The notes beneath the pieces are model-generated. The model ran no database searches, was not told where the DNA came from, and saw only the letters and a list, made by a program, of their open reading frames with translations. Made by a program: the position numbers and the translations under genes. Of a DNA stretch of 64,000 bases, positions 1-64,000 are shown one piece after another. This DNA comes from Verrucomicrobium sp. BvORR106 (GTDB lineage: Bacteria > Verrucomicrobiota > Verrucomicrobiia > Verrucomicrobiales > Verrucomicrobiaceae): positions 1 through 64,000 of the forward strand of contig NZ_BATR01000087.1 of assembly GCF_000739655.1 (NCBI RefSeq). Direction: 5' to 3'. Numbering within the stretch: position 1 is the stretch's first letter; each line of letters begins with the position of its first letter.

Positions 1-1
1 C

Positions 2-271
2 CGTCTGGCCATGGCAGAGGTCCTCGCCGCCGGGCAGCCCGACAAGTGCCTGCCGCTGGTCTTCGACGACGCCTTTGCCTACTCGGACCCGGACCGCGTC
101 CGCCTCCTGCCCCGCATGCTGGATCTCGCCGCCACGCGCGGGCTCCAGGTTATCGTGCTCACCTGTCACCCGGCCGACTACGCCAGCCTCGGCGCCCGGG
201 AGTTCCGCCTTTCTGAGCCGGCGAAGGGCGGTTGGGTGTCACTGGCACCCATTGAGTCAACCTCGACATAG
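2..271 (+). CDS. C-terminal fragment of an SMC/RecF-like (YhaN-type) AAA ATPase, 5' end outside window
   Basis: The open frame enters from the left edge and ends at a TAG at 269-271. The visible 89 residues contain LPLVFDDAFAYSDPDRV, which fits a Walker B/D-loop region of the ABC-ATPase head in YhaN, SbcC and RecF proteins. It is followed by GLQVIVLTCHPADYASLG, matching the strand and His switch (LTCHP) of these heads. In the family this domain closes a two-part ATPase separated by long coiled coils, with roles in DNA repair or chromosome maintenance. The coiled coil and Walker A would lie upstream of the window, so the subfamily cannot be fixed. A methionine at position 11 is internal and not a start. 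Confidence 0.75.
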   Translation, partial: RLAMAEVLAAGQPDKCLPLVFDDAFAYSDPDRVRLLPRMLDLAATRGLQVIVLTCHPADYASLGAREFRLSEPAKGGWVSLAPIESTST

Positions 272-329
272 GGATAGGTAAGTCCTGCTTGTCGGCCGGG
301 GTGGCTGTGCTCTATCCTGCCCCCGCCGA

Positions 330-1946
330 ATGAACTTCCCCCGCCCGCTGTCCTGCCTCGCACTTACCGCATTCCTGACCGGACCGCTGCTGGCCTCCGG
401 CACCGCTCCTGATGGAGGCGAGCTCTACCGGCAGCACTGCGCCATCTGCCACGGTGCGGAGGGGCAGGGCATTCCTGGCGTCTTCCCGCCGCTCGCAGGC
501 TCCGACTTCCTGGAGCATCAACGCGAGCGCGCGCTCAAGGCCCCGCTGGAGGGCCTCTTTGGCAAGATCACCGTGAACGGTCGCGAGTACCAGGGGGGCA
601 TGCCTCCCGTGATTCTGAGGGACGAGCAGATCGCCTCCGTCTTCGCCCATGTCTATGGCTCCTGGGGGAACAAGGGCGCTGCCCCCAAGGTGGAGGAGAT
701 CAAGACCCTGCGCAGCCAGAGCAAGTACCCCACGTATGAGGCCCTCGTGGCCTCCATGGTGAGCAGCCAGCTCCCCACCGCACCGCAGGGCTGGACGCTC
801 AAGGTCGCCGCGGAGTTCAGCTTCTCCCCCGTGCGCCTCGCCACGCACCCGGACGGCGAGCACGTCCTCATCCTCGCCCAGAATGGCGACATCTGGCAGT
901 GGAAGGTGGGCACGCAGGAGCAGAAGCTGTTGTTTCCTCGGGACACGTATTTTGACCTCGCCCTGGGCGACGTCCTCGCGCTCGGCCTGACGGTGGACAA
1001 GGAGGGGCGCCTCTACGTCACCAGCAACCAGTGCAACAAGAAGAAGACCCCCGTGGCCAATGAGGTCACCGTCTTCCGCACGGGGGCGTGGGCTGCAGAG
1101 AAGGGCGGCGGTTGGACCAAGCCTGAGTCCTGGCTGCGCGTCACGTATCCCTTTGGCATCGGACCCTACAACCACGGCGTGTCCCACATCGCCCAGGGGC
1201 CGGACGGCATGATGTACATCAACAGCGGCGCTCGCACCGATGGCGGCGAGCCCGGGAAGCAGCCCAACTACGACACGGGCGGCGAGAACGAACTGACCGC
1301 CTGCATGTGGCGCGTGGACCCCGCCCAAGACAAGCCGCAGGTGGAGGTGATCGCCCGCGGCCTGCGCAACAGCTTCGGCTTCTGCTGGGATGACGAGGGC
1401 CGCATGATCGCCACCGAGAACGGCCCCGACGCCGAGGCCCCGGAAGAGCTTAATGTCATCGAACCCGGCAAGCACTACGGCTTCCCGTATCAGTTCGCCG
1501 ACTGGACCGAGAAGGCCTATCCCCACACCCCCGACCTCCCCGCCGGGATCGTCGTGAAGAAACCCCTCCGCAATATTGGCCCCGACGCCGGCGGCAGCGC
1601 GGAGAAGGGGAAGAGCATCTCCACTTTTGACCCCCACTCCTGCCCCAGCGGCATCGTCTGGCTCGGCAAGGATTGGCCCGCTCCCCTGGGAGGTAGTTTC
1701 CTCGCCGCCAGGTTTGGAAATCTCATCAAGGCCGACTCCGGATACGACGTCCTCCAGATGCGCCCGGATTTTGAAGCTGGTACCACCAGTTTGAAACGCC
1801 TCCTCGCCCCGTTGGGCAGGCCCATTGATGTGTTGAAACTCCCCGGGCACCGGTTGTTGATCGCGGAGTACTGCCGCGGCACGAATCTGGCGGCAGGGAT
1901 CGGGACCCCGGGGCGGGTGTTGGTGCTGGAGCCGGTGGCTCGGTGA
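330..1946 (+). CDS. Secreted cytochrome c / PQQ-type sugar (sorbosone) dehydrogenase-like protein
   Basis: The 538-residue product opens with a hydrophobic signal peptide (residues 5-24). A class I cytochrome c domain follows, with haem motif C37-A-I-C40-H41 and a likely distal ligand Met91 in YQGGMPP. From about residue 150 to the end it resembles the beta-propeller of glucose/sorbosone dehydrogenases (GSDH), with features such as GLRNSFGFCWDDEGRM and PGKHYGFPYQFADW. In the family the propeller oxidises sugars or alcohols in the periplasm and the haem domain passes electrons on. The usual order is propeller then haem; here the haem comes first. The substrate is unknown. The gene stands alone on the plus strand, and the start is the ATG that yields a proper signal peptide. 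Confidence 0.8.
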   Translation: MNFPRPLSCLALTAFLTGPLLASGTAPDGGELYRQHCAICHGAEGQGIPGVFPPLAGSDFLEHQRERALKAPLEGLFGKITVNGREYQGGMPPVILRDEQIASVFAHVYGSWGNKGAAPKVEEIKTLRSQSKYPTYEALVASMVSSQLPTAPQGWTLKVAAEFSFSPVRLATHPDGEHVLILAQNGDIWQWKVGTQEQKLLFPRDTYFDLALGDVLALGLTVDKEGRLYVTSNQCNKKKTPVANEVTVFRTGAWAAEKGGGWTKPESWLRVTYPFGIGPYNHGVSHIAQGPDGMMYINSGARTDGGEPGKQPNYDTGGENELTACMWRVDPAQDKPQVEVIARGLRNSFGFCWDDEGRMIATENGPDAEAPEELNVIEPGKHYGFPYQFADWTEKAYPHTPDLPAGIVVKKPLRNIGPDAGGSAEKGKSISTFDPHSCPSGIVWLGKDWPAPLGGSFLAARFGNLIKADSGYDVLQMRPDFEAGTTSLKRLLAPLGRPIDVLKLPGHRLLIAEYCRGTNLAAGIGTPGRVLVLEPVAR

Positions 1947-2011
1947 GTGGTAAGTGGTTAGAGGTAAGTGGTGAAAATGCAATCAAGCAGCATGGAGACA
2001 TCTGCAGCAGG

Positions 2012-2499
2012 GTTGGAGTACCGGCTTTTAGTCGGCGTATTGGAAGCTGTACGGAGTCCAGTCCCGCATGCGGGACTGCCTCAGTTGGTCTTGAGCTGCC
2101 CTGACCGCCTAAAGGCGGAACTCCAACCCTGCTACGAACATCCAACGAAGGTTTGGCAATCTATCTCGCTGCTCAAGTTTCAGGAAACCGTGAGCAGGAC
2201 GCTCACGCTTTCAAATCACCCTCAACATTCGCACCGTGGTTGGAGTTCCGCCTTTAGGCGGGTCACTCGACATCGTGCCCATGACACCCTCTTGCGCCCC
2301 TGAACGACCCCGGGCCTTTGGCCCTCAGTTTCCAATACGCCGACTAAAGTCGGTACTACAACCCCGGCACGGACCTCCAACAGAGTTAAAACATCCCATC
2401 CCGCTGCTCAAGTTTTAGGAAACCGCGAGCATGGCGCTCACACGCCCAAACCACCCACATCATCCGCGCCGTGGTTGGAGTACCGACTTCAGTCGGCTC
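2012..2499. repeat. Cluster of five REP-like hairpins (family A) in a gene-free stretch
   Basis: The 599 bases between the cytochrome gene and the aminotransferase hold no convincing gene. They contain five copies of a short palindromic element: a constant arm GGTTGGAGTWCCG followed by a mini-hairpin. Copies sit near 2012-2036 and 2237-2263 (plus orientation), 2104-2129 and 2338-2365 (inverted) and 2472-2499 (plus). The hairpin heads differ but keep complementarity, for example CCGCCTTTAGGCGG and CCGACTTCAGTCGG. Such compensating change suggests the fold is conserved rather than the sequence. A partial family B unit (CCGGGCCTTTGGCCCTCA) lies near 2309-2327. Confidence 0.85.
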
Positions 2500-2545
2500 A
2501 GTAGAAGCTCCACCACTTACCCCTCACCATTCACCACTTACCGAC

Positions 2546-3706
2546 CTACGCCCCCGCCTTGCAGAAACTACGCAGCCGTTCCCCCGCCGCGTGCAGCGTC
2601 TCTTCCTTTTTCGCAAAATGAAACCGTATCAAATGATGCACGGGCTCGCGGAAGAAGCTTGACCCCGCCACGCCGGCGACGCCTGCCTCCTTGATGAACC
2701 GCTCGGAGGCCTCGGTGTCGTTCTTGAAGCCGAGGGGGGAGATGTCCAGCATCACGTAATACGCCCCCTGGGGCTCGGTGAAGGGCAGGCCGGTGGCGCG
2801 GAGATGTTGCAGGAACACCTCCTTCTTCCGGGCATAGAGCGCCGTGAGTTCGTGGTAATACGAATCCGGCAGCTCCAGTCCGGCCACGGCGGCTTCCTGC
2901 AGCGGAGCCGCGGCACCGACGGTGAGGAAATCATGCACCTTCCGCGCCTGGGCGATCACCTCCGGCGCGGCCTGCACATAGCCCAGACGCCAGCCGGTGA
3001 TGGAATACGTCTTGGAAAGCGAATTGCAGGTGATGGTCCGCTCAAAGGCGCCCGGCAGCGCGGCAAAGTGCACATGCTCATGCGGGGCGTACACGATGTG
3101 CTCATACGGTTCATCCGTGATGACAAAGGCATCATGCTCCTCGGCCAGACGCAGGATGGTGAGCAGTTCCTCGCGCGTGAAGACCTTGCCCGTGGGGTTC
3201 GAGGGATTGCACACAATGATCGCTTTGGGCTTCTGCTCAAAGGCCTTCACCAGATCCTCCAGCACAAAGCCGAAGTCCGGTGGATGCAGCGGCACATAGA
3301 TAGGCTCCGCGCCGGAGAGGATGGCATCGGCCGCGTAGTTCTCATAGAACGGGGAGAACACCACCACCTTGTCGCCCGGATTGCACGCCGTCATCATCGC
3401 CACCATCATGGCCTCCGTGCTGCCGCAGGTGGTCACCAGATGTCGGTCGGGATCAATGGGGAGCCCGGAGAACCGCTGAATCTTCCGCGCCAGCGCCTCG
3501 CGGAACCGCGGCGCGCCCCAGGTCACCGCGTACTGGTGGTACGGCCCCCGCGTCGCCTTCTCCAGCGCCGTCAGCAGCTCCTCCGGCGGGTCGAAGTCCG
3601 GGAACCCCTGGGAAAGATTGATCGCCCCATGTTGATTCGCCAGCCGGGTGGTCCCGCGAATGACGGACTCGGTGAAAACAGAAAGGCGGGTGGCGGTGGA
3701 GGGCAT
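2546..3706 (-). CDS. Class I PLP-dependent aminotransferase (methionine/kynurenine aminotransferase type)
   Basis: The product is a fold-type I aminotransferase of 386 residues from the chosen start. Visible features are the N-terminal INLSQGFPDFDPPEEL motif typical of the KAT/YbdL group, CNPSNPTGK around 167-174, Asp198 in VITDEPYEH (pyridine nitrogen contact), the Schiff-base Lys232 in NSLSKTYSITGWRLGY, and an Arg near the C-terminus (HLIRFHFAK) for the substrate carboxylate. The YbdL/KAT group converts methionine, glutamine or kynurenine with 2-oxo acids. The nearby metY, cysK and metE make methionine 2-oxo acid (KMTB) salvage a reasonable guess, not a demonstration. A longer in-frame start at 3772 lies inside a repeat and would add a proline-rich tail, so ATG 3706 is preferred. 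Confidence 0.85.
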   Translation of the reverse strand: MPSTATRLSVFTESVIRGTTRLANQHGAINLSQGFPDFDPPEELLTALEKATRGPYHQYAVTWGAPRFREALARKIQRFSGLPIDPDRHLVTTCGSTEAMMVAMMTACNPGDKVVVFSPFYENYAADAILSGAEPIYVPLHPPDFGFVLEDLVKAFEQKPKAIIVCNPSNPTGKVFTREELLTILRLAEEHDAFVITDEPYEHIVYAPHEHVHFAALPGAFERTITCNSLSKTYSITGWRLGYVQAAPEVIAQARKVHDFLTVGAAAPLQEAAVAGLELPDSYYHELTALYARKKEVFLQHLRATGLPFTEPQGAYYVMLDISPLGFKNDTEASERFIKEAGVAGVAGSSFFREPVHHLIRFHFAKKEETLHAAGERLRSFCKAGA

Positions 3707-3754
3707 GGGGGGAGGGAGGGGGTAGGCGAGAGCGGGAATCCTTGGATGAAATTG

Positions 3755-4046
3755 GGAAACTTCAAAGTTCAAAATTCAAACTTCAAGCCTGAGCCCCATC
3801 GCGCTCCCTCAGACCTCCGCCTGCGAGGCTCTGTTCGTGGTACAAACTTTAGTTTGCCTGCACTACGACAGACGCCCTGAGGCAAACTAAAGTTTGTACT
3901 ACGAACAGCTTCCAACAGCCCAAGCCTCCTCAACCGTTAGCGTCCGTCAGCGGTTCCAACCTTCCCTCTCCCCATCCCTCCAATCCTCCAATCCTCCATT
4001 CCCCCTGCATTCATTAGCGTTTCATAAGTGTCAATCAGTGGTTTCC
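3755..4046. repeat. Composite intergenic repeat (family E), copy 1
   Basis: This gene-free block is a mosaic of parts in fixed order: a TTCAAA-type direct-repeat tract (3755-3789), a CCTGAGCCCC...CTGCGAGGCT linker, a near-perfect long palindrome (3831-3908, arms TACAAACTTTAGTTTGCC and GGCAAACTAAAGTTTGTA), an AGCGTCCGTCAGCGGTTCC unit, a run of TCCAATCC-like units, and GCATTCATTAGCG...CAGTGGTTTCC. The same parts in the same order appear on the opposite strand at 13042-13335. No open frame of note is present. Confidence 0.85.
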
Positions 4047-4047
4047 C

Positions 4048-4518
4048 CTACGCTCTGAGCGACGCAATCAACCGGTTCGGCTGGTTCAGGAAATCCAGCG
4101 CATCCAGGATGTGATTCACCACCAGATCGGCTGACAGCAGCGTCTCCACGGCCGCGCCTTCTCGCTGGATCACCGCAATACCCAGGGCGGCGTCTTTGAG
4201 CATGCCGACGTCATTGCGGCCGTTGCCGATTGCCACCACGGACTCCAGGCCGAGTTTGAAGACGTAGTCCCGCTTGGCCTCCACCAGTCCTTCAGACGGC
4301 AAAATCGTGACCTTCACAGGCAGGTCCTCGATCTGCGCTTTCACGAGGCCGAAGGTGTCGGCGGTGATGATGTGCACCTGGATCTTCTGTGAGAACGTGC
4401 GCAAGCGCCGGGCCACGCCGTCCAGCAGCAGGCCGTCGATGGCGAGGGTGCCGTTGTAGTCCAGCACGAGGTGGTGAATCTTGAGGTGTTTGAATCCGGG
4501 AATGTCGATGTCGATCAT
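4048..4518 (-). CDS. Small HAD-superfamily phosphatase (COG4087, soluble P-type ATPase-like)
   Basis: From the ATG at 4518 the protein has 156 residues. It carries a HAD motif I variant, LVLDYNGTLAIDG, in which the second Asp of the usual DxD is replaced by Asn. Motif II is the Thr of IITADT, a motif III Lys may lie in KRDYVFK, and motif IV is AIGNGRNDVGMLKDA. This layout, without a cap domain, matches the stand-alone soluble P-domain family related to P-type ATPases. The physiological substrate is not known for these proteins. A longer reading from 4611 adds 31 residues without family likeness. The gene is convergent with nothing and could be transcribed after metY, 179 bases downstream of it. 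Confidence 0.75.
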   Translation of the reverse strand: MIDIDIPGFKHLKIHHLVLDYNGTLAIDGLLLDGVARRLRTFSQKIQVHIITADTFGLVKAQIEDLPVKVTILPSEGLVEAKRDYVFKLGLESVVAIGNGRNDVGMLKDAALGIAVIQREGAAVETLLSADLVVNHILDALDFLNQPNRLIASLRA

Positions 4519-4697
4519 GACTGAGGGGTGTTTGCTAATGCGCTGGAGTTCGATGTGAAATGCCCCAGACCAGGGCGGCCAGTGCACGCCGGTCAGACCG
4601 GGACGTGACACTGGCCGCTTGGTTTGGTTTGTTTGTTTGGCTATCTCGTATTGGTTGCGAGAAGGGGTCTAATCAGAGGATCTGTAGCAGAGAGGGC

Positions 4698-5981
4698 TCA
4701 CGCCGCGTCCAGTGCCTGGTCGATGTCGGCCAGGATGTCGTCGATGTGCTCGATGCCCACGGAGAGCCGCACCAGATCCGGCGTGATGCCGCCCGCGCGC
4801 TGCTGCTCCTCATTGAGCTGGGAGTGCGTGGTGGAGGCCGGGTGAATGGCCAGGCTTTTGGCATCGCCCACATTCGCCAGGTGGGAGAAGAGCTTCAGAC
4901 TTTCCACGAACTTTTGGCCCGCCGCGCGTCCGCCGCGGATGCCAAAGACGACGATGGAGCCGCCCTTGCCGCGCAGGTACTTCTGGTTGAGCTCGAAGTG
5001 CGGATCATCATGCAGCCCGGGGAAGCGTACCCACTCCACCTTCGGGTGGGACTTCAAGTGCTCCGCCACGGAGAGCGAGTTCTGGCAGTGGCGCTCCATG
5101 CGCAGCGGCAGCGTCTCGATGCCCTGAAGGAAGAACCACGAGTTGTCCGGGGAGATGGCCGCGCCCAGGTTCCGCAGCGGCACCGTGCGGGCGCGCAGGA
5201 TGAAGGCCAGCGGCGCCAGTGGCTCCGGCAGATCATGACCCCAGCGCAGGCCGTGGTAGCTGGTGTCCGGCTCATCATAGAGCGGGTGTTTGCCGGTGTT
5301 CCACTTGAAGCGGCCGCTGTCCACGATGATGCCGCCGATGCCCGTGCCGTGCCCGCCGAACCACTTCGTCAGCGAGTGCACCACGATGTCTGCCCCGTGA
5401 GCGAGCGGCTGCGTGAGGTAAGGGGTGGAGAAGGTGGCGTCCACAATTAACGGCAACCCATGTTGATGGGCCACTTCTGCCACCTTCTCCAGATCGGTGA
5501 TCTCCAGCGCGGGGTTGGAGACGGATTCCACAAAGACCGCACGGGTTTTGGAGTCAACCGCCGCGGCGATCTCCTCCACCTTGTTGGAGTCCACAAACTT
5601 CACCTGGATGCCCAGCGCGGGCAGGATGTTGCTGAACTGCGTGTAAGTCCCGCCGTACAGGTTCCGCGCGCTGATGATGTTGTCGCCCGCCTGGGCGAGG
5701 TTGATGATGGCGTAGAACACCGCACTGGTGCCCGAGGCCACGCCCAGACCGCTGAGCGGGTGTGAGCCCTCCAGCAGGGCCACGCGCTTCTCCAGCACAT
5801 CCGTGGTGGGATTCATGAGCCGGGTGTAGATATTGCCCAGCTCCTTCAGCGCGAAGAGATTCGCCGCGTGCTCGGAGGATTTGAAGACGTATGAGCTCGT
5901 CCGGTAGATCGGCACCGCGCGGGCCAGCGTGGTGGGATCCGGCTCATGGCCGCCGTGAAGGCAGAGGGTTTCAAGTTTCAT
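4698..5981 (-). CDS. metY: O-acetylhomoserine sulfhydrylase (Cys/Met metabolism PLP enzyme)
   Basis: The 427-residue product matches the long form of the Cys/Met gamma-family PLP enzymes. It starts LETLCLHGGHEPDP, carries RTSSYVF and YTRLMNPTTDVLEKR, and has the PLP lysine Lys206 in VVHSLTKWFGGHG. It also has the insertion around residues 210-290 (KHPLYDEPDTSYHGL) that separates MetY-type enzymes from MetB/MetC. It would join sulfide to O-acetylhomoserine to make homocysteine in the cytoplasm. It lies 48 bases downstream of the carbonic anhydrase gene on the same strand, so the two are probably co-transcribed. It links the sulfide produced by the neighbouring sulfur genes to methionine, completed by metE at the window end. 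Confidence 0.92.
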   Translation of the reverse strand: MKLETLCLHGGHEPDPTTLARAVPIYRTSSYVFKSSEHAANLFALKELGNIYTRLMNPTTDVLEKRVALLEGSHPLSGLGVASGTSAVFYAIINLAQAGDNIISARNLYGGTYTQFSNILPALGIQVKFVDSNKVEEIAAAVDSKTRAVFVESVSNPALEITDLEKVAEVAHQHGLPLIVDATFSTPYLTQPLAHGADIVVHSLTKWFGGHGTGIGGIIVDSGRFKWNTGKHPLYDEPDTSYHGLRWGHDLPEPLAPLAFILRARTVPLRNLGAAISPDNSWFFLQGIETLPLRMERHCQNSLSVAEHLKSHPKVEWVRFPGLHDDPHFELNQKYLRGKGGSIVVFGIRGGRAAGQKFVESLKLFSHLANVGDAKSLAIHPASTTHSQLNEEQQRAGGITPDLVRLSVGIEHIDDILADIDQALDAA

Positions 5982-6029
5982 AGATAGTGAAGAAGGAGCA
6001 TTAATTTTTATGCACAGCCCGCCATTCCG

Positions 6030-6629
6030 CTAGAGATCCGGCGGAATGTCAAGCCGCGCGCCTGCCCGGGTAGCCTCCTCCACCTCAATGAGGCGGCCCG
6101 TCTTCACATCATACACAAAGCCGTAAACCGGAATGTACGGAGGGATGAGCGGATGCTGGCGGATGCGCAGCACGTCATCCACCACACTCTGGGTCTCGTC
6201 TTTGAAGGTGAGGAAGTTCGTGAACTGCGCCGCCTTGCTGCCGGGGGTGAGCCCCAGGTCCTTCCAGCCGTCCGCATCCAGCTCCGCCTGGTCCAGGCTG
6301 GAGGCCAGCAGGTCACGGATGACCTCGTCCGTAAACAGCGCCATGCCGCAGTTCGTGTGATGGATGACAAAGAATTCCTTCGTGCCCAGCAGCTTGTAGC
6401 TGATCACGAGCGAGCGCAGCGCATCATCGCTGGCACGGCCCCCGGCATTGCGGATGACATGCGCATCGCCCTCAGACAGCCCCGCCAGCTTGGCCGGGTC
6501 GATCCGGGCGTCCATGCATGTTAATACCGCGAACTTTCGGGAAGGGGGCAGATGCAGACGGCTGCGGTCTCCAAAGTCGCTGGCGTAGTGGTCGTTGGCC
6601 TGGATGACCTCTCTGAATGCAAGGCTCAT
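6030..6629 (-). CDS. Beta-class carbonic anhydrase
   Basis: From ATG 6629 the product has 199 residues. Zinc ligands are visible as Cys38 and Asp40-Arg42 in [10 protein letters not shown] and as His91/Cys94 in VIHHTNCGM, with the conserved [10 protein letters not shown] between them. This is the short beta-CA type seen in many bacteria (COG0288), interconverting CO2 and bicarbonate in the cytoplasm. The reading frame is open to 6791, but the extra 54 residues (rich in His, Thr and Pro) have no family counterpart, so the internal Met is chosen. It precedes metY on the same strand. Why a carbonic anhydrase sits in a sulfur cluster is not shown; bicarbonate demand or an unrecognised sulfur-compound role are both possible. 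Confidence 0.88.
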
Positions 6630-6806
6630 GATGATTGAAAGGGGGCGTAGGGTGGTGGTCGGGTTTGAGTGGGCCCGGGTGGTTTCCCTCATGGGGTGGT
6701 GCGGTGGTGTGCAAAAGACAAGACCGCCAGCCATCCGGGCTGAATGCGTGGATGCATGAAGAGCCACCTCCGTTTGTACGGTCAGCTTCAATTCACATCG
6801 AATTAG

Positions 6807-6815
6807 TGTAGATTA
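6807..6815. promoter_or_regulatory. Possible half-site TGTAGATTA upstream of the carbonic anhydrase-metY pair
   Basis: The nonamer TGTAGATTA is identical to the half-site of the inverted repeat in front of the encapsulin gene and shares its first eight bases with the site in front of the Rrf2 gene. It sits about 178 bases upstream of the carbonic anhydrase start. The rest of the 25-bp motif is not conserved here, so this may be chance. Confidence 0.25.
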
Positions 6816-6959
6816 ATGGATTGAGGCTGGGCAGCAAGCGGAAAAGCGGGGAAATTGCAGAATGAGAGCGGCGGTGGGTGGGGGCGGTAAGTGGTGAATG
6901 GTGAGAGGTAAGCGGTGGAGCATCGAGGGTGACGGGGGGCCGTCGTGGGCATGATGCTG

Positions 6960-7430
6960 AGTGACCGCCTAAAGGCGGAACTCCAACCACGGCGCGAATA
7001 TCGATGGGACTTTTGATGTCCATCTCGCTGCTCACGATTGCACTTCAACAGGGGTGAAGAGTCTTCTGCTTTCTATCGAGGTACGCACCAGGGTTGGAGT
7101 TCCGCCTTTAGGCGGGTCAATAGACAATGTGCCCATGATATCCTCCTGCACCTCTGAATGACGCCGGGCTTTCAGCCCTCAAACACTCTTTGCACGCGAT
7201 GAGCTGGGGCGTTACCCCAGGCTGGTATGACACCGGGCCTTTGGCCCTCAGCTTCCACTGAGCCGACTGAAGTCGGTACTCCAACCCCGGTGCGAACCTT
7301 CTCAAGAAACTCAGAAAAGTTTCGCCCTGTTGAAGTCAAAACTCAAGCAGCGCGTCGGACGCCCATCTTCCCACAGCACATCCGCGCCGTGGTTGGAGTA
7401 CCGACTTCAGTCGGCTCAGTCGAAGCTGTT
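6960..7430. repeat. Mixed REP region: four family A hairpins and one family B unit
   Basis: The roughly 890 bases between the carbonic anhydrase and cysteine synthase genes contain no credible gene. Family A hairpins (GTTGGAGTWCCG arm) lie at 6963-6988 and 7263-7288 (inverted) and at 7091-7119 and 7391-7420 (plus). A full family B unit, of the kind surrounding the RAYT gene at 23.5 kb, lies at 7155-7250: GACGCCGGGCTTTCAGCCCTC, then CTGGGGCGTTACCCCAG, then CCGGGCCTTTGGCCCTCA. Open frames in this stretch are translations of the repeats. Confidence 0.85.
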
Positions 7431-7501
7431 CCGGAATAACGTGCTTTCAACGAACCACGTTATTTCCCACCCAGCGCCCAACCAAGAACCAAGAACCAAG
7501 T

Positions 7502-7531
7502 ACTAAGCACTAAGCACTAAGCACTAAGCAC
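7502..7531. repeat. Short tandem repeat (unit ACTAAGC) overlapping the end of cysK
   Basis: Four perfect seven-base units of ACTAAGC run from 7503 and are preceded by AAGAACC units. The last unit overlaps the 3' end of the cysteine synthase gene and supplies its stop codon (TAG on the minus strand). Confidence 0.8.
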
Positions 7532-8510
7532 CAGGAACTAAAAACCCTTCGCCCCTCAACCACTCCGCATTAAACAACTTCGACTGGTACTTGTGCCCAG
7601 AGTCGCACAACACCGTCACAATCGTCTGCCCGGGCCCGCCCGCCAGCGCTTGTCTTACAGCACCGGCCACATTGATCCCGCTGGAAAGTCCCACGAAGAT
7701 ACCTTCTTCACTCAGCAACTGGTACACGATGTCCAGTGCCTCCTGATCGGGAATACGAAACGCGTTGTCCACCTTCAGGCCTTCGAGGTTCTTGGTCACG
7801 CGGCCCTGGCCGATGCCTTCGGCGATGGAGTCGCCGTCATCGGTATCCGTGTTGCCGTTCGTGAACCAGGACCACATGGCGGCGCCGTAGGGATCGGCGC
7901 ACACGGTTTGCACCGCGGGGTTGCGTTCCTTCAAATAGTTGGACGTACCCGCGAGCGTGCCGCCCGTCCCGACCGACGCCACAAACGCGGTCACGGTACC
8001 TCCCGTCTGTTCCCAGATCTCCGGGCCGGTCGTGCGGTAGTGGGCATCGCGGTTCGCGGTGTTGTCGAACTGGTTGGCCCAGAACCAGCCGTTCTCCTCG
8101 GCCAGGCGGCGGGCGATGTGATTGTAGTTTCCGGGATCTTTGTACGGCTTGGCTGGTACGGGGCGGACCTCGGCCCCCAGGGTGCGCAGCAGGGTGATCT
8201 TCTCCGGGGCCTGGGTATCAGGAATCACAATGACAGACTTGTACCCGCGTGACTGCCCGATGACGGTGAGGCCGATGCCGGTGTTCCCCGCGGTGCCTTC
8301 CACAATGGTCGCGCCGGGCTTCAGCGCACCGGAGGCCTCGGCATCCGTGATGATGCCCCAGGCGGCGCGATCCTTCACGGACCCGCCGGGGTTCATGAAC
8401 TCTGCCTTCCCCAGGATCTCACACCCTGTCAGCTCTGAGAGTTTCTTCAGTCTCAGCAGCGGAGTCTGGCCCACATGATGATCCACGCCGTAGTAGGTTG
8501 GTTTGCTCAT
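7524..8510 (-). CDS. cysK: Cysteine synthase (O-acetylserine sulfhydrylase), encapsulin-operon copy
   Basis: This 328-residue fold-type II PLP enzyme has the internal aldimine Lys46 in MNPGGSVKDRAAWG. Its phosphate-binding loop reads EGTAGNTGIGL rather than the canonical TSGNTG, and SVGTGGTLAGTSNYL matches the glycine-rich cofactor loop. The EGTAGNTG form fits the divergent branch that includes yeast YGR012W-like proteins. It would condense O-acetylserine with sulfide (or another sulfur donor) to give cysteine. It is the last gene of the operon that starts with the encapsulin, 50 bases after the serine acetyltransferase that makes its substrate. A second, canonical cysteine synthase lies in the sulfate operon at 18095-19057, so this copy may be specialised for the nanocompartment pathway (inference). 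Confidence 0.9.
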   Translation of the reverse strand: MSKPTYYGVDHHVGQTPLLRLKKLSELTGCEILGKAEFMNPGGSVKDRAAWGIITDAEASGALKPGATIVEGTAGNTGIGLTVIGQSRGYKSVIVIPDTQAPEKITLLRTLGAEVRPVPAKPYKDPGNYNHIARRLAEENGWFWANQFDNTANRDAHYRTTGPEIWEQTGGTVTAFVASVGTGGTLAGTSNYLKERNPAVQTVCADPYGAAMWSWFTNGNTDTDDGDSIAEGIGQGRVTKNLEGLKVDNAFRIPDQEALDIVYQLLSEEGIFVGLSSGINVAGAVRQALAGGPGQTIVTVLCDSGHKYQSKLFNAEWLRGEGFLVPGA

Positions 8511-8560
8511 TCGAGTGAGAGTAGAGGAGGGTAGGGGAAAGGGATGAGAAAATAGACGAC

Positions 8561-9532
8561 CTAGATGGACCAGGCCGGAGCGGGGTTCTTCCGCACGCTC
8601 TTGTCGAGGATCTTAAGCTGCTTCTCCTCGTAGATCACGAGCGAATCCGCCGGCACACTGTTCATGAGGAACACGTTCGCGCCAATGGTGGAGTTTGCGC
8701 CGATGACCGTTTCCCCGCCCAGGATGGTGGAGTTGGGGTAGATGGTGACGTTGTCCTCCACATCCGGGTGGCGCTTGAGGCCCTTCACCACATGGCCTTC
8801 CTCGTCCTTGATAAACGTGCGCGCACCCAGCGTGACGCCGTGGTAGATGCGCACGTTGTTGCCGATGCGGCAGGTCTCGCCAATGACGATGCCCGTGCCG
8901 TGGTCGATGAAGAAATGCCCGCCGATGCTCGCCCCCGGGTGGATGTCGATGCCTGTGCGACTGTGGGCCCACTCCGTCATCATGCGCGGGATCATGGGCG
9001 CGCCCAGGCGGTAGAGACGATGCGCCAGACGCTGGATGGAGATGGCCTCAATGAAGGGGTAGGAGAGGATAATTTCCTCGTGACTGCGCGCGGAGGGGTC
9101 GTTGTTGTACGCCTCCTCGATGTCCGTCTGCAGGATCTCGCGCACGATGTGCAGGGCCTTGCAGAACTTCTGCAGGATCGGCGGCGTCTTGCCTGTGGGT
9201 TTCTTGGGATTGCCCACGCGCACGCTCTTGCGCACCTGGTCCTCCAGCCGCAGCATCACATCCGCCATACGGCTGGCCGTTACCTCAGCCAGCGTGCCGT
9301 GGTGCACCACGTCTTCATCATGAAAGCCGGGAAAGAGGAGCTGCAGCAGCCCCTCGCAGATCTCACCCACCGCCCGCTTGGAGGGCATGTTGTGAGAGTC
9401 GCTGTTGTTCAGTCCGCCGAATTTCTCATAGGACGCCAGCAGATTGGGCACGTGCTCACTGTACGGGAGCGCGGGCACATCAGGGCGGGGCGGCTGCACA
9501 GTCGGGTGGGTGTTCGGGGCCGGGGCACTCAT
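8561..9532 (-). CDS. cysE: Serine O-acetyltransferase
   Basis: From ATG 9532 the protein has 324 residues. The C-terminal half is a left-handed beta-helix acetyltransferase: HSRTGIDIHPGASIGGHFFI, DHGTGIVIGETCRIG, VRIYHGVTLGA, then NVTIYPNSTILGG and IGANSTIGANVFL. The SATase catalytic His of the DHGTG segment and Asp/His of the IDIHPGA segment are present. The N-terminal half is helical and longer than in E. coli CysE, as in plant-like and cyanobacterial forms. It makes O-acetylserine for the cysK just downstream. The start lies 7 bases after the stop of the rhodanese gene, consistent with translational coupling. The frame is open to 9658, but that extension overlaps the rhodanese coding region and is Cys/Trp-rich, so it is rejected. 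Confidence 0.92.
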   Translation of the reverse strand: MSAPAPNTHPTVQPPRPDVPALPYSEHVPNLLASYEKFGGLNNSDSHNMPSKRAVGEICEGLLQLLFPGFHDEDVVHHGTLAEVTASRMADVMLRLEDQVRKSVRVGNPKKPTGKTPPILQKFCKALHIVREILQTDIEEAYNNDPSARSHEEIILSYPFIEAISIQRLAHRLYRLGAPMIPRMMTEWAHSRTGIDIHPGASIGGHFFIDHGTGIVIGETCRIGNNVRIYHGVTLGARTFIKDEEGHVVKGLKRHPDVEDNVTIYPNSTILGGETVIGANSTIGANVFLMNSVPADSLVIYEEKQLKILDKSVRKNPAPAWSI

Positions 9533-9539
9533 GCACGCG

Positions 9540-10064
9540 TCACTTGTTCCACGGGGCCTTCGCCAGCAGCAGACCCATGCCGCACCAGTCCGTGATGCCG
9601 GCAAACACCAGGCCTGCGCCGACAAAGGCCGACAGACCGAAAAATCCTGGATGCACAAACCAGCCCAGCACCACGCCCGTGAGCACGAGCGAGCCCGCCC
9701 CGATGCGGACCTGCCGCTCCAGACTGATCACGCCGGACTGACCACGGGTCACCGGCAGGCCGGCATTGACCCAGCCCTGGGTACCCCCTTCCACCACGAT
9801 GGCATTTTCATAGCCCTGGCTGGCGAACTTCTCCGCCGCACGCGTGGCACGTCCGCCTGACTGGCAGAGCACATACACCGGCTGGTCCTTGGGCAGCGTG
9901 CCGCCTTCCACCAGGGCCTTGGGATCAAGACCATCCAGCGGGAGGTTGCGGGCCTGGGCCACATGCACCGTGTTGTACTCTGGGGGCGTCCGCACATCGA
10001 TCACCGCCAGCGCGGGATCAGCCGTGAGGCGTTGGTTCAGTTCAGCGGGAGAAATGCTTTTCAT
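9540..10064 (-). CDS. Rhodanese-domain membrane protein with C-terminal DUF2892-like segment
   Basis: From ATG 10064 the product has 174 residues. Residues 1-105 form a rhodanese domain: VIDVRTPPEY near the N-terminus and the active-site loop VYVLCQSGGRATRAAE with its catalytic Cys. Residues about 115-174 hold a hydrophobic hairpin (SLVLTGVVLGWFVHPGFFGL then AFVGAGLVFAGI) ending CGMGLLLAKAPWNK, as in DUF2892 inner-membrane domains. The family transfers sulfane sulfur between donors and thiophilic acceptors; the hairpin would place this one at the membrane. It lies 25 bases after the cysteine desulfurase gene, whose persulfide product is a natural substrate. Rhodaneses are recurrent neighbours of family 2A encapsulin loci (family knowledge). 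Confidence 0.88.
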   Translation of the reverse strand: MKSISPAELNQRLTADPALAVIDVRTPPEYNTVHVAQARNLPLDGLDPKALVEGGTLPKDQPVYVLCQSGGRATRAAEKFASQGYENAIVVEGGTQGWVNAGLPVTRGQSGVISLERQVRIGAGSLVLTGVVLGWFVHPGFFGLSAFVGAGLVFAGITDWCGMGLLLAKAPWNK

Positions 10065-10089
10065 GATGGAAGGGATACGAAACTGCGGC

Positions 10090-11970
10090 TCAGTTTCGGG
10101 GCAGATCGTGCAGGGCTTCGATGAGGTAGTCGATTTCGGCAAACGTGTTGTAGAAGGCCACCGACGGCCGCACCGTGCCTTCCACGCCAAAATGGCGCAA
10201 GGCAGGCAGGGCGCAATGATGACCTGCCCGGACTGCGATGCCGCGCTGGTCCAGGTGATCGGCGATCCGCTTGATGGGAACGCCCGGGATGACGAAGCCA
10301 AAGACGCTGGCCTTGTTGAACGCCGTGCCGATGGGGCGCACGCCGGGCACGGTGGCCAGGGCCTCCGTGGCGTACTCCAGAAGCGAGTGTTCATAAGCGG
10401 CGATGCCGGGGATGCCGGTGCGCATGAGGTAGTCCACCGCTGCACCAAGACCCACCACACCTGCGATGTCCGGTGTACCTGCCTCGAACTTCTCCGGGGC
10501 GTGGTTGTACACCGTCTTCTCAAACGTGACGTCCTGGATCATGTGCCCGCCTCCCTGCCAAGGCGGCATGGCCTCCAGCAGATGCGACTTGCCATAGAGC
10601 GCGCCGATGCCCGTGGGGCCGAAGACCTTGTGCCCTGAGAAGACAAGGAAGTCCGCGTCCAGCGCCTGCACGTTCACCGGCAGGTGCGGGGTGGACTGCG
10701 CCCCGTCCACCAGCACCGGGACTCCCCGGCTGTGGGCGATGGCGATAATTTCCTCGACCGGGTTGATCGTGCCCAGCGCGTTCGATACCTGGGTGATGGA
10801 GACGATCTTGGTCTTGCTGTTGATGAGCCGCGGCACCTCTTCCAGCAGCAGCTCACCGCGGTCATTCATGGGAATGACGCGCAGGTTCGCCCCCACCTGG
10901 CGGGCCAGGAGCTGCCAGGGCACGATGTTCGCGTGGTGCTCCATCTCAGACACGAGGATCTCATCCCCGGCCCCGATGTTCTGCCGCCCGTAGCTCTGCG
11001 CCACGAGGTTGATGCCCTCCGTCGTGCCCCGGACAAAGACGATCTCCTTCTTGTCCGCCGCGCCCAGGAACTGGCGCACCTTCTCACGGCTGGCTTCGAA
11101 GAGCTTCGTGGAACGTTCTGCCAGGGCATGAGCCGCCCGGTGGATGTTGGAGTTGTCCCGCCCGTAGAAGGACGAGGTGGCATCGATCACGCTCTGCGGC
11201 TTGTGCGTCGTGGCCGCGTTGTCCAGCCAGATGAGCGGATGCCCGTTCACCCGCTGGTGCAGCGCGGGGAAATCCCGGCGCACGCTCGTCACGTCGAACT
11301 CCTTCGAGAGCGGCGGGGCGGTCACCTTCGGCAGGCCGGAGGCCACCAACGGGGAGTCAGAGCCACGCAGTCCTTCTAGGAAATAAAGGCCTGGAAGACC
11401 GCTCTCCGTCGGCGCTTCATCCCGCGGTGTGGCGTGATCGCCACCCGAGCGGGTCAGCACGCGATTGGGCGAGCCGTCGCTGTTCCCCGTGATGCGGGGT
11501 GAGAAAGACGTGCCCTGATTGCGGGGTTCGCCAAACTCATACGAGTCATCCTCACCCGCCTCATGCCCGCCCGAGTCCAGCTCGTTGGAGGCCTGGTGCG
11601 AGTTTGGCTCCGCCGCCACCACCGTGGGGTGCACGGGCGGCGGCGCGCTGGAGGAGGAGGCAGAGGGGAATCCGCCGTTCAGCCCGTTGGCCGACTTGGG
11701 TTCAGAAGTAGGTTTTGACTCCTGAACCGGTGCCGCCGCGGCCCCGAAGGGATCCGACGGCAGCCAGGGCAAATGCGCCCCGGACCCCGCCACAGTCTGC
11801 GGCAGGGAGGCGGGTGCATTTGCTTGCGGAGCAGCCTTCACGGGGCCTCCATCGCGAAAAGCCTCACTGACGAGGCGCGAGATGAGGTCCGTGTCCACCC
11901 CGTCCCTGCCCACGGCGCCAAAGAGGCCGTCAGGCAGAGGAAGATCGAGGTCAGGCCTTGGCTGCGTCAT
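10090..11970 (-). CDS. Cysteine desulfurase (SufS-type) with long disordered N-terminal extension; encapsulin cargo
   Basis: The 626-residue protein has two parts. Residues about 226-626 are a complete group II (SufS-like) cysteine desulfurase: WLDNAATTHKPQ, SEMEHHANIVPWQ, DGAQSTPHL, PLP Lys448 in VFSGHKVFGPTG, and catalytic Cys586 in RAGHHCALPALRHFG. Residues 1-225 are low-complexity (Ser, Pro, Ala, Gly, Asp/Glu), with three hydrophobic islands: DTDLISRLVSEAFRDGG (27-42), AHLPWLPSDPFGAA (65-78) and GLPGLYFLEGLRG (191-203). Such an extension is the known mark of family 2A encapsulin cargo desulfurases, where it directs loading into the shell. The gene overlaps the shell gene by 20 bases. It would strip sulfur from cysteine to yield alanine and enzyme persulfide, feeding sulfur storage or the rhodanese. 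The catalytic domain is intact and the cargo role rests on context and architecture. Confidence 0.93.
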   Translation of the reverse strand: MTQPRPDLDLPLPDGLFGAVGRDGVDTDLISRLVSEAFRDGGPVKAAPQANAPASLPQTVAGSGAHLPWLPSDPFGAAAAPVQESKPTSEPKSANGLNGGFPSASSSSAPPPVHPTVVAAEPNSHQASNELDSGGHEAGEDDSYEFGEPRNQGTSFSPRITGNSDGSPNRVLTRSGGDHATPRDEAPTESGLPGLYFLEGLRGSDSPLVASGLPKVTAPPLSKEFDVTSVRRDFPALHQRVNGHPLIWLDNAATTHKPQSVIDATSSFYGRDNSNIHRAAHALAERSTKLFEASREKVRQFLGAADKKEIVFVRGTTEGINLVAQSYGRQNIGAGDEILVSEMEHHANIVPWQLLARQVGANLRVIPMNDRGELLLEEVPRLINSKTKIVSITQVSNALGTINPVEEIIAIAHSRGVPVLVDGAQSTPHLPVNVQALDADFLVFSGHKVFGPTGIGALYGKSHLLEAMPPWQGGGHMIQDVTFEKTVYNHAPEKFEAGTPDIAGVVGLGAAVDYLMRTGIPGIAAYEHSLLEYATEALATVPGVRPIGTAFNKASVFGFVIPGVPIKRIADHLDQRGIAVRAGHHCALPALRHFGVEGTVRPSVAFYNTFAEIDYLIEALHDLPRN

Positions 11971-12886
11971 ACTCGTGATAGCGGTTCACGGCCACATCAT
12001 CCAGGCGGGCGATTGCGTCTTCACCCAGCACAGCGGCGGAGAAGTAGCGGGTCACCAGGTGGGAGGCGATGGAGTTCTCGTTCGTGCCCATGTAGCGCAC
12101 GGAAAGGCCGGGCTCGATCTCGCCCGTCACGCCCGCCTTCTGCAGGCCCACGACGCCGCGGTGGTTCTCACCCACGCGCAGGAGCAGCACACTGGTCTTG
12201 CCTTCTTCGCTGATCGGGATCTTGCTGCTCGGGATGAGCGGCAGGCCGCGCCAGGTGATGAAGGGCGAGCCAAAGAGCGTCACAGTCGGTGGCGGCACAC
12301 CACGGCGGGTGGCTTCACGGCCAAAGGCGGCCACGGCCTTGGGGTGCGCGAGGAAGAAGGCGGGCTTCTTCCAGACGAGGCTGATCAGTTCGTCCAGGTC
12401 ATCCGGCGTCACGGTGCCCTTGCGGGTCACGATGCGCTGCTGCGGCGCCACCACATTGAGCAGGCCCACATTGGCGTGGTTAAGCAGTTCCCACTCCTCA
12501 CGCTCCTTCACCGCTTCCACCGTCAGACGCACCTGCTCGCGAAGCTGGTCGATCTTGTTGCTGTAGAGATCCGTCACCCGGGTGTGCGTGTGCAGCACCG
12601 TCTGGATGGTGTTCAGGTGGTACTCATGCGGATCATCTTCATAATCCACAAACGTCGAGGGCAGCTTCGGCTCGCCGGTTTCCACCGTCAGGAGGTCCAC
12701 GGTGGGGCCGTCCTGGCGCTGGAGCACGCGGTTCACGCGATAGACACCGCCGTCCACATCCACATAGGGAAGGAGTTTAAGGAGCCAACGCGGCGTGATC
12801 TCCTGCCATTGCGGCGGGGTGACGGTGGCGGTGGCGAGGTTGCGCGCCGCCCGGGCGCTCAGGGTGAGTTGATTGGTGTCGCTCAT
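11951..12886 (-). CDS. srpI: Family 2A encapsulin shell protein (SrpI type, HK97 fold)
   Basis: The 311-residue protein resembles the SrpI/family 2A encapsulins. It has an N-terminal arm with LSARAARNLATATVTPPQW, ITPRWLLKLLPYVDVDGGVY, then RVNRVL, DYEDDPHEYHLNTIQTVL, HTHTRVTDLYSNKIDQL, a long helix (TVEAVKEREEWELLNHANVG) and a C-terminal SIASHLVTRYFSAAVLGEDA. In the known systems these HK97-fold subunits assemble into nanocompartments of tens of nanometres that enclose a cysteine desulfurase. There is no CBD insertion, so it is the 2A rather than the 2B type. It heads the operon with the cargo gene overlapping its 3' end. A 25-bp motif shared with the Rrf2 gene upstream region lies 71-95 bases before the ATG. 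Older annotations may call this family a major membrane protein or phage capsid; no phage genes are nearby. Confidence 0.95.
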   Translation of the reverse strand: MSDTNQLTLSARAARNLATATVTPPQWQEITPRWLLKLLPYVDVDGGVYRVNRVLQRQDGPTVDLLTVETGEPKLPSTFVDYEDDPHEYHLNTIQTVLHTHTRVTDLYSNKIDQLREQVRLTVEAVKEREEWELLNHANVGLLNVVAPQQRIVTRKGTVTPDDLDELISLVWKKPAFFLAHPKAVAAFGREATRRGVPPPTVTLFGSPFITWRGLPLIPSSKIPISEEGKTSVLLLRVGENHRGVVGLQKAGVTGEIEPGLSVRYMGTNENSIASHLVTRYFSAAVLGEDAIARLDDVAVNRYHEYDAAKA

Positions 12887-12956
12887 GGGACAATAGTTAT
12901 ATCAAGGGTGCGCAAGATTGACGGGAAGCGGAGAGAGCCAAGTTTTTCCAAAGAAA

Positions 12957-12981
12957 TCAATATGTAGAGTTGTAATCTACA
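12957..12981 (-). promoter_or_regulatory. Candidate operator upstream of the encapsulin operon
   Basis: A 19-base inverted repeat, TGTAGAGTTGTAATCTACA on the plus strand, occupies 12963-12981. Read on the coding (minus) strand and extended to 25 bases, 19 positions match the sequence immediately upstream of the Rrf2 gene (22636-22660): TGTAGATT, AACT, TA, A and ATTG are held in register. The inverted repeat here is perfect for six bases per arm. Location, symmetry and sharing with a local regulator gene make it a plausible Rrf2 binding site; binding is inferred only. Confidence 0.5.
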
Positions 12982-13041
12982 GTGGGGCAGTGGGGAAAGA
13001 GAGGGAAGAGGGGTAAGGGAGAAGGGAAGAGGGAGGGGAAT

Positions 13042-13335
13042 GGGAACCACTGATGGACACTGATGAATGCAGGGGAAATGGAGTGGCGGAGTGTTGGAGT
13101 GATGGAGAGAAGGGAACCGCTGACGGACGCTGACTCGACGCTAATGAATGCAGGATGAGGAACTGAATGATGAGGTGCCTGGATCAGTTTGAAGCTGTTC
13201 GCAGTACAAACTTTAGTTTGCTCAGTCGATCAGGAGTAAGGCGTCCTGAGCAAACTAAAGTTTGAACTGCAAACAAAGCCTCGCAGGCGGGGCTCAGGGT
13301 TGAAGTTTGGCGTTTGAATTTTGAAGTTTGCACTT
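13042..13335. repeat. Composite intergenic repeat (family E), copy 2, inverted relative to copy 1
   Basis: The 663 bases between the encapsulin gene and the sulfate-binding protein gene hold no gene but carry this block. It matches 3755-4046 in reverse complement with the same order of parts: ACCACTGATGG...GATGAATGCAGG, AACCGCTGACGGACGCTGA, a long palindrome (13195-13276, arms TACAAACTTTAGTTTGCTCA and TGAGCAAACTAAAGTTTG), the GCCTCGCAGGCGGGGCTCAGG linker, and a TTTGAAGTTTG direct-repeat tract. The palindrome loops differ between copies while the arms are conserved. Confidence 0.85.
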
Positions 13336-13549
13336 CCCTCCCGCAACCCATGGACACCTGGGCCGGTGCTTCTACCGCTCCGCAGTAGCAGGATCTTTGC
13401 CATTGTCTCCATGGGTAGGCCTCATCACCTCGGCCGACCCATGGCTATTCATGGCGAACCCTCCGGGTTCAGGGAATGCGGAATGCGGAATGGAACGCAG
13501 CGGTCATGAGAAGCTCCATTCCTAATTCATCATTCCTCATTCATAATTT

Positions 13550-14587
13550 TTACCTGGCGTAGATCTGGTCAAACACTCCGCCGTCCTTGAAGTGCACTTC
13601 CAGTGCCTTCTTCCAGCCGCCCAGAATTTCATCGATCGTCACCAGTTTGATCTCGGGGAAGCTCGCGGCGTGTTTCTTCAGGATCTCGGGGTTCGCAGGG
13701 CGGAAGTAGTTCTTGGCCGCCACTTCCTGCACTTCATCGGTGAAGAGGTAGTCGAGGTACGCCTTCGCCAGGTCGGTGGTGCCGTGTTTCTTGGCCACGG
13801 GTTCCACGATGGCAATCGGCGCATCGGCCAGAATGCTCTGAGGCGGCACGACGACGTCGAACTTGTCAGCGCCCAGTTCGCGGATGGTCAGGTGCACCTC
13901 GTTCTCAAAGGTCAGCAGCACATCGCCGATGCCGTTCTGTGCAAATGAATTCGTCGCACCACGACCGCCGGTGTCGAGCACGGGCACGTTGGCGAAGAGC
14001 TTCTTCACGAAGTCCTTGGCCTTGGCTTCATCGCCGCCCTCGTTCTTGATCGACCAGGCCCAGGCACCCACATAGCTGTAGCGGCCGTTGCCGGAGGTCT
14101 TCGGGTTCGGGATGATCACCTGCGCGCCGGACTTCACCAGATCCGGCCAGTCCTTGATGCCCTTGGGGTTGCCCTTGCGCACCAGGAACAGGATCGTCGA
14201 GGTGTAAGGCGAGGCATTGTGGGGGAACTTCGTGCGCCAGTCAGCGGCCACCAGGCCGGCGGGCACGAGCAGGTCCACATCCGTGCTCTGGTTGAAGGTC
14301 ACCACATCGGCCTCCAGCCCGTCCAGCACGGCGCGGGCTTGTTTGCTGGAACCGCCGTGCGACTGGTCCACCTGCACGGTGGCACCGCCCTTGGCCTTCC
14401 AGAAGGGGACGAAGAGATCGTTCACCTGCTTGTAGAACTCCCGCGTCACATCGTAGGAGCTGTTCAGCAGTTTGGGTTCCTCGGCATGGGCCAGACTGGC
14501 GCTCAGCAGCAAGGTGGAGGCCAGCAGGGTGCGCCGGACGAAGTCACGACGGAAGAGGGAGCGGGAGGCGGGGGAGGTGTTGCTCAT
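13550..14587 (-). CDS. Sulfate/thiosulfate ABC transporter substrate-binding protein 1
   Basis: From ATG 14587 the protein has 345 residues with a signal of Tat-like character: basic RSLFRRDFVRR, a hydrophobic stretch TLLASTLLLSASL, then AHA cleavage. The mature part is a typical Sbp/CysP: NSSYDVTREFYKQVN, QSHGGSSKQARAVLDGLEAD (sulfate-binding loop), [30 protein letters not shown], and TFENEVHLTIRE. It would capture sulfate or thiosulfate in the periplasm for the CysTWA transporter encoded just upstream. It is the last gene of the sulfate operon. A second paralogue (19221-20228) shares the fold but has a Sec-type signal, so the two could differ in ligand or export route. Confidence 0.93.
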   Translation of the reverse strand: MSNTSPASRSLFRRDFVRRTLLASTLLLSASLAHAEEPKLLNSSYDVTREFYKQVNDLFVPFWKAKGGATVQVDQSHGGSSKQARAVLDGLEADVVTFNQSTDVDLLVPAGLVAADWRTKFPHNASPYTSTILFLVRKGNPKGIKDWPDLVKSGAQVIIPNPKTSGNGRYSYVGAWAWSIKNEGGDEAKAKDFVKKLFANVPVLDTGGRGATNSFAQNGIGDVLLTFENEVHLTIRELGADKFDVVVPPQSILADAPIAIVEPVAKKHGTTDLAKAYLDYLFTDEVQEVAAKNYFRPANPEILKKHAASFPEIKLVTIDEILGGWKKALEVHFKDGGVFDQIYAR

Positions 14588-14700
14588 GGTGTTATGGCAT
14601 GGTGAGGGCGGCAGGTACCGCACGGGGCGGTCCTGAACGCTGGGATGGCAATGACGAAAGGGGATCCCCGGAGCGGCCGGGGCGAAGTGGTTAGGGGAAA

Positions 14701-15429
14701 CTATTCAACTTCAATGAAATCGGCCACGAACTCGTTCACCGGCTTGTCCCGGAGCTCATCCGGCTTGCCGATCTGCTGGATCTCGCCGTCGCCCAGGATG
14801 ACCACACGGTCGGCCAGTTCAAAGGCTTCGTCCTGGTCGTGGGTCACGAAGAGGGTCGTGAGCTTGATCGAGTCATGAAACTCACGCAGCCAGCGGCGCA
14901 GTTCCTTGCGCACCTTCGCGTCCAGCGCGCCAAAGGGTTCGTCCAGCAGGAGCACCTGCGGATTCACCGCCAGGGCGCGGGCCAGGGCCACACGCTGGCG
15001 CTGACCGCCGGAGAGCTGGGTGGGGAACCGGCGGCCGTACTCCGGCAGCTGGATCTTCTCCAGCAGCTCCTGCACGATCTGCTTCTGCCGTGCGGAAGAC
15101 GGGCGGGAGCGGCGCGGCATGACCTTCAGGCCAAAGGCGATGTTGTCCGCCACCGTCATGTGATTGAAGAGCGCGTAGTGCTGGAACACAAAGCCCGCTT
15201 TCCGGGCATAGGCGGACTGGAAGGTGACCTCGCTGCCGTGGAAGGTGATGGCACCTTCGCCCTCGTTCGGGAATTCCAGGCCAGCGATGATGCGCAGCAG
15301 GGTGGTCTTGCCTGAGCCGCTGGGGCCGAGGAGGGCGACCAGTTCCCCGGTCTCCACCTGCAGACTGATGTTCTTCAGCACGTTGGTCTTGCCGAAGTCC
15401 TTGCTGATGTGGTCGATCTTGATGCTCAT
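14701..15429 (-). CDS. cysA: Sulfate ABC transporter ATP-binding protein
   Basis: The 242-residue ATPase shows Walker A GPSGSGKTT, Q-loop VFQHYALFNHM, signature LSGGQRQRVALARAL, Walker B VLLLDEPFGALD and H-loop LFVTHDQDEA. It matches CysA through the nucleotide-binding domain but stops about 110 residues before the end of E. coli CysA, so the C-terminal TOBE/regulatory domain is absent. Short CysA forms of this kind occur in several phyla. It energises import by CysT and CysW, whose genes lie immediately upstream on the same strand with a 30-base gap. Confidence 0.93.
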   Translation of the reverse strand: MSIKIDHISKDFGKTNVLKNISLQVETGELVALLGPSGSGKTTLLRIIAGLEFPNEGEGAITFHGSEVTFQSAYARKAGFVFQHYALFNHMTVADNIAFGLKVMPRRSRPSSARQKQIVQELLEKIQLPEYGRRFPTQLSGGQRQRVALARALAVNPQVLLLDEPFGALDAKVRKELRRWLREFHDSIKLTTLFVTHDQDEAFELADRVVILGDGEIQQIGKPDELRDKPVNEFVADFIEVE

Positions 15430-15459
15430 GAAAAATGGAAGGGAAAAAAGTGGGCTGGA

Positions 15460-16374
15460 CTACAGGGCGGCATTGCGCAGCGCACGGTCTGCGAACCAGG
15501 TGGTGGCGGACTTGATGACCAGCGTCAGCAGGGCCAGGAGGGCCAGAAGGGAGGCAACTGCAAAGGCGGGGACGAACTGATACTCGTTATACAGTACTTC
15601 GATGTGGAGGGGCATCGTGTTCGTCTGATTCCGGATGTGACCGGAAACCACCGACACTGCGCCGAACTCGCCCATGGCGCGCGCATTGCACAGGATGATG
15701 CCGTAGATGAGGCTCCACTTGATCTTTGGCACGGTCACGCGCCAGAAGGTGCTCCAGCCATTCGCCCCTAGGGTGAGAGCGGCCTCTTCTTCTGCACGGC
15801 CCAGAGCCTGAAGCTGTGGCGTCACCACGCGGGCCACGAAGGGGAAGGTGACGAAGACCGTGCTCAGCACGATGCCCGGCAGGGCGAAGATGATCTTGAT
15901 GTCCTTCTCAAACAGCCACGGGCCCAGCAGACCCTGGCGGCCAAAGAGCAGCACATAAATGAGACCCGCCACCACCGGAGACACCCAGAGGGGCAGCTCG
16001 ATGAGCACGCTCAGCAGTTGCTTCCCGCGGAAGCGGAAGTGCGCCACGCACCAGGCCGCGGCCAGGCCGAAGACCGTGTTCAGCGGCACCGCGATCAGCG
16101 CCACCTGCAGCGTCAGCCAGATGGAGTGCGTCGTGGCGCGATCATCAAAGACCTTGAGATACGCCTCCCAGCCCTTGCGGAAGGCTTCCTGGAAGACTAG
16201 GGCCAGCGGCAGGACGAAGAAGACGAAGAGGAAACCCAGGGAGAGCGTGAGCACGATCGCCTTCATCCAGAAGGGGTCGCTGGTCGCGCGGCGGGCGAGT
16301 TGATTGCGGGCAATGATGCGGGCGCGCGTCGCGTCCTCACCACTGGGAAGATTGAGTTGGGCAATGCCAGCCAT
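15460..16374 (-). CDS. cysW: Sulfate ABC transporter permease CysW
   Basis: This 304-residue inner-membrane protein has about six membrane segments. It carries the EAA motif of binding-protein-dependent permeases, visible as AEEEAALTLGANGWSTFWRV and KIKWSLIYGIILCNARAMGE. The segment FGAVSVVSGHIRNQTNTMPL is characteristic of CysW. It pairs with CysT to form the channel and contacts CysA through the EAA loop. The N-terminal 35 residues are polar and Arg-rich. It lies 62 bases after cysT. Confidence 0.94.
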   Translation of the reverse strand: MAGIAQLNLPSGEDATRARIIARNQLARRATSDPFWMKAIVLTLSLGFLFVFFVLPLALVFQEAFRKGWEAYLKVFDDRATTHSIWLTLQVALIAVPLNTVFGLAAAWCVAHFRFRGKQLLSVLIELPLWVSPVVAGLIYVLLFGRQGLLGPWLFEKDIKIIFALPGIVLSTVFVTFPFVARVVTPQLQALGRAEEEAALTLGANGWSTFWRVTVPKIKWSLIYGIILCNARAMGEFGAVSVVSGHIRNQTNTMPLHIEVLYNEYQFVPAFAVASLLALLALLTLVIKSATTWFADRALRNAAL

Positions 16375-16436
16375 GAAAAAAGGGAGTCGGAGTCGGAAGG
16401 GAAAAGTGCGAAAACGGAAGCGGAGTCAGATCAACC

Positions 16437-17333
16437 TCAGCGCGCGGTGCGCTTGTTGTTCCAGGCCTGGAGCAGGTTGGAGAACAGGAGGATCAGGAAG
16501 GAAATAACTAGCAGGATGAAGCCGAGGGCGGCCGCTCCGTTGTAGTTGTACTGCTCCAGGCGGGAGACGATGAGGAGCGGGGCGATTTCCGTCTTGAACG
16601 GCATGTTCCCGGAGATGAAGACCACGGAGCCGTACTCACCCACGGCGCGGCCGAAGGCCAGGGTCATGCCGGCCAGCGTGCCGGGCAGGATGGTGGGGAA
16701 GATCACGCGCCAGAAGGTCTGCCAGCGGTTCGCCCCCAGGCAGGCCGCCGCCTCCTCCACCTCCAGGGAGAGGCCCTGGATGATTGGCTGCACCGTGCGC
16801 ACCACGAAGGGGAAGCCGATGAAGATGAGGGCGATGGTGATGCCCGTGGAACTGTAGGCCGCCTTGAACCCAATGGGTTCGAGGAGATTCACCAGCCACT
16901 GGTTGGGCGTCTCCACCCAGCTCACATAGAGGTTCTTCAGCCCGCCGGGGCTCAGGATCTTGCCCAGCCAGCCATTCGGCGCGTATAGAGTGCACAGGGC
17001 GATGCCCGCCACGGCGGTGGGCAGGGCAAAGGGCAGGTCCACCATCGCGTCCAGGATGCGACGGCCGGGGAAGGAGTAGCGCTCCAGGGCCCAAGCCGTG
17101 AGCACGCCAAAGAAGCCGCACACCAGGGCCGCGTAGAAGGAGGTGGTGAAGCTCAGCTCCAGAGAGGCCAGCACCCGCTTGTCCGTGAGCGTGGAGGTGA
17201 AGATCTCCACACCTCCCTTGGAGGACTTCCAGGCCAGGGCCGCAAACGGCGCCAGGACGATGATGCTGAGATAGGTGATGGTGTATCCCAGTGAGAGTCT
17301 GAAACCGGGAAGGACGTGTCGAGTGCGGGGCAT
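16437..17333 (-). CDS. cysT: Sulfate ABC transporter permease CysT (CysU)
   Basis: The 298-residue permease starts MPRTRHVLPGFRLSLGYTIT, has six predicted membrane helices and the EAA motif EVEEAAACLGANRWQTFWRV. The segment FGRAVGEYGSVVFISGNMP is diagnostic for CysT, as is PTAVAGIALCTLYAPNG. It forms the sulfate channel with CysW. The gene follows the M14-like deacylase gene by nine bases, so the deacylase is inside the same transcription unit. Confidence 0.94.
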   Translation of the reverse strand: MPRTRHVLPGFRLSLGYTITYLSIIVLAPFAALAWKSSKGGVEIFTSTLTDKRVLASLELSFTTSFYAALVCGFFGVLTAWALERYSFPGRRILDAMVDLPFALPTAVAGIALCTLYAPNGWLGKILSPGGLKNLYVSWVETPNQWLVNLLEPIGFKAAYSSTGITIALIFIGFPFVVRTVQPIIQGLSLEVEEAAACLGANRWQTFWRVIFPTILPGTLAGMTLAFGRAVGEYGSVVFISGNMPFKTEIAPLLIVSRLEQYNYNGAAALGFILLVISFLILLFSNLLQAWNNKRTAR

Positions 17334-17342
17334 GTGTGTTCT

Positions 17343-18089
17343 TTAGAGATTGGGAGCGTAAGCGTGCAGAAGGCGGAACTCGGCGAGGATGGTCTTCACC
17401 GCCACCACGGTGGCCGCCACCTGCTTCTCCAGCGGGGCGAGACCAGGGGTCTCAAAGACGATCTCCATCGCCTTCGGGCGTTGTTCCGGTGGGGCGCTGA
17501 GCACGCCCTGGTACCCCTCCTTGATGATGCCGGCCTTGGCCAGGAAGCCATCGATGAGGTGGTGATTGTTCAGCGGCAGGATCTTGCTGGCCGCCTGCAG
17601 CGCGGGCTGCAGCACTTCCTCGCTCAGGAGCGTGCCGCTCACGAAGCCGTACACACCATCCTGCTCGTCATCCGTGTGGAGGGCGATGATGGCGTCGTAC
17701 TTCTCACGGCGCAGCTCGTTCTCCAGATACACCACCTCAGGCTCCTGGGAACCGCTCCAAAATTCGCGGTTCAGATCCAGGTCCCGCCAGGAGTGGCGCG
17801 TCTGCAGACGGTGGCCGGAAGGGTTGCAGATCGGGTAGAGGTGCAACTCGTAATCCTGCAACTCCTCCGGGTCGTTCCACGCCCAGCGGAGGAGTTCATA
17901 AGCGGCATTGATGCCCGCCTGCTCGTCACCATGAAGACCGGCAAAGATGCCCACCTTCAGCGTGTCCTGCCCGCGCGAGGGCTTGCAGACCAGCTTGGGG
18001 ATGAAAGAGGGCTGTGCTGCCGCCAGAGTACGGGTGCTCAGGCGGCTGATGTAACGTTCTTCGTAGGTGGCGAGTTTCAGGGCGGACAT
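17343..18089 (-). CDS. M14-type zinc deacylase (succinylglutamate desuccinylase/aspartoacylase family) in the sulfate operon
   Basis: The 248-residue protein carries the zinc site of M14-like enzymes: H53-x-x-E56 in FAGLHGDEQAG, the substrate-phosphate-like motif LYPICNPSGHRL, DLDLNREFW, and His138 in IIALHTDDEQDG. A later Glu in FETPGLAPLEKQV is a possible catalytic base. Family members hydrolyse N-acyl amino acids or C-terminal residues. The position between cysK and cysT, with gaps of 5 and 9 bases, indicates co-transcription with sulfate uptake and cysteine synthesis. A role in freeing cysteine or a sulfur amino acid from an acylated or peptide form would fit, but nothing in the sequence fixes the substrate. 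Confidence 0.75.
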   Translation of the reverse strand: MSALKLATYEERYISRLSTRTLAAAQPSFIPKLVCKPSRGQDTLKVGIFAGLHGDEQAGINAAYELLRWAWNDPEELQDYELHLYPICNPSGHRLQTRHSWRDLDLNREFWSGSQEPEVVYLENELRREKYDAIIALHTDDEQDGVYGFVSGTLLSEEVLQPALQAASKILPLNNHHLIDGFLAKAGIIKEGYQGVLSAPPEQRPKAMEIVFETPGLAPLEKQVAATVVAVKTILAEFRLLHAYAPNL

Positions 18090-18094
18090 GGTCT

Positions 18095-19057
18095 TTATGC
18101 AGCAACTTTGTTTCGGGCCTCTTCGGCCAGGGCGGTGGAGAGATAGCGTTCGCCCGTGCTACACCCCACCGTCACGATGAGCTTGTTCTTGTTCTCCGGC
18201 CTCGCGGCCACTTGCAATGCGGCCCACACATTGGCGCCGGTGGAGATCCCCACCAGGATGCCTTCCTCAATGGCCAGGCGGCGGGCCGTTTCAATCGCGT
18301 CCTCATTGGTCACGCGCACCACTTCATCGATGATGTTGGTGTTCAGATTCTTCGGCACGAAGCCGGCGCCGGTGCCCTGGATCTTGTGCGGGCCGGGCAC
18401 GATGGGCTCACCCTTCAGCGTCTGGGAAATAACGGGGGAGTCATTCGGCTCCACGGCGATGGCGCGGAACTCAGGCTTGCGCCCCTTGATCACCTCACCC
18501 ACGCCCGTGAGCGTGCCACCCGTGCCCACGGCGGACACGAAGATGTCGATCTCGCCGTCTGTGTCGGCCCAGATCTCTTCCGCCGTCGTGCGGCGGTGCA
18601 CTTCCGGGTTGGCGGGGTTGTTGAACTGTTGCGGCACCCAGGAGCCAGGCGTCTCGGCAGCCAGCTCCTCAGCGCGGCGGATCGCGCCTTTCATGCCGTC
18701 TTTGGCCGGCGTCAGCACCAGCGTGGCGCCCAGCAGGGCCAGCAGCGTACGGCGCTCCAGGCTCATGCTTTCTGGCATCGTCAAAATGATGGGATAGCCC
18801 TTGGCCGCGGCCACAAAGGCCAGGGCGATGCCCGTGTTGCCCGAGGTGGGCTCGATGATGGTGGCTCCGGGCTTGAGTTCGCCCGAGAGCTCGGCGGCCT
18901 CGATCATGGCGCGGCCGATGCGGTCCTTCACACTGCCCAGCGGATTCTTGAACTCCCCTTTGAGCGCGATCGTGGCAGGCAGCCCGGCAGAGATGCGGTT
19001 CAGTTTGACCAGGGGGGTGCGGCCTACGGTGTCAACGATGCTGGGGTAGAAGGACAT
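18095..19057 (-). CDS. cysK: Cysteine synthase A
   Basis: From ATG 19057 the product has 320 residues and is a canonical O-acetylserine sulfhydrylase: [15 protein letters not shown] at the N-terminus, PLP Lys44 in [36 protein letters not shown], and [16 protein letters not shown]. It joins sulfide to O-acetylserine in the cytoplasm. The longer frame from 19168 crosses a strong hairpin at 19119-19144 and is rejected. It shares the operon with the sulfate transporter and is more conventional than the second cysK at 7524-8510 (TSGNTG here, TAGNTG there). Confidence 0.95.
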
Positions 19058-19118
19058 GGGAAGTTTATTTCCTAAGGTTGATTGAGTGGGGATCAGGCCG
19101 GGTTCTTTTTGGTGGTTC

Positions 19119-19149
19119 GGGGCCGCCGGTCCCCCGGCGGCCCCTTTTT
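19119..19149. terminator. Strong GC hairpin between the second sulfate-binding protein gene and cysK
   Basis: Arms GGGGCCGCCGG (19119-19129) and CCGGCGGCCCC (19134-19144) pair perfectly for 11 bp around a TCCC loop. The T-run (19145-19149) is on the plus-strand side, while all nearby genes are on the minus strand. As an RNA from the minus strand it is a stable stem without a U-tract. It may protect the upstream sbp message or cause partial termination rather than be a full terminator. Confidence 0.55.
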
Positions 19150-19220
19150 CCAACCAACCAACTCTCACACGGCACTACTGAAAAAACTGAATGCGGAGCA
19201 ATGCTCCCTTGAAGACTTGC

Positions 19221-20228
19221 TTACTTGGCGGGCGTGTAGATCTCGTCGAACGTGCCGCCGTCAGCAAAGTGGGTCTTGGCCGCTTTCACCCAGCCACCGA
19301 AAGCTTCGTCGATGGTGAAGAGGTTCAGCTTCGGGAAGGTCGCGCCGTACTTGGCAGCGGCTTTCTCGGAGCGGGGGCGGTAGAAGTTCTTGCCGGCGAT
19401 GTCCTGGCCTTCGTCAGAGTAGAGGTACTTGAGGTAGGCTTCGGCCACGGCGCGAGTGCCCTTCTTGTCCACGATTTTGTCCACCACGGCCACGGAGGGC
19501 TCAGCGAGGATGCTCAGGGAGGGGACGATCGTCTGGTACTTGGTGGCGCCGAACTCCTTCTGCACGAGGAAAGCCTCGTTTTCCCAGGAGATGAAGACGT
19601 CACCCAGTTCACGCTGCACGAAGGTGTTCGTGGAGGCGCGGGCACCGGAGTCGAGCACCGGCACGTTCTTGTAGAGCTTCTTCACGAACTCCTTGGCCTT
19701 GTCGTCGCTGCCGAACTTGCGCTTGGCGAACTCCCAGGCGGCCAGGTAGTTCCACTGGGCGCCACCGGAGGTCTTCGGGTTCGGGGTGATCACGGACACG
19801 CCGTCCTTGATGAGGTCATCCCAGTCCTTGATGCCCTTGGGGTTGCCGGCACGGACGATGAAGACGATCGTGCTGGTGTAGGGGGCGGAGTTGTTCGGGA
19901 GGCGCTTCTGCCAGTCGGTGGGCAGGAGGCCGGCCTTGTCGGCGATCGCGTTCACGTCGTTGGCCAGGGCCAGCGTCACCACGTCGGCTTCGAGGCCGTC
20001 GATGACCGCACGGGCCTGCTTGCCGGAACCACCGTGGGACTGGTCAATCGTGACGTCCTTGCCGGTCGTGTCCTTCCAGTGCTTCGCAAACGCCTTGTTG
20101 AACTCGACATAGAGCTCACGGGTCGGGTCATAGGAAACATTCAACAGGCCTTCTGCGAAGAGCGAGGAGCCCAGCACGCCGGTCGCCGTCAGGGCGAGCA
20201 CGGATTTGAGGAAGAATTTCTTGTTCAT
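19221..20228 (-). CDS. sbp: Sulfate ABC transporter substrate-binding protein 2
   Basis: From ATG 20228 the protein has 335 residues with a Sec-type signal peptide ([17 protein letters not shown], cleavage near SLFAEG). The mature part shows [71 protein letters not shown] and [18 protein letters not shown], all typical of periplasmic sulfate-binding proteins. It lies downstream of the porin gene and upstream of cysK. The hairpin after the gene could raise its message relative to the rest, as is common for binding proteins, which are needed in excess over the transporter (inference). Confidence 0.94.
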
Positions 20229-20340
20229 GTTCTGGAGGTGTTGTGTTTTGACTTTGATTTTTTTGAAGGGGGAAAAGGCGGGGTCTTTTTTCTGGGGGCC
20301 GGATTGCTCCGGCAAAGCGGTTCAGACTCTGCTGAGAAGC

Positions 20341-21519
20341 TTAGAAGGAGAAGCGGACACCCGTGAGGTAGGTCCAGCCGCTGTAGTCGCCACCGTTGCC
20401 GCCGCCGTCCACATCCGCGTACTCAGCACCGCCGAGCACCTTCAGCTTGTCACCGTAGATGAAGTACTGGAAGCCGAGATAGGCTGCGTTGTAACGATCG
20501 CCACGTCCGCCACCGGTCAGGTTGGGGGCGTTGCGCTCATAGCGGCTCTGGGCATACACAGCGTCCGGACCATCGCCATCCGCGAAGGAATAGCGGCCCA
20601 CGAGCTGAAGCTTGTCGGGGACAAGGTCGAACGTCGGCTGGATGAAGAAGCCCCATGCGTCATCGGCCTGGCCGGTGCCGGCGAAGCCTTCCACCACGAG
20701 ACCGATGCGGCCGTCCTGCACCCAGAAGGTGCTGGAGAACAGGTCTTCATAGCGGTTCAGGATGGTGCTGCCAGCTTCGATCTCGCTGTGCAGCCAGTCG
20801 AAACGCCAGTCAGCCTTCTTCACGCCGAGGGCTTCCTTGAAGTCGTAGCCGAAGCCGGCACCAAAGGCGATGCCGCCATCGAACTGACCGAACTCCTCAT
20901 CGATGTCATTGGAGTAGATGCCCGCCTGGTAGGTGAAGTTACCCACCTTGCCGTCTGCGATCGCACCCACCACGCGGTCCACGCGCAGTTGGTTGAAGAT
21001 CTGGGAGCGCTCAAAGGTCGGCTGGTTGTTCGTGGACTGGAGGAAGTCGTAGTAACCGATCTGGGGCTTCTGGCGGCCCACCGTCAGGTTGAACTCCTTC
21101 GAGGGGCGCCACTTGATGTAAGCGTCCACCAGGCCGTTGTAGAAGGGGTCAAAGCCATCGGAGCTCTGCGCATCCAAACGAACGTCAAACTGGTTGAAGA
21201 GCTTGGCGTCGAAACCGAAGCGGGAGCGGCGGTCTTCCCAACCGTCTTCATCGCCCTGGTCGGAATCCACCCAATGATACTGGCCCTGGTAACGGCCGCG
21301 GAGCTTGAACTCCTGGATGATCGGGTTGTCCTTGTTCTTGTAGAGCGTGGCGAGTCCCCAGATCTTGTCATAGAGGGATTCTTCCTTCTCTTCCTTCTGG
21401 ACGGGGGCGCTCCCCTTGCCGGAGGAGGTGACGACTTCGCCGGCCTGGGCTCCGACCGTGAGGGAGGTCACGGTGAGCGCCAGCAGCGCCTGGCTCTTGA
21501 TGGTGTTGCGGAATTTCAT
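20341..21519 (-). CDS. Outer-membrane porin (OprP/OprO-like 16-strand type)
   Basis: From ATG 21519 the product has 392 residues: signal peptide MKFRNTIKSQALLALTVTSL ending VGAQA, a short acidic/basic linker, then alternating-pattern beta-strands ending in an aromatic terminal residue (GVRFSF). Such an end is typical for BAM-inserted barrels. Features such as FKLRGRYQGQYHWVD, RRSRFGFDAKLF and VGRQKPQIGYYDFLQSTNN resemble the phosphate-selective porin family O/P. Its place at the head of the sulfate operon suggests that it admits sulfate or another sulfur oxyanion across the outer membrane. That specificity is inferred from context. Confidence 0.82.
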   Translation of the reverse strand: MKFRNTIKSQALLALTVTSLTVGAQAGEVVTSSGKGSAPVQKEEKEESLYDKIWGLATLYKNKDNPIIQEFKLRGRYQGQYHWVDSDQGDEDGWEDRRSRFGFDAKLFNQFDVRLDAQSSDGFDPFYNGLVDAYIKWRPSKEFNLTVGRQKPQIGYYDFLQSTNNQPTFERSQIFNQLRVDRVVGAIADGKVGNFTYQAGIYSNDIDEEFGQFDGGIAFGAGFGYDFKEALGVKKADWRFDWLHSEIEAGSTILNRYEDLFSSTFWVQDGRIGLVVEGFAGTGQADDAWGFFIQPTFDLVPDKLQLVGRYSFADGDGPDAVYAQSRYERNAPNLTGGGRGDRYNAAYLGFQYFIYGDKLKVLGGAEYADVDGGGNGGDYSGWTYLTGVRFSF

Positions 21520-21839
21520 GCGGTTGTTGTTGTGCTGATTAACTTGAGGGATGCGGCGGCTCCGGGGTTCCGGTGGCACACAAGCGCGTACTGGCTCTGG
21601 TTGATGCCTCCGGGGATGCGGTCGGCAAGGACGTCAAGGTCTGAACTTACTGTCTGGGAGTGGAGGTAACAGTGAACACACAGGCGTCGTGGGACGCTTC
21701 GGCAGGCACTGTTTGTTTCCTTGAAACCTCCGGTATTCCGGTCAGTCCCTTGGTGCGCGGGCTAAGTATTTTTGCCGCGCTAATTATGAATCAACAAACG
21801 GTCAACTGGCTGTCTTGAGAAGGATCGGGCATGGCGGGA
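21520..21839. other. Intergenic region upstream of the porin
   Basis: No gene is seen in these 320 bases. They hold a CCGGTATTCCGG palindrome near 21727-21739 and an AT-rich stretch near 21765-21795 that may carry the promoter of the sulfate operon. The encapsulin-type 25-bp motif was not found here by eye. Confidence 0.5.
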
Positions 21840-22037
21840 TCAGGCTCGCTTTTTGATGGAGGCCTGACCGCCGTTCACGGCGTCGGGGAGGCGCGTCTTC
21901 TCGGTGCTTTCCACCTGGGTGACGCGGCCTTCATGGACGACGATCTGGACGGATCCAAAACGCATGGCATCCACCTTGCGGCGGACGATTTCAACCCACG
22001 CTTCAGTGGCGAGGTCATTTTCAACGGAGTAGCTCAT
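21840..22037 (-). CDS. YezD-like small protein (DUF2292)
   Basis: The 65-residue protein contains WVEIVRRKVDAMRFGSVQIV followed by HEGRVTQVESTEKTRLP. This matches the YezD/DUF2292 family, small proteins found again and again beside sulfate and cysteine assimilation genes. Its biochemical role is unknown. It starts 8 bases after the stop of the Rrf2 gene, so both are surely in one transcript, with about 320 bases before the porin. Confidence 0.8.
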   Translation of the reverse strand: MSYSVENDLATEAWVEIVRRKVDAMRFGSVQIVVHEGRVTQVESTEKTRLPDAVNGGQASIKKRA

Positions 22038-22045
22038 GGGGAGGA

Positions 22046-22633
22046 TTAGAGAGGGTTCTGAGGTTTGGTGAGAAGCGTGAGAAAACCGTCGAGAGGATCC
22101 GCATGTCGCACGCGGCTGGGTTTGGTAACTCGTTGGGTGGTTTTACTCTTGGCAGGCTTTTCAGGTTCGGCTTCGAAGGGCAGTTGCACGCCGTCTCGCT
22201 CCATCTTGCGGAGGGTGACGGAGACGACATCCGCCAGTGTGTATCGGTCGAGGATCTGGGCGATGGCATTGCGCACATCAATCATCAGCATCCGGAGACC
22301 GCAGTGGTGCTCGTCGGGACACGTACATCGTTCGTAGTCTGTCTCACTCGCACATCCGATCGGGGCCAGCCGGCCGTCGATAAGACGAACCACTTCACCG
22401 ATCGTAATCTCCACTTGGGGCTTGGCCAGGCGGCATCCGCCCTCCTTGCCTCTCTTGCTTTCCACATAACCAGCCAGTCGCAGTTCTTGAAGAATGTTTT
22501 CAATGAACTTGAACGGCAGGTTCTCGCCCTCAGCCAAATTGGAGACGGACACGACATCCTTGCCCTGCCGCTGAGCAATGCCCAATCGGATAAGGGTTCG
22601 GAGGGCATATTCGCCTTTTTTGGTGAGGTGCAT
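22046..22633 (-). CDS. Rrf2-family transcriptional regulator of sulfur genes (CymR/IscR-like)
   Basis: From ATG 22633 the protein has 195 residues. The N-terminal winged helix shows LTKKGEYALRTLIRLG, VSVSNLAEGENLPFKFIENI and LQELRLAGYVESKRGKEGG, which is the Rrf2 signature. The effector segment contains Cys94, Cys103, Cys105 and Cys111 in the stretch GCASETDYERCTCPDEHHCG, so an iron-sulfur cluster or thiol sensing is possible, although the spacing differs from IscR (C-x5-C-x5-C-x2-H). A lysine-rich tail follows residue 160. Related CymR proteins repress cysteine and sulfate genes when cysteine is ample. The 25-bp motif just upstream (22636-22660) recurs before the encapsulin gene, pointing to autoregulation and control of the nanocompartment. 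Confidence 0.88.
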   Translation of the reverse strand: MHLTKKGEYALRTLIRLGIAQRQGKDVVSVSNLAEGENLPFKFIENILQELRLAGYVESKRGKEGGCRLAKPQVEITIGEVVRLIDGRLAPIGCASETDYERCTCPDEHHCGLRMLMIDVRNAIAQILDRYTLADVVSVTLRKMERDGVQLPFEAEPEKPAKSKTTQRVTKPSRVRHADPLDGFLTLLTKPQNPL

Positions 22634-22635
22634 GC

Positions 22636-22660
22636 GCAATCTATAAAGTTCCAATCTACA
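22636..22660 (-). promoter_or_regulatory. Candidate Rrf2 operator at the Rrf2 gene start
   Basis: On the minus strand this site begins TGTAGATTGGAACTTTATAG and ends ATTGC. It agrees with the encapsulin upstream site at 19 of 25 positions. It ends two bases before the ATG, a position from which a bound repressor could block transcription or ribosome access, as expected for autoregulation. Confidence 0.5.
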
Positions 22661-22669
22661 TAGCGCAAG

Positions 22670-22701
22670 TAGGAATTGAAATAAATGTGCATGTATTCCT
22701 A
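22670..22701. promoter_or_regulatory. Inverted repeat TAGGAAT-N18-ATTCCTA upstream of the Rrf2 gene
   Basis: TAGGAAT (22670-22676) and ATTCCTA (22695-22701) are perfect reverse complements 18 bases apart, in the AT-rich stretch about 40-70 bases upstream of the Rrf2 start. It could be a second operator or lie within the promoter. Confidence 0.35.
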
Positions 22702-22960
22702 TGGGGTTGGTGGGGAATTGGAGTGGGGGAGTGATGGAGTGATGGAGGGTTGTGTTTGTAATGCGTTGATGATGAGTTGTATGGGTGTGGAGATGTTGAA
22801 GTCTGAGGCGTGTCCTTGGGCCTCAATGTAGCCATCACCTGGCGACGCAATCGCTGTGGAGTGCGTGCGTGAAGCGCCGCTTTTGCGGCCCATTTGGGGG
22901 AATTAAAGCCGGGAAATCAGAGCAGCGCGGTGGGGATTTGATTGGATGGGCGACGAACCG

Positions 22961-23065
22961 CCTGAATGACGCCGGGCCTTCAGCCCTCAAAGCTTCTAGT
23001 TATCCCAGAACCTGGGGCGTTGCCCCAGGCTGGTATGAGGCCGGGCCGTTGGCCCTCATGACCGG
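22961..23065 (+). repeat. REP/BIME unit (family B) left of the RAYT gene, forward
   Basis: This is a three-hairpin unit: GACGCCGGGCCTTCAGCCCTC, CCTGGGGCGTTGCCCCAGG, and CCGGGCCGTTGGCCCTCATG. It lies in the roughly 850-base gene-free stretch between the Rrf2 and RAYT genes. The rest of that stretch (22702-22960) includes a short GTGATGGA repeat near 22730-22746 and nothing else recognised. Confidence 0.88.
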
Positions 23066-23225
23066 AATGCGGTGGTCGGGCATGAATCGTTCGCATGCTT
23101 TGTGAGGGCAGGACTGTCGATATAGGGCTTCCGCCATGGGAAACCGCGTGGCAGGTGCATCAATGCCCCCCGACTCTCTCCGGCTCCTGACATGTCTTTG
23201 TCCCAATGCTGCCAATCCATCCTGC

Positions 23226-23397
23226 ATTGAGGGCCAAGGGCCCGGCGTCATACCAGCCCAGGGCAACGCCCTGGGTTGACGTCTCCAAAAAAGAACTCAG
23301 AGGGCTGAAGGCCCGGGGTCATACCAGCCCAGGGCAACGCCCTGGGTTTACGTCTCCAAAAAGAACTCAGAGGGCTGAAGGCCCGGCGTCATTCAGT
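23226..23397 (-). repeat. REP/BIME units (family B) left of the RAYT gene, inverted, one and a half copies
   Basis: The same hairpins are read on the opposite strand: GAGGGCCAAGGGCCCGGCGTC, CCCAGGGCAACGCCCTGGG (twice) and GAGGGCTGAAGGCCCGG (twice), ending in CGTCATTCAG. The repeat of a roughly 68-base segment within the block shows local tandem duplication. Confidence 0.88.
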
Positions 23398-23490
23398 CGA
23401 CCGTTCCTTCCACCCTCTTCTCCGCCCACCCCTCGCTTCGTTTCTCTTTCCTCTATCCAAATCACGGGCTTGATCTTTACTCCACGTGTC

Positions 23491-23943
23491 ATGCCTCAGT
23501 CCTTGAGCCTCGTCGTCGTCCATTTCATCTTCAGCACCCACGATCGATTCCCGTGCATCGGCCCATCCGTCCGACCGGGATTGCACGCGTACCTGGCTGA
23601 GATTGCACGAGACCTGAATTGCGATTGCTACCGCGTGGGTGGGGTGTCAGATCACGTCCATCTGGCAGTGCGATTGTCTCGCACCGTCTCCATCTCCGAG
23701 TTTGTGGAGAAGCTCAAGACAGGGTCTTCAAAGTGGATGAAGAAACAACAGCCCGAACTAGGCGGCTGCTCCTGGCAACGGGGATACGGTGCTTTTTCCG
23801 TCGCCCCGGCCGATGTCGACGCGGTGGTGGCGTACATCGACAACCAGGAGGACCATCATCGGACGCGGACGTTTCAAGACGAATACCGCGCGTTTTTGCG
23901 GAAGTACGGGGTGGAGTACAACGAGGCGTACGTGTGGGATTAA
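23491..23943 (+). CDS. REP-associated tyrosine transposase (RAYT, IS200/IS605 Y1 family)
   Basis: From ATG 23491 the protein has 150 residues. It starts SLSLVVVHFIFSTHDRFP as in IS200-like TnpA, has the HUH metal motif in VGGVSDHVHLAVRL, and the nucleophile Tyr region VVAYIDNQEDHHRTRTFQDE with the YxxNQxxHH pattern. The end FLRKYGVEYNEAYVWD is the usual RAYT/Y1_Tnp C-terminus. The enzyme nicks single-stranded REP hairpins. It is bracketed on both sides by inverted family B REP units, as expected for a resident RAYT/REP pair rather than a free insertion sequence. The reading frame is open upstream to 23206, but that part translates the repeats, so the internal ATG is chosen. Confidence 0.92.
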   Translation: MPQSLSLVVVHFIFSTHDRFPCIGPSVRPGLHAYLAEIARDLNCDCYRVGGVSDHVHLAVRLSRTVSISEFVEKLKTGSSKWMKKQQPELGGCSWQRGYGAFSVAPADVDAVVAYIDNQEDHHRTRTFQDEYRAFLRKYGVEYNEAYVWD

Positions 23944-23962
23944 GGGCGATAACCACAAGGAA

Positions 23963-24385
23963 GCCTGAATGACGCCGGGCTTTCAGCCCTCAGAGCTGCT
24001 TGTTACATCAAACCTGGGGCGTTGCCCCAGGCTGGTATGAGGCCGGGCCGTTGGCCCTCATGACCGGGTTGCGGTGGCTAGGCCTGCATCGGTCGCATGC
24101 ATTGAAGGCCAATGGCCCGGTGTCATCAACCGCCCCGGGCGATGAATCCGCCTGAATGACGCCGGGCCTTCAGCCCTCAAAATTTCATCTTACCCCGTAA
24201 CCTGGGGCGCTGCCCCAGGCTGGTATGAATCCGGGCCGTTGGCCCTCATGACCGGATTGCGGTAGCTGGGCATGCATCGGTCGCATGCATTGAGGGCCAA
24301 AGGCCCGGTGTTATACCACCCCAGGGCAACGCCCTGGGTTGACGCATCCAAAAAGAATTCAGAGGGCTGAAGGCCCGACGTCATC
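23963..24385. repeat. BIME array (family B) right of the RAYT gene
   Basis: Forward units lie at 23963-24067 and 24151-24255. Inverted units lie at 24100-24130 (partial) and 24289-24385. Each full unit has the three hairpins described for 22961-23065. The alternating orientation is that of a bacterial interspersed mosaic element. The 513-base gap between the RAYT and the ABC ATPase gene holds nothing else. Confidence 0.88.
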
Positions 24386-24456
24386 AAACGTCCCAACACA
24401 TCCAACCCACCCCGCCGACCTTCCCACCTTCCAACTCCCGCTTCGCCCCCCCCGCC

Positions 24457-25329
24457 CTACAACGCCGCTTCAACTGCCGCGTAATCGATCGCCTTCAACC
24501 GCGCCTGCTTCACGCCCAACCGCGGCACGCATTCCAACAACGCCTTGGTATACGGATGCTGCGGATTCCCCAACACCTCCTCGGTGGTGCCGCTTTCCAC
24601 GATCTGGCCGCGGAACATCACGGCCACTTTGTCCGCGATGCCGCGGATGATGGCGAAGTTGTGGGTGATCAGGATCACGCTCATGTTCAGACTCGCTTTG
24701 AGCTCGGCCAGGAGGTCGATGATCTGCTTCTGAATGGTCACATCCAGCGCGGTGGTGGGCTCATCGGCAATGAGCAGCCGGGGCTGGCAGCACAGCGCCA
24801 TGGCGATCATCACACGCTGTTGCATGCCGCCGCTCAGCTCATGCGGGTACGCGCGGAGGCGCTTCTCCGGCTCCACAATGCCCACCTGGTAGAGCCACTT
24901 CACGATCTCCGCGTCCAGGTCTTTCACATCCGGTCGGTGCAGCTGCAGCGCCTCCGCCATCTGGGTGCGGATGGTCAGCACCGGGTTCAAGGAAGTACTG
25001 GGCTCCTGAAACACATAAGCGATCTCCTTGCCGCGAATCTTGCGCAGCTCGGCCTCGGAGAGTTTCAACACATCCCGCCCGCCGAGCTGGAACGTGCTGG
25101 CCTCAATGCGAGCAGGGGGCTCCGGCAGCAGGCGGGCCAGGGAGAGGGCGGTCACGCTCTTGCCGCTGCCGCTCTCGCCCACGATGGCCATGCTCTCGCC
25201 GGACTTCAGTTCCAGATCGATGCCCTTCACCGCCTGAAACGGCTCGCCGTGCTGCTTGTGGAACGTGATCTTCAGGTCCCGGATCTTCAACAAGTCAGTA
25301 CTGGCGGCGGGGGCAGCGGAGGTGTCCAT
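24457..25329 (-). CDS. Peptide-type ABC transporter ATP-binding protein (OppD/DppD-like)
   Basis: The 290-residue ATPase has Walker [18 protein letters not shown]-loop [14 protein letters not shown], signature [16 protein letters not shown], Walker [14 protein letters not shown] and H-loop [10 protein letters not shown]. The C-terminal [18 protein letters not shown] is the oligopeptide-transporter ATPase tail. The ATG overlaps the stop of the permease gene (TGATG), so translation is coupled; a GTG one codon earlier is also possible. OppD-type proteins normally work with a second ATPase (OppF), which is absent here: the gene is followed by repeats. Confidence 0.9.
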
Positions 25330-26951
25330 CACGAGGCAAAGGGTGAAATTCGAGCGACGGGGGTATCGGTGCGGAAGGCTCGGCTGAGAAGCCGAAAACT
25401 CAAGGCCCAGAGTGCCATAAGCAGGGCGGGTGCCGCAACCTCCAACGGTTCATCTAAAAATCGCGCCGCATTCTGGGCCATCATCCGGCCCCAGGTGGGC
25501 GTGGTGAGGCCTGCGTCCGGGCGGGAGGCGCAGATGAAGTCATAGACGCCCTTCCAGATCAGGACGCTGGAGGCGGTGCGCAGCAGCCAGTTCAGCAGGC
25601 TGGGCAGCGCATTCAGAAACAAGTGATCCCACCAGTAGCCCCAGTGGCTGCGCCCCAGGGAGAAGGAGGTCTCCGCCAGCAGATGGAAATTGTTCTCCCG
25701 GTAGGTGGCATGAAACGCCGCCATGCCGGGGATCGCCGTCACCAGCACCAGCAGGCCCCAGACGGTCACTGTGGACACCCCGGGCAGGGCGGAGTACGCC
25801 ATCCAGAGCAGCAGCAGCGGCATCGCCGCCAGGGTGGCGGCCAGCCCGGTTTTGGGAAACAAACGGGGCCAGCGGGCAGGGGAGATGGTCAGGCCGCTCA
25901 ACACCACCAGCAGGGTGGCCAGCACCGAGGCGGCCAGACTGCCGCCCGCCTCACGCCACATCAGCTTCCAGGCAGACTGCCACGCGGACCCCGCCGGAGT
26001 CCACCAGAGGGCCGTGATCAGCGCCACCGCCAGCAGGCCGCCCGCCACCGCGCACACGCGGTTCTGGGTCTGCTCCACATCTTCCACATGCTCCATCGCC
26101 GGCGGGAGGCTGCGTTTATCCGCCAGATCCAGCAGCACATACCAGGCCGCCAGCATGATGCCCGCCAGGTACACCGTGGCCGCGAGCTGCAGCGGGTGCT
26201 GGAACTTCAGCGCATCCGCCGCAAAGGCTCCCCAGCCCTCCACCATGAAAATGTGCTCCACGGGGATGGCAAAGGCCAGCAGCAGGGCCGCCGCAGGGCG
26301 GGCCAGGCGCACCAGGTGCACGCGCAGTTCCGGCATCAGGTGGCGGTACTTGATCGTCGCGCGCGAGAGACCGCGCGACTTGAGCGGGCCCAGCATGGGA
26401 TCCTTCAGCAGCACGCTCAAGCGGTGGGTGATGGAGAACAGTGCCATGCCGAACACTGGCGCGGCCAGCACCAGCGCGGGCACGATCCAGGCCCACAGCG
26501 CCCGGCCCAGCCGCACCGTCGCAGGCTCCATGCCCGCAGGCGGATCGTAGGGGAACAACGTCTCCACGGGCAGCCGCCACACGCTCACCAGCAGGTACAC
26601 CAGGCCAAAGGCCCACAACATCGGCGGCACCCCCACCATGGCCCGGCCCAGCCAGCCCACCGTGCGGGCCACTCGGCCCCCGGCTCCGGAGATGACCACG
26701 GAGAGTGCCAGGGCAGAACTCAGCCCCATGGTCAGCGCCAGGGTGATCAGGAGGAAGGAGGGCAGCGCCCGCTGCACCAGCACCATCACCAGGGACTCCG
26801 CGTTCAGCCCCACCGGCAGCACACCGATGAGGAACTCAAACGAGTCGCCCAGAGTGGCACCGCTCCATTGCAGCAGCCCCAGCGCGAGGATGGCGCAGAC
26901 CAGAAAGGCGCGGACCGGGAGGTAGGAAGGGGCAGAGCGGAGGCGGTCCAT
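25329..26951 (-). CDS. Fused double permease of a peptide-type ABC transporter (OppB-OppC-like fusion)
   Basis: The 540-residue protein is about twice the usual permease length and has 11-12 hydrophobic segments in two halves. The first half (about 1-290) holds an EAA-like loop, PLKSRGLSRATIKYRHLMPE, followed by VEHIFMVEGWGAFAADALK as in OppB. The second half (about 310-540) holds ETSFSLGRSHWGYWWDHLFL and ASSVLIWKGVYDFICASRPD, as in OppC-type permeases, though divergent. The two halves would form the whole translocation channel in one chain. It lies 59 bases after the substrate-binding protein gene and is translationally coupled to the ATPase gene. Confidence 0.8.
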   Translation of the reverse strand: MDRLRSAPSYLPVRAFLVCAILALGLLQWSGATLGDSFEFLIGVLPVGLNAESLVMVLVQRALPSFLLITLALTMGLSSALALSVVISGAGGRVARTVGWLGRAMVGVPPMLWAFGLVYLLVSVWRLPVETLFPYDPPAGMEPATVRLGRALWAWIVPALVLAAPVFGMALFSITHRLSVLLKDPMLGPLKSRGLSRATIKYRHLMPELRVHLVRLARPAAALLLAFAIPVEHIFMVEGWGAFAADALKFQHPLQLAATVYLAGIMLAAWYVLLDLADKRSLPPAMEHVEDVEQTQNRVCAVAGGLLAVALITALWWTPAGSAWQSAWKLMWREAGGSLAASVLATLLVVLSGLTISPARWPRLFPKTGLAATLAAMPLLLLWMAYSALPGVSTVTVWGLLVLVTAIPGMAAFHATYRENNFHLLAETSFSLGRSHWGYWWDHLFLNALPSLLNWLLRTASSVLIWKGVYDFICASRPDAGLTTPTWGRMMAQNAARFLDEPLEVAAPALLMALWALSFRLLSRAFRTDTPVARISPFAS

Positions 26952-27010
26952 CGGTTAGGCCGGAGAGGGAAGAGGGATAAGGGAAGAAAGAGGGATAAGG
27001 GAACACGAGC

Positions 27011-29056
27011 TTAGGGGGCCGTGGTCGGGGCAGGCACGGTTTCCATGCTCTGGCGCAGGTCCTGGAACAGGGCCGCCTGCTCCCGCTGGAAGCTCGGCAG
27101 CGCATCCCGCCGCACCGCCACGGGATTCCCGCCCGCGAACAGGGGCAGGAAGGGCTTGAGTTCGAGGAGCCGCTCCTCCACCGCCTGAGCCAGGGCCGGC
27201 ACGCGGGCGGGTTCAAATTCCGAGCGCAGCGCTGAGAGCAACGCGTCCAACCCGGCATCGGTCACGCCGGAGAAGTTCAGCCCGCGAGCCGCCTGGCTGG
27301 AGTGCCAGTATGGCCACTGATCCCAGGCCAGCTCAAAGTCCAGACCCAGCAGCGCCGCATCGAAGCGCCGCCCCTGCAGCCGCTGGCCGATGAGCTCCTG
27401 CCACGGCACTTCCACCACCTGCGTGTCGATCCCCAGCGTTGCCCAAGAGTCCGCCAGGCGCTTCGCCAGTCGCGTGCGTTCCGGGCTGCCCGCCACCGTC
27501 AGAAGCTCGATCGTGAAGACCTGTCCGTCCTTCACCACCTTGCCGTCGGCATTCTTGATCCAGCCCATCTCATAGAGCGCCTGCCGGCCCCGCAGCGGAT
27601 CATACGCCACCGCAGGCAGTTCCGGCGTGTACCACAGCCCCGGCTGGAAGATGCCTTCACAGATCTCGCCCTGCCCTTGCAGGAAGTCGTTCACCATCGC
27701 CTTGCGATCCACCGCCTGACCCAGGATGGCGCGGATGCGCACGTCATTAAGGGGAGCCTTGCGGCAGTTCCACATCACCTGCAGGCGATTCCGCGGGCTG
27801 CTGGAGCGCACCGCCACCTCAGGATCCTCCACCATGCTCTTGATGCTGCTGCTGTCTGGCCAGAACAGGCCCACGCGTTTCATCGCAAAGCCGAGCCGGA
27901 TGTTGGACGCCGACTGCCCCAGGCGAAACTCGATGCCCGCGGGCTCCTCGTCCCCGGCGACTGCCCCCTGGCGCTGGAGGAAGAGCTGCTTGTCCGTCAC
28001 TCGGGCCAGCTTGAAGGGGCCCGCCCCGGGGGGCGCGTCCGTTAGGAAAGGCTTCCGCACCGCCGCCAGTTCATTCCCCTGGCGTTCGATCCACTTGGCC
28101 GGGAGGACGGGCAGCCCCACAAACGCCGTCAGCGCCGGGCCGTACGTTTCGCGGAAGCTCACCCGGACCTGGGTGGGGTCACTGGAGTCCCAGAGATGGA
28201 TCATCCGCAGGATGTCCCGCCCCGGCACCGGCCAGGGCTGCGCCAGCACCAGCTTCACCGTGCGCTCCACATCGGCAGAGGTCACCGGCGTGCCATCGTG
28301 GAAGGTCACGCCCGGCTTCAACGGCATTTCCAGCAGCGGGCGCTCCAGCATGGGCGTCTTGGCCACGATCCGCATCTTGGCCCCCAGGGCAGGCAGATTC
28401 TGGTAATAGAGCGCCAGTTCCTCAAAGAAGCGCAGCGACTCCCCGCTCACGCGCAGTTCGTAGGCCTTCGGTCCATCGAACCACACCTCCTTCACCTGCG
28501 CCTTCTCCACCGCGTGCTGCACGAAGTACTCGTGGTGAGACCACGCCGGCTCATTCATTTCCACGCGGATGGTCTCCACGGGCAGGGGACCGAATTCCGC
28601 GATGGCCTGATGCACGGCCGCGCCACCTGCGCTGCCCGCATCGGAAAAGCGCACCAGCAGTTCATTGCCCATCGCTTCCGCAGAGCTCAGGTGCAGCCGC
28701 ATCGAGGCCGCCGGGCCCAGGGCTCGCACCTTTTTCGCAGCCTGCTGGGCGTAGTTGTCATTGGCAAACCAGAAACTCGTCTGCTGGGACCAGGTCCAGG
28801 ACTTGGCCAGTGCGCCCTCCAGGCGTCCATCTTTGCCGATCCGGAGGAGCGGCGCGTGCGTCAGCGTGGCCACCTGCCGGTCCACCTCGCTCAGCGGCTG
28901 GTAGGGATTCAGCGTCGGCTCCAGCCCCTCGGCTGAGGCCACCACCAGATTGCCCCCGCGTAAGCGCTGGCTTTTCGCCGACTGATCCGCCGACCAAACG
29001 GTCAACAGGGCCAGCGACAAGGGAATTCCAAAGATGACCCACCGCGATTTGAGCAT
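27011..29056 (-). CDS. Extracellular solute-binding protein, family 5 (peptide-type)
   Basis: From ATG 29056 the product has 681 residues: N-terminal hydrophobic anchor (VIFGIPLSLALLTVW), then GGNLVVASAEGLEPTLNPYQ, LTHAPLLRIGKDGRLEGALA, VTFHDGTPVTSADVERTVKL, and IRAILGQAVDRKAMVNDFLQ. This is the order of motifs in SBP_bac_5 proteins. It is about 130 residues longer than E. coli OppA, with an insert after residue 110. Ligands of this family include oligopeptides, nickel and sugars; nothing here decides. It is the first gene of the operon SBP-permease-ATPase. A longer frame from 29152 adds a Cys/Pro-rich segment and is rejected. Confidence 0.86.
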   Translation of the reverse strand: MLKSRWVIFGIPLSLALLTVWSADQSAKSQRLRGGNLVVASAEGLEPTLNPYQPLSEVDRQVATLTHAPLLRIGKDGRLEGALAKSWTWSQQTSFWFANDNYAQQAAKKVRALGPAASMRLHLSSAEAMGNELLVRFSDAGSAGGAAVHQAIAEFGPLPVETIRVEMNEPAWSHHEYFVQHAVEKAQVKEVWFDGPKAYELRVSGESLRFFEELALYYQNLPALGAKMRIVAKTPMLERPLLEMPLKPGVTFHDGTPVTSADVERTVKLVLAQPWPVPGRDILRMIHLWDSSDPTQVRVSFRETYGPALTAFVGLPVLPAKWIERQGNELAAVRKPFLTDAPPGAGPFKLARVTDKQLFLQRQGAVAGDEEPAGIEFRLGQSASNIRLGFAMKRVGLFWPDSSSIKSMVEDPEVAVRSSSPRNRLQVMWNCRKAPLNDVRIRAILGQAVDRKAMVNDFLQGQGEICEGIFQPGLWYTPELPAVAYDPLRGRQALYEMGWIKNADGKVVKDGQVFTIELLTVAGSPERTRLAKRLADSWATLGIDTQVVEVPWQELIGQRLQGRRFDAALLGLDFELAWDQWPYWHSSQAARGLNFSGVTDAGLDALLSALRSEFEPARVPALAQAVEERLLELKPFLPLFAGGNPVAVRRDALPSFQREQAALFQDLRQSMETVPAPTTAP

Positions 29057-29195
29057 GCGAAAGAGGCACCACCTAAGCAGGAGCCGATCAGGAAGGCAAG
29101 TTGCAGGGAACAATTGTGGCGGATTGCAAATTTGCTCGCCGGAGCGTCGCATTTCGGGATTGCTTGTGGCTCGACCGACCGGAAAAGGCGGCGGT

Positions 29196-29971
29196 TTACC
29201 CCCAGAGATTCAGGAATCTCTCCATTTCCGGTGACGGCCGGTACAGGATCACGTCAAACGGCTGCAACCCATTCTCAGAAATGTAGCAATTGCGGGTGGC
29301 GGTATCGAAGGCCAGCACCTGGTACAGGTAGTTCCAAAAGACAGGATAGCCCTGCACGTTGCTCACTCGTTCCCAACCAGAAGCCAGGAAGTGCTTCTCC
29401 AGCTCGGAAGCCGTAGCGGGCACCCCATGGTACTGAGGCTGTGTAATCGCAAACGAGATTTGGCCGTCCCGCCACCTAATCACTGCCCTCAGCCGTACAT
29501 CATCGCCGAACACATCGTTGGCATCTGACCACCTGTTCAGGTACTCCAAGGGAGTGGCGTGGTCGAACTCGATGCTCTCCCGGAATCGCTTTTCTGCACT
29601 CTCAGAGCGCAAATCCACAATTTCCAGCCGCTTCACGATGGGCACGAGTCCAAAAGCAGGGGGTTTGGTGAATTTGCCTACCAACCCTTCTCCTGGCACT
29701 TGAGTAATCAAGTGTTCCGCACCAATATAGAGTTCGGGAAACTGTTCCCTGAGCTCCCAAAACGTCTGACTGTCTTCAATCAGGCATCCAACCTCAGCAG
29801 CGAAAGCACACGCGGACTCGGCTTGAGATCGGATGACTTCACTCCTTTGAGACCCAGCGCTCTTGCTGTCGTCTCCATGAAGGTCTGATAGTCGGTTGCG
29901 GAGGGCTGCAAGCAAATCGATGGATGACCGCTCGGTGGAGCCGTCTTCAGGGATTTGTTTTTTTCACTCAC
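29196..29971 (-). CDS. Polyvalent-protein kinase-like hypothetical protein with apparent -1 frameshift near the start
   Basis: The intact frame (29915-29196) has 239 residues. ELYIGAEHLITQVPGEGLVG, PLEYLNRWSDANDVFGDDVR, IRWRDGQISFAITQPQYHG and SENGLQPFDVILYRPSPE recall the kinase-like domain described in bacterial polyvalent proteins (for example LHN.LFGDDIRLEG and VISQPF in relatives I remember). This is a tentative match. The frame lacks a good start: TTG at 29915 is the only candidate before a stop. A GTG at 29971 in the other frame gives MSEKN, then meets the heptamer A-AAA-AAC; a -1 slip there joins it to QIPEDGSTERSSIDLLAALR and the rest. So the gene is either frameshifted by a homopolymer indel or uses programmed slippage. 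It is monocistronic between the ABC operon and comEC. Confidence 0.5.
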
Positions 29972-30053
29972 AGAGTGACGATAGCTTAGCTATTTAAGGA
30001 AGTCAAACCTCCAGGCGGTTCCTGAACTGCGACCCGACTTGCGCCTCAATGGC

Positions 30054-32429
30054 TCAACCTCCGGAGGTGGGGAAGAGGGTAACCATCTCAGCAGGAATAA
30101 GATAAGGTGTAATCTCTAGTTTCTCAGCCCATGCTTTCAGCCGCACCGCCCCGGTCCGGGACTGATCCAAAAGGAGGATGCCCTGCTCTCGGCAGGTCTG
30201 GCGGACGTGTTCTGGCAGCAGTTGACCCGCCGGAAAATTTTGACTGGAGGAGATGACGATCTTGGGTGCCACCGCTGCCACGAACTCCGGCAGGAACACG
30301 GTATCGCTGGCGTGCTGGTTCCGGATCAGGACGTCCGATTTGAGTTGGTCCGGGGTGAAGTTTTCCAGCAGCGCCTTCTCCGCCAGGAACCCGCTGTCTC
30401 CGCACCAGAGCACACGGTGCGGCCCCAGGCAGAGGCGGATCACCAGGGCTCGGTCGTCCGCACGGCGGGACCACAGCTGTGCGGGCGGGTAGAGCACCTC
30501 TGCCGTCACCTCCACACCCTCGCTCCCTCCCAGCGTCAGTTTGTCCCCCCTTTGCAGGGCCTGACCCGGCCAGGTGGAGGATCGCAGTTTTTTGAAGGCG
30601 GTGTTGGAGGCATCCCATCGCCAGGGCTCGGTCGCCGCGTGGTGGTAGAGCGGCGGCCGGTGGCTCTGCCAGAGCTGGCTGGCCGCCCCGGCATGCTGGA
30701 TGTCATTGTGACTCAGCATCACCCCGTCCAGCCGGTCCACTCCGCGGTAGGCCAGATAAGGCTGGAGCAGGTAGCGCAGGTCCTTGGCGCTGCCCGTGTC
30801 CAGCAGCCACTGGGAGCTCCCCGCCCTCAGGTGCTGCACGGCCGCGCTCTCTGGCATACGCAGGACCACCAGCTCCGCAGGTGCTGTCTCCTCGAACCAA
30901 GGCGCGGCGATGTGGAAATTACCTCCGGGCAGGGAGGCAAAGAACACTGCCGACTTCATCGTCAGCCAGGCCATCAGCCAGTTGGCATTGCTGAAGAGTG
31001 CCTGCACCGCCGTGAGGTGCGCCGCGGCGCTCAGCAGCGTGAGCACTGCGGCAAAGAGCACGCAGAACGAGAGCGGCACCAGCACCACGTTCGCCAGCAG
31101 GGCCACGGGCGTGGCCAGTTGGAAGTGGCCCAGCGTGAGCGGCAGACTCCCCACCCAGGCCGCGCCGGAGACGGTGAAGAGGCCCACCAATTGCTTGCGC
31201 ATCTCCCAGGCCCATTGTTGGGACGGAGTGAGCAGCACCTGGGGAATAAAGGGATCCGGATTCACCCAGCGCAGGAAGGGGCGCGTGAACGGACCCGCCA
31301 GCAGGGCGATCGCCCCCAGCACCGCAAAGGAGAGCTGAAACCCCGGCGCGTACAGCTGCTGGGTGTCATACGCCAGCAACAGCACCGCCGAGCCTCCCAG
31401 GCTGTTCATGAGGTCGCCCTTTCGATGAAACAACGCCCCGCAGAGAAAGACCGAGGCCATCACCGCCGCACGCACCGCTGAGGGGCGGAGGCCGGTGATG
31501 AACGCGTACCCGAACAACACGGGAATGAGCACCGCCAGCAGCGCACCCCGCCTCAGGCCAAAGGCCTTCAGCAGCTTCCACAGAATGAAGCCCACGATGG
31601 CCACATGCAGCCCGCTTACGGAGAAGATGTGCAGCGTGCCGCTGTTGCGGAACGGCGTCTGCAGATCGGCCGCGTCACTTTGCACTGTGCCCAGCGCCAT
31701 GGCCACGATCACCGCATACTCTTCCGGCGCGTTTTCCAGATCGATCTTCAAAGCCTGCTCCACCCAGGCGCGACAGCGCTCCGCCGCGGAGACCAGCCAC
31801 GCATCCAGGTTCCAGCGATCCAACGCCAGGGGGTGGATCTCAATCCCGCGCAACTCCGCCACCAGACCCAGCCGCAGATCATACACGCGCTCGTTGAACT
31901 GGCCCGGATTGTCCGCCAACGGGGGCAGCCGGATGAACCCCGTGACCTGATACTTCCCCGGAGGCAGGTTCTCCTTTCCTCCCGTCACCAGTCGCAACAC
32001 CGTCGGCCCCGTCCATTGCCGGCCCAGGGTGGGGGAGGTGATCTCCGTCGCCACGAAGTACTCCTCCCGTGTCACATTCCCCGGCAGATCCCGTCGCAGC
32101 GCCTTCTCCACCCGGCCCGCGGCCGTTACTGTCAGGCCCGCCATCGGATCCCGATGTTCAAGGAAAGTACGCAGCGGGTGAATCTCCGTCGTCTGCCGGG
32201 TCACGAGATGCAGCGTGGCAAACACCAGCGCCGTGGTGAGGGCCAACGCGGGAAGGCCAGCGCAGAGCCGGATCGCCGTCACAATAAGCGCGACCACCGC
32301 CAGTCCACCTGCGGCCGCGAGAGTGAACCACCCCGCCGGCAGCACCCCTCCGATGAGAATCCCCACCACCGCCGCCAGCGCCAGCGTGACCAGCGGGCGT
32401 CTTGCAAGGTAAGGCAGGGGATTGAACAA
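30054..32429 (-). CDS. comEC: ComEC/Rec2-family DNA internalisation protein
   Basis: The 791-residue protein has the three ComEC parts in order. First come N-terminal membrane segments with a soluble OB-like loop (about 60-220, including NPGQFNERVYDLRLGLVAEL). Next is the competence domain, with HIFSVSGLHVAIVGFILWKL, GYAFITGLRPSAVRAAVMAS and FQLSFAVLGAIALLAGPF. Last is a C-terminal metallo-beta-lactamase-like domain with DGVMLSHNDIQHAGAASQLW, VLIRNQHASDTVF and HRVLWCGDSGFLAE. ComEC forms the inner-membrane channel for single-stranded DNA in natural transformation. The MBL motif reads HNDIQH instead of HxDxDH, so its metal site may be altered. No other competence genes are in the window. Confidence 0.92.
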   Translation of the reverse strand: MFNPLPYLARRPLVTLALAAVVGILIGGVLPAGWFTLAAAGGLAVVALIVTAIRLCAGLPALALTTALVFATLHLVTRQTTEIHPLRTFLEHRDPMAGLTVTAAGRVEKALRRDLPGNVTREEYFVATEITSPTLGRQWTGPTVLRLVTGGKENLPPGKYQVTGFIRLPPLADNPGQFNERVYDLRLGLVAELRGIEIHPLALDRWNLDAWLVSAAERCRAWVEQALKIDLENAPEEYAVIVAMALGTVQSDAADLQTPFRNSGTLHIFSVSGLHVAIVGFILWKLLKAFGLRRGALLAVLIPVLFGYAFITGLRPSAVRAAVMASVFLCGALFHRKGDLMNSLGGSAVLLLAYDTQQLYAPGFQLSFAVLGAIALLAGPFTRPFLRWVNPDPFIPQVLLTPSQQWAWEMRKQLVGLFTVSGAAWVGSLPLTLGHFQLATPVALLANVVLVPLSFCVLFAAVLTLLSAAAHLTAVQALFSNANWLMAWLTMKSAVFFASLPGGNFHIAAPWFEETAPAELVVLRMPESAAVQHLRAGSSQWLLDTGSAKDLRYLLQPYLAYRGVDRLDGVMLSHNDIQHAGAASQLWQSHRPPLYHHAATEPWRWDASNTAFKKLRSSTWPGQALQRGDKLTLGGSEGVEVTAEVLYPPAQLWSRRADDRALVIRLCLGPHRVLWCGDSGFLAEKALLENFTPDQLKSDVLIRNQHASDTVFLPEFVAAVAPKIVISSSQNFPAGQLLPEHVRQTCREQGILLLDQSRTGAVRLKAWAEKLEITPYLIPAEMVTLFPTSGG

Positions 32430-32529
32430 GCAGAGAACGGGGTGAGGTGGCGGGAGCGGAGTGAGTCAGGAAGATTGGATCCAGTGAGATGTCCTGCAAA
32501 CGCCAAGGTGCAAATTTATGGGAGCAGGG

Positions 32530-32593
32530 GAGTGATGGAGTGATGGAGTGATGGAGTGATGGAGTGATGGAGTGATGGAGTGATGGAGTGATG
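32530..32593. repeat. Eight-copy tandem repeat of the octamer GAGTGATG
   Basis: Eight near-perfect units of GAGTGATG run in head-to-tail order just upstream of comEC. Shorter arrays with the same unit occur at 22730-22746. A unit of eight is not a multiple of three and the array is not inside a gene. Confidence 0.9.
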
Positions 32594-32746
32594 TGGGCGG
32601 AGCTCAGTAAAAGGAGCGAGGGACATTCCTGTCCCGGTCCGCCCCGCGCGTCCCATGACGCCAACACGGATAAAAAGCCCCAAGCCTCCGCCAGTCAGTT
32701 GGACGCTCCCTCACAGAGCTACATCGAGGATCACGCGCATCCTGAT

Positions 32747-33035
32747 TCCGCTTGAAAGCGGTACTCCAACCCCGGCGCGGACCTCCACTCACCAGGAAGG
32801 ATCCCCACTGCCCTTGCTGGGGATCTCAAAACGCGTTCGCCATGCCCTGCCACTCCCAAACCACCTCAATCTGACGCACTGACATACTGCCCACTGACGC
32901 ACTGGGCTCCGAAGGGACTGATCCCCGACCACCCAGCGCGCCAAAACCGCCCACCCGCACTCATCCACCCCCGACCCTGACGCACTGACGCACTGCCCAC
33001 TGACACACTGGGCTCCGAAGGGACCAATCCCCAGC
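32747..33035. repeat. Family A hairpin and a CTGACGCACTG repeat in the comEC upstream gap
   Basis: The 640 bases between comEC and the TPR protein have no gene. Besides the octamer array they hold a family A hairpin (ATTCCGCTTGAAAGCGGTAC, about 32747-32766) and two copies of a block with CTGACGCACTGACNYACTG and ACTGGGCTCCGAAGGGAC (about 32870-32925 and 32978-33030). The same block recurs near 45475-45502. Confidence 0.75.
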
Positions 33036-33069
33036 CACCCAGCACGCCCTAACCGCTTTGCGTATTGAA

Positions 33070-33717
33070 TTACGATTGGCTACTCAGTTTCGCCCGCTGC
33101 GCTGCGATCTCCTTATATTGGAGTTGCTCCAGCTCGTTGATCTTGTGGCGGGCGTTGCCGCTGTGGCGGGTGCCGGGGAAATTGCCTGCCACCTGCTCCA
33201 GGATGTCCTTGGCGGCATCATAGTTGTGAGATGCCATGTGCAGGTCGGAAAGTCGGAACATCAGGAAAGCGGCGTTCTCCTCGGTCCAGTCGCGTCCTTC
33301 CAGGTTTTCCTGAAGGACCACCAGCGCCTGGTCCGGCGCGTGGAGCTTTTCCGTGTAGATCTTGGCGATCTCAGAGACCGGGAACGGATCCTCGGGCTTG
33401 TTGGCCATCATCTTCTCGTACTCCTTGATCGCTCCGTGGTAGTCGCCCTTGGCCACCAAGGCCACGGCCTTCATGCTCTCGTCCTGCTCGACTTCCTCGC
33501 CGGAGGAGTACATCACCGTGCCCACTGCATCGCCGAACTTGGGGAGGAGAACCGTCACGAAGAACACACCCCCCACAATCGCCAAAGTGATGATGGAAAT
33601 CAGGGGGTACATGGGATTGTCCTGCCAGTCAGGGGTATTCCACTTTCCCATTACATATAGAACTGCCAGAACGAACAAGGCACCGACGCAGATATTGACA
33701 ATGGTTCGCGAAGTCAT
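33070..33717 (-). CDS. Membrane-anchored tetratricopeptide-like protein
   Basis: From ATG 33717 the protein has 215 residues. Two membrane helices come first (TIVNICVGALFVLAVLYVMG and PLISIITLAIVGGVFFVTVL), then about 130 residues of helical repeats: ALVAKGDYHGAIKEYEKMMA, PFPVSEIAKIYTEKLHAPDQ, AAFLMFRLSDLHMASHNYDA. The alternation of Gly/Ala and aromatic positions fits degenerate TPRs, which bind partner proteins. No operon partner is close; a tRNA gene lies upstream in the other direction. Function not recognised. Confidence 0.7.
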   Translation of the reverse strand: MTSRTIVNICVGALFVLAVLYVMGKWNTPDWQDNPMYPLISIITLAIVGGVFFVTVLLPKFGDAVGTVMYSSGEEVEQDESMKAVALVAKGDYHGAIKEYEKMMANKPEDPFPVSEIAKIYTEKLHAPDQALVVLQENLEGRDWTEENAAFLMFRLSDLHMASHNYDAAKDILEQVAGNFPGTRHSGNARHKINELEQLQYKEIAAQRAKLSSQS

Positions 33718-34025
33718 GGTCAGGGAGAATGCTGTTGAAAAAAAATTATCAGACCGACCACGCATCGAAAAGGAAAACCTTCATCCAGAGACGCTGATGC
33801 TGCGAATAACTGGATGAGAACGAAAAAAACCTAAAATTTTGGCCTTACCACAATCGCGCCTTGCAAATCTGCGAACCTGATGTTTTTATAAGCCAGCCAG
33901 TATCATTTACTGGATGAAGATCCTTGCTGAAACGGAAAGTAACGACATCTGATTTTTTAATAATTTCAAAGTATTCTAAAAATTATCTTGAAATTATTGT
34001 GATTAGGGTGTTGGTTATCAGATAC
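33718..34025. other. AT-rich divergent promoter region before tRNA-Gly
   Basis: About 300 bases with clearly lower GC than the neighbours. No gene or repeat is seen. It should contain the promoters of the TPR protein (minus) and the tRNA (plus). Confidence 0.5.
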
Positions 34026-34099
34026 GCGGGCATAGCATAGTGGTAATGCGCTAGCCTTCCAAGCTAGCAAGACGGGTTCGATTCCCGTTGCCCGCTCCA
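34026..34099 (+). tRNA. tRNA-Gly (anticodon TCC)
   Basis: The acceptor arm GCGGGCA pairs with TGCCCGC, with discriminator T and an encoded CCA (34097-34099). The D-loop TAGCATAGTGGTAATGCG, the anticodon stem CTAGC/GCTAG around loop CTTCCAA (anticodon TCC) and the T-arm GACGGGTTCGATTCCCGTT all fold in register. Confidence 0.97.
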
Positions 34100-34136
34100 C
34101 TTTCCATCTGTTTAAAACGCTCAGAATCAGCAAGTT

Positions 34137-34664
34137 ATGAAGCTTCACCTGTTCTTCACCACGGCCCTCGCTGCGGCGTTTTGCCCCGTTATCCTCGCCG
34201 GCGACCTCACGGAATGTGATCGCATTGCTGACAAGGTTCGATCAGAAGTGGAAGTCGAACCTGCGAAAGTTCTCCTAATTGTGGAGGATGCCATGGTTAA
34301 GAATGAGGCCTGCGCATGTGAGATTGTGAAGGCCGCCATCCTCGCCTCCCATGCCACGGATGAGCTCGTGAAGCAGATTATGCTCACCGCCACCAATGTG
34401 GCCCCCAACCGCTCCTCCCTTATTGCGGAGTGTGCGAATGCCATGGTGGCCCAGCGCGCCGGTGGCAAGGAAGTGAAGCAGGTGATCGCGGTGCAGCCTG
34501 AGGTGCAGCCGGAATCTGACTACCGGACGGCCCCCGCAGACATTCGGGGCATCTATCTCATCCAGCCTGCAGCAGGTGGGGTGGTCATCACGCAGGATAA
34601 TCCGAAGCGCACCCCGCCGCCCAAGAACAATCCGCTCTCTCCGTCGAAGGCCAAGCACAAGTAA
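34137..34664 (+). CDS. Secreted hypothetical protein at the head of an exopolysaccharide module
   Basis: The 175-residue protein starts MKLHLFFTTALAAAFCPVIL with cleavage near AGD. The mature part is helical with repeated Cys (ECDRIADKV, ACACEIVKAAILAS, LIAECANAMVAQ) and ends in a Pro/Lys-rich tail (KRTPPPKNNPLSPSKAKHK). No known domain is recognised. It precedes the outer-membrane barrel gene by 122 bases on the same strand, and proteins of this look occur beside polysaccharide export genes in related genomes as far as I recall. Four mature cysteines may form disulfides. Probably periplasmic. Confidence 0.65.
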   Translation: MKLHLFFTTALAAAFCPVILAGDLTECDRIADKVRSEVEVEPAKVLLIVEDAMVKNEACACEIVKAAILASHATDELVKQIMLTATNVAPNRSSLIAECANAMVAQRAGGKEVKQVIAVQPEVQPESDYRTAPADIRGIYLIQPAAGGVVITQDNPKRTPPPKNNPLSPSKAKHK

Positions 34665-34786
34665 GTAGGCAAAAAGTCTCTCCCCGGGGGCGCAAAGCCC
34701 GGCCAGCCGCCAAGAGTCTGTCTCCCCGATTATTTAGTTCCGCACATTACGCATCAGGCATCTCGAGCCCGCACCCTCAGCTTCCC

Positions 34787-36007
34787 ATGAAGTTCACACT
34801 CGCCCTGCTCCCCCTGGCAGCATTGCTGTCACTGGCGCCCGCCCTGCCGGGGCAGGGTTTGCTGGGTATCGGGCGCTCCACAGACTATCTGGACGAAATA
34901 CCGCTGACCTTCAACGTCGGGACCAGTGTGGGATATGACCGGACCGAGTACGACTCGATGGGGCTGGAAAACGAGGAGTCCGCTTTCGTCCAGGCGGGCA
35001 TCGGTCTCACCTATGCCAACAGCACTGCGCCAACCAAGTGGAACGTGGGCGTGGACCTGGGCACGATTTATTACCTCGATGACACCACCCGCGGAGAAGA
35101 GTACGACTACACCGCCCGCGTCGCGTTTAACATCTCGCACCAGGTGAGCCGCCGCCTCCAAGTGAGCAACAACCTGTACGTCACCTATGAGACGGAGCCG
35201 AATTACGGCATCGGCGTGACCACCGGCCGCCGGGCCGGCCAGTACCTCTACGGGTACAACAACACCTCCGTGGCCTACGCCTGGAGTGAGCGCGTGGCCA
35301 CCACCACCGGCTACACCATTGACGGCATCATCTACACCGATGACGACACGGTGGCGGACTTTGAAGACCGCCTCAGCCACCTCATCAGCCAGCAGGTGAG
35401 TTATGCCCTGGACCGCACCACCAAGCTCACGGCCGAGTACCGCTTCCGCTACACCAGCTTCGCCCACACCCCCGCCTCAGACTTGGAAGAGGACGTGCCC
35501 AGCCCAGACTACATGAGCCACTACATCCTCGTGGGGGTGGACAAGGCCTGGAGTGAGCGCTCCTCCGGCAGCTTCCGCGCCGGGGTGGAAATGTACCAGA
35601 GCGACCGCTCTGACGAGATGGCACCCTACGTGGAAGGAGCCATCAACTACGCCCTCACCCGCCGCAGCAATCTGCGCTGGTACGCCCAGATGGGGTATGA
35701 CGCCTCCGAGCTCTCCCTCTATGATTCCCGCTACTCCTACCGCACCGGCGTCGTGGCAGGCTATCAGTTCACCCAGAGCCTGAGCGGCAACTTGGGGCTG
35801 CACTATGTGCACAGCGATTTCGAGGGCAGCCGTGAGGTGGAATCCTCCGCAGAGGATGAGATCAACGCCAGCCTCGGCTTCAGCTACAACTTCTGGAACA
35901 ACCTGAGCCTGGACGCGAACTACAGCTACACCACGATCTCGTCGGACTCCTCCTTCCGCGAGTATGACCGGCACCGTGTGAGCGTCGGCCTGAACGCCGT
36001 GTTCTGA
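34787..36007 (+). CDS. Outer-membrane beta-barrel protein of the exopolysaccharide module
   Basis: The 406-residue protein has a signal peptide (MKFTLALLPLAALLSLAPAL, cleavage after PGQG or nearby). It then shows many amphipathic strands rich in Tyr, Thr and Ser, ending in Phe (HRVSVGLNAVF). Strand repeats such as VSRRLQVSNNLYVTYET, TTKLTAEYRFRYTSF and LSLDANYSYTTISSDS resemble the outer-membrane barrels linked to polysaccharide export (BBP2/EpsL-like). It lies 160 bases before the Wzc-like gene. It could be the exit pore or a surface anchor; the family call is by pattern only. Confidence 0.75.
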   Translation: MKFTLALLPLAALLSLAPALPGQGLLGIGRSTDYLDEIPLTFNVGTSVGYDRTEYDSMGLENEESAFVQAGIGLTYANSTAPTKWNVGVDLGTIYYLDDTTRGEEYDYTARVAFNISHQVSRRLQVSNNLYVTYETEPNYGIGVTTGRRAGQYLYGYNNTSVAYAWSERVATTTGYTIDGIIYTDDDTVADFEDRLSHLISQQVSYALDRTTKLTAEYRFRYTSFAHTPASDLEEDVPSPDYMSHYILVGVDKAWSERSSGSFRAGVEMYQSDRSDEMAPYVEGAINYALTRRSNLRWYAQMGYDASELSLYDSRYSYRTGVVAGYQFTQSLSGNLGLHYVHSDFEGSREVESSAEDEINASLGFSYNFWNNLSLDANYSYTTISSDSSFREYDRHRVSVGLNAVF

Positions 36008-36167
36008 GTCTCTCCCGCCCATGAACGCCGCATCCGGGCAGAGCCTCCCCCGCACTCAGCGGAAAGGTGGAGCCACCCCGGCAGGTATGAGGTATGGTGT
36101 GCTGCCGTACCTCGGTGCCGCCGTCCCCAGAGCCAGCACCGGAGTTTTCTCATCTTGACCCCCTGCC

Positions 36168-38366
36168 ATGAGCACGACGCCCAACCGTCTTGAGATCCAG
36201 CGCCACGCCCAGGACTACTGGCAGATCGTTCGCAACCGCATGGGGTTGATCTTCCTGGCCTTCCTCCTCGTCTTCAGCGTTGCTGCCATCATCACCTACA
36301 TCATGCCGCGCAAGTACGTGGGCCGGGTGGAGATGGTGATCGAGCGCGTCCAGAGCGATGCTCGCGTCATCGGGCACATGGGGGATTCCCTCGCCGTCTC
36401 CTCCGACAGCTTCCTCAAGACCCAGTTCGAGATCCTCTCCAAGCGCAAGACCCTCGACCGCGTGGTGGACAAGCTCGACCTCGTCACCCGCTGGAACGCG
36501 CCGAACAAGGCGGCTGCCGCCGGCAAGCTCATGGGGAATCTGGAGCCCCAGAGCAGCATGAAGAGCGACTTCATCACCCTGGAATACTTCGACGAGGACG
36601 CCAAGCTGGCCGCAGACATCGCCAACACCATCGCGGAGAGTTACAAGGAAACCCGGCTGGCACTGGACAATGAGCGCACGGACAAGGCGCTGGCCCAGAT
36701 CACCGCCCAGATCACCGCCAAGGAAGAACAGGCCACCCAGGCGCTCGCCAAGGTGCTCGATATCAAGAAGCGTCTCGGCATCGTGGAGATGCCCGGCTCC
36801 GTAGGTCGCGCGGCCAACCAGGATGACGTCTCCACTCCGGAAAGCAGCTCCCTGGTGGACACCATCAAGGACGTCAGCAGGATCCAGCGCGAGATCCGCG
36901 ACATGACCGCGCAGATCGAGCAGCTCCGCTCCGTGCACGGGGATGACCTCATCCGTCAGGCGGGTGAACTGCGTGTGGAGAACGAGACCATCAAGAAACT
37001 CGGCCCCACCTACCAGGATCTCTTGATCTCGCAGAAGAATTTGGGCAATGCAGGTCTCGGACCCAAGCACCCCACCATGAAGGGCATTGCCGACTCCATC
37101 CTGCAGACCCGGGGCATGCTGCTGGAAGCGGCGGAGGATTATCGCAAGAACCTCTCCTTCCGCGTGGAGACCGCTCAGAAGCAGCTCACCGAGGCAGAGC
37201 GCATGCGGGACAATCAGAAGGACACGTCCATCCAGGCCCAGACAGATCACCAGGAGTTCCTCGCCGCCCAGCGCGAGTGGGAGATCCTCCGCCAGGACGC
37301 CACCCGCCTGAAGGACACGCTCTCCCAGAAGCAGATTGATCAGCAGATGACCAAGACCCCGGTCACCGTGTACCAGGCCGCTGAGCCCGGTGCCGCCCCG
37401 GTGAAGCCCAACGTGCGCCTGCACCTCATGCTCGGTGCCGTGGTCGGCCTCCTCTGCGGTCTCGGCCTGGCCTTCTTCCTGGAGTATCTGGATACCAGTG
37501 TGAAGAGCATGGACGAGGTGGAGTCCATCATGGGCGTGCCCGTGCTCGCCGTCATCCCGAAGGGCGTCGGCGTCCTGCACCGCTCCAGCGGCGTCACACC
37601 TGATGCCGAGGCCTACCGCATCCTGCGCACGAACATTGAGTTCAACCGCAAGGACATGAGCGCCAACTGCATCAGCGTGGTCAGCGGCAGTCCAGGGGAG
37701 GGGAAGAGCACCACCATGGTAAACCTCGCCACCGTCTGCGCCCAGGCTGGCTACACCACCCTGATCATCGACGCGGACATGCGCCGTCCGCGTCAGCACA
37801 CCTTCTTCGATGTGCCGCACAACTTTGGCCTCAGCAACTACCTCACCGGCAACGTGCCCTTGGAGGAGGTGGTGGTGCAGACCCAGGTGGACAATCTCTA
37901 CCTCCTGCCCAGCGGCATCATGCCCGCCGACTGCGCCAGCTTGCTGAACTCCCAAAAGTTCACCGATCTTATCGCGGACATGAAGAGCCGCTTTGACCTC
38001 GTGCTCATCGACTCGCCGCCCATCCTGGGCGTCAGCGATGCCAGCGTGCTCTCCGCCGAGGCCGACATGACCCTTATCGTCGTGCAGCATCGCAAGATCC
38101 CACGTCACATCCTCGGCCGCGTGAAGCAGGCCATTGAGCAGGTCGGTGGCTCCATCGTCGGCGTGGCGCTCAACCGCGTGGATATCCGCAGCGACAGCAA
38201 CTACAGCTACCAGACCACCTACTACGGCTACTACCACAACACTCCTCAGCAGGAGGACGCCCCCAAGGGCACCCGCCAGACCTCTTCAAGGAAACAACGC
38301 AAGGCGAAGGATGCTCCCGAGCCCCGGAGCCAGCGCGGCACCGCCGGCGGCGATGATGTGTTCTAA
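36168..38366 (+). CDS. Wzc-like polysaccharide co-polymerase and tyrosine autokinase
   Basis: The 732-residue protein starts with a Wzz domain (first membrane helix MGLIFLAFLLVFSVAAIITY). A long coiled-coil periplasmic part follows (about 170-400), then a second helix (LMLGAVVGLLCGLGLAFFLEY) and a cytoplasmic BY-kinase. The kinase has Walker A VVSGSPGEGKSTTMVNLATV (about 505), Walker A' TLIIDADMRRPR (about 535) and Walker B FDLVLIDSPPILG (about 610). A Tyr-rich cluster lies at residues 679-689 (NYSYQTTYYGYYHN), the usual autophosphorylation site, but here it is followed by a 40-residue basic tail. The protein controls polymer length and export of a polysaccharide. It is followed by the Wza-like gene after 39 bases. 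Confidence 0.92.
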   Translation: MSTTPNRLEIQRHAQDYWQIVRNRMGLIFLAFLLVFSVAAIITYIMPRKYVGRVEMVIERVQSDARVIGHMGDSLAVSSDSFLKTQFEILSKRKTLDRVVDKLDLVTRWNAPNKAAAAGKLMGNLEPQSSMKSDFITLEYFDEDAKLAADIANTIAESYKETRLALDNERTDKALAQITAQITAKEEQATQALAKVLDIKKRLGIVEMPGSVGRAANQDDVSTPESSSLVDTIKDVSRIQREIRDMTAQIEQLRSVHGDDLIRQAGELRVENETIKKLGPTYQDLLISQKNLGNAGLGPKHPTMKGIADSILQTRGMLLEAAEDYRKNLSFRVETAQKQLTEAERMRDNQKDTSIQAQTDHQEFLAAQREWEILRQDATRLKDTLSQKQIDQQMTKTPVTVYQAAEPGAAPVKPNVRLHLMLGAVVGLLCGLGLAFFLEYLDTSVKSMDEVESIMGVPVLAVIPKGVGVLHRSSGVTPDAEAYRILRTNIEFNRKDMSANCISVVSGSPGEGKSTTMVNLATVCAQAGYTTLIIDADMRRPRQHTFFDVPHNFGLSNYLTGNVPLEEVVVQTQVDNLYLLPSGIMPADCASLLNSQKFTDLIADMKSRFDLVLIDSPPILGVSDASVLSAEADMTLIVVQHRKIPRHILGRVKQAIEQVGGSIVGVALNRVDIRSDSNYSYQTTYYGYYHNTPQQEDAPKGTRQTSSRKQRKAKDAPEPRSQRGTAGGDDVF

Positions 38367-38405
38367 CCCAAGGCCAATGCCCACCTTCTGAAAGGAATCC
38401 CGCGC

Positions 38406-38975
38406 ATGAGCACCCTCTTCTTTCGAGCCCTCCTCATCGGCCTCTTTGGCAGCCTGATGCTGGGGCATGCCATGGCCCAGCAGGCGACCGAGTCCGTTCT
38501 GCGTACCGGAGACAGTATCGTGATCAAACTCTCCGGCGTGCCCGCAGAGGAGATCTCCGTGGTTTCCAACAGCTACGACATCGCCGACAACGGCTCCATC
38601 AACCTCCCGTACATCGGCGAGATCAAAGCCGCTGGCGTGCGTCCCTCCACCCTGCAGAAGAACATCGAGTCCGCCTACAAGCACGCCGAGATCTTCACGC
38701 ACCCCACCATCCAGGTCACCCCCAACCGCGAAGCGGCCACCCAGGTCATCTATGTGAGCGGTGAAGTGCGCGCCCCCGGCCGCATTGGCCTCACCCCCGG
38801 CATGACCATCCACGACGCCATCACCAGCGCCGGCGGTCCCACCGAATTTGCCGGCATGAAAAAAGTGAAGTTCACCCGCGGCGGCCAGACCCGCGAGCTC
38901 GACCTCCGCCGCGCCGATGGCGCCGAAGCCGCCACCCAGGCCCAGCCCGGGGACAGGATTCATGTACCGCAGTGA
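38406..38975 (+). CDS. Wza-like polysaccharide export protein (SLBB)
   Basis: The 189-residue protein has a signal peptide (LIGLFGSLMLGHAMA), the Poly_export domain (SVLRTGDSIVIKLSGVPAEE, DNGSINLPYIGEIKAAG) and one SLBB domain (VIYVSGEVRAPGRIGLTPGM, TIHDAITSAGGPTEFAGMKK, ending PGDRIHVPQ). It lacks the extra SLBB domains and the C-terminal helix of E. coli Wza, so the outer-membrane exit is likely made by another protein, perhaps the barrel encoded upstream. It ends the visible module; no glycosyltransferase or Wzx/Wzy gene is adjacent. Confidence 0.9.
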   Translation: MSTLFFRALLIGLFGSLMLGHAMAQQATESVLRTGDSIVIKLSGVPAEEISVVSNSYDIADNGSINLPYIGEIKAAGVRPSTLQKNIESAYKHAEIFTHPTIQVTPNREAATQVIYVSGEVRAPGRIGLTPGMTIHDAITSAGGPTEFAGMKKVKFTRGGQTRELDLRRADGAEAATQAQPGDRIHVPQ

Positions 38976-39437
38976 GCTGCGCTCGTTGAGACGCTGCCGC
39001 CGGGGCGGCGGCTAGTTGAGGGGGCCGCAAGCGGCCCGTTGAGACACTGCGTTGGTTGAGACGTCCCGCATGCGGGACTGGTTGAGGAGAACTGAGTAGC
39101 GCAGATTGGCAATCGGCATCAGTTGGCCGGAGCGGAGAATGAGTGTTCTCACACGAAGGCACAAAGGCACGAAGAGTTGCTCATTGAGGAGCCACCTGCC
39201 GGAAACGCGCTCTTTTTCCCATCGACAGCCTCGAGGAAATAAAGGAGGCGGGGGTTCCCAGCCCCGCTCAGTCGTACGTCTCCTGACGAACTCCGTCCCC
39301 ATCCGCCCACAAGCCGCTGGCCTCTGTTTGTACTACGAACCGCTTCCAAAGGCACCCGCCTGTTCAGCATTTGCGTCTTTGGACTGTCCAATCCACCCCT
39401 GACACCTTAAGCTCACGTCAAGAACACCCGACCTGTT
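38976..39437. other. Gene-free stretch with repeat fragments
   Basis: No gene is seen. It contains a CCGCCGGGGCGGCGG hairpin-like run just after the Wza-like gene, GTTGAGAC units, and at 39247-39286 the GGCGGGGGTTCCCAGCCCCG element that is the end part of the family C composite repeats. Confidence 0.6.
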
Positions 39438-39740
39438 ATGGCAACCCCGCCCGAGACTCCCAATGAACCTCGCCCCAAGGGCAAGTCCTTCTGGTCCCGT
39501 GTGGAGGCCGCGGGGGATACCATGGAAACTGGCATGCGGGCGTTCCTGGGCTTGCTATTCGCCCTGTTCTTTGCCAGCACCGCCGGCGGTATCGGTAGCC
39601 AGATCTGGGTGGGGCTCGGCGTTGTTTTCGCCATGGGTGCTTTCCCCATCGGCTTCCTGATGGGCTTCTTCTGGCTGGAGGTGAAGTTCGCCCTGCAGTT
39701 GCTCTTCCAATTCCTCCTCCGAATCGTCATCAACTGGTAA
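39438..39740 (+). CDS. Small two-helix membrane protein, unrecognised
   Basis: The 100-residue protein has a polar N-terminus (PPETPNEPRPKGKSFWSRV) followed by two membrane helices (AFLGLLFALFFASTAGGIG and WVGLGVVFAMGAFPIGFLMG) and a short amphipathic end (FALQLLFQFLLRIVINW). No family is recognised. Codon use and the clear membrane pattern favour a real gene. It is flanked by repeats on both sides. Confidence 0.6.
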   Translation: MATPPETPNEPRPKGKSFWSRVEAAGDTMETGMRAFLGLLFALFFASTAGGIGSQIWVGLGVVFAMGAFPIGFLMGFFWLEVKFALQLLFQFLLRIVINW

Positions 39741-39782
39741 GCCTGGATTTGGAGGCCATCGGTACGAATCAAATTAGGAGAC

Positions 39783-40079
39783 ACCGCCTTCTGCCATCCC
39801 TTCAGGATAGAGCTTCTTTTTCGGCTACCTGGGGTATCAATCGCTACGCTCCTTCAACGCCCCGGCTACCTTCTGCGATGCCTTCGGCATCGAGCTGTTT
39901 CTGAGACGCTGCGCGCACCGAAGTGTTTCGCCGGAGCGCAGGTGACACAGGCGTCCCGCCTGTGGGTGCTACCGGCATCCTGCCGGTTGAGTCCTCCGCA
40001 TCACCCCCCAACGCCCACCTCGCCGAAGATAAAGGAAGCGGGGGTTCCCAGCCCCGCTCAGTCGCACGTCTGCTGACGA
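39783..40079. repeat. Family C composite repeat, copy 1
   Basis: Order of parts: CGCCTTCTGCCATCCCTTCA, a GGGGTATCAATCGCTACGCT segment, CCCCGGCTACCTTCTGCGAT, GCCTTCGGCATCGAG, GGTGACACAGGCGTCCCGCC, CGGCATCCTGCCGG, and finally AGCGGGGGTTCCCAGCCCCG with GCTCAGTCGCACGTC. The same order is seen at 43590-43872 and 44510-44803. No gene is present in it. Confidence 0.85.
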
Positions 40080-40179
40080 AGCGCGGCCGAATGTGCTGCC
40101 ACAAGGGCTCATGGAGAAAATGATTGCCCGCCACTTGCTTCGCGGGGAGAATCCCGAGTTCGCAAGAATTTCTGCCGCG

Positions 40180-40443
40180 ATGTCATCACGCTACTCCCTC
40201 CTTATCTACTCGCTGGCCGCTGGCATTCTATTGCTCGCCGCATGGCCGCTTGTGGACACCCTGCATAGAGCTCACGCCAGTTGGTCCGTGGTTGCAATGA
40301 TGACTCTATGGCTAACCTACTTTGGAGTGGCACTTGCTGTCAGCCTGTGGCCTCGCGTGCGGGTGTTGAAAACTGTGAGCTGGGTCCTGTTTGTGCTGAG
40401 CATGGTCGGGTTTGTTGCGTTCTACTTGGGGATGATCAAGTGA
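40180..40443 (+). CDS. Small three-helix membrane protein, unrecognised
   Basis: From ATG 40180 the protein has 87 residues with three hydrophobic segments (SLLIYSLAAGILLLAAWPLV, WSVVAMMTLWLTYFGVALAV, VSWVLFVLSMVGFVAFYLGM). The frame is open from 40093, but the first 29 residues derive from the edge of the repeat. No family recognised. Confidence 0.55.
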   Translation: MSSRYSLLIYSLAAGILLLAAWPLVDTLHRAHASWSVVAMMTLWLTYFGVALAVSLWPRVRVLKTVSWVLFVLSMVGFVAFYLGMIK

Positions 40444-40513
40444 GGTTGTTTGTTCGTTTCAATAAACCGCCAGCAGAGTGGTGCATGTCGCTTTCCCGCG
40501 ATGGAGATTCGCG

Positions 40514-40683
40514 CCGGGGTTGGAGTGCCGCTTTTAAGCGGAATCAGGGTGCGAATAGCCCTTGATGTTGCCCTCGGTGGAAAGTGTCCAATCAACTGGC
40601 GATGACTCGGAGTCTTGGACAGGATTCACGTCGTGGGACGTGCGGAATGTGATTCCGCTTAAAAGCGGCACTCCAACCCTGCT
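40514..40683. repeat. Inverted pair of family A hairpins
   Basis: GGGTTGGAGTGCCGCTTTTAAGCGG on the left (40518-40542) and its reverse complement form near 40648-40678 enclose about 105 bases of unique sequence. The 379-base gap between genes has no other feature. Confidence 0.85.
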
Positions 40684-40822
40684 GCGGCGCGAGGGCTTTG
40701 GTTTGGCTTTGTTGGCCGGGGAGATGCCTGATCCGGATGGCATCGACCTCTCACATCACAAGATTCGTCGCCGGCATGGACAAACTCTTGCCTTCCTCTC
40801 TAGAGTCTGAAACAATTTCCCC

Positions 40823-41431
40823 ATGAGCCCGCAGTCCTTCACGACCCTGAAGTGTCTCCTTGCATCGCTGGGGCTTGCGTTCGCTCCCGCCCTCGTTGCC
40901 GAGGATGCCAAAGCCAGCGCCAGTCCTACCACAGATCGGACAGGAGTCGCTTCCCTGAAGAAGGACCTTGCTGGTGAATGGCTCTCTTTGTCGGTGCTGT
41001 GTCAGGCGGACTGCTCCTGCACTGGTGCCGTCGCTTTCGGTTTCACTGTCACCAGAAATGGCGCTGGCTTCAACCTCACGCCCACCCGCGAGCATCTGAG
41101 CAGAGTCAAAAAGGGGAAAGTCCAGTCTATTACTCCCGAGGAAATAGCCCGCCTGACGGAAGCCGCGCTGGCGCACTACCTGATGGCCGTCACCTCGATC
41201 GATCCGATGGAGAAAGCCGGGCCCCAGCCCAAAGACAAGACGTTGCAGAGGCTCTGGCTTCAGGCCTATCTCGCCGCAGGGGGCGACCTCATGAGGGATC
41301 GTGTCGGCATGCGGATCTCCATCAAGACCGCTTCGGGAAGCAGGGAATACCTCGACTGGTTTGCCAAAGGGGCGGAGCGGGAACTCAATCAGTGGCTGGG
41401 CAAGTACGGTGAGGGGCCGGATACGCTGTGA
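40823..41431 (+). CDS. Secreted hypothetical protein
   Basis: The 202-residue protein has a signal peptide (LKCLLASLGLAFAPALVAED). The mature part has a Cys cluster (LSVLCQADCSCTGAVAFGFT) and helical segments (ITPEEIARLTEAALAHYLMA, LQRLWLQAYLAAGGDLMRD). It ends in a helix with DWFAKGAERELNQWLGKYGE. No known domain is recognised. It is the first of three same-strand genes to 42634 with short spacing after the first gap (135 bases), so these may be co-transcribed. Confidence 0.6.
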   Translation: MSPQSFTTLKCLLASLGLAFAPALVAEDAKASASPTTDRTGVASLKKDLAGEWLSLSVLCQADCSCTGAVAFGFTVTRNGAGFNLTPTREHLSRVKKGKVQSITPEEIARLTEAALAHYLMAVTSIDPMEKAGPQPKDKTLQRLWLQAYLAAGGDLMRDRVGMRISIKTASGSREYLDWFAKGAERELNQWLGKYGEGPDTL

Positions 41432-41566
41432 GGGGGCGTGGGTTGAGGAGTGCAGGCGCGGTTGCCCCATCGCATCTCGCGGAATTCCCGGAGTCACATC
41501 ATTGACCCCACGCCATTCAGCATGGAATGTTTGATCGACAGATGGTCAAATCCCCCTTTGGTTGTC

Positions 41567-41992
41567 ATGCGTATCGATCCTGCTGAAGTCTTTGCCTCCA
41601 CCGTCGCCTCCCTGCCGGTACGTTTGTTGCTTGCATGGGGTGTTGGCACCCTGGGGGCTTTCACGCCCCTCCTGCTTGCACATGGCCTCGAGTCCTTTGC
41701 GGCCATCGGTTGGCAGGCGCTGTTCTTTCCCATCTACCTGTTTTTCACGGCCATGTTCAGCGGTTGGTGGGGATTCGTCGCCGTGCCTCTCGTTGTCGTC
41801 TTTGGTTGGAAAGTGCTGGTGTTCTTGAGAGGTGAAGGCAGTGGCACGGATCTATGGTGGATCTTCCTTCTGCCGTTGCTCATCACCATCCGTGCTAGCG
41901 GATCCGCATGGCCTTTCGCAGCCGTTGGCGCTGGCATCGCCATCTTCTTCGTCGTGAGACATCAGCGTCGGTACAGCGTACAATCCTGGTAG
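41567..41992 (+). CDS. Hypothetical membrane protein
   Basis: From ATG 41567 the protein has 141 residues with four hydrophobic segments (LPVRLLLAWGVGTLGAFTPL, LFFPIYLFFTAMFSGWWGFV, VAVPLVVVFGWKVLVFL, WWIFLLPLLITIRASGSAWP). An earlier ATG at 41522 adds 15 residues; neither has a clear ribosome site. It ends 6 bases before the next gene. Not recognised. Confidence 0.55.
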   Translation: MRIDPAEVFASTVASLPVRLLLAWGVGTLGAFTPLLLAHGLESFAAIGWQALFFPIYLFFTAMFSGWWGFVAVPLVVVFGWKVLVFLRGEGSGTDLWWIFLLPLLITIRASGSAWPFAAVGAGIAIFFVVRHQRRYSVQSW

Positions 41993-41998
41993 CGCCTT

Positions 41999-42634
41999 AT
42001 GAGCCATTGCATCCTCACTCTGCTAGCCCTTTGCCTCCTGACCGTCCAAGCCACGGCCAACCCCATGGTGTATGACGACGGCAAGCTGTCCTCGACCATG
42101 ATCCACGAGGATGTCACGATTTCCGTTGGAGCAGGGAAGTCGCAGGTGAAAGGCATCTACCGATTCAAGCTGGATGCCACGAGCACCGGAGAGAAAATTT
42201 CAAAGGACACGCTCGTCAAGATCCTCGTTCCCGTATTTGAGCCGCCCAAGCAGATTGCCTCGTCAAAGGTTGAACCTTTCATCACTGTTGGAGCGCGCAT
42301 CTATCGGGCCAAGAAATGGTACGGTCTCGCTATCCCGCCGCCAGATTGGTATCTGCAGACCTACGTCTGCGAGGTGCCGTTGCGATTTCTCGGCAACGAG
42401 TTCGAGGCGACCCTGTCCTATGTGCAGCCCCACTTTGATGGAGACATCGTACGTTATCTCCCTCTCCGGCCTCCGCTGGATAGCCAGGCCTGTCGCATTG
42501 TCTTCATCGCGGACGAGGGCCGGGCCTTGCGCCCGAAGTCACGCTGGGCCTGGTTGATCAAAGCCAAGACGAGACTCCAGTTCACGCCCAAGGACCGGGA
42601 GATGATTCAGGTGCAGTCGATCCCGGTACCTTGA
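41999..42634 (+). CDS. Secreted hypothetical protein, beta-rich
   Basis: The 211-residue protein starts with a signal peptide (SHCILTLLALCLLTVQATAN). The mature part has alternating hydrophobic strands (DVTISVGAGKSQVKGIYRFK, IYRAKKWYGLAIPPPDW, YVCEVPLRFLGNEFEATLSY). This suggests an immunoglobulin-like or similar sandwich fold. No family is recognised. It follows the membrane protein gene by 6 bases. Confidence 0.6.
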   Translation: MSHCILTLLALCLLTVQATANPMVYDDGKLSSTMIHEDVTISVGAGKSQVKGIYRFKLDATSTGEKISKDTLVKILVPVFEPPKQIASSKVEPFITVGARIYRAKKWYGLAIPPPDWYLQTYVCEVPLRFLGNEFEATLSYVQPHFDGDIVRYLPLRPPLDSQACRIVFIADEGRALRPKSRWAWLIKAKTRLQFTPKDREMIQVQSIPVP

Positions 42635-42785
42635 TTCAGATCTTGCAGGTTCGAGGAGTGAAGGTGATGCCGGCATCATGCTGGAGGGGCAAATGCTTTT
42701 TTTCTCACACGAAGGCACAAAGGCTCGAAGGGCTGGTAAGACTTCAGCAGGGCGCTGTGCGTCCCATCTGCTTGACGAAGGTTCG

Positions 42786-42932
42786 CGCCGGGGTTGGAGT
42801 ACCGCTTTTAAGCGGAATCAGGATGCGAATGTCCCGTGATCTTGCCCCAGGTGGGCTCGGGCGTCCTGGAGTGAAGCCACCTCATGGGACCTGCGAGGCG
42901 TGATTCCGCTTAAAAGCGGTACTCCAACCTTG
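42786..42932. repeat. Inverted pair of family A hairpins
   Basis: GGGTTGGAGTACCGCTTTTA then AGCGGAATCA at the left and GATTCCGCTTAAAAGCGGTA then CTCCAACC at the right (42900-42928) face each other with about 85 bases between. This is the main feature of the 458-base gap here; the remainder shows nothing. Confidence 0.85.
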
Positions 42933-43092
42933 CTGCGGAGCGGTGGTTGTCATTAGGCTGTGCCAGTCGAGTAGGAGCTTGGTGAGCAGCCTGCGCGGCT
43001 CCGTTCCCGTTCATTTCAGCCTTGCCAGCGGATCACACTACAGGGCACAATGACGTTGAATCGAATTAAAACCTCGAGCCTGCCAAAGTCCT

Positions 43093-43554
43093 ATGACCCG
43101 CGATCTTCAAACCCTCCGTGGCAAGTTCTTCTTCTGGCTTGGCGTCGTAGTGTTTCCCTTGTTCTGGGTGTTGTGGATGAGCCCGCGTCAGTTCACCAGC
43201 CGGCAAATGGATGGGTCTCGCATTTGGGCTGTTGTTTATGGTCTGGCTTTGTTGTTGGTTCCGGCCTGCAATGACCGCCTCCACACGTTCCTTTGGAGCT
43301 TTTCCCAGATCTCTTTCCAAGTTGGTCTGGTGCTGTGGATCTGGTTGTTCCTGCGCACCATGCCGTTCTGGACGTTTGTTGTGTTCTTCCTCGTGAGCAT
43401 AGACATCATCGCCATCACGTCGTCGCTCATGCTGCCATGGGTGATGAAACAGGCCCCGCATCCGGCAGCGATGATCTTCATCTTGATCCCCGCGGTGATG
43501 CATCTGCTGGTCGAGCCGGTTCGAGGTTCCACTCGTCAGGCCGCCAGACCCTAG
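43093..43554 (+). CDS. Four-helix membrane protein, first of a tandem duplicate pair
   Basis: The 153-residue protein begins MTRDLQTLRGKFFFWLGVVV and has four membrane segments (FFFWLGVVVFPLFWVLWM, IWAVVYGLALLLVPA, VGLVLWIWLFLRTMPFWTFV, IFILIPAVMHLLVEPVR). It is clearly paralogous to the product of 43990-44469 along its whole length: MxRDLxTLRGKxFFWLG, RxWAVVYxLA, NDRL, LLVEPV. No outside family is recognised. Confidence 0.65.
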   Translation: MTRDLQTLRGKFFFWLGVVVFPLFWVLWMSPRQFTSRQMDGSRIWAVVYGLALLLVPACNDRLHTFLWSFSQISFQVGLVLWIWLFLRTMPFWTFVVFFLVSIDIIAITSSLMLPWVMKQAPHPAAMIFILIPAVMHLLVEPVRGSTRQAARP

Positions 43555-43589
43555 ACCTGAAGCCTGGGTTGAATAGGATCAAAAGAGAA

Positions 43590-43872
43590 GGCCGCGCCTT
43601 CTGCCATCCCTTCAGGATGGGATCCCTCTCTTCATCCACCGGGGGTATCAGTCGCTATGCTCCTTCAACACCCCGGCTACCTTCTGTGATGCCTTCGGCA
43701 TCGAGCTTCTACTGAGGTGTTTCGCACATCGCGGGTGTTCCCGTGGCGGGTGACACAGGTGTCCCGCCTGTGTGTGCTTCCGGCATCTTGCCGGTTGAGG
43801 CGTTCGCATCGCGACCGACGCCCGCTTGAAAACAAAGGAGTCGAGGTTCCAAGCCCGGCTCAGTCGCAGCTG
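43590..43872. repeat. Family C composite repeat, copy 2
   Basis: Same parts and order as 39783-40079. It is closest to copy 3 (44510-44803): CCTTCTGCCATCCCTTCAGG, ATGGGATCCCTCTCTTCATC, CACCGGGGGTATCAGTCGCT, GGCTACCTTCTGTGATGCCT, CACATCGCGGGTGTTCCC and the CCGGCATCTTGCCGG hairpin are shared. It lies between the duplicated membrane genes. Confidence 0.88.
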
Positions 43873-43989
43873 TCAAGGCCGCCCGACAAGGCACAAAAGA
43901 ATGTCGCCAACCCGTGTGTCTATCAGGTACCCTCAAAGGGTAAATCGATTTTTCCATTTACTAACCTGCCCGCGCCCCCCGTCCTCCCT

Positions 43990-44469
43990 ATGAACCGGGA
44001 CCTTGAGACTCTTCGTGGCAAGATCTTCTTCTGGCTCGGCATCGTGGTGTTCCCAGTCTTCTGGGTTTGGTGGATGAACCGACGCCAATTTGCGAAGCAC
44101 CAAATCCACACGGCCCAAGTTTGGGCCGTGGTTTATGCGCTTGCCGTACTGGCTGCATGGGTGATGATTCCGGACGCGAATGATCGGCTCTGTGCTACGG
44201 CATGGTGGTTTTCCAGGATCACGTTCAATGTCGGCGTCGTCTTGTGGATCTGGCTGGTGATTCGCGTCATTCCGTTTTACCAGATCGTCGTGTGTGCCAT
44301 CGTCTTGGTGGATGTTATCGCCATCCTGTCATCCCAGGCCTCTCCTTGGATGGCGAAGCTGCCGCCAGATCCTTGGTCCCTCCTTTACATTCTGATTCCT
44401 GCCACGTTGCACCTCCTTGTGGAACCAGTGCAGTGTTTGCTAGGCCGCTTTGAGGAGACACAAGACTAG
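43990..44469 (+). CDS. Four-helix membrane protein, second of a tandem duplicate pair
   Basis: From ATG 43990 the protein has 159 residues and aligns end to end with the product of 43093-43554. It has four membrane segments (IFFWLGIVVFPVFWVWWMN, VWAVVYALAVLAAWVMIP, NVGVVLWIWLVIRVIPFY, LYILIPATLHLLVEPVQCLL). The longer open frame from 43717 is a translation of the repeat and is rejected. Each gene is followed by a copy of the family C repeat, so gene and repeat were probably duplicated together. Confidence 0.65.
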   Translation: MNRDLETLRGKIFFWLGIVVFPVFWVWWMNRRQFAKHQIHTAQVWAVVYALAVLAAWVMIPDANDRLCATAWWFSRITFNVGVVLWIWLVIRVIPFYQIVVCAIVLVDVIAILSSQASPWMAKLPPDPWSLLYILIPATLHLLVEPVQCLLGRFEETQD

Positions 44470-44509
44470 AAGACACAAGGCGTAAGACTTGAAGGAGTCA
44501 ATAATGGAG

Positions 44510-44803
44510 CTGACGCCTTCTGCCATCCCTTCAGGATGGGATCCCTCTCTTCATCCACCGGGGGTATCAGTCGCTACGCTCCCTCAACGCCCCGGCTACC
44601 TTCTGTGATGCCTTCGGCATCGAGTTTCTACTGAGGCGTTTCGCACATCGCGGGTGTTCCCTTGGCGGGTGACACAGGCGTCCCGCCTGTGCGTGCTGCC
44701 GGCATCTTGCCGGTGTTGCATCTTCATCACGACTGACACCCATCACGCCGAAGCTAAAGGAGGCGGGGGTTCCCAGCCCCGCTCAGTCGTGCGTCTCCTG
44801 ACG
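44510..44803. repeat. Family C composite repeat, copy 3
   Basis: Nearly identical to copy 2 in its first two thirds. The end part GGCGGGGGTTCCCAGCCCCG with GCTCAGTCGTGCGTCTCCTG agrees better with copy 1 and with the fragment at 39247-39286. Confidence 0.88.
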
Positions 44804-44913
44804 AGCATCGTTTCTCAAGCCTTCGTTTGTCCAGGATGTGTCGTTTGACTACAGGGGCAACACGAAGATCTTAAGAGATTGCTTCTCCCAAACGCCAACG
44901 AAATCAAAAGCTC

Positions 44914-45351
44914 ATGAGTGACGTCCTTCCTCCGCGCCCCGCCTCTCATCGATGGGCGATGGTGTGCTTCGGACTCCAGGCACTTCCTCTGATCGCCATC
45001 TTCCTCAAGGACGGCAACTTATGGCGCTTGCCTGTAATGAGTGCTTTTTTGGTGGCGGCGGCATTTGCCTTTGTGCTGCTCTGTTTTGGCGGGCGCAGCA
45101 TTCTAACCTATTATGGGGTTTCAATCATCTCCATGTTGCTGACAGCGCGGGGTTTTCAAAGCGCATCCTATGGTTGGGGAGTGCTCCAATCAGGCCAGGG
45201 AGAGCCTGAGTATGTGCAGGCCATCTATGGAATGTTTGTCTTGGTGCCCCTTTTTGCGTTGGTCAGTTATCGATTTGTCTTCGGCACGCCAAGTCGTCGC
45301 TACTTTGGGTTGGATGCAGCTGCCACCAAGGGAGTTCCTTCCGAAAACTAA
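44914..45351 (+). CDS. Hypothetical membrane protein
   Basis: The 145-residue protein starts MSDVLPPRPASHRWAMVCFG and has four membrane segments (AMVCFGLQALPLIAIFL, VMSAFLVAAAFAFVLLCFGG, LTYYGVSIISMLLTARGF, AIYGMFVLVPLFALVSYRFV). No family recognised. The 265 bases after it hold a CTGACGCACTG repeat block (about 45475-45502), also seen near 32.9 kb. Confidence 0.6.
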   Translation: MSDVLPPRPASHRWAMVCFGLQALPLIAIFLKDGNLWRLPVMSAFLVAAAFAFVLLCFGGRSILTYYGVSIISMLLTARGFQSASYGWGVLQSGQGEPEYVQAIYGMFVLVPLFALVSYRFVFGTPSRRYFGLDAAATKGVPSEN

Positions 45352-45616
45352 CCGAGGCCTACATCACGACAGTGCCCCCTGGGTTGCTCGCGTCCATACG
45401 ACGAACAGAGCTTCCAACAGCCCTGGCCCAACCCCCAGCGTCTCCCCGCCCCACCACTCCCAAGTCACCACCCTCTGACGCACTGACGCACTGGACTCCG
45501 AAGCCCCTGTCTTCCAAGCGCCCCACCACCCCATGGCCGCCCTCTCGCGCTCATCTGCCCCTGAAAACCGTTGTCCTACCCCCGAAAAAAGGCGATAGAT
45601 CAGGCCGCCATCCCTC

Positions 45617-46663
45617 ATGTCCGACCGTTCTGCCGCCAATCGTCTCGCCTGGATTGACCTCCTCCGTGGACTGGCGGTGGTGGGCATGATAGAGACCCAC
45701 GTGGTGAATGTCTTCCTGAATTCCGGGTTCGATTCCGCCGGGTGGCGTTCGCAACTGAGCTTTTTCAATGGCTTGGTCGCCCCCGCTTTCCTCTGGATCG
45801 CTGGCTACATTCAAGGGCGCTCCATCCGGCGGAGCCACGAGCTGGGACGCCCGGTGGCCACGGCCGCCCGGTGGCGCCGCCTGGGGTTCGTGACTGCGCT
45901 GAGCTTCCTATTACACATTCCCTGGCATTTTTGGGGCGTGGGGGACTTTGGGCTGGCCAGCTGGAAGCACTTTTTCCAGATCGATGTCCTCTCCTGCCTG
46001 GGCGTGAGCCTGGGCATCCTGCTGCTGGCAGGGCAACTTCGACCCCGCTGGTTTGATGCGGTATCCGTCGCCCTGTTGGGATTCTTCGTCCTGGCGGCCC
46101 CGCTGGCGAGGGGTTGGCACACAGGTTGGCCCATGGTGGATGGTTGGCTGAACCGCACCGAAGGCTCTTTGTTCCCGCTCTTCCCCTGGCTGGGATTTGT
46201 TGCCGCGGGCAGTCTGGCAAGCCGCTGGAAGCTCGATGGCTGGTTCTGGCCCGTGCTCGCTGTGGCCATGGCCTGGGGCGGGTATGAACTGGCCTCTGGG
46301 CCGTTCTCCAATACCGATCCCTTGTTCTTCGTAGAGCGCTTGGGCTGGCTGCTGGGGCTGATCCTGGTCGTGAAAGCGGTCTCCCGCTTCGCCGCCCCCG
46401 CCTGGCTTCAACTCGCCGGGCGCGAGTCGCTCCTGATGTACATGCTGCACATCATCCTCTTGCACTCCTTCCCGGCCGGCGGCGGGATGACCTGGGATCG
46501 CAAGATCGGTCAGACGCTGTCGATCCCCAGCGTGGCCCTTGTCTTCGTCGGCCTGCTCAGCGTGTGCCTCCTGGCCGCGTGGTTCAATGAGGGAAGGAAA
46601 GCGCGTCGTGCGGAAAGAGCCCGGGAGCGTCAGGAGAACGGGCCAGAGCCCGTGGGAGCGTAG
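45617..46663 (+). CDS. DUF1624/HGSNAT-type membrane acyltransferase
   Basis: The 348-residue protein has about ten membrane helices. It opens RLAWIDLLRGLAVVGMIETH, the N-terminal signature of the heparan-alpha-glucosaminide N-acetyltransferase-like (DUF1624) family related to acyltransferase 3. Further matches are FFNGLVAPAFLWIAGYIQGR and LLMYMLHIILLHS near the end. Family members transfer acyl groups across the membrane to sugars or polymers. The substrate is unknown. It converges on the VWA gene, with a hairpin terminator between. Confidence 0.8.
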   Translation: MSDRSAANRLAWIDLLRGLAVVGMIETHVVNVFLNSGFDSAGWRSQLSFFNGLVAPAFLWIAGYIQGRSIRRSHELGRPVATAARWRRLGFVTALSFLLHIPWHFWGVGDFGLASWKHFFQIDVLSCLGVSLGILLLAGQLRPRWFDAVSVALLGFFVLAAPLARGWHTGWPMVDGWLNRTEGSLFPLFPWLGFVAAGSLASRWKLDGWFWPVLAVAMAWGGYELASGPFSNTDPLFFVERLGWLLGLILVVKAVSRFAAPAWLQLAGRESLLMYMLHIILLHSFPAGGGMTWDRKIGQTLSIPSVALVFVGLLSVCLLAAWFNEGRKARRAERARERQENGPEPVGA

Positions 46664-46722
46664 GGGCGATAAGAGGTAAGTGGAGAAATACGGCGAAGCC
46701 TGATTCCGCTTCTTGCCGCGAT

Positions 46723-46762
46723 AAAAAAAACCGGGGCACCTTCATTCAGAAGACGCCCCGGT
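46723..46762 (-). terminator. Intrinsic terminator of the VWA gene
   Basis: On the minus strand, ACCGGGGC and GCCCCGGT pair across an 17-base loop and are followed by an eight-T run (46723-46730 as A on plus). It lies about 58 bases after the VWA stop. On the plus strand the stem is followed by a weaker T-rich stretch, so it may act in both directions. Confidence 0.85.
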
Positions 46763-46819
46763 CTGGGGTTGTTTATTTAGGGTGGGGTCTTTTGATTCTT
46801 TTTTTGGCGGCCGCTCGTC

Positions 46820-49690
46820 CTACTGCGGCCGGTCGGTGACAATGCCGCGGGCCTTGTCGATGAGTTGCAGGAATTCACCGCGGTAGCCCAGGTCATCGGA
46901 GCCTTTGCCGGCGAGGGCAAGCTGTCGAATCTGTTCCCAGCTGAGCTCTCCGGCGTGTTGGGAGTTCCTCAGCATCATGCCAAAGCCAGCCACAGAGGCG
47001 GCGAACTTGAAGTCTCCGGGCGCGTCGGCCATTTTCTTCTCCTTGTCCGTCACGGGCACTTCCATAAGCACGCTGGTATCGGCCAAGGGCTGCTTGTAGC
47101 GGAGCTTCACGGTCATCGTCTCGTTGCTGGCGGGCCCTGCCTTCGCCGCCTCGGCAGGTGCCGCTGCAGGTACGGCAGGATTGTTGGCATACTTGAGGTT
47201 GTCCACCACCGGGCGTCCGTCGGGGAACTTCACGTTGGCGGGAACGATCTCATACAGGGCGGTGACGGTGTGGCCTTCGCCGATCTCGCCAGCGTCCTTG
47301 CGGTCGTTGTTGAAGTCCTGCTTGGCCAGCACGCGGTTCTCATAGCCGAGCAGACGATAGGCCTGCACCTGGGCGGGGTTGAACTCCACCTGGATCTTCA
47401 CGTCCTTGGCGATGGTCACCAGGGTGGCGTTCATCTGCTCCACGAGCACCTTGCGGGCTTCGCTGAGGCTGTCGATGTAGGCGTAGTTTCCATTACCCTT
47501 GTCGGCCAGCGTTTCCATGGTGCGGTCCTTCAGGTTGCCGGTGCCGAAGCCCAGCACGCTGAGGAACACCCGGGAATTGGCCTTCTCCTCGATGAGCTTC
47601 TGCAGCTCCTCGGGGCTGCTGATGCCGACGTTGAAGTCGCCATCGGTGCACAGGATCACGCGGTTCACCCCTTCTTTCTGGAAGTGTTGTTGCGCCTGTT
47701 CATAGGCCAGGCGGATGCCGCCGGCTCCGTTGGTGGAGCCGCCCGCACCCAGGCCATCGATGGCCTCGATGATCTTCGACTTCTCCGTGCCCGCCGTGGA
47801 AGGGAGGGTGACGGCGGTGGAGCCAGCGTAGGTGACGATGGCCACGCGGTCCTTTGTGGAAAGGCGCTCCGTAAGCATGCGCAGGGACTGCTTCACCAGG
47901 GGGAGCTTGTCCGGTTCGTCCATCGAACCGGACACATCCACCAGGAAGACGAAGTTGGCCGGGGCGCGCTCCTGCTGGTTCACGCGGCCTTTGATGGCGA
48001 TGCGAGCCAGACGGTGCTCGGGTTTCCAGGGGGCTTCGGCCAGATCCACCTGCACCGCGAAGGGCTTGTCATCCGACGGGCCTTCATAGGCATAGGGGAA
48101 ATAATTGATGAGCTCCTCCAGGCGCACGGCGTCGGCCGGCGGGCGCTGACCGCTGTTGAGAAAGCGGCGGACATTGGCGTAGGAGGCTGTGTCCACATCG
48201 ATGGAGAAGGTGGAGAGCGGCTCCTGGGCTACCGCCATGAAGGGGTTCTCGTAGATAGGCGTGTAGGTTTCGCCTGCTGCAGTAGTTTCTCTCCGACGAA
48301 GGGCCTCCGTGCCATCCTTATCCGGTGCCTCCGAGTACGAGCCTGCAAAGGCCCCGGCGGGTTTGTTCTTGTCTGCCTTCGAGAGGTCTGTCTCCATGTA
48401 GAAGCTTGTGCCAGCCGTGATGGTCACGCCTGATTGCGTCTGTGCTCCTGCATTGGGTTGGGCTGGCTGGCTGGCTCCCCGGGAAGCGCCATCTGCCTGC
48501 ATCTTGACCTGAGGCTCCGCTTTCATGACGGCTGCTGGCGCAGCGGCTGCGCCGAACTCTGGATGGGCTGGCGCTCCAGCTGCGGCGGGCTCTGGATTGG
48601 ACGGCGCAGGGGCAGCCGCGGCTGCGGGAGCCGTCGCTTCAGCACCCACCGCGGGCATGCCGCCACTGGTGCGGGCGGCTGGAGCCGCCTTGGCCTTCGC
48701 CATAGGTTTGGCGGGCAGCTGGAGGGTGGACGCGGGGGCTGGTCTCGCCGTGGTGGGTGCTGGCGTGGCCGGTGTGGTGGGGTCATCTGCGGGGGCCAGC
48801 CTGGCGCGATCCATCGTGTCCACCGGTACTTCAGTGAGCCGCGACTCTTTCTCCATGAACGTCCGCTGCGGTGCCTGGGCATCCAGCATGTAGCCTGAAA
48901 CGCCTGCGGGCGGCGAGTTCGGGGCCACGGAGCCAGCAGATTCAGGGGCAGGCACGGCATTGGACTTCCGCCCTCCTTTTTCAGCCTGCTCTTTCTTGCT
49001 TTCGACCGCTCCCAAGCCTCTGCCAATGCCTCCACCGCTGCCGCCTGTGGCGGGCTGAGGGGCGGAGATGGGGGCGGGAAGCGGAGTGGGCAGCGCCAAC
49101 GGGGCTGCTGGGACATTGCCCAAGAGAGACTTCTTGCCTGCGGCCCGCTCATCGGCAGTACCCCTGGACTCATCCTGAAGCTCGATCTTGTCGGCGACAC
49201 TGGATGAGCCAACCTCCGCTGGGAGGGTGCGGTTCTTCTGCTTCACGGCTGACTCCAGGTCCTTCAGGGCCGGCTCGGCACGCGTCACCGTAATTTCCTC
49301 GGACGCATTGGACCGGGCAGCCGCCTCAGGCATGTCCTGCTTGCGCTCAATGAGCACGCCGCTGGGTACGAGCAGTGTCAGGGCCAGTCCTGCAGCGATG
49401 GCAGTGGAGATGAACTCGGCCCGCTTCCAGAAGGGGGGGCGCACCACTTTGCGAGGCGTGTTGAGGAAGGCCTTGAGCACCTGGCTGCGTTGATCGCCGG
49501 TCAGCTCTTCGTGCTCGGGTGCGGATTGACCGGGGTGTTCCCCCACCTGCTCCTTGAGGAGGCCGCAGAAGAGTTTCATGGCTTCGGCTTCCTCACGCAG
49601 GGCGGGGTCTGTGGTCATCTGCTGCTCCAGAGCTGCCCGTTCATGCGGGGGCAGTTCATTGAGCGCGTAGGCAGTGAGTTTTTCGTTCAT
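46820..49690 (-). CDS. Anti-sigma-like/VWA fusion protein (YfbK-type, DUF3520)
   Basis: From ATG 49690 the protein has 956 residues. Residues 1-60 (KLTAYALNELPPHERAALEQ, LREEAEAMKLFCGLLKEQ) look like an anti-sigma cytoplasmic domain. One membrane helix follows (FISTAIAAGLALTLLVPSGV), then about 330 residues rich in Ala, Pro and Thr. Next is a VWF-A module with the MIDAS motif FVFLVDVSGSMDEPDK and partner motifs GLGAGGSTNGAGG and ILCTDGDFNVG. Before it is the von Willebrand/YfbK N-terminal unit (FSIDVDTASYANVRRFL); after it comes the DUF3520 tail. It overlaps the upstream ECF sigma gene if the longer start (49726) is used. The arrangement suggests that it restrains the sigma factor in response to an envelope signal sensed by the VWA part. 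Confidence 0.85.
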   Translation of the reverse strand: MNEKLTAYALNELPPHERAALEQQMTTDPALREEAEAMKLFCGLLKEQVGEHPGQSAPEHEELTGDQRSQVLKAFLNTPRKVVRPPFWKRAEFISTAIAAGLALTLLVPSGVLIERKQDMPEAAARSNASEEITVTRAEPALKDLESAVKQKNRTLPAEVGSSSVADKIELQDESRGTADERAAGKKSLLGNVPAAPLALPTPLPAPISAPQPATGGSGGGIGRGLGAVESKKEQAEKGGRKSNAVPAPESAGSVAPNSPPAGVSGYMLDAQAPQRTFMEKESRLTEVPVDTMDRARLAPADDPTTPATPAPTTARPAPASTLQLPAKPMAKAKAAPAARTSGGMPAVGAEATAPAAAAAPAPSNPEPAAAGAPAHPEFGAAAAPAAVMKAEPQVKMQADGASRGASQPAQPNAGAQTQSGVTITAGTSFYMETDLSKADKNKPAGAFAGSYSEAPDKDGTEALRRRETTAAGETYTPIYENPFMAVAQEPLSTFSIDVDTASYANVRRFLNSGQRPPADAVRLEELINYFPYAYEGPSDDKPFAVQVDLAEAPWKPEHRLARIAIKGRVNQQERAPANFVFLVDVSGSMDEPDKLPLVKQSLRMLTERLSTKDRVAIVTYAGSTAVTLPSTAGTEKSKIIEAIDGLGAGGSTNGAGGIRLAYEQAQQHFQKEGVNRVILCTDGDFNVGISSPEELQKLIEEKANSRVFLSVLGFGTGNLKDRTMETLADKGNGNYAYIDSLSEARKVLVEQMNATLVTIAKDVKIQVEFNPAQVQAYRLLGYENRVLAKQDFNNDRKDAGEIGEGHTVTALYEIVPANVKFPDGRPVVDNLKYANNPAVPAAAPAEAAKAGPASNETMTVKLRYKQPLADTSVLMEVPVTDKEKKMADAPGDFKFAASVAGFGMMLRNSQHAGELSWEQIRQLALAGKGSDDLGYRGEFLQLIDKARGIVTDRPQ

Positions 49691-49718
49691 GGCTGGAAAA
49701 GGTGTGGGGGTGGGCGCC

Positions 49719-50234
49719 TCAGGCATTCAGGGCGAGCCAGCGTTCACGGAGATTGGCCACTCCGAGGTGGATGAGGGTGCCGACGTTTCCGACACTGGTC
49801 TTGAGAGCCTCGCTGATCTCCTTGTAGCTGAGGTCTGCTTCAAATTTGAGCCGGACGGCCTCCCGTTGCTTCTCGGGCAGCTGGTGGAGCCACTGGCGCA
49901 ACTGCTGCGCCAGCTCCTTCTGCTCCAGCTCTGCAGAGGGCATTGGAGTGTTGGAGGATTCCTGGTCGAGAACTTCGAGGTCCATGGGAACGAGACGTTG
50001 ATGTTTGCGCTGGTGGTCCAGGGCGCGGTTGCGGCAGACCGTGAAGAGCCACGGGGCCAGTCGCTCGCGATCCAGCGTGGCCAGCGACTGGCTCAGCTTG
50101 ATAAAGACATCCTGGGCGATGTCGCGAGCCTGGTTGATCTCTCCCACGATGCCAAACGCATAGCGAATGACGGGGCGCTCGTAACGTTCGAGCGCGGCGA
50201 GGAGGAACGCATGATCAGGGTCACGTTGGCTCAT
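49719..50234 (-). CDS. ECF-type RNA polymerase sigma factor
   Basis: From ATG 50234 the protein has 171 residues (a start at 50252 adds six). Region 2 shows ALERYERPVIRYAFGIVG and DIAQDVFIKLSQSL, then APWLFTVCRNRALDHQRK (region 2.4). Region 4 shows LPEKQREAVRLKFEADLSYK and EISEALKTSVGNVGTLIHLG, the helix-turn-helix that reads the -35 element. It is paired with the VWA protein that carries an anti-sigma-like N-terminus. The family is used for envelope and stress responses; no target promoter was identified in the window. Confidence 0.92.
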   Translation of the reverse strand: MSQRDPDHAFLLAALERYERPVIRYAFGIVGEINQARDIAQDVFIKLSQSLATLDRERLAPWLFTVCRNRALDHQRKHQRLVPMDLEVLDQESSNTPMPSAELEQKELAQQLRQWLHQLPEKQREAVRLKFEADLSYKEISEALKTSVGNVGTLIHLGVANLRERWLALNA

Positions 50235-50348
50235 GAGATGTTCAGGGGGCATGACGGCAGGGCGGACCGGATCTTGGAAAATAACGAAAACATTCTTTTC
50301 GCGGTCTCCAGAGGGGAGCCGCGGGCGCAGAGTGCGTGAAGTGACGCG

Positions 50349-51410
50349 CTAGCCCTGGAGCTGGCGGACGAGCTGCTTGATGTCATGCGGACGGCGCACG
50401 TCCTTGAAGCGTACTTCTGCACCGGGACTGGCAGAAGAGTCGAAGTCCACATTCCCGATGCCAAGGAGGGCCGCGTAACTTTTTTGCCGCACATCAATGG
50501 CGCGGATGTCCGCGATGCGCACCTCCTTGGAATTCCTGCCCACCAGTCCGAACTCCATCTCCACCCGGCGGGTGGTGACGAAGTAGGTGGTGGTGGTGCG
50601 GTCCAGTGAGACGAACACGAGGATGAGGGCTGCGATGGAGCCGAGCAGAACGATCCACTCCAGGCCGTACTGCTGGGTGAAGCAGAAGCTGGCTCCACCC
50701 AGGCAGGCGAACGTCACCGCCAGGGACTTGGGGTAGGCAAACCAGCTGGGGTGCCCCAGAAAGAGAATCTCCTCCCCGCCGCGGGAGGGCAGGGTGGGGC
50801 CAGCGGGAGGAAGGAACTCCTCCGTCTGAAATGAGGGCTGGGTGGACAGGGCAGGCGGGACGGATGACGCGGAGGCCGGGGCAGGGAGTCGCGGTACGAG
50901 GAATGCATCCTCCGGCTCATCATCGGGATCAGGCGGGCGTGCAGGCTGAGGCGGGGGCTGGCCCGCCCGGCTGACCGGGCGGGAGAAGAGATCCCGCTCA
51001 TTCAGGTCTTCATCCTCCTCCTCATCGAGCGCTTCGTCGCGGTCATCGCCGGAAGGTTCATCGTCGAGGGCCTCGTCCTCATCTTCCTCCTCATCCCGTT
51101 CATCCGCGTCCTTGCGGATTCGCGTATTCTGGGGAGGCAGGGGGCGGGAGAGGGGTGTGTCTGCGCGGAACTCCTGTTTCAGGGGAGGGCGGGGCCGGGA
51201 GCCGGAGGTGGTCTGCGTGGGGGTCCCGGTGGCATCTGGGTAGGGGGCGGCGAGCAGGTCCCCCAGCAGGTGGCCGAAGCCAGTCTCATCATCCACCACG
51301 ATCTCGCTGCGGCTGAGTTCGCCGCTCTGGAGCATGGCCCGCAGGTCCGCCTTGCTATAGACCTCCGTCAGCGCCGGGTGGTCTGGGAGGAAGTAGCGGG
51401 GCAGGCTCAT
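50349..51410 (-). CDS. Membrane protein with acidic linker and bacterial PH domain
   Basis: The 353-residue protein has three parts. Residues 1-60 (LPDHPALTEVYSKADLRAML, LSRSEIVVDDETGFGHLLGD) resemble a GYF-like signalling module. Residues about 70-210 are disordered and strongly acidic, with runs of Asp/Glu, then Pro-rich. Two membrane helices follow (SLAVTFACLGGASFCFTQQ and WIVLLGSIAALILVFVSL). The C-terminal bPH domain shows TTTYFVTTRRVEMEFGLVGR and EVRIADIRAIDVRQ (DUF304 type). Function is unknown; bPH proteins are membrane-associated scaffolds. It is downstream of the YbjN-like gene with a 45-base gap. Confidence 0.72.
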   Translation of the reverse strand: MSLPRYFLPDHPALTEVYSKADLRAMLQSGELSRSEIVVDDETGFGHLLGDLLAAPYPDATGTPTQTTSGSRPRPPLKQEFRADTPLSRPLPPQNTRIRKDADERDEEEDEDEALDDEPSGDDRDEALDEEEDEDLNERDLFSRPVSRAGQPPPQPARPPDPDDEPEDAFLVPRLPAPASASSVPPALSTQPSFQTEEFLPPAGPTLPSRGGEEILFLGHPSWFAYPKSLAVTFACLGGASFCFTQQYGLEWIVLLGSIAALILVFVSLDRTTTTYFVTTRRVEMEFGLVGRNSKEVRIADIRAIDVRQKSYAALLGIGNVDFDSSASPGAEVRFKDVRRPHDIKQLVRQLQG

Positions 51411-51455
51411 GGCAGGTTGGGTGGAGCAACCATTAGCCTTTTTTAAGCCCTAAAA

Positions 51456-51977
51456 TCAAGCCCGCAAAGGCTGCTCCTCATCCTCATCGTCTTCTGGCAC
51501 CACGGGAAGCAGGTCCTCCCGGCGGAGAAGCTGTTGCAAGTCCAGCAGGGGGAGCATGGCCGCCGTGGATTTGCAAAGCTCGGCCAGGTAGGGGGTCAGG
51601 CGGTCCATCTCTGCAATGGCGTTGTGCACCAGATTGACGATGATGCTCTCATCATAGCGGTGCTTGGAGAAAACCTGCCCCTGGCGGAAGACGACCGTGC
51701 CCTGGTCCCAGTCGAGCTCGAAGTTGCCCAGATTCAGATCGCGGTTCACCCGCATGAGCAGCTCTGCGGCGCGGCTCTTGTGCGTGTGCGGCACGGTGAT
51801 GGAGGCGGTGGCCACCACGCCCAGCACGTGCATCTCACCGTAGCTCTGCACATGTACGGGGACCTTGGTGTGGTAGGCCTCGAAGTTGGACTCCACCACT
51901 TCCATCTCGGAAACTTCCCGGTAGGCCCAGCCTTTATTCTTGAATGCGGTCAGGACAGTGGCGTGGAGGGCGGACAT
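51456..51977 (-). CDS. YbjN-like protein
   Basis: From ATG 51977 the protein has 173 residues with the YbjN/T3SS-chaperone-like alpha-beta pattern: VLTAFKNKGWAYREVSEMEV, VHVQSYGEMHVLGVVATASI, AAELLMRVNRDLNLGNFELD and HNAIAEMDRLTPYLAELC. It ends in an acidic tail (PVVPEDDEDEEQPL). YbjN proteins are thought to act as chaperone-like folding or regulatory factors. A longer start at 52037 lies too close to tRNA-Pro and is rejected. Confidence 0.7.
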   Translation of the reverse strand: MSALHATVLTAFKNKGWAYREVSEMEVVESNFEAYHTKVPVHVQSYGEMHVLGVVATASITVPHTHKSRAAELLMRVNRDLNLGNFELDWDQGTVVFRQGQVFSKHRYDESIIVNLVHNAIAEMDRLTPYLAELCKSTAAMLPLLDLQQLLRREDLLPVVPEDDEDEEQPLRA

Positions 51978-52052
51978 GGCAATGACTACGGACAGATCTG
52001 GCAGGGGAGACTCAACCCTGCCGAAAAAATCTGGCATCTCATCTCAAGGAGA

Positions 52053-52129
52053 TGGTCGGGGCGAGAGGATTCGAACCTCCGGCCTCGTGGTCCCAAACCA
52101 CGCGCTCTACCAGGCTAAGCTACGCCCCG
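52053..52129 (-). tRNA. tRNA-Pro (anticodon TGG)
   Basis: On the minus strand the acceptor CGGGGCG pairs with CGCCCCG, with discriminator A and an encoded CCA (52053-52055). The D-arm TAGCTTAGCCTGGTAGAGC, anticodon arm CGTGG/CCACG with loop TTTGGGA (anticodon TGG) and T-arm CCGGAGGTTCGAATCCT fold correctly. Confidence 0.97.
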
Positions 52130-52223
52130 AAAAGGTGAGGGCGGAGTTTCGACGAAAACTCTCCAACGTCAAGTGTTAGACTGAATTAACGCAAGATTCT
52201 CTGCCGAAACTCCCGCCAGCGTC

Positions 52224-53030
52224 CTAGCCGCGCCACTGGGGCAGGCTTTCGACCAGAGATCGGGCCCCTTTGGAGAGCCAGGCGTGGGTCTTGTCGATCT
52301 TCTTGGGCACCACGGTCTGGGCCAGAGCCACCCAGAAGAGGCTGGCCAGGAGGAGGATGGCACCTGAGATGGCGAAAATGCCTGTCAGGCTGGGATCGGT
52401 CTGCCCGTGGGCGATGCCCCAGAAAATCAGACCCAGGCCGGATAGTGATCCCAGCCAGGTCAGCGCGATCTTGCGGGTCCGCGAGCGACTGCAGTCCCGG
52501 CACAGGGGGATGCCCACCTTGGCGGTCTTCCGCACGCAGAGGGCGACGATGATGTAGATGATCACATTTGCCAGGATGACCAAGTAGACCAAGGGGTTGT
52601 GCCAGGTGAGCGTCTTCTTGAGCACCTTCACCGGTGGGGCGCCGCATTTGAAGCACTTGTCCGGAAGTGGGGAGTCTTTGAGGATCACCATCTGCTTCCC
52701 GTCCTGCCAGGGCCCCGCCCCCAGCGTGACGCCTTGGCGAAGTTTGTCCACCACGGTGGGCTTGCAGGAGAGGCACACGTTCATGTTGTCGATTCGGATC
52801 AGCTCAGAAGCCGGGTAGAACCGGTTGCACTCCGCACAGGGAGCGACCGGCCCCTGTGCCGTGGCCAGTTGCTCGTCGGGCCATACTTGGGACGCCTGTT
52901 GCCAGTCGGGCCAGCCAGCCTTCCAGACCCGGGTGTGGCCATTGATTTCCCCACTTGCCCTCATCGCCTGCAGTTGCGCCTCGCTCACGGGACCTGCCGA
53001 GCTGCCATCCTTTTCATAATGCCAATCCAT
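52224..53030 (-). CDS. GYF_2-domain membrane protein with zinc-ribbon-like cysteines
   Basis: From ATG 53030 the protein has 268 residues. A GYF_2 domain is at the N-terminus (WHYEKDGSSAGPVSEAQLQA and TRVWKAGWPDWQQASQV). Next come two Cys pairs (PCAECNRFYPAS...VCLSCKP and DKCFKCGAPP) that may bind zinc, and four membrane helices in two pairs (LVYLVILANVIIYIIVALCV and LTWLGSLSGLGLIFWGIA). The start is supported by TAAGGA five bases upstream, one of the few clear ribosome sites here. GYF_2 domains bind proline-rich peptides. Function unknown. It is divergent from thrS. Confidence 0.8.
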   Translation of the reverse strand: MDWHYEKDGSSAGPVSEAQLQAMRASGEINGHTRVWKAGWPDWQQASQVWPDEQLATAQGPVAPCAECNRFYPASELIRIDNMNVCLSCKPTVVDKLRQGVTLGAGPWQDGKQMVILKDSPLPDKCFKCGAPPVKVLKKTLTWHNPLVYLVILANVIIYIIVALCVRKTAKVGIPLCRDCSRSRTRKIALTWLGSLSGLGLIFWGIAHGQTDPSLTGIFAISGAILLLASLFWVALAQTVVPKKIDKTHAWLSKGARSLVESLPQWRG

Positions 53031-53187
53031 AGGGTCCTTAAGCAAAAAAAGGGCGCATGCGCAATCGATACTGAGGGCCGACGGCGATGCCGGGCGTTTC
53101 CTGGGAGACAGTCTGTGACGCACAATTCTGGCGCTCCAGCTTGCTGATTCCCCGCGATGCGCGAGACTGGCAGACTACCTCAAATTT

Positions 53188-55146
53188 ATGTCAGCCGAAC
53201 GCAAGACCCTCGAAGAACGCGCCCAGATGTCCGACCTGGAGCGCCTGCGTCACTCCTGCGCTCACATCATGGCGACGGCCATCCTGCGGATCTGGCCCGA
53301 TGCGCAGTTCGCCTATGGTCCGCCGGTGGAGAGCGGGTTCTACTATGACTTTTCCCTGAAGCATCGCATCACTCCGGACGACTTCGAGAAGATCGAAGCG
53401 GAGATGAAGAAGATCGCGAAGGAGAACCAGAAGTTCGAAAAGCGCGTGCTCTCCCGTGAGGAAGCCATCGCTCTGGCGGAGAGCGGCCGTCTGGGCGGGC
53501 TCAGTGAGCGCCCGGGCAATGCCTCCCAGTTCAAGCTGGACCTCATCGCCAAGATCCCTGAGGGCGAGGAAATTTCCTGTTATCAGAACGGGGAATTCCT
53601 GGACCTGTGCGCCGGGCCTCACGTGAACTACACCTCCAAGTGCAAGAACGTGAAGCTCATGTCCATCGCCAGCGCCTACTACATGGGCGATGAGTCGAAG
53701 CCTCAGCTTCAGCGTCTCTATGGCACCGCTTTCCCCTCCAGTGAGGAACTGGCGAAGCACCTGGAGCAGCTGGAAGAAGCGAAGAAGCGCGACCACCGCA
53801 AGCTGGGCCGCGAGCTCCAGCTCTTTGCGATCGACGAGAAAGTAGGCCAGGGGCTCATCCTCTGGCTGCCCAAGGGCGCGATCATCCGCCAGGAGTTGCA
53901 GAACTTCATCGGCGAGGAGCTGCGCAAGCAGGGCTACCAGCAGGTCTTCACCCCGCACATCGGCAAGCTGGAGCTGTACAAGACCAGCGGTCACTTCCCC
54001 TACTACAAGGAGAGCCAGTTCAGCCCCGTGGTGGAGAACGATGAACTCGCCAAGGCGGCCGATTGCGGCTGCTCCTGCGCCGAGGTCATGGCCCGCCTGG
54101 AAGGTGTGTCCAAGAAGCTGCGCGAGGAGATCAACTCCCGCACCGGTCAGGACACCATCACTGCGGACCGCGTGGTGCCGGATGAAGATCTCATGGACGG
54201 TTTCCTCCTGAAACCCATGAACTGCCCGCATCACATCCGCATCTACGCGCAGAGCCCGAAGAGCTACCGCGATCTGCCGGTGCGTCTGGCAGAGTTCGGC
54301 ACCGTGTATCGCTGGGAGCAGAGCGGTGAGCTGGGTGGCCTCACCCGGGTTCGTGGATTTACCCAGGACGATGCGCACCTCTTCTGCACGGAAGACCAGG
54401 TGGAGCAGGAGATCATGGGCTGCCTCAGCCTCGTGAAGACCGTGCTCACCACCCTGGGCATGTCTGACTACCGCGTGCGCGTGGGCCTGCGTGACCCCGA
54501 CAGCAACAAGTACACCGGCACCTCAGAGAGCTGGGACAAGGCCGAAGCCTCCTGCCGCAAGGCAGCAAGCACCCTCGGCGTGCCCTTCACCGAGGAGCCC
54601 GGCGAAGCCGCCTTCTACGGCCCGAAGATCGACTTCGTGGTCAAGGATGTGATCGGCCGCGAGTGGCAGCTCGGCACCGTGCAGGTGGACTACAACAACC
54701 CCGTTCGTTTTGATCTTACCTACATCGGTGCGGACAACGCCGCGCATCGCCCGGTGATGATCCACCGTGCGCCGTTCGGCAGCATGGAGCGCTTCACCGG
54801 CGTGCTCATCGAGCACTTCGCCGGCCACTTCCCCGTGTGGCTCGCCCCTGAGCAGGTGCGCGTGCTGACCGTGAGCGAGAAGAGCGATGCCTTCGCCAAC
54901 GAGGTGCTCAACGAACTCAAGGCCAAAGGCGTCCGCGTGGTGCTGGACCAGTCCTCTGACAAGATCGGGGCCAAGATCCGCAACTCGCAGATCGACAAGA
55001 TCCCGTACATGCTCGTGATCGGTGAGAAGGAAGCCAACAGCGGTGCCGTGGCCGTGCGTCACTCCAAGAAGGGCGACCTCGGCGTGAAGGCGCTGGGCGA
55101 GTTCGTGACCGGTCTTCAGGAAGAGATCGCGGAGCGGAAGCTGTAG
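53188..55146 (+). CDS. thrS: Threonyl-tRNA synthetase, TGS-less form with a catalytic-core insertion
   Basis: The 652-residue enzyme starts directly with the editing domain (LERLRHSCAHIMATAILRIW, YDFSLKH, LDLCAGPHVNYTSKCKNVKL), so the N-terminal TGS domain of E. coli ThrRS is missing. Class II motifs are present: FGTVYRWEQSGELGG and TRVRGFTQDDAHLFCTEDQ (motif 2), and PVMIHRAPFGSMERFTGVL (motif 3). Zinc ligands are in MNCPHH, DDAH and MIHRAP. An insertion of about 45 residues with ADCGCSCAEVMARLEGVSKK sits between motif 1 (SGHFPYYKESQF) and MNCPHH. The C-terminal anticodon-binding domain is complete. It charges tRNA-Thr. A strong terminator follows 30 bases after the stop. Confidence 0.95.
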   Translation: MSAERKTLEERAQMSDLERLRHSCAHIMATAILRIWPDAQFAYGPPVESGFYYDFSLKHRITPDDFEKIEAEMKKIAKENQKFEKRVLSREEAIALAESGRLGGLSERPGNASQFKLDLIAKIPEGEEISCYQNGEFLDLCAGPHVNYTSKCKNVKLMSIASAYYMGDESKPQLQRLYGTAFPSSEELAKHLEQLEEAKKRDHRKLGRELQLFAIDEKVGQGLILWLPKGAIIRQELQNFIGEELRKQGYQQVFTPHIGKLELYKTSGHFPYYKESQFSPVVENDELAKAADCGCSCAEVMARLEGVSKKLREEINSRTGQDTITADRVVPDEDLMDGFLLKPMNCPHHIRIYAQSPKSYRDLPVRLAEFGTVYRWEQSGELGGLTRVRGFTQDDAHLFCTEDQVEQEIMGCLSLVKTVLTTLGMSDYRVRVGLRDPDSNKYTGTSESWDKAEASCRKAASTLGVPFTEEPGEAAFYGPKIDFVVKDVIGREWQLGTVQVDYNNPVRFDLTYIGADNAAHRPVMIHRAPFGSMERFTGVLIEHFAGHFPVWLAPEQVRVLTVSEKSDAFANEVLNELKAKGVRVVLDQSSDKIGAKIRNSQIDKIPYMLVIGEKEANSGAVAVRHSKKGDLGVKALGEFVTGLQEEIAERKL

Positions 55147-55175
55147 GAAGTATTCAGCTCAGGAGAAGTTTCAGG

Positions 55176-55204
55176 AAACCCCGGTTGAGAAACCGGGGTT
55201 TTTT
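55176..55204 (+). terminator. Intrinsic terminator of thrS
   Basis: AAACCCCGGTT and AACCGGGGTTT form an 11-bp stem around GAGA, followed by TTTT(G)TT. It lies 30 bases after the thrS stop. Confidence 0.93.
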
Positions 55205-55257
55205 GTTGGTGGGGGGGCAGACTGGTGCGCAGAGGTTGTCAGCGCCCCTGTTGGTGT

Positions 55258-55497
55258 CGTGTGCGTTTCCTCTATGCCGAAGGCATTTCAGAGGGTAGCC
55301 AGGGGTTGAGCGTAGCGATACCCCTGGATAGCATGACCATCAGAGGCACCCTGAAGGGGTGCAAGAACACGTTGCAGGCGGAGAGAACGCCTTCTGGCAC
55401 CCCTTCAGGGTGCAATGAAACAGCCATCTTTACCAGGGATGGGGCTCGCTAAACTCGCCCAATCCCTGGCTACCTTCTATCATGCCTTCGGCATGGG
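55258..55497. repeat. 240-bp direct repeat, copy 1
   Basis: It begins CGTGTGCGTTTCCTCTATGC and ends GCCTTCGGCATGGG. It differs from copy 2 at only a few bases. Internal hairpins include ATGCCGAAGGCAT and GGCACCCTGAAGGGGTGC facing GCACCCCTTCAGGGTGC. Short open frames within are artefacts of the repeat. Parts (CCTTCTGGCACCCCTTCAGG, GGCTACCTTCTATCATGCCT) are related to the family C repeats. Confidence 0.92.
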
Positions 55498-55570
55498 GAG
55501 CGGTAATGTTACCATCGGGGGTGAATGATGATTTGGAGAGGTTGACAACTCACGAGATAGCGGATGTGGT

Positions 55571-55810
55571 CGTGTGCGTTTCCTCTATGCCGAAGGCATT
55601 TCAGAGGGTAGCCAGGGGTTGAGCGTAGCGATACCCCTGGATAGCATGACCATCAGAGGCACCCTGAAGGGGTGCAAGAACACGTTGCAGGCGGAGAGAG
55701 CGCCTTCTGGCGCCCCTTCAGGGTGCAATGAAAGAGCCATCTTTACCAGGGATGGGGCTCGCTAAACTCGCCCAATCCCTGGCTACCTTCTATCATGCCT
55801 TCGGCATGGG
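55571..55810. repeat. 240-bp direct repeat, copy 2
   Basis: The offset from copy 1 is 313 bases, in the same orientation, with a 73-base spacer between them. The 697-base gap between thrS and uvrC is otherwise empty. Confidence 0.92.
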
Positions 55811-55843
55811 ATATCTCTATCCGCGAATCTCCTCCCCGCACAC

Positions 55844-57436
55844 TCACCCGCGCTCCCTCAGGAACCGCTCGATCTCCTCGGCCAGTCCCTTGCCGATTCC
55901 TTGAACCTTGGCGATCTCTTCCACGGTCGCCTTCCGCAATCTCGTCACCGAGCCGAAGTGCCTCAACAAATTGGCCTTCCTCGTCTGGCTCACACCGGGG
56001 CAGTCATCCAGGATGCTTTCCTCGACCCGGCGGCCGAGCAGCAGCTGGTGGTAGCCGTTGGCCCAGCGGTGGGCTTCGTCGCGAATGCGCTGCAGCAGCT
56101 TCAGGGCACCGCGATCATGCGGGATCAGCAGGGGCTGCTCCACATCGGGGCGATAGACTTCCTCGTTTTCCTTGGCCAGACCGATGATGGGCACTTCATG
56201 CAGGCCCAGGCGCTGCAGTTCCTTGGTGGCGGAGGAGAGCTGGCCCTTGCCGCCGTCCACGATGATGAGGTTGGGCAGGGTGACAAATTTCGGACCCACG
56301 CCCTTGGGCTTTTCTTCCTCGAGCCGGCGCATGGCTTCCAGCGGATTTTCCTGGGAGGCATCGGCGGCCTCTTCGCCCAGCGCGGCCCGGCCCTCCAGCA
56401 GAATGCGGGAGTAGCGACGGCGCACGACCTCGCTCATGGCGGCGAAGTCGTTCTGCCCGCTGACGATGCGGATGCGGTAGCGCCGGTAGTTGGCGTTGTC
56501 CGGGGTGCCGTTCTTGAACCTCACCATGCTGGCCACGCAGTGGGCGGTGCCGATGTTGGCGATGTCAAAGCACTCCATCACCAGCGGCGGATCTTCCAGA
56601 CCCAGGTACTCCTGCAACTCCGCCACATCGCTCATGGGATCGATGGTGCTGGAGATGCGGGCGCGGGCGCCACGCTCGAAGGTGCGGGTGGGGCGCAGCG
56701 TCTTCTTGAAGTCCTCGATCATGTCGCGCAGTTCGGCGGCTTTCTCGAAGTCCAGTCTGGCCGCGGCCTTCTTCATCTCCTCCTCCAGCGCGGTGACGAG
56801 GTCCCTCGATTTGCCTTCGAGGAATTCACACGCGCGATCGATGCGGGCGCGGTACTCCTCCTGCGTCACCCGGCCGATGCACGGGGCGGAGCACTTCTTG
56901 ATGATGTCGTTGTTGCAGTGCTTGTAGTCGTCTTCATCCGGATGCAGCGGGCGGCAGACACGCAGGCCGAACTCCCGGTTCATCCAGTTCAACGTGGTGC
57001 GCAGCGCGCCGGAGTGGGCAAAGGGGCCAAAGTACCGGGCACCGTCGTCCTTCTTCAACCGGGTGAGGGTGAAGCGGGGGAAGGGCTCTGCCATCTGCAC
57101 CTTCACCAGCAGGAAGCGCTTGTCGTCGCGGAAGCTGATGTTGTACTTGGGCCGGAAGTCCTTGATGAGGCGGCCTTCGAGAAGGAGGGCCTCCGGCTCG
57201 TTCCGCACCAGCTGGGTTTCGAAATCCCAGATGCTGTCGATGAGCGCCCGCGTCTTGAGATCCGCCTTCCGCGCCCGGGAGGGCATGAAGTAGCTGCTCA
57301 GGCGCTTGCGCAGGTCGCGCGCCTTGCCCACATAGATCACCCGGTTCAAGCGGTCACGCATGACATAGATCCCCGGTTGGTGGGGCACGTCATGCAGCCT
57401 GGCATTGAGGTCGGGTTTCTCGCGGGAAAAGGACAT
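55844..57436 (-). CDS. uvrC: Excinuclease ABC subunit C
   Basis: From ATG 57436 the protein has 530 residues with all UvrC parts. The GIY-YIG nuclease is at the N-terminus (PHQPGIYVMRDRLNRVIYVG, KARDLRKRLSSYF). A Cys segment follows (NNDIIKKCSAPCIGRVTQEE), then the UVR motif (ARLDFEKAAELRDMIEDFKK). The RNase H-like nuclease domain shows NLIIVDGGKGQLSSATKEL and the C-terminal HhH pair shows LDDCPGVSQTRKANLLRHFG and IAKVQGIGKGLAEEIERFL. It makes the two incisions beside DNA lesions with UvrB. It is some 80 residues shorter than E. coli UvrC, mainly between UVR and the second nuclease. The frame is open to 57586, but homology starts at MSFSREKPDL. Confidence 0.95.
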   Translation of the reverse strand: MSFSREKPDLNARLHDVPHQPGIYVMRDRLNRVIYVGKARDLRKRLSSYFMPSRARKADLKTRALIDSIWDFETQLVRNEPEALLLEGRLIKDFRPKYNISFRDDKRFLLVKVQMAEPFPRFTLTRLKKDDGARYFGPFAHSGALRTTLNWMNREFGLRVCRPLHPDEDDYKHCNNDIIKKCSAPCIGRVTQEEYRARIDRACEFLEGKSRDLVTALEEEMKKAAARLDFEKAAELRDMIEDFKKTLRPTRTFERGARARISSTIDPMSDVAELQEYLGLEDPPLVMECFDIANIGTAHCVASMVRFKNGTPDNANYRRYRIRIVSGQNDFAAMSEVVRRRYSRILLEGRAALGEEAADASQENPLEAMRRLEEEKPKGVGPKFVTLPNLIIVDGGKGQLSSATKELQRLGLHEVPIIGLAKENEEVYRPDVEQPLLIPHDRGALKLLQRIRDEAHRWANGYHQLLLGRRVEESILDDCPGVSQTRKANLLRHFGSVTRLRKATVEEIAKVQGIGKGLAEEIERFLRERG

Positions 57437-57563
57437 GGATGGACCGGTAATGTAACGTGGGCAGCCCCCCGGCGGCAAATTGAGATTGCACTCTGAAGCT
57501 GGATGGAGGAAAATCCGCCCGCCAGATGGGCGGCTGGCACCGCTCACCTTCAAGGTACGTTTC

Positions 57564-57971
57564 ATGGCCCCCCTTCGTCCCAGCATCCGGCATCTTTATC
57601 TGCTCGCGCTGTTTCAGCTCGTGGGCGGGCCGCTGGTGATTCTGGCCGTCGTTTTCTTCAGCCGGATGGTGGTCCACCAGGCTGCGGAGCATGGCTTGAA
57701 GGTCGGGGTGGTGAAGGCCAGCCAGAGCGAGGAATGGCAGAAAGTGGCCTCTGCCCTGAGCGGAGCCAGCTGCGGACACTCTTCCGCTGGCCAGAAAGAT
57801 CCGGTGCCAGTGGTCAAAGATCCCAGCGGCAAGCTGATCGGCTTAGTGTGGCAGGGGGTCACCCTTCCCGCAGAACAACTCGTTCTCTGCGAAGGTCCGC
57901 ATCTCTGGGTGCGAACTCTGACCTCAGCCTGGCCTCATGCGCCGCCCCGGCCACCGCCACGAAGCGTGTGA
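57564..57971 (+). CDS. Hypothetical single-pass membrane protein upstream of a TonB receptor
   Basis: From ATG 57564 the protein has 135 residues: basic start (MAPLRPSIRH), one membrane helix (LYLLALFQLVGGPLVILAVV) and a soluble part with KVGVVKASQSEEWQKVASAL, KDPSGKLIGLVWQGVTLPAE and a Pro/Arg-rich end. Not recognised. It diverges from uvrC across 127 bases and precedes the TonB-dependent receptor, with a terminator-like hairpin between them. Confidence 0.55.
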   Translation: MAPLRPSIRHLYLLALFQLVGGPLVILAVVFFSRMVVHQAAEHGLKVGVVKASQSEEWQKVASALSGASCGHSSAGQKDPVPVVKDPSGKLIGLVWQGVTLPAEQLVLCEGPHLWVRTLTSAWPHAPPRPPPRSV

Positions 57972-57977
57972 GCTCCT

Positions 57978-58009
57978 ACCGGTAAGCCTTCGGCATCCGG
58001 TGCTTTTTT
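57978..58009 (+). terminator. Terminator-like hairpin before the TonB receptor gene
   Basis: ACCGG and CCGGT, continued by GCC/GGC, form an imperfect stem over TTC and are followed by GC and six Ts. It ends the small membrane protein transcript and implies that the receptor has its own promoter in 58010-58210. That stretch also holds a CCTGCCC...GGGCAGG hairpin (about 58062-58087). I compared it with the cobalamin and TPP riboswitch cores and saw no match. Confidence 0.65.
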
Positions 58010-58210
58010 GCTGAATGCCGTCTCCCACGGTGGAGGAGGCAGAATGGTGCGTGACTGCGCCCTGCCCTGATGAACTAACGGGCAGGTTCCACGTCCCCCC
58101 CGGCAAAGCATCCTGCAGTCTGACGGTGAACTGGATCCTCGTGCCCAGGTCACATCCGCCTCTGTGAAGGCGGACGCCCCCATGACAGAACGAATTCTAC
58201 CTATTTCTCC

Positions 58211-60373
58211 ATGCGACTTTCAAAACGCTCCCAGCTTGCTATCGTTTCATCCTTCGCGACGGCTGTTGCCGCTCCTCTAGCAGCGCAAGAAACTGCCACA
58301 GAACTCGACGCCGTTACGGTGGTCGGGAAGGCGGATGACCTCTTGGGCACCGCGCCTGCGGCTTCCGAAGGTCATGCCAGTTCAGAAGATCTGTTGAGCC
58401 GCCCGATCCTGCGCCGGGGCGAGATCCTGGAAACCATCCCCGGGGTCATCATCACGCAGCATGCTGGTGGCGGCAAGGCCAACCAGTACTTCCTTCGCGG
58501 CTACAATCTCGACCACGGCACCGACTTCGCCACCAGCCTGGATGGGATGCCGTTGAACATGCGAACCCACGCTCACGGCCAGGGTTACACTGACCTCAAT
58601 GGTGTGATCCCGGAGCTGGTGGAGCGTCTGGACTATGTGAAGGGCACTTACACCGCCGCCAACGGAGATCTCTCCACTGCGGGCAGTGCCAACTTCCTCC
58701 TCTTCAAACATCTGGAGCGAAATCAGGCTACGTTTGAGATCGGGGAGGACAACTATTACCGCGGCCTCATCGCCGGATCCATCCGACTGGATTCCCCCGT
58801 GGCCCCCGCCGATGGCGTGGTGATCAGCGCCAAAAACACAGGCAAAAACGTCCAGCCGGTGGCTCCTGTGGACCCCGGCGTGACCGAGAGCCTCACTTAT
58901 GCGCTGGAATACAACACCTACGACGGCCCCTGGGTGCTGCCGGAGGACTTTGAGCGCTGGAATGGCCTGCTGCGCTATTTCAAGGGTGATGAAGACAACT
59001 GGTTCACCGCCACGCTCATGGGCTACCATGGTGAGTGGAACTCCAGCGACCAGATTCCAGAGCGGGCTGTCAAGGATGGCCGAATTGACCGGTTTGGCAC
59101 CGTGGATCCCACGACGGGTGGCCACTCCCAACGCTACAGCTTGAACCTGGCCTTCCAGACGACGGACGGTGACGTCGTCACCACGGGGAACGTGTACGGA
59201 ATCCGCTACGACCTCGACCTTTACTCAAGCTTCACTTATTTCCTCGACTATCCGGATCACGGTGATCAGTTCCAGCAAAAGGAGGAGCGCTGGGTCATCG
59301 GGGGCAATCTGGCCCGCACGTGGAGGAACCAGGAGTTCTTCGGCACTCCGGCGGACTATACCTTCGGCTTTCAGACCCGTCATGATCTGATCGACCCGAT
59401 CGGTCTCTACCGCACGGAGGCGCGTCGTCGCTTCGCCACCGTGCGTGAGGACGAGGTGTATGAGAGTAGCTACAGTGTGTACGCAGACAGCACGGTCCGT
59501 TGGACGGATTGGTTCCGAACGAACATCGGCGTGCGTGGGGATGTGTTCTACTTTGACACCTCACAGAGCACCCTTGCCGCCAATGAGGGCTCTGAGTGGG
59601 ATGGCATTGTCAGCCCGAAGTTCAGTGCTGTCTTTGGCCCGTGGAAGGAAACGGAGTTCTACCTCAACTATGGGATGGGCTTCCACAGCAATGATGCCCG
59701 TGGCGTGAACACCTTTGTGGATCCCAACAGCGGTGATCGCGTGGACAAGGTGGACCCGCTGGTCCGCACGATGGGCGGTGAGATCGGCGTGCGCACCCAG
59801 GTGGTGCCGCATCTCACCAGCACGCTGGCCCTTTTCTGGCTGGAGAGTGACAGTGAGCTCGTGTACATCGGCGATGCCGGTGCCAATGAAGCTGGTCCCG
59901 GCTCCCGGCGGTACGGCATTGAGTTCGCCAACTACTGGCGTCCGGTGCATTGGTTCAGCCTGGACGCAGAGTTCGCGATCACCCACGCGCGGTTCACGGA
60001 CTCCGGTAATGAGGACTACATCCCGGGGAGCATTCCCTTCATGTTCAGCGGCGGGATGACCCTCGGTGCGCATGGAGGAGATGAGGGCTTCTTTGCCACT
60101 CTGCGGGCACGCGCCTTTGACCGTCGCCCCCTCATTGAGGACAACAGCGTGAAAGGCAAGTCCAGCTTCCTGGTGAATGCCGGGGTGGGCTATCGCAAGG
60201 CCAACTGGGAGGCCGCGGTGGAGTGTCTGAACCTCTTTGACCGCGATGACAACGACATCGAGTACTACTACACCAGCCGTCTCCAGAACGAGCGGTCGGC
60301 AGGGTATGATGATGTGCACCTGCACCCCACGGAGCCGAGGACGTTTCGGTTGAGAGTGACGTATCGGTTCTAG
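58211..60373 (+). CDS. TonB-dependent outer-membrane receptor
   Basis: The 720-residue protein has a signal peptide (LSKRSQLAIVSSFATAVAAP, LAAQ). A TonB-box-like TELDAVTVVGK follows, then a plug domain: LRRGEILETIPGVIITQHAG, NQYFLRGYNLDHGTDFATSL, LNGVIPELVERLDYVKGTYT. The long barrel ends in an aromatic residue (RTFRLRVTYRF). The cargo is not evident; the His-rich plug loop (MRTHAHGQGYTD) may favour a metal complex. No ExbB/ExbD/TonB genes are adjacent. Confidence 0.92.
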   Translation: MRLSKRSQLAIVSSFATAVAAPLAAQETATELDAVTVVGKADDLLGTAPAASEGHASSEDLLSRPILRRGEILETIPGVIITQHAGGGKANQYFLRGYNLDHGTDFATSLDGMPLNMRTHAHGQGYTDLNGVIPELVERLDYVKGTYTAANGDLSTAGSANFLLFKHLERNQATFEIGEDNYYRGLIAGSIRLDSPVAPADGVVISAKNTGKNVQPVAPVDPGVTESLTYALEYNTYDGPWVLPEDFERWNGLLRYFKGDEDNWFTATLMGYHGEWNSSDQIPERAVKDGRIDRFGTVDPTTGGHSQRYSLNLAFQTTDGDVVTTGNVYGIRYDLDLYSSFTYFLDYPDHGDQFQQKEERWVIGGNLARTWRNQEFFGTPADYTFGFQTRHDLIDPIGLYRTEARRRFATVREDEVYESSYSVYADSTVRWTDWFRTNIGVRGDVFYFDTSQSTLAANEGSEWDGIVSPKFSAVFGPWKETEFYLNYGMGFHSNDARGVNTFVDPNSGDRVDKVDPLVRTMGGEIGVRTQVVPHLTSTLALFWLESDSELVYIGDAGANEAGPGSRRYGIEFANYWRPVHWFSLDAEFAITHARFTDSGNEDYIPGSIPFMFSGGMTLGAHGGDEGFFATLRARAFDRRPLIEDNSVKGKSSFLVNAGVGYRKANWEAAVECLNLFDRDDNDIEYYYTSRLQNERSAGYDDVHLHPTEPRTFRLRVTYRF

Positions 60374-60391
60374 GAGCTGGTGGGGGGAAGG

Positions 60392-60700
60392 CTTCAAAGG
60401 CCAAACTCCAAACTTCAAACTCCAACGATCAAACTTCAAGGTGAAATGGCCGCGGGGTAAAGGAGGCGGGGTCTCCGGCCCCGCGGTCTGTGGGGTGGGC
60501 GGAGCGGGAAAGATGGCCAAGGGACGTTTGATGCGTGAGCGGGGTTGGGAACCCCGACCCGCTGCGCGGGAGACACCAGACTAGAAGACACAAGACGCCA
60601 GACCTGAGTGCTGGCGCTGGCTTGTGCGTGCCCATCGTGGTTCACATCAGAAGGCGTGCGACTGAGCGGGGCTAGGAACCCCCGCTTCCTGTGCCTAGGA
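60392..60700. repeat. Repeat fragments between the TonB receptor and metF
   Basis: The gap of 358 bases has no gene. At 60401-60442 lies an AAACTTCAAACTCCAA tract like that of the family E composites. At about 60462-60486, 60538-60562 and 60660-60692 lie GC hairpins of the GGGGTTGGGAACCCC type, including the inverted form of the family C end element (CTGAGCGGGGCTAGGAACCC). Confidence 0.75.
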
Positions 60701-60731
60701 ACAAGCATCAAGGTGACGTACCTGCAGAAGA

Positions 60732-61634
60732 TCACGCCCGCAGTCGCCCGAGCCGCTTGAGGATCTCCAAGATCGGTGCCGCCTGATTCAGCGTGTAGAG
60801 GTGAATGCCGGAGACGCCTTGATGGAGGAGCTCGGAGCACTGCTCGGTGGCGTGGTGCAGGCCCACCTCCAGGACGGCGGCGGGATCGTCTTTCACCTGG
60901 AGCAGGGCGCGGTGCAGTCTCGCCGGGACCCGGGCTCCACCTGCCAGCTCGGCCATGCGCTTCAGGCCGCTGAGGCTGGTCACGGGCAGGATACCGGCCA
61001 GGATGGGCACGCGGATGCCTGCGAGCTCACAGCGCTCGCGAAAGTCATGGAAGTCCCGGTTGTCGAAGAAGAGCTGGGTGCAGATGTAGTCGGCTCCTGC
61101 ATCCACCTTGGCCTTGAGATGGTCCATCTCCAGCAGGCGGTTGGGTGTGGCGGGGTGGCCCTCCGGGAAACCGGCCACGCCGATGCCGAAGCCGCGCTTG
61201 TCCGGGTGGACCCCGCTTTCGTTGAAGGCCTTGATGTGGCGGACCAGGTCCTCACAGCGCAGGCAGTAGTCCTGGCGGTGGTCGTGGTTGGGCAGGTGAC
61301 GCGGGGGATCGCCCCGTAGTGCGAGGATATTACTCACGCCGTGGGCGGCGTAGTGCGCCAGCAGGGAGTCGATCTCATCCCGCTGGTGGTTCACGCAGGT
61401 GAAGTGCGGCACCGGGTCCAGGGAGGTGGTGCCCTTCACGTGCTCTACGAGCTGCGTGGTGGCATGCCGGGTGGAGCCACCGGCGCCGTAGGTGATGCTG
61501 ACGAAGTCCGGCCGACAGGCGGCTAGCTGGGAAAGGGTGTCGTGCAGGCGGTCCCGCCCCTCCGTGGTGTTGGGAGGGAAGAACTCAAAGGAGAGTGTGG
61601 ACTTGGACGGCTGAAGGATGTCGCGAATGTGCAT
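60732..61634 (-). CDS. metF: Methylenetetrahydrofolate reductase
   Basis: The 300-residue enzyme shows the MetF barrel: LSFEFFPPNTTEGRDRLHDT at the start, PDFVSITYGAGGSTRHATTQ, SNILALRGDPPRH (FAD site), HPDKRGFGIGVAGFPEGHPA and DYICTQLFFDNRDFHDFRER. It reduces 5,10-methylene-THF to 5-methyl-THF, the methyl donor of MetE encoded just upstream. The 126-base gap to metE contains a strong hairpin. It is one of the methionine genes that continue the sulfur theme of the window. Confidence 0.95.
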   Translation of the reverse strand: MHIRDILQPSKSTLSFEFFPPNTTEGRDRLHDTLSQLAACRPDFVSITYGAGGSTRHATTQLVEHVKGTTSLDPVPHFTCVNHQRDEIDSLLAHYAAHGVSNILALRGDPPRHLPNHDHRQDYCLRCEDLVRHIKAFNESGVHPDKRGFGIGVAGFPEGHPATPNRLLEMDHLKAKVDAGADYICTQLFFDNRDFHDFRERCELAGIRVPILAGILPVTSLSGLKRMAELAGGARVPARLHRALLQVKDDPAAVLEVGLHHATEQCSELLHQGVSGIHLYTLNQAAPILEILKRLGRLRA

Positions 61635-61707
61635 GATAGACAGGGTGGTGAGAGATGCAGTGGAGAACGGGCCGCCAGCAGGAATGAGGAAGAGGAGGGA
61701 CGCGATG

Positions 61708-61745
61708 AGACCGTGGAGGGGGAGTTGACTTCCCCTCCACGGTCT
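61708..61745 (-). terminator. Strong hairpin between metE and metF
   Basis: AGACCGTGGAGGGG and CCCCTCCACGGTCT pair over 14 bp around a ten-base loop. No T-run follows on either strand. It may be an mRNA-stabilising or partial termination structure separating metE from metF. Confidence 0.6.
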
Positions 61746-61760
61746 GCAGAGGGGGCAGGC

Positions 61761-64000
61761 TTAGACAGCTGCAGGCTGGGCCGCGCGCAGCGTCTTCGCG
61801 GCGGCCACCATGTGGATGAGGGAAGGCCTCACTTCCTCCCACCCGCGGGTCTTCAGGCCGCAATCCGGGTTTACCCAGAGATTGCGACGGGGCAGCACGG
61901 CCTCGGCCTTGCTCATGAGGCGCACCATCTCCTCTTCCGTCGGCACGCGGGGCGAGTGGATGTCATACACACCGGGTCCGATCTCGTTGGGATACTGGAA
62001 ACCAACGAACGCGTCCAGCAGCTCCATGTTGGAACGAGAAGTCTCGATGGTGATGACATCCGCATCCATGTCGGCGATGGCCTTGATGATGTCATTGAAC
62101 TCCGAGTAGCACATGTGCGTGTGGATCTGGGTGTCATCCTTCACGCCACTGGCGCTCAGGCGGAAGCCCTTCACCGCCCAGTCCAGGTAGTGCTCCCAGT
62201 CGTTGCGGCGCAGCGGGAGACCTTCGCGGATGGCGGGTTCATCGATCTGGATGGCAGCGATGCCGACTTTCTCGAGGTCCACCACTTCATCCCGGATGGC
62301 GAGGCCGATCTGGTGCGTGGTCACGGAGCGCGGCTGGTCATCGCGCACGAAGCTCCACTGCAGGATGGTCACCGGGCCGGTGAGCATGCCCTTCATCGGG
62401 CGCTTGGTGAGGGACTGTGCGTACTCAGACCAGTAGGTGGTCATCGCCTTGGGGCGGCTCACATCACCGAAGATGATGGGAGGCTTCACATAGCGGCTGC
62501 CGTAGCTCTGCACCCAGCCATTGCTGGTGAAGGCAAAGCCCTCGAGATTCTCCCCGAAGTACTCCACCATGTCATTGCGCTCGAACTCGCCATGCACCGG
62601 CATGTCGATGCCGATTTCATCCTGCCAGGCCACACACTTGGCGGTCTCTTCCTTGAGGAACTGGTCGTAAGCGGCATCGCTCAGCTCGCCTTTCTTCCAC
62701 TGGGCGCGCGCCTTGCGCACCTCGGCGGTCTGGGGGAAGGAGCCGATCGTGGTGGTAGGAAACTCCGGCAGGTTCAGCTTGGCAGCCTGCTTTTCCTGGC
62801 GGACGGGGAAGCTGGACTCACGCTCATAGTCGCGGGCGGCCACAGCGCTGAGGCGGGACTTCACGGCATCATTGTGGATGCGCTTGCTGGACTTGCGGGC
62901 GGCGGCGGCGGCCTGGTTGGCCACCAGCTTGTCGATCGCGCCGGTGCCGTCCAGGAGTTGGCGGAGGTCCACCACTTCCGCGAGCTTCTGATCAGCAAAG
63001 GCCAGCCAGTTCTTCAGTTCATCATCCAGCTTGGGCTCGTTCGCCAGCGTCACGGGGGAGTGCATGAGCGAGCAGGACGGGGCCACCCACAGCCGGTCCG
63101 CACCCACCGCGGCTCGGGCTTTTTCAAGCACCTCCAGGGAGGCGTCGTAGTGGTTTTTCCAGATGTTGCGGCCTTCCACGATGCCCACGGAGAGGATCTT
63201 GTCCTGTGGGAACTTGGCCAGCACGGCGTCGATGTCCTCTGCGCCACGCACGAAGTCGAAGTGCAGGGCATCCACCGGGAGGGTGAGGTAGGCGCTGAGG
63301 TTGTCACGCAGGCCGCCGAAGTAGGTCGTCACCAAGAGCTTGGCGGAGCCTTTGGCCTTGCTGAGACGATCGTAGGCAACGATGAGCGCTTCACGCTGCT
63401 TGCCGTTCAGGTCGAGCGCGAGGACCGGCTCATCGATCTGAATCCACTCTGCACCGGCCGCAACGAGTTTGCCGAGAATCTGCTCATACACGCTGAGCAG
63501 ATCGCCAAGCAGGGAGAACTGGTCGAAGTCCGGATGGTTGGCATCTTGAACCTTGCCCAGACTCAGGTAGGTCACCGGACCGATGAGCACCGGTTTGGCA
63601 TTCAGCCCCAGCGCTTTTGCTTCCGCAAACTCCTCAAACACCTTGGTGCTGCTCAGGGCGAACTTGGTGTCCGCCTGGAACTCGGGCACGATGTAGTGGT
63701 AGTTCGTGTCGAACCACTTGGTCATCTCGCTGGCGTAGGTGGACACGCCCTTGCTGCCGCAGCCACAATCGGTGCCGTGTGCATGGCCTTGAGCCACGGG
63801 AGAGGCTCCATCCTGCGTGCCGCGGGCGATCGTGAAGACAGTGTTCACATCCGTCTGGCCGCCCTGCCACTGGAAGCGCGGTGGCACATTTCCCAGGAGA
63901 CAGCTCATGTCCAGCGTCTGGTCATAGAAGGAGAAGTCGTTCACCGGAATCAGGTCGATTCCTGCCGCCTGCTGCTTCTTCCAGTTGGTCTCGCGCAGCT
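61761..64000 (-). CDS. metE: Cobalamin-independent methionine synthase, 5' end outside window
   Basis: About 746 residues are visible; the frame remains open to the right edge (LRETNWKKQQAAGIDLIPVN precedes DFSFYDQ), so only the first few dozen residues are missing. The zinc ligands are present: His and Cys of QIHTHMCYSEF, the Glu region VITIETSRSNMELLD and the Cys of NPDCGLKTRGWEEV. Other matches are MLTGPVTILQWSFVRDDQPR and AIQIDEPAIREGLPL. It transfers the methyl of 5-methyl-THF to homocysteine. An insertion of about 15 residues with GHAHGTDCGCGSKG precedes EMTKWFDTNYHY, compared with E. coli MetE. It is transcribed ahead of metF. Confidence 0.96.
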   Translation of the reverse strand, partial: LRETNWKKQQAAGIDLIPVNDFSFYDQTLDMSCLLGNVPPRFQWQGGQTDVNTVFTIARGTQDGASPVAQGHAHGTDCGCGSKGVSTYASEMTKWFDTNYHYIVPEFQADTKFALSSTKVFEEFAEAKALGLNAKPVLIGPVTYLSLGKVQDANHPDFDQFSLLGDLLSVYEQILGKLVAAGAEWIQIDEPVLALDLNGKQREALIVAYDRLSKAKGSAKLLVTTYFGGLRDNLSAYLTLPVDALHFDFVRGAEDIDAVLAKFPQDKILSVGIVEGRNIWKNHYDASLEVLEKARAAVGADRLWVAPSCSLMHSPVTLANEPKLDDELKNWLAFADQKLAEVVDLRQLLDGTGAIDKLVANQAAAAARKSSKRIHNDAVKSRLSAVAARDYERESSFPVRQEKQAAKLNLPEFPTTTIGSFPQTAEVRKARAQWKKGELSDAAYDQFLKEETAKCVAWQDEIGIDMPVHGEFERNDMVEYFGENLEGFAFTSNGWVQSYGSRYVKPPIIFGDVSRPKAMTTYWSEYAQSLTKRPMKGMLTGPVTILQWSFVRDDQPRSVTTHQIGLAIRDEVVDLEKVGIAAIQIDEPAIREGLPLRRNDWEHYLDWAVKGFRLSASGVKDDTQIHTHMCYSEFNDIIKAIADMDADVITIETSRSNMELLDAFVGFQYPNEIGPGVYDIHSPRVPTEEEMVRLMSKAEAVLPRRNLWVNPDCGLKTRGWEEVRPSLIHMVAAAKTLRAAQPAAV

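Follow-up and report, generated by a model that had tools for sequence, protein, structure and literature searches.

A conserved 25-bp operator of a putative Rrf2-type sulfur regulator, a half-site before the encapsulin genes and a recurrent leader hairpin in Verrucomicrobium and its relatives

The window considered here (the whole 64,000-nucleotide stretch that was analysed) belongs to an 8.69 Mb genome of the Verrucomicrobiaceae, and from the Rrf2 regulator gene (start at 22633) down to metY (4698) all of the genes considered lie on the minus strand (Table 1). The gene order from rrf2 onward is: Porin_O_P porin – two sulfate-binding proteins – CysK – AstE/AspA-type protein – CysT – CysW – CysA, followed on the same strand by a family 2A encapsulin shell, a desulfurase cargo, a rhodanese, an EpsC-type serine acetyltransferase, a second cysteine synthase, a carbonic anhydrase and MetY. 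One of the two sulfate-binding proteins was tested against protein models; the names CysA, CysT and CysW are our reading of the open reading frames. The shell gene is presumed to be the first of an operon that includes the cysteine desulfurase cargo, the rhodanese, the serine acetyltransferase and the cysteine synthase. With the family 2A cargo model NF041166 the desulfurase scores 774.8 bits, just under the cut-off of 800, its SufS-type domain being above its own cut-off, and it may nevertheless function as cargo. A perfect 19+19 inverted repeat of CAAACTTTAGTTTGCTCAG (13207-13225 and 13246-13264), possibly a terminator, also lies between the sulfate-binding protein gene and the encapsulin gene.

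Table 1. Positions of the features discussed, numbered from the first letter of the window
Feature	Position	Strand	Basis or remark
Leader hairpin of carbonic anhydrase-metY	6762..6788	-	R2 28.2 bits; training row
Operator-like, near-palindromic site of carbonic anhydrase-metY, AATTCACATCGAATTAGTGTAGATT, without TTG core	6790..6814	+	Second or third best matrix score in the window
Family 2A encapsulin shell	11951..12886	-	NF041162 461.8 bits (cut-off 380); PF19307
Encapsulin 25-mer: right half TGTAGATT, then -10-like TACATAT (12960-12966)	12957..12981	-	Read from the sequence
Perfect inverted repeat TGTAGA-N7-TCTACA	12963..12981	.	N9 in sister species G001
Encapsulin upstream in operator register, TTTCCCCACTGCCCCACTGTAGATT, without TTG core	12974..12998	-	Second or third best matrix score in the window
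Leader hairpin 2 of porin-Sbp operon	21602..21628	-	R2 29.0 bits; training row
Leader hairpin 1 of porin-Sbp operon	21722..21748	-	R2 29.8 bits; training row
Rrf2 regulator, cysteines 94, 103, 105 and 111 invariant	22046..22633	-	Pfam PF02082 1.3e-35
Rrf2 25-mer: operator right half TGTAGATT plus -10 region	22636..22660	-	Sequence comparison with orthologs
-10-like TATAGAT, 5 bases before the Rrf2 ATG	22639..22645	-	By eye
Canonical Rrf2 operator AATTCCTACTTGCGCTATGTAGATT	22653..22677	-	Recognisable at 27/30 Rrf2 ortholog loci
TTGCGC as -35 box within the operator, 17 bases from the -10	22663..22668	-	By eye; inferred from spacing

To our knowledge, how family 2A encapsulins are switched on has been little studied outside cyanobacteria. 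The shell of the window is of the same family as SrpI of Synechococcus elongatus, with a desulfurase cargo that here falls just short of its cut-off. The S. elongatus encapsulin is induced by sulfur starvation (PMC8049743, in the parts used here), and in the corresponding parts of PMC8346489 serine acetyltransferase and rhodanese genes neighbour family 2A encapsulins, as they do in the window. The examined parts of both papers name no encapsulin regulator, and in their main texts the words Rrf2 and Verrucomicrobi are absent. In the open-licence PMC literature, as far as its texts were examined, encapsulin and Rrf2 occur together only in a review on iron, and an examined text combining encapsulin with Verrucomicrobi concerns microcompartments.

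A sequence-only reading of the window had proposed that a 25-bp operator links the encapsulin operon to the Rrf2 gene. The letters and coordinates of that proposal are correct: the minus-strand sequences 12981-12957 (TGTAGATTACAACTCTACATATTGA) and 22660-22636 (TGTAGATTGGAACTTTATAGATTGC) are identical at 19 of 25 positions, the second of them ends two bases before the ATG, the first contains a perfect 6+6 inverted repeat, and the nonamer TGTAGATTA, reported as a further occurrence, is indeed present at 6807-6815. This pair of 25-mers is the best of its kind in the window, the next best reaching 16/25. The 19 shared bases, used as a pattern with up to three mismatches, occur at only these two places in the entire genome, a result that is circular in that the pattern was built from both; as a whole-genome scan it yielded zero further sites. 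The bare 19/25 match is at chance level, because dinucleotide-shuffled upstream regions reach at least 19/25 against the Rrf2 upstream region in 18 of 200 trials; among 25 upstream regions, shuffling leads one to expect 1.15 any-to-any pairs at 19/25. What raises the match slightly above chance is that TGTAGATT aligns in register with the right half of the conserved operator described below.

As an operator in its own right the 25-mer fails: its Rrf2 copy resolves into the right half of the operator plus the -10 box, the conserved element being placed 17 bases further upstream. The consensus of this element, which is 25 bp long and overlaps the -35 box, is AATTCCTACTTG-N4-RTGTAGATT. Of 57 genomes, the own included, 56 contain Rrf2 relatives (some of them only distant paralogs), with loci returned for 30 places. 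All 30 keep both T of the TTG core and 29 keep the G, although the sites were chosen as the best consensus match near the start codon, a choice that favours agreement. Our operator alignment consists of these 30 promoters less the weaker L035, L037 and L040, the last having TTA where the others have TTG, plus one cysK site of G024. At the Rrf2 promoter of the window the operator features of the clade are both present, namely the left half ATTCCTACTTG with its TTG and, after it, RTGTAGATT. When up to three mismatches are allowed, the full operator is found at one place in the own genome.

The -10-like box of the Rrf2 promoter reads TATACAT in G001, G003 and G007 and TATATAT in G016. The distance of 5 bases between this box and the ATG (22631-22645, minus strand) is also seen in two orthologs of the same genus, and the box is similarly close in G016 and G007. 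Its end so near to the ATG leads to the prediction that the rrf2 mRNA might be leaderless.

With respect to its protein sequence, the regulator belongs to the Rrf2 superfamily (PF02082, 122.8 bits with a cut-off of 30; TIGR00738, 113.5 bits with a cut-off of 73.3) and stays under all of the listed equivalog cut-offs: CymR (NF047409, 75.3 bits versus 195), IscR (66.2 versus 207.55), NsrR (60.3 versus 182) and RirA (73.9 versus 193). CymR is the Rrf2-family master regulator of cysteine metabolism in Bacillus and Staphylococcus. It resembles the protein of the window in its Rrf2 fold and sulfur regulon, in sequence its chains are among the nearest of the solved structures, and its equivalog model is the best-scoring one; the window protein, however, falls far under the CymR cut-off and has four invariant cysteines, Cys94, 103, 105 and 111, which are kept in 28/28 aligned sequences (own included; 28 of the 30, with L031 and L033 left out). 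The Fe-S cluster regulators IscR, NsrR and RirA have the same fold, operators of 23-29 bp and a cysteine cluster in what we take, from the placement in IscR, to be the same protein region, but our protein is below each of their cut-offs and the targets here are sulfur uptake and cysteine genes. The four cysteines suggest that the regulator may sense an Fe-S cluster or the thiol state. CymR of B. subtilis, by contrast, is reported to lack an Fe-S cluster (PMC9338935, in the part used here).

The operator also recurs before sulfur genes in relatives. In 42 of the 57 genomes, counting the own, R1, a sequence model of this element, has matches at E<=3, and 40 stretches with matches away from Rrf2 starts were examined; genes of sulfur-operon kinds follow in 32 of these (translations read by eye), seven have no sulfur gene (L106, L108-L111, L116 and L117), and in one, L081, counted among the 33 non-Rrf2 matrix sites, the gene assignment is doubtful. 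The weaker R1 matches among the 57 genomes are mostly outside these stretches. The sulfur genes so preceded are a porin followed by a sulfate-binding protein, a porin followed by SsuA, an SsuB-like ATPase, CysK, AstE-TauE and CysH-CysD. Ten proteins from six stretches were checked by Pfam and five of the ten also by NCBIfam. Sbp, SsuA and CysD are above NCBIfam cut-offs; the PAPS reductase, TauE and the PLP enzyme are above Pfam cut-offs; CysH is above the Pfam and under the NCBIfam cut-offs; the SsuB-like ATPase is under the cut-offs of its listed models; and the porins are by Pfam only Porin_O_P or Alginate_exp. A predicted Rrf2 sulfur regulon is well supported by this position of the operator in relatives (before porin-Sbp, SsuA, CysK and CysH-CysD), and the Rrf2 gene itself lies among sulfur genes, which the operators indicate that it would control. 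No Rrf2 sulfur-assimilation regulon for Verrucomicrobiota was found in the open-licence PMC literature, and what is given here is a concrete operator, a predicted regulon and a corrected site to test.

For the own genome the regulon is thinly shown. R1 yields a single match there at E<=10, the Rrf2 operator, and at this level misses the operator before the own cysH, which was located via a gene search (ATTTCCTACTTGTCATATCGGGAAA; scores of 15.2, 20.5 and 19.0 with three matrices). Since R1 missed this site, the low own-genome count is no proof of a small regulon.

In 58 operator sites from other genera (24 Rrf2 promoters and 34 others), T10, T11, G12 and T18 are identical in 58/58. The invariance of the TTG is partly by construction, most sites away from Rrf2 having been found with R1, which itself contains TTG, and this core may be a -35 box rather than a protein contact. 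Alternatively, the operator could belong to a different transcription factor, Rrf2 being then one target of several. The attribution of binding to Rrf2 itself, rather than to another factor, is drawn from the autoregulatory position only, and part of the operator's conservation is that of the promoter because the two overlap at the -35 box. Against this stand the presence of a recognisable operator at the Rrf2 start in 27 of the 30 ortholog loci, as autoregulation predicts, and a length of 25 bp that suits Rrf2 dimers (23-bp NsrR site, 29-bp IscR fragment; PMC9338935, same part). We consider a different factor quite improbable.

A matrix made from other genera only gives, as the top three of the window, the Rrf2 operator (38.6), the carbonic anhydrase-metY site (14.9) and the encapsulin site in operator register (14.0). 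Depending on the matrix, the encapsulin upstream comes second or third among about 128,000 positions. With the matrix of the 33 non-Rrf2 sites the values for this pair of sites are 14.9 and 9.8, and with all 58 sites 12.7 and 10.7. Local shuffles reach the encapsulin score in 5 of 2000 cases, this place being the best in the encapsulin upstream, and 0.5 places scoring at least 13 are expected per 64-kb shuffled window (six shuffles). The encapsulin site has the right half and lacks the TTG core: T10 and T18 are kept, positions 10-12 are T, G and C (i.e. the TG at 11-12 is missing), and the left half falls in a CT-rich stretch. In the sister species G001, TGTAGATT is kept, the encapsulin site scores 12.4, the spacing of the dyad changes from N7 to N9 and the best ungapped 25-mer match is 18/25.

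The site could perhaps still be a working weak operator, the Rrf2 protein binding TGTAGATT and its inverted partner TCTACA and so repressing the encapsulin operon. The register of TGTAGATT, the score of 14.0 at 5/2000 local shuffles, the retention in G001 and a spacing to the -10-like box that is the same as at Rrf2 all speak for this, but the missing TTG core, the N7 versus N9 spacing and the 0.5 such places expected by chance speak against it, and we regard it as rather unlikely. Alternatively, the perfect inverted repeat might be the site of another regulator, as its perfection and its being the single exact copy of TGTAGA-N7-TCTACA in the genome could indicate; its spacing is not kept in G001, however, and a genome-wide family of this dyad was rejected for want of enrichment (70 places within two mismatches versus 212 for the reversed control), which makes another regulator very improbable. 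We read the encapsulin site as most likely a half-site that has degenerated or arisen by accident, and not as a working operator; at best it is a weak half-site.

A comparable site precedes carbonic anhydrase-metY, and here the suggestion that methionine genes belong to the regulon fares somewhat better. None of 2000 local shuffles reaches its score of 14.9, and in G001 it keeps 24/25 letters amid diverged flanks, scoring 21.0 there; on this comparison it is better conserved than the encapsulin site. Its right half is present, with T18; none of positions 10-12 is kept, so the TTG core is absent. A conserved operator-like site thus does precede these genes, but not the canonical operator of the clade.

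Encapsulin loci of other genomes were also compared. The closest named relative is Verrucomicrobium sp. BvORR034, whose shell is 97% identical to that of the window, and the encapsulin sequence is common to the sister species G001. The shell gene is patchy, being present in 8 of 68 genomes of the family. Two short peptide patterns run over genome contigs gave 26 encapsulin loci, all but one in records whose titles we take, from general knowledge, to denote Verrucomicrobiota; the exception is titled Bacteroidetes bacterium. Together with loci from relatives, and after a check for duplicates, there are 30 distinct loci. Only in the window and in G001 does TGTAGATT occur within 500 bases upstream of the shell; in the other 28 it is absent within that distance, the best match to either 25-mer being 16/25, and this too tells against a working weak operator. 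The claimed Rrf2 regulon is thus upheld for the sulfur genes, with operators before them in relatives, and not for encapsulin, with its missing TTG core and a site in 2/30 loci. More favourable to a weak operator are two species of another genus, G024 (Brevifollis gellanilyticus contig, L126) and G025, which have canonical operators (scores 20.5 and 19.1) at distances of about 0.71 and 0.76 kb from encapsulin on its upstream side, each preceding a small same-strand HTH gene. An Rrf2-encapsulin link in relatives might therefore run through a different site.

Small HTH genes precede encapsulin in three related genomes (L126:9323-9901 +, L044:6460-6948 +, L123:2940-3248 +), two of them with the canonical Rrf2 operator; the G024 product and the related L123 product match HTH_29 of Pfam, the G025 copy lying outside the scan. 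The shell genes of G014 and G004 (L046 and L047) are broken by a stop or frame change, and their operon neighbours persist. In L048 (G003, same genus) the Rrf2-sulfate operon and metY are kept and the shell is absent, and the 19.5 kb examined there gave no match to carbonic anhydrase, a pattern that looks as if the cassette had been gained or lost.

The leaders of the sulfur operons of Verrucomicrobiia repeatedly show a second element, the hairpin C[CT]GACC-N8-GGAGG[CT] (CYGACC-N8-GGAGGY). Among 26 aligned hairpins the third inner base pair forms in 26/26, with five pair types, and 25 cells change on both sides versus 6.7 in shuffles; the alignment leaves out L021:301 (third inner pair unformed), L128:20623 (gene unassigned) and near-copies from G001 and G014. 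In the own genome, model R2 gives 21 matches at E<=10, five of them of at least 22 bits: two before the porin, one before carbonic anhydrase-metY and two before no evident sulfur gene. R2 finds no hairpin in the encapsulin leader of the window. R2 has 46 matches in 33 sources that contain sulfur or encapsulin loci, and for 31 of them a sulfur gene of the kinds in the window begins within 420 bases downstream. Training rows make up 23 of the 46; 17 of the other 23 are so placed, including two G001 near-copies and one duplicate place. The remaining 15 matches are found before a porin (one, by reading) or, in several cases, before haloperoxidase-like or other genes. At 14 of the 30 distinct encapsulin loci the hairpin precedes encapsulin by 73-210 bases; two of these 14 are weak (L131 and L141) and six are training rows.

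Wider searches gave a similar picture. R2 matches 35 of 57 genomes, own included, at E<=0.05, many of the weaker matches resembling chance by reading. In a less biased test on 141 genomes of the class, nine besides the own have matches at E<=5e-4, six of which head sulfur operons and three of which do not. The six consist of four porin genes with homologs of Sbp and CysT after them (one porin Pfam-tested), one sulfate-binding protein (Pfam, NCBIfam) and one cysteine-synthase-like PLP enzyme (Pfam), the last followed, by reading, by CysT-like and MetY-like genes. Searches of Rfam 15 revealed no relevant family: 143,850 bases at the gathering level gave two tRNAs only, the porin leader gave nothing up to E 5, and six hairpin loci gave only mir-2545 and H19_2, both below cut-off. 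The open-licence PMC literature yielded no Verrucomicrobia RNA motif or riboswitch tied to sulfate.

Several readings of the leader were set aside. Folding of the porin leader into one large structure is unconvincing (z -1.68, with 12 of 200 shuffles folding as well), leaving only the small hairpin supported; an intrinsic terminator was dismissed by eye, no T run following the copies inspected; and a leader-peptide start codon right after GGAGG is not general among the hairpins.

In view of all this, the best overall explanation, to which we assign a probability of roughly two in three, is that this Verrucomicrobium-like bacterium has the Rrf2 protein as its local sulfur regulator, acting through the 25-bp operator, that encapsulin has only a half-site and that the hairpin is a recurrent element of sulfur operons. 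The protein would bind the operator over the -35 box of its own promoter and, since the two overlap, would repress it; in relatives it would likewise act as a repressor at promoters for the uptake of sulfate and sulfonate and for CysK and CysH-CysD, perhaps in response to an Fe-S cluster or the thiol state sensed through its four cysteines. The encapsulin promoter has in common with this system only the right half of the operator and, equally spaced, a -10-like box, and the hairpin recurs in sulfur operons and in many encapsulin operons of other Verrucomicrobiota, the own encapsulin operon being without it. The Rrf2 sulfur operator is real and conserved; it was correctly suspected and wrongly placed, and the leader hairpin is the more novel element.

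More tentatively, at a little under even odds, we suggest that the sulfur operons of Verrucomicrobiia are under two-level control: at the promoter by an Rrf2 repressor rich in cysteine, and in the leader by CYGACC-N8-GGAGGY, an undescribed RNA hairpin acting in cis. Of the two signals, it is the RNA that would be more widely conserved in encapsulin operons, and the hairpin could be a sulfur-responsive element that binds a small molecule or a protein. The covarying hairpin ties together the encapsulin, sulfate uptake, cysteine and methionine operons of the class, and both it and the operator are directly testable. Copies of the hairpin occur at L125:9821, L132:9797, L207:1505 and other places as well. 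In other Verrucomicrobiota it is also found before a conserved secreted protein (L132:17034, L136:14353, L141:1712 and L146:4759), which we take to be vanadium-haloperoxidase-like, and at L141:3895 before a gene that is presumably sulfatase-like.
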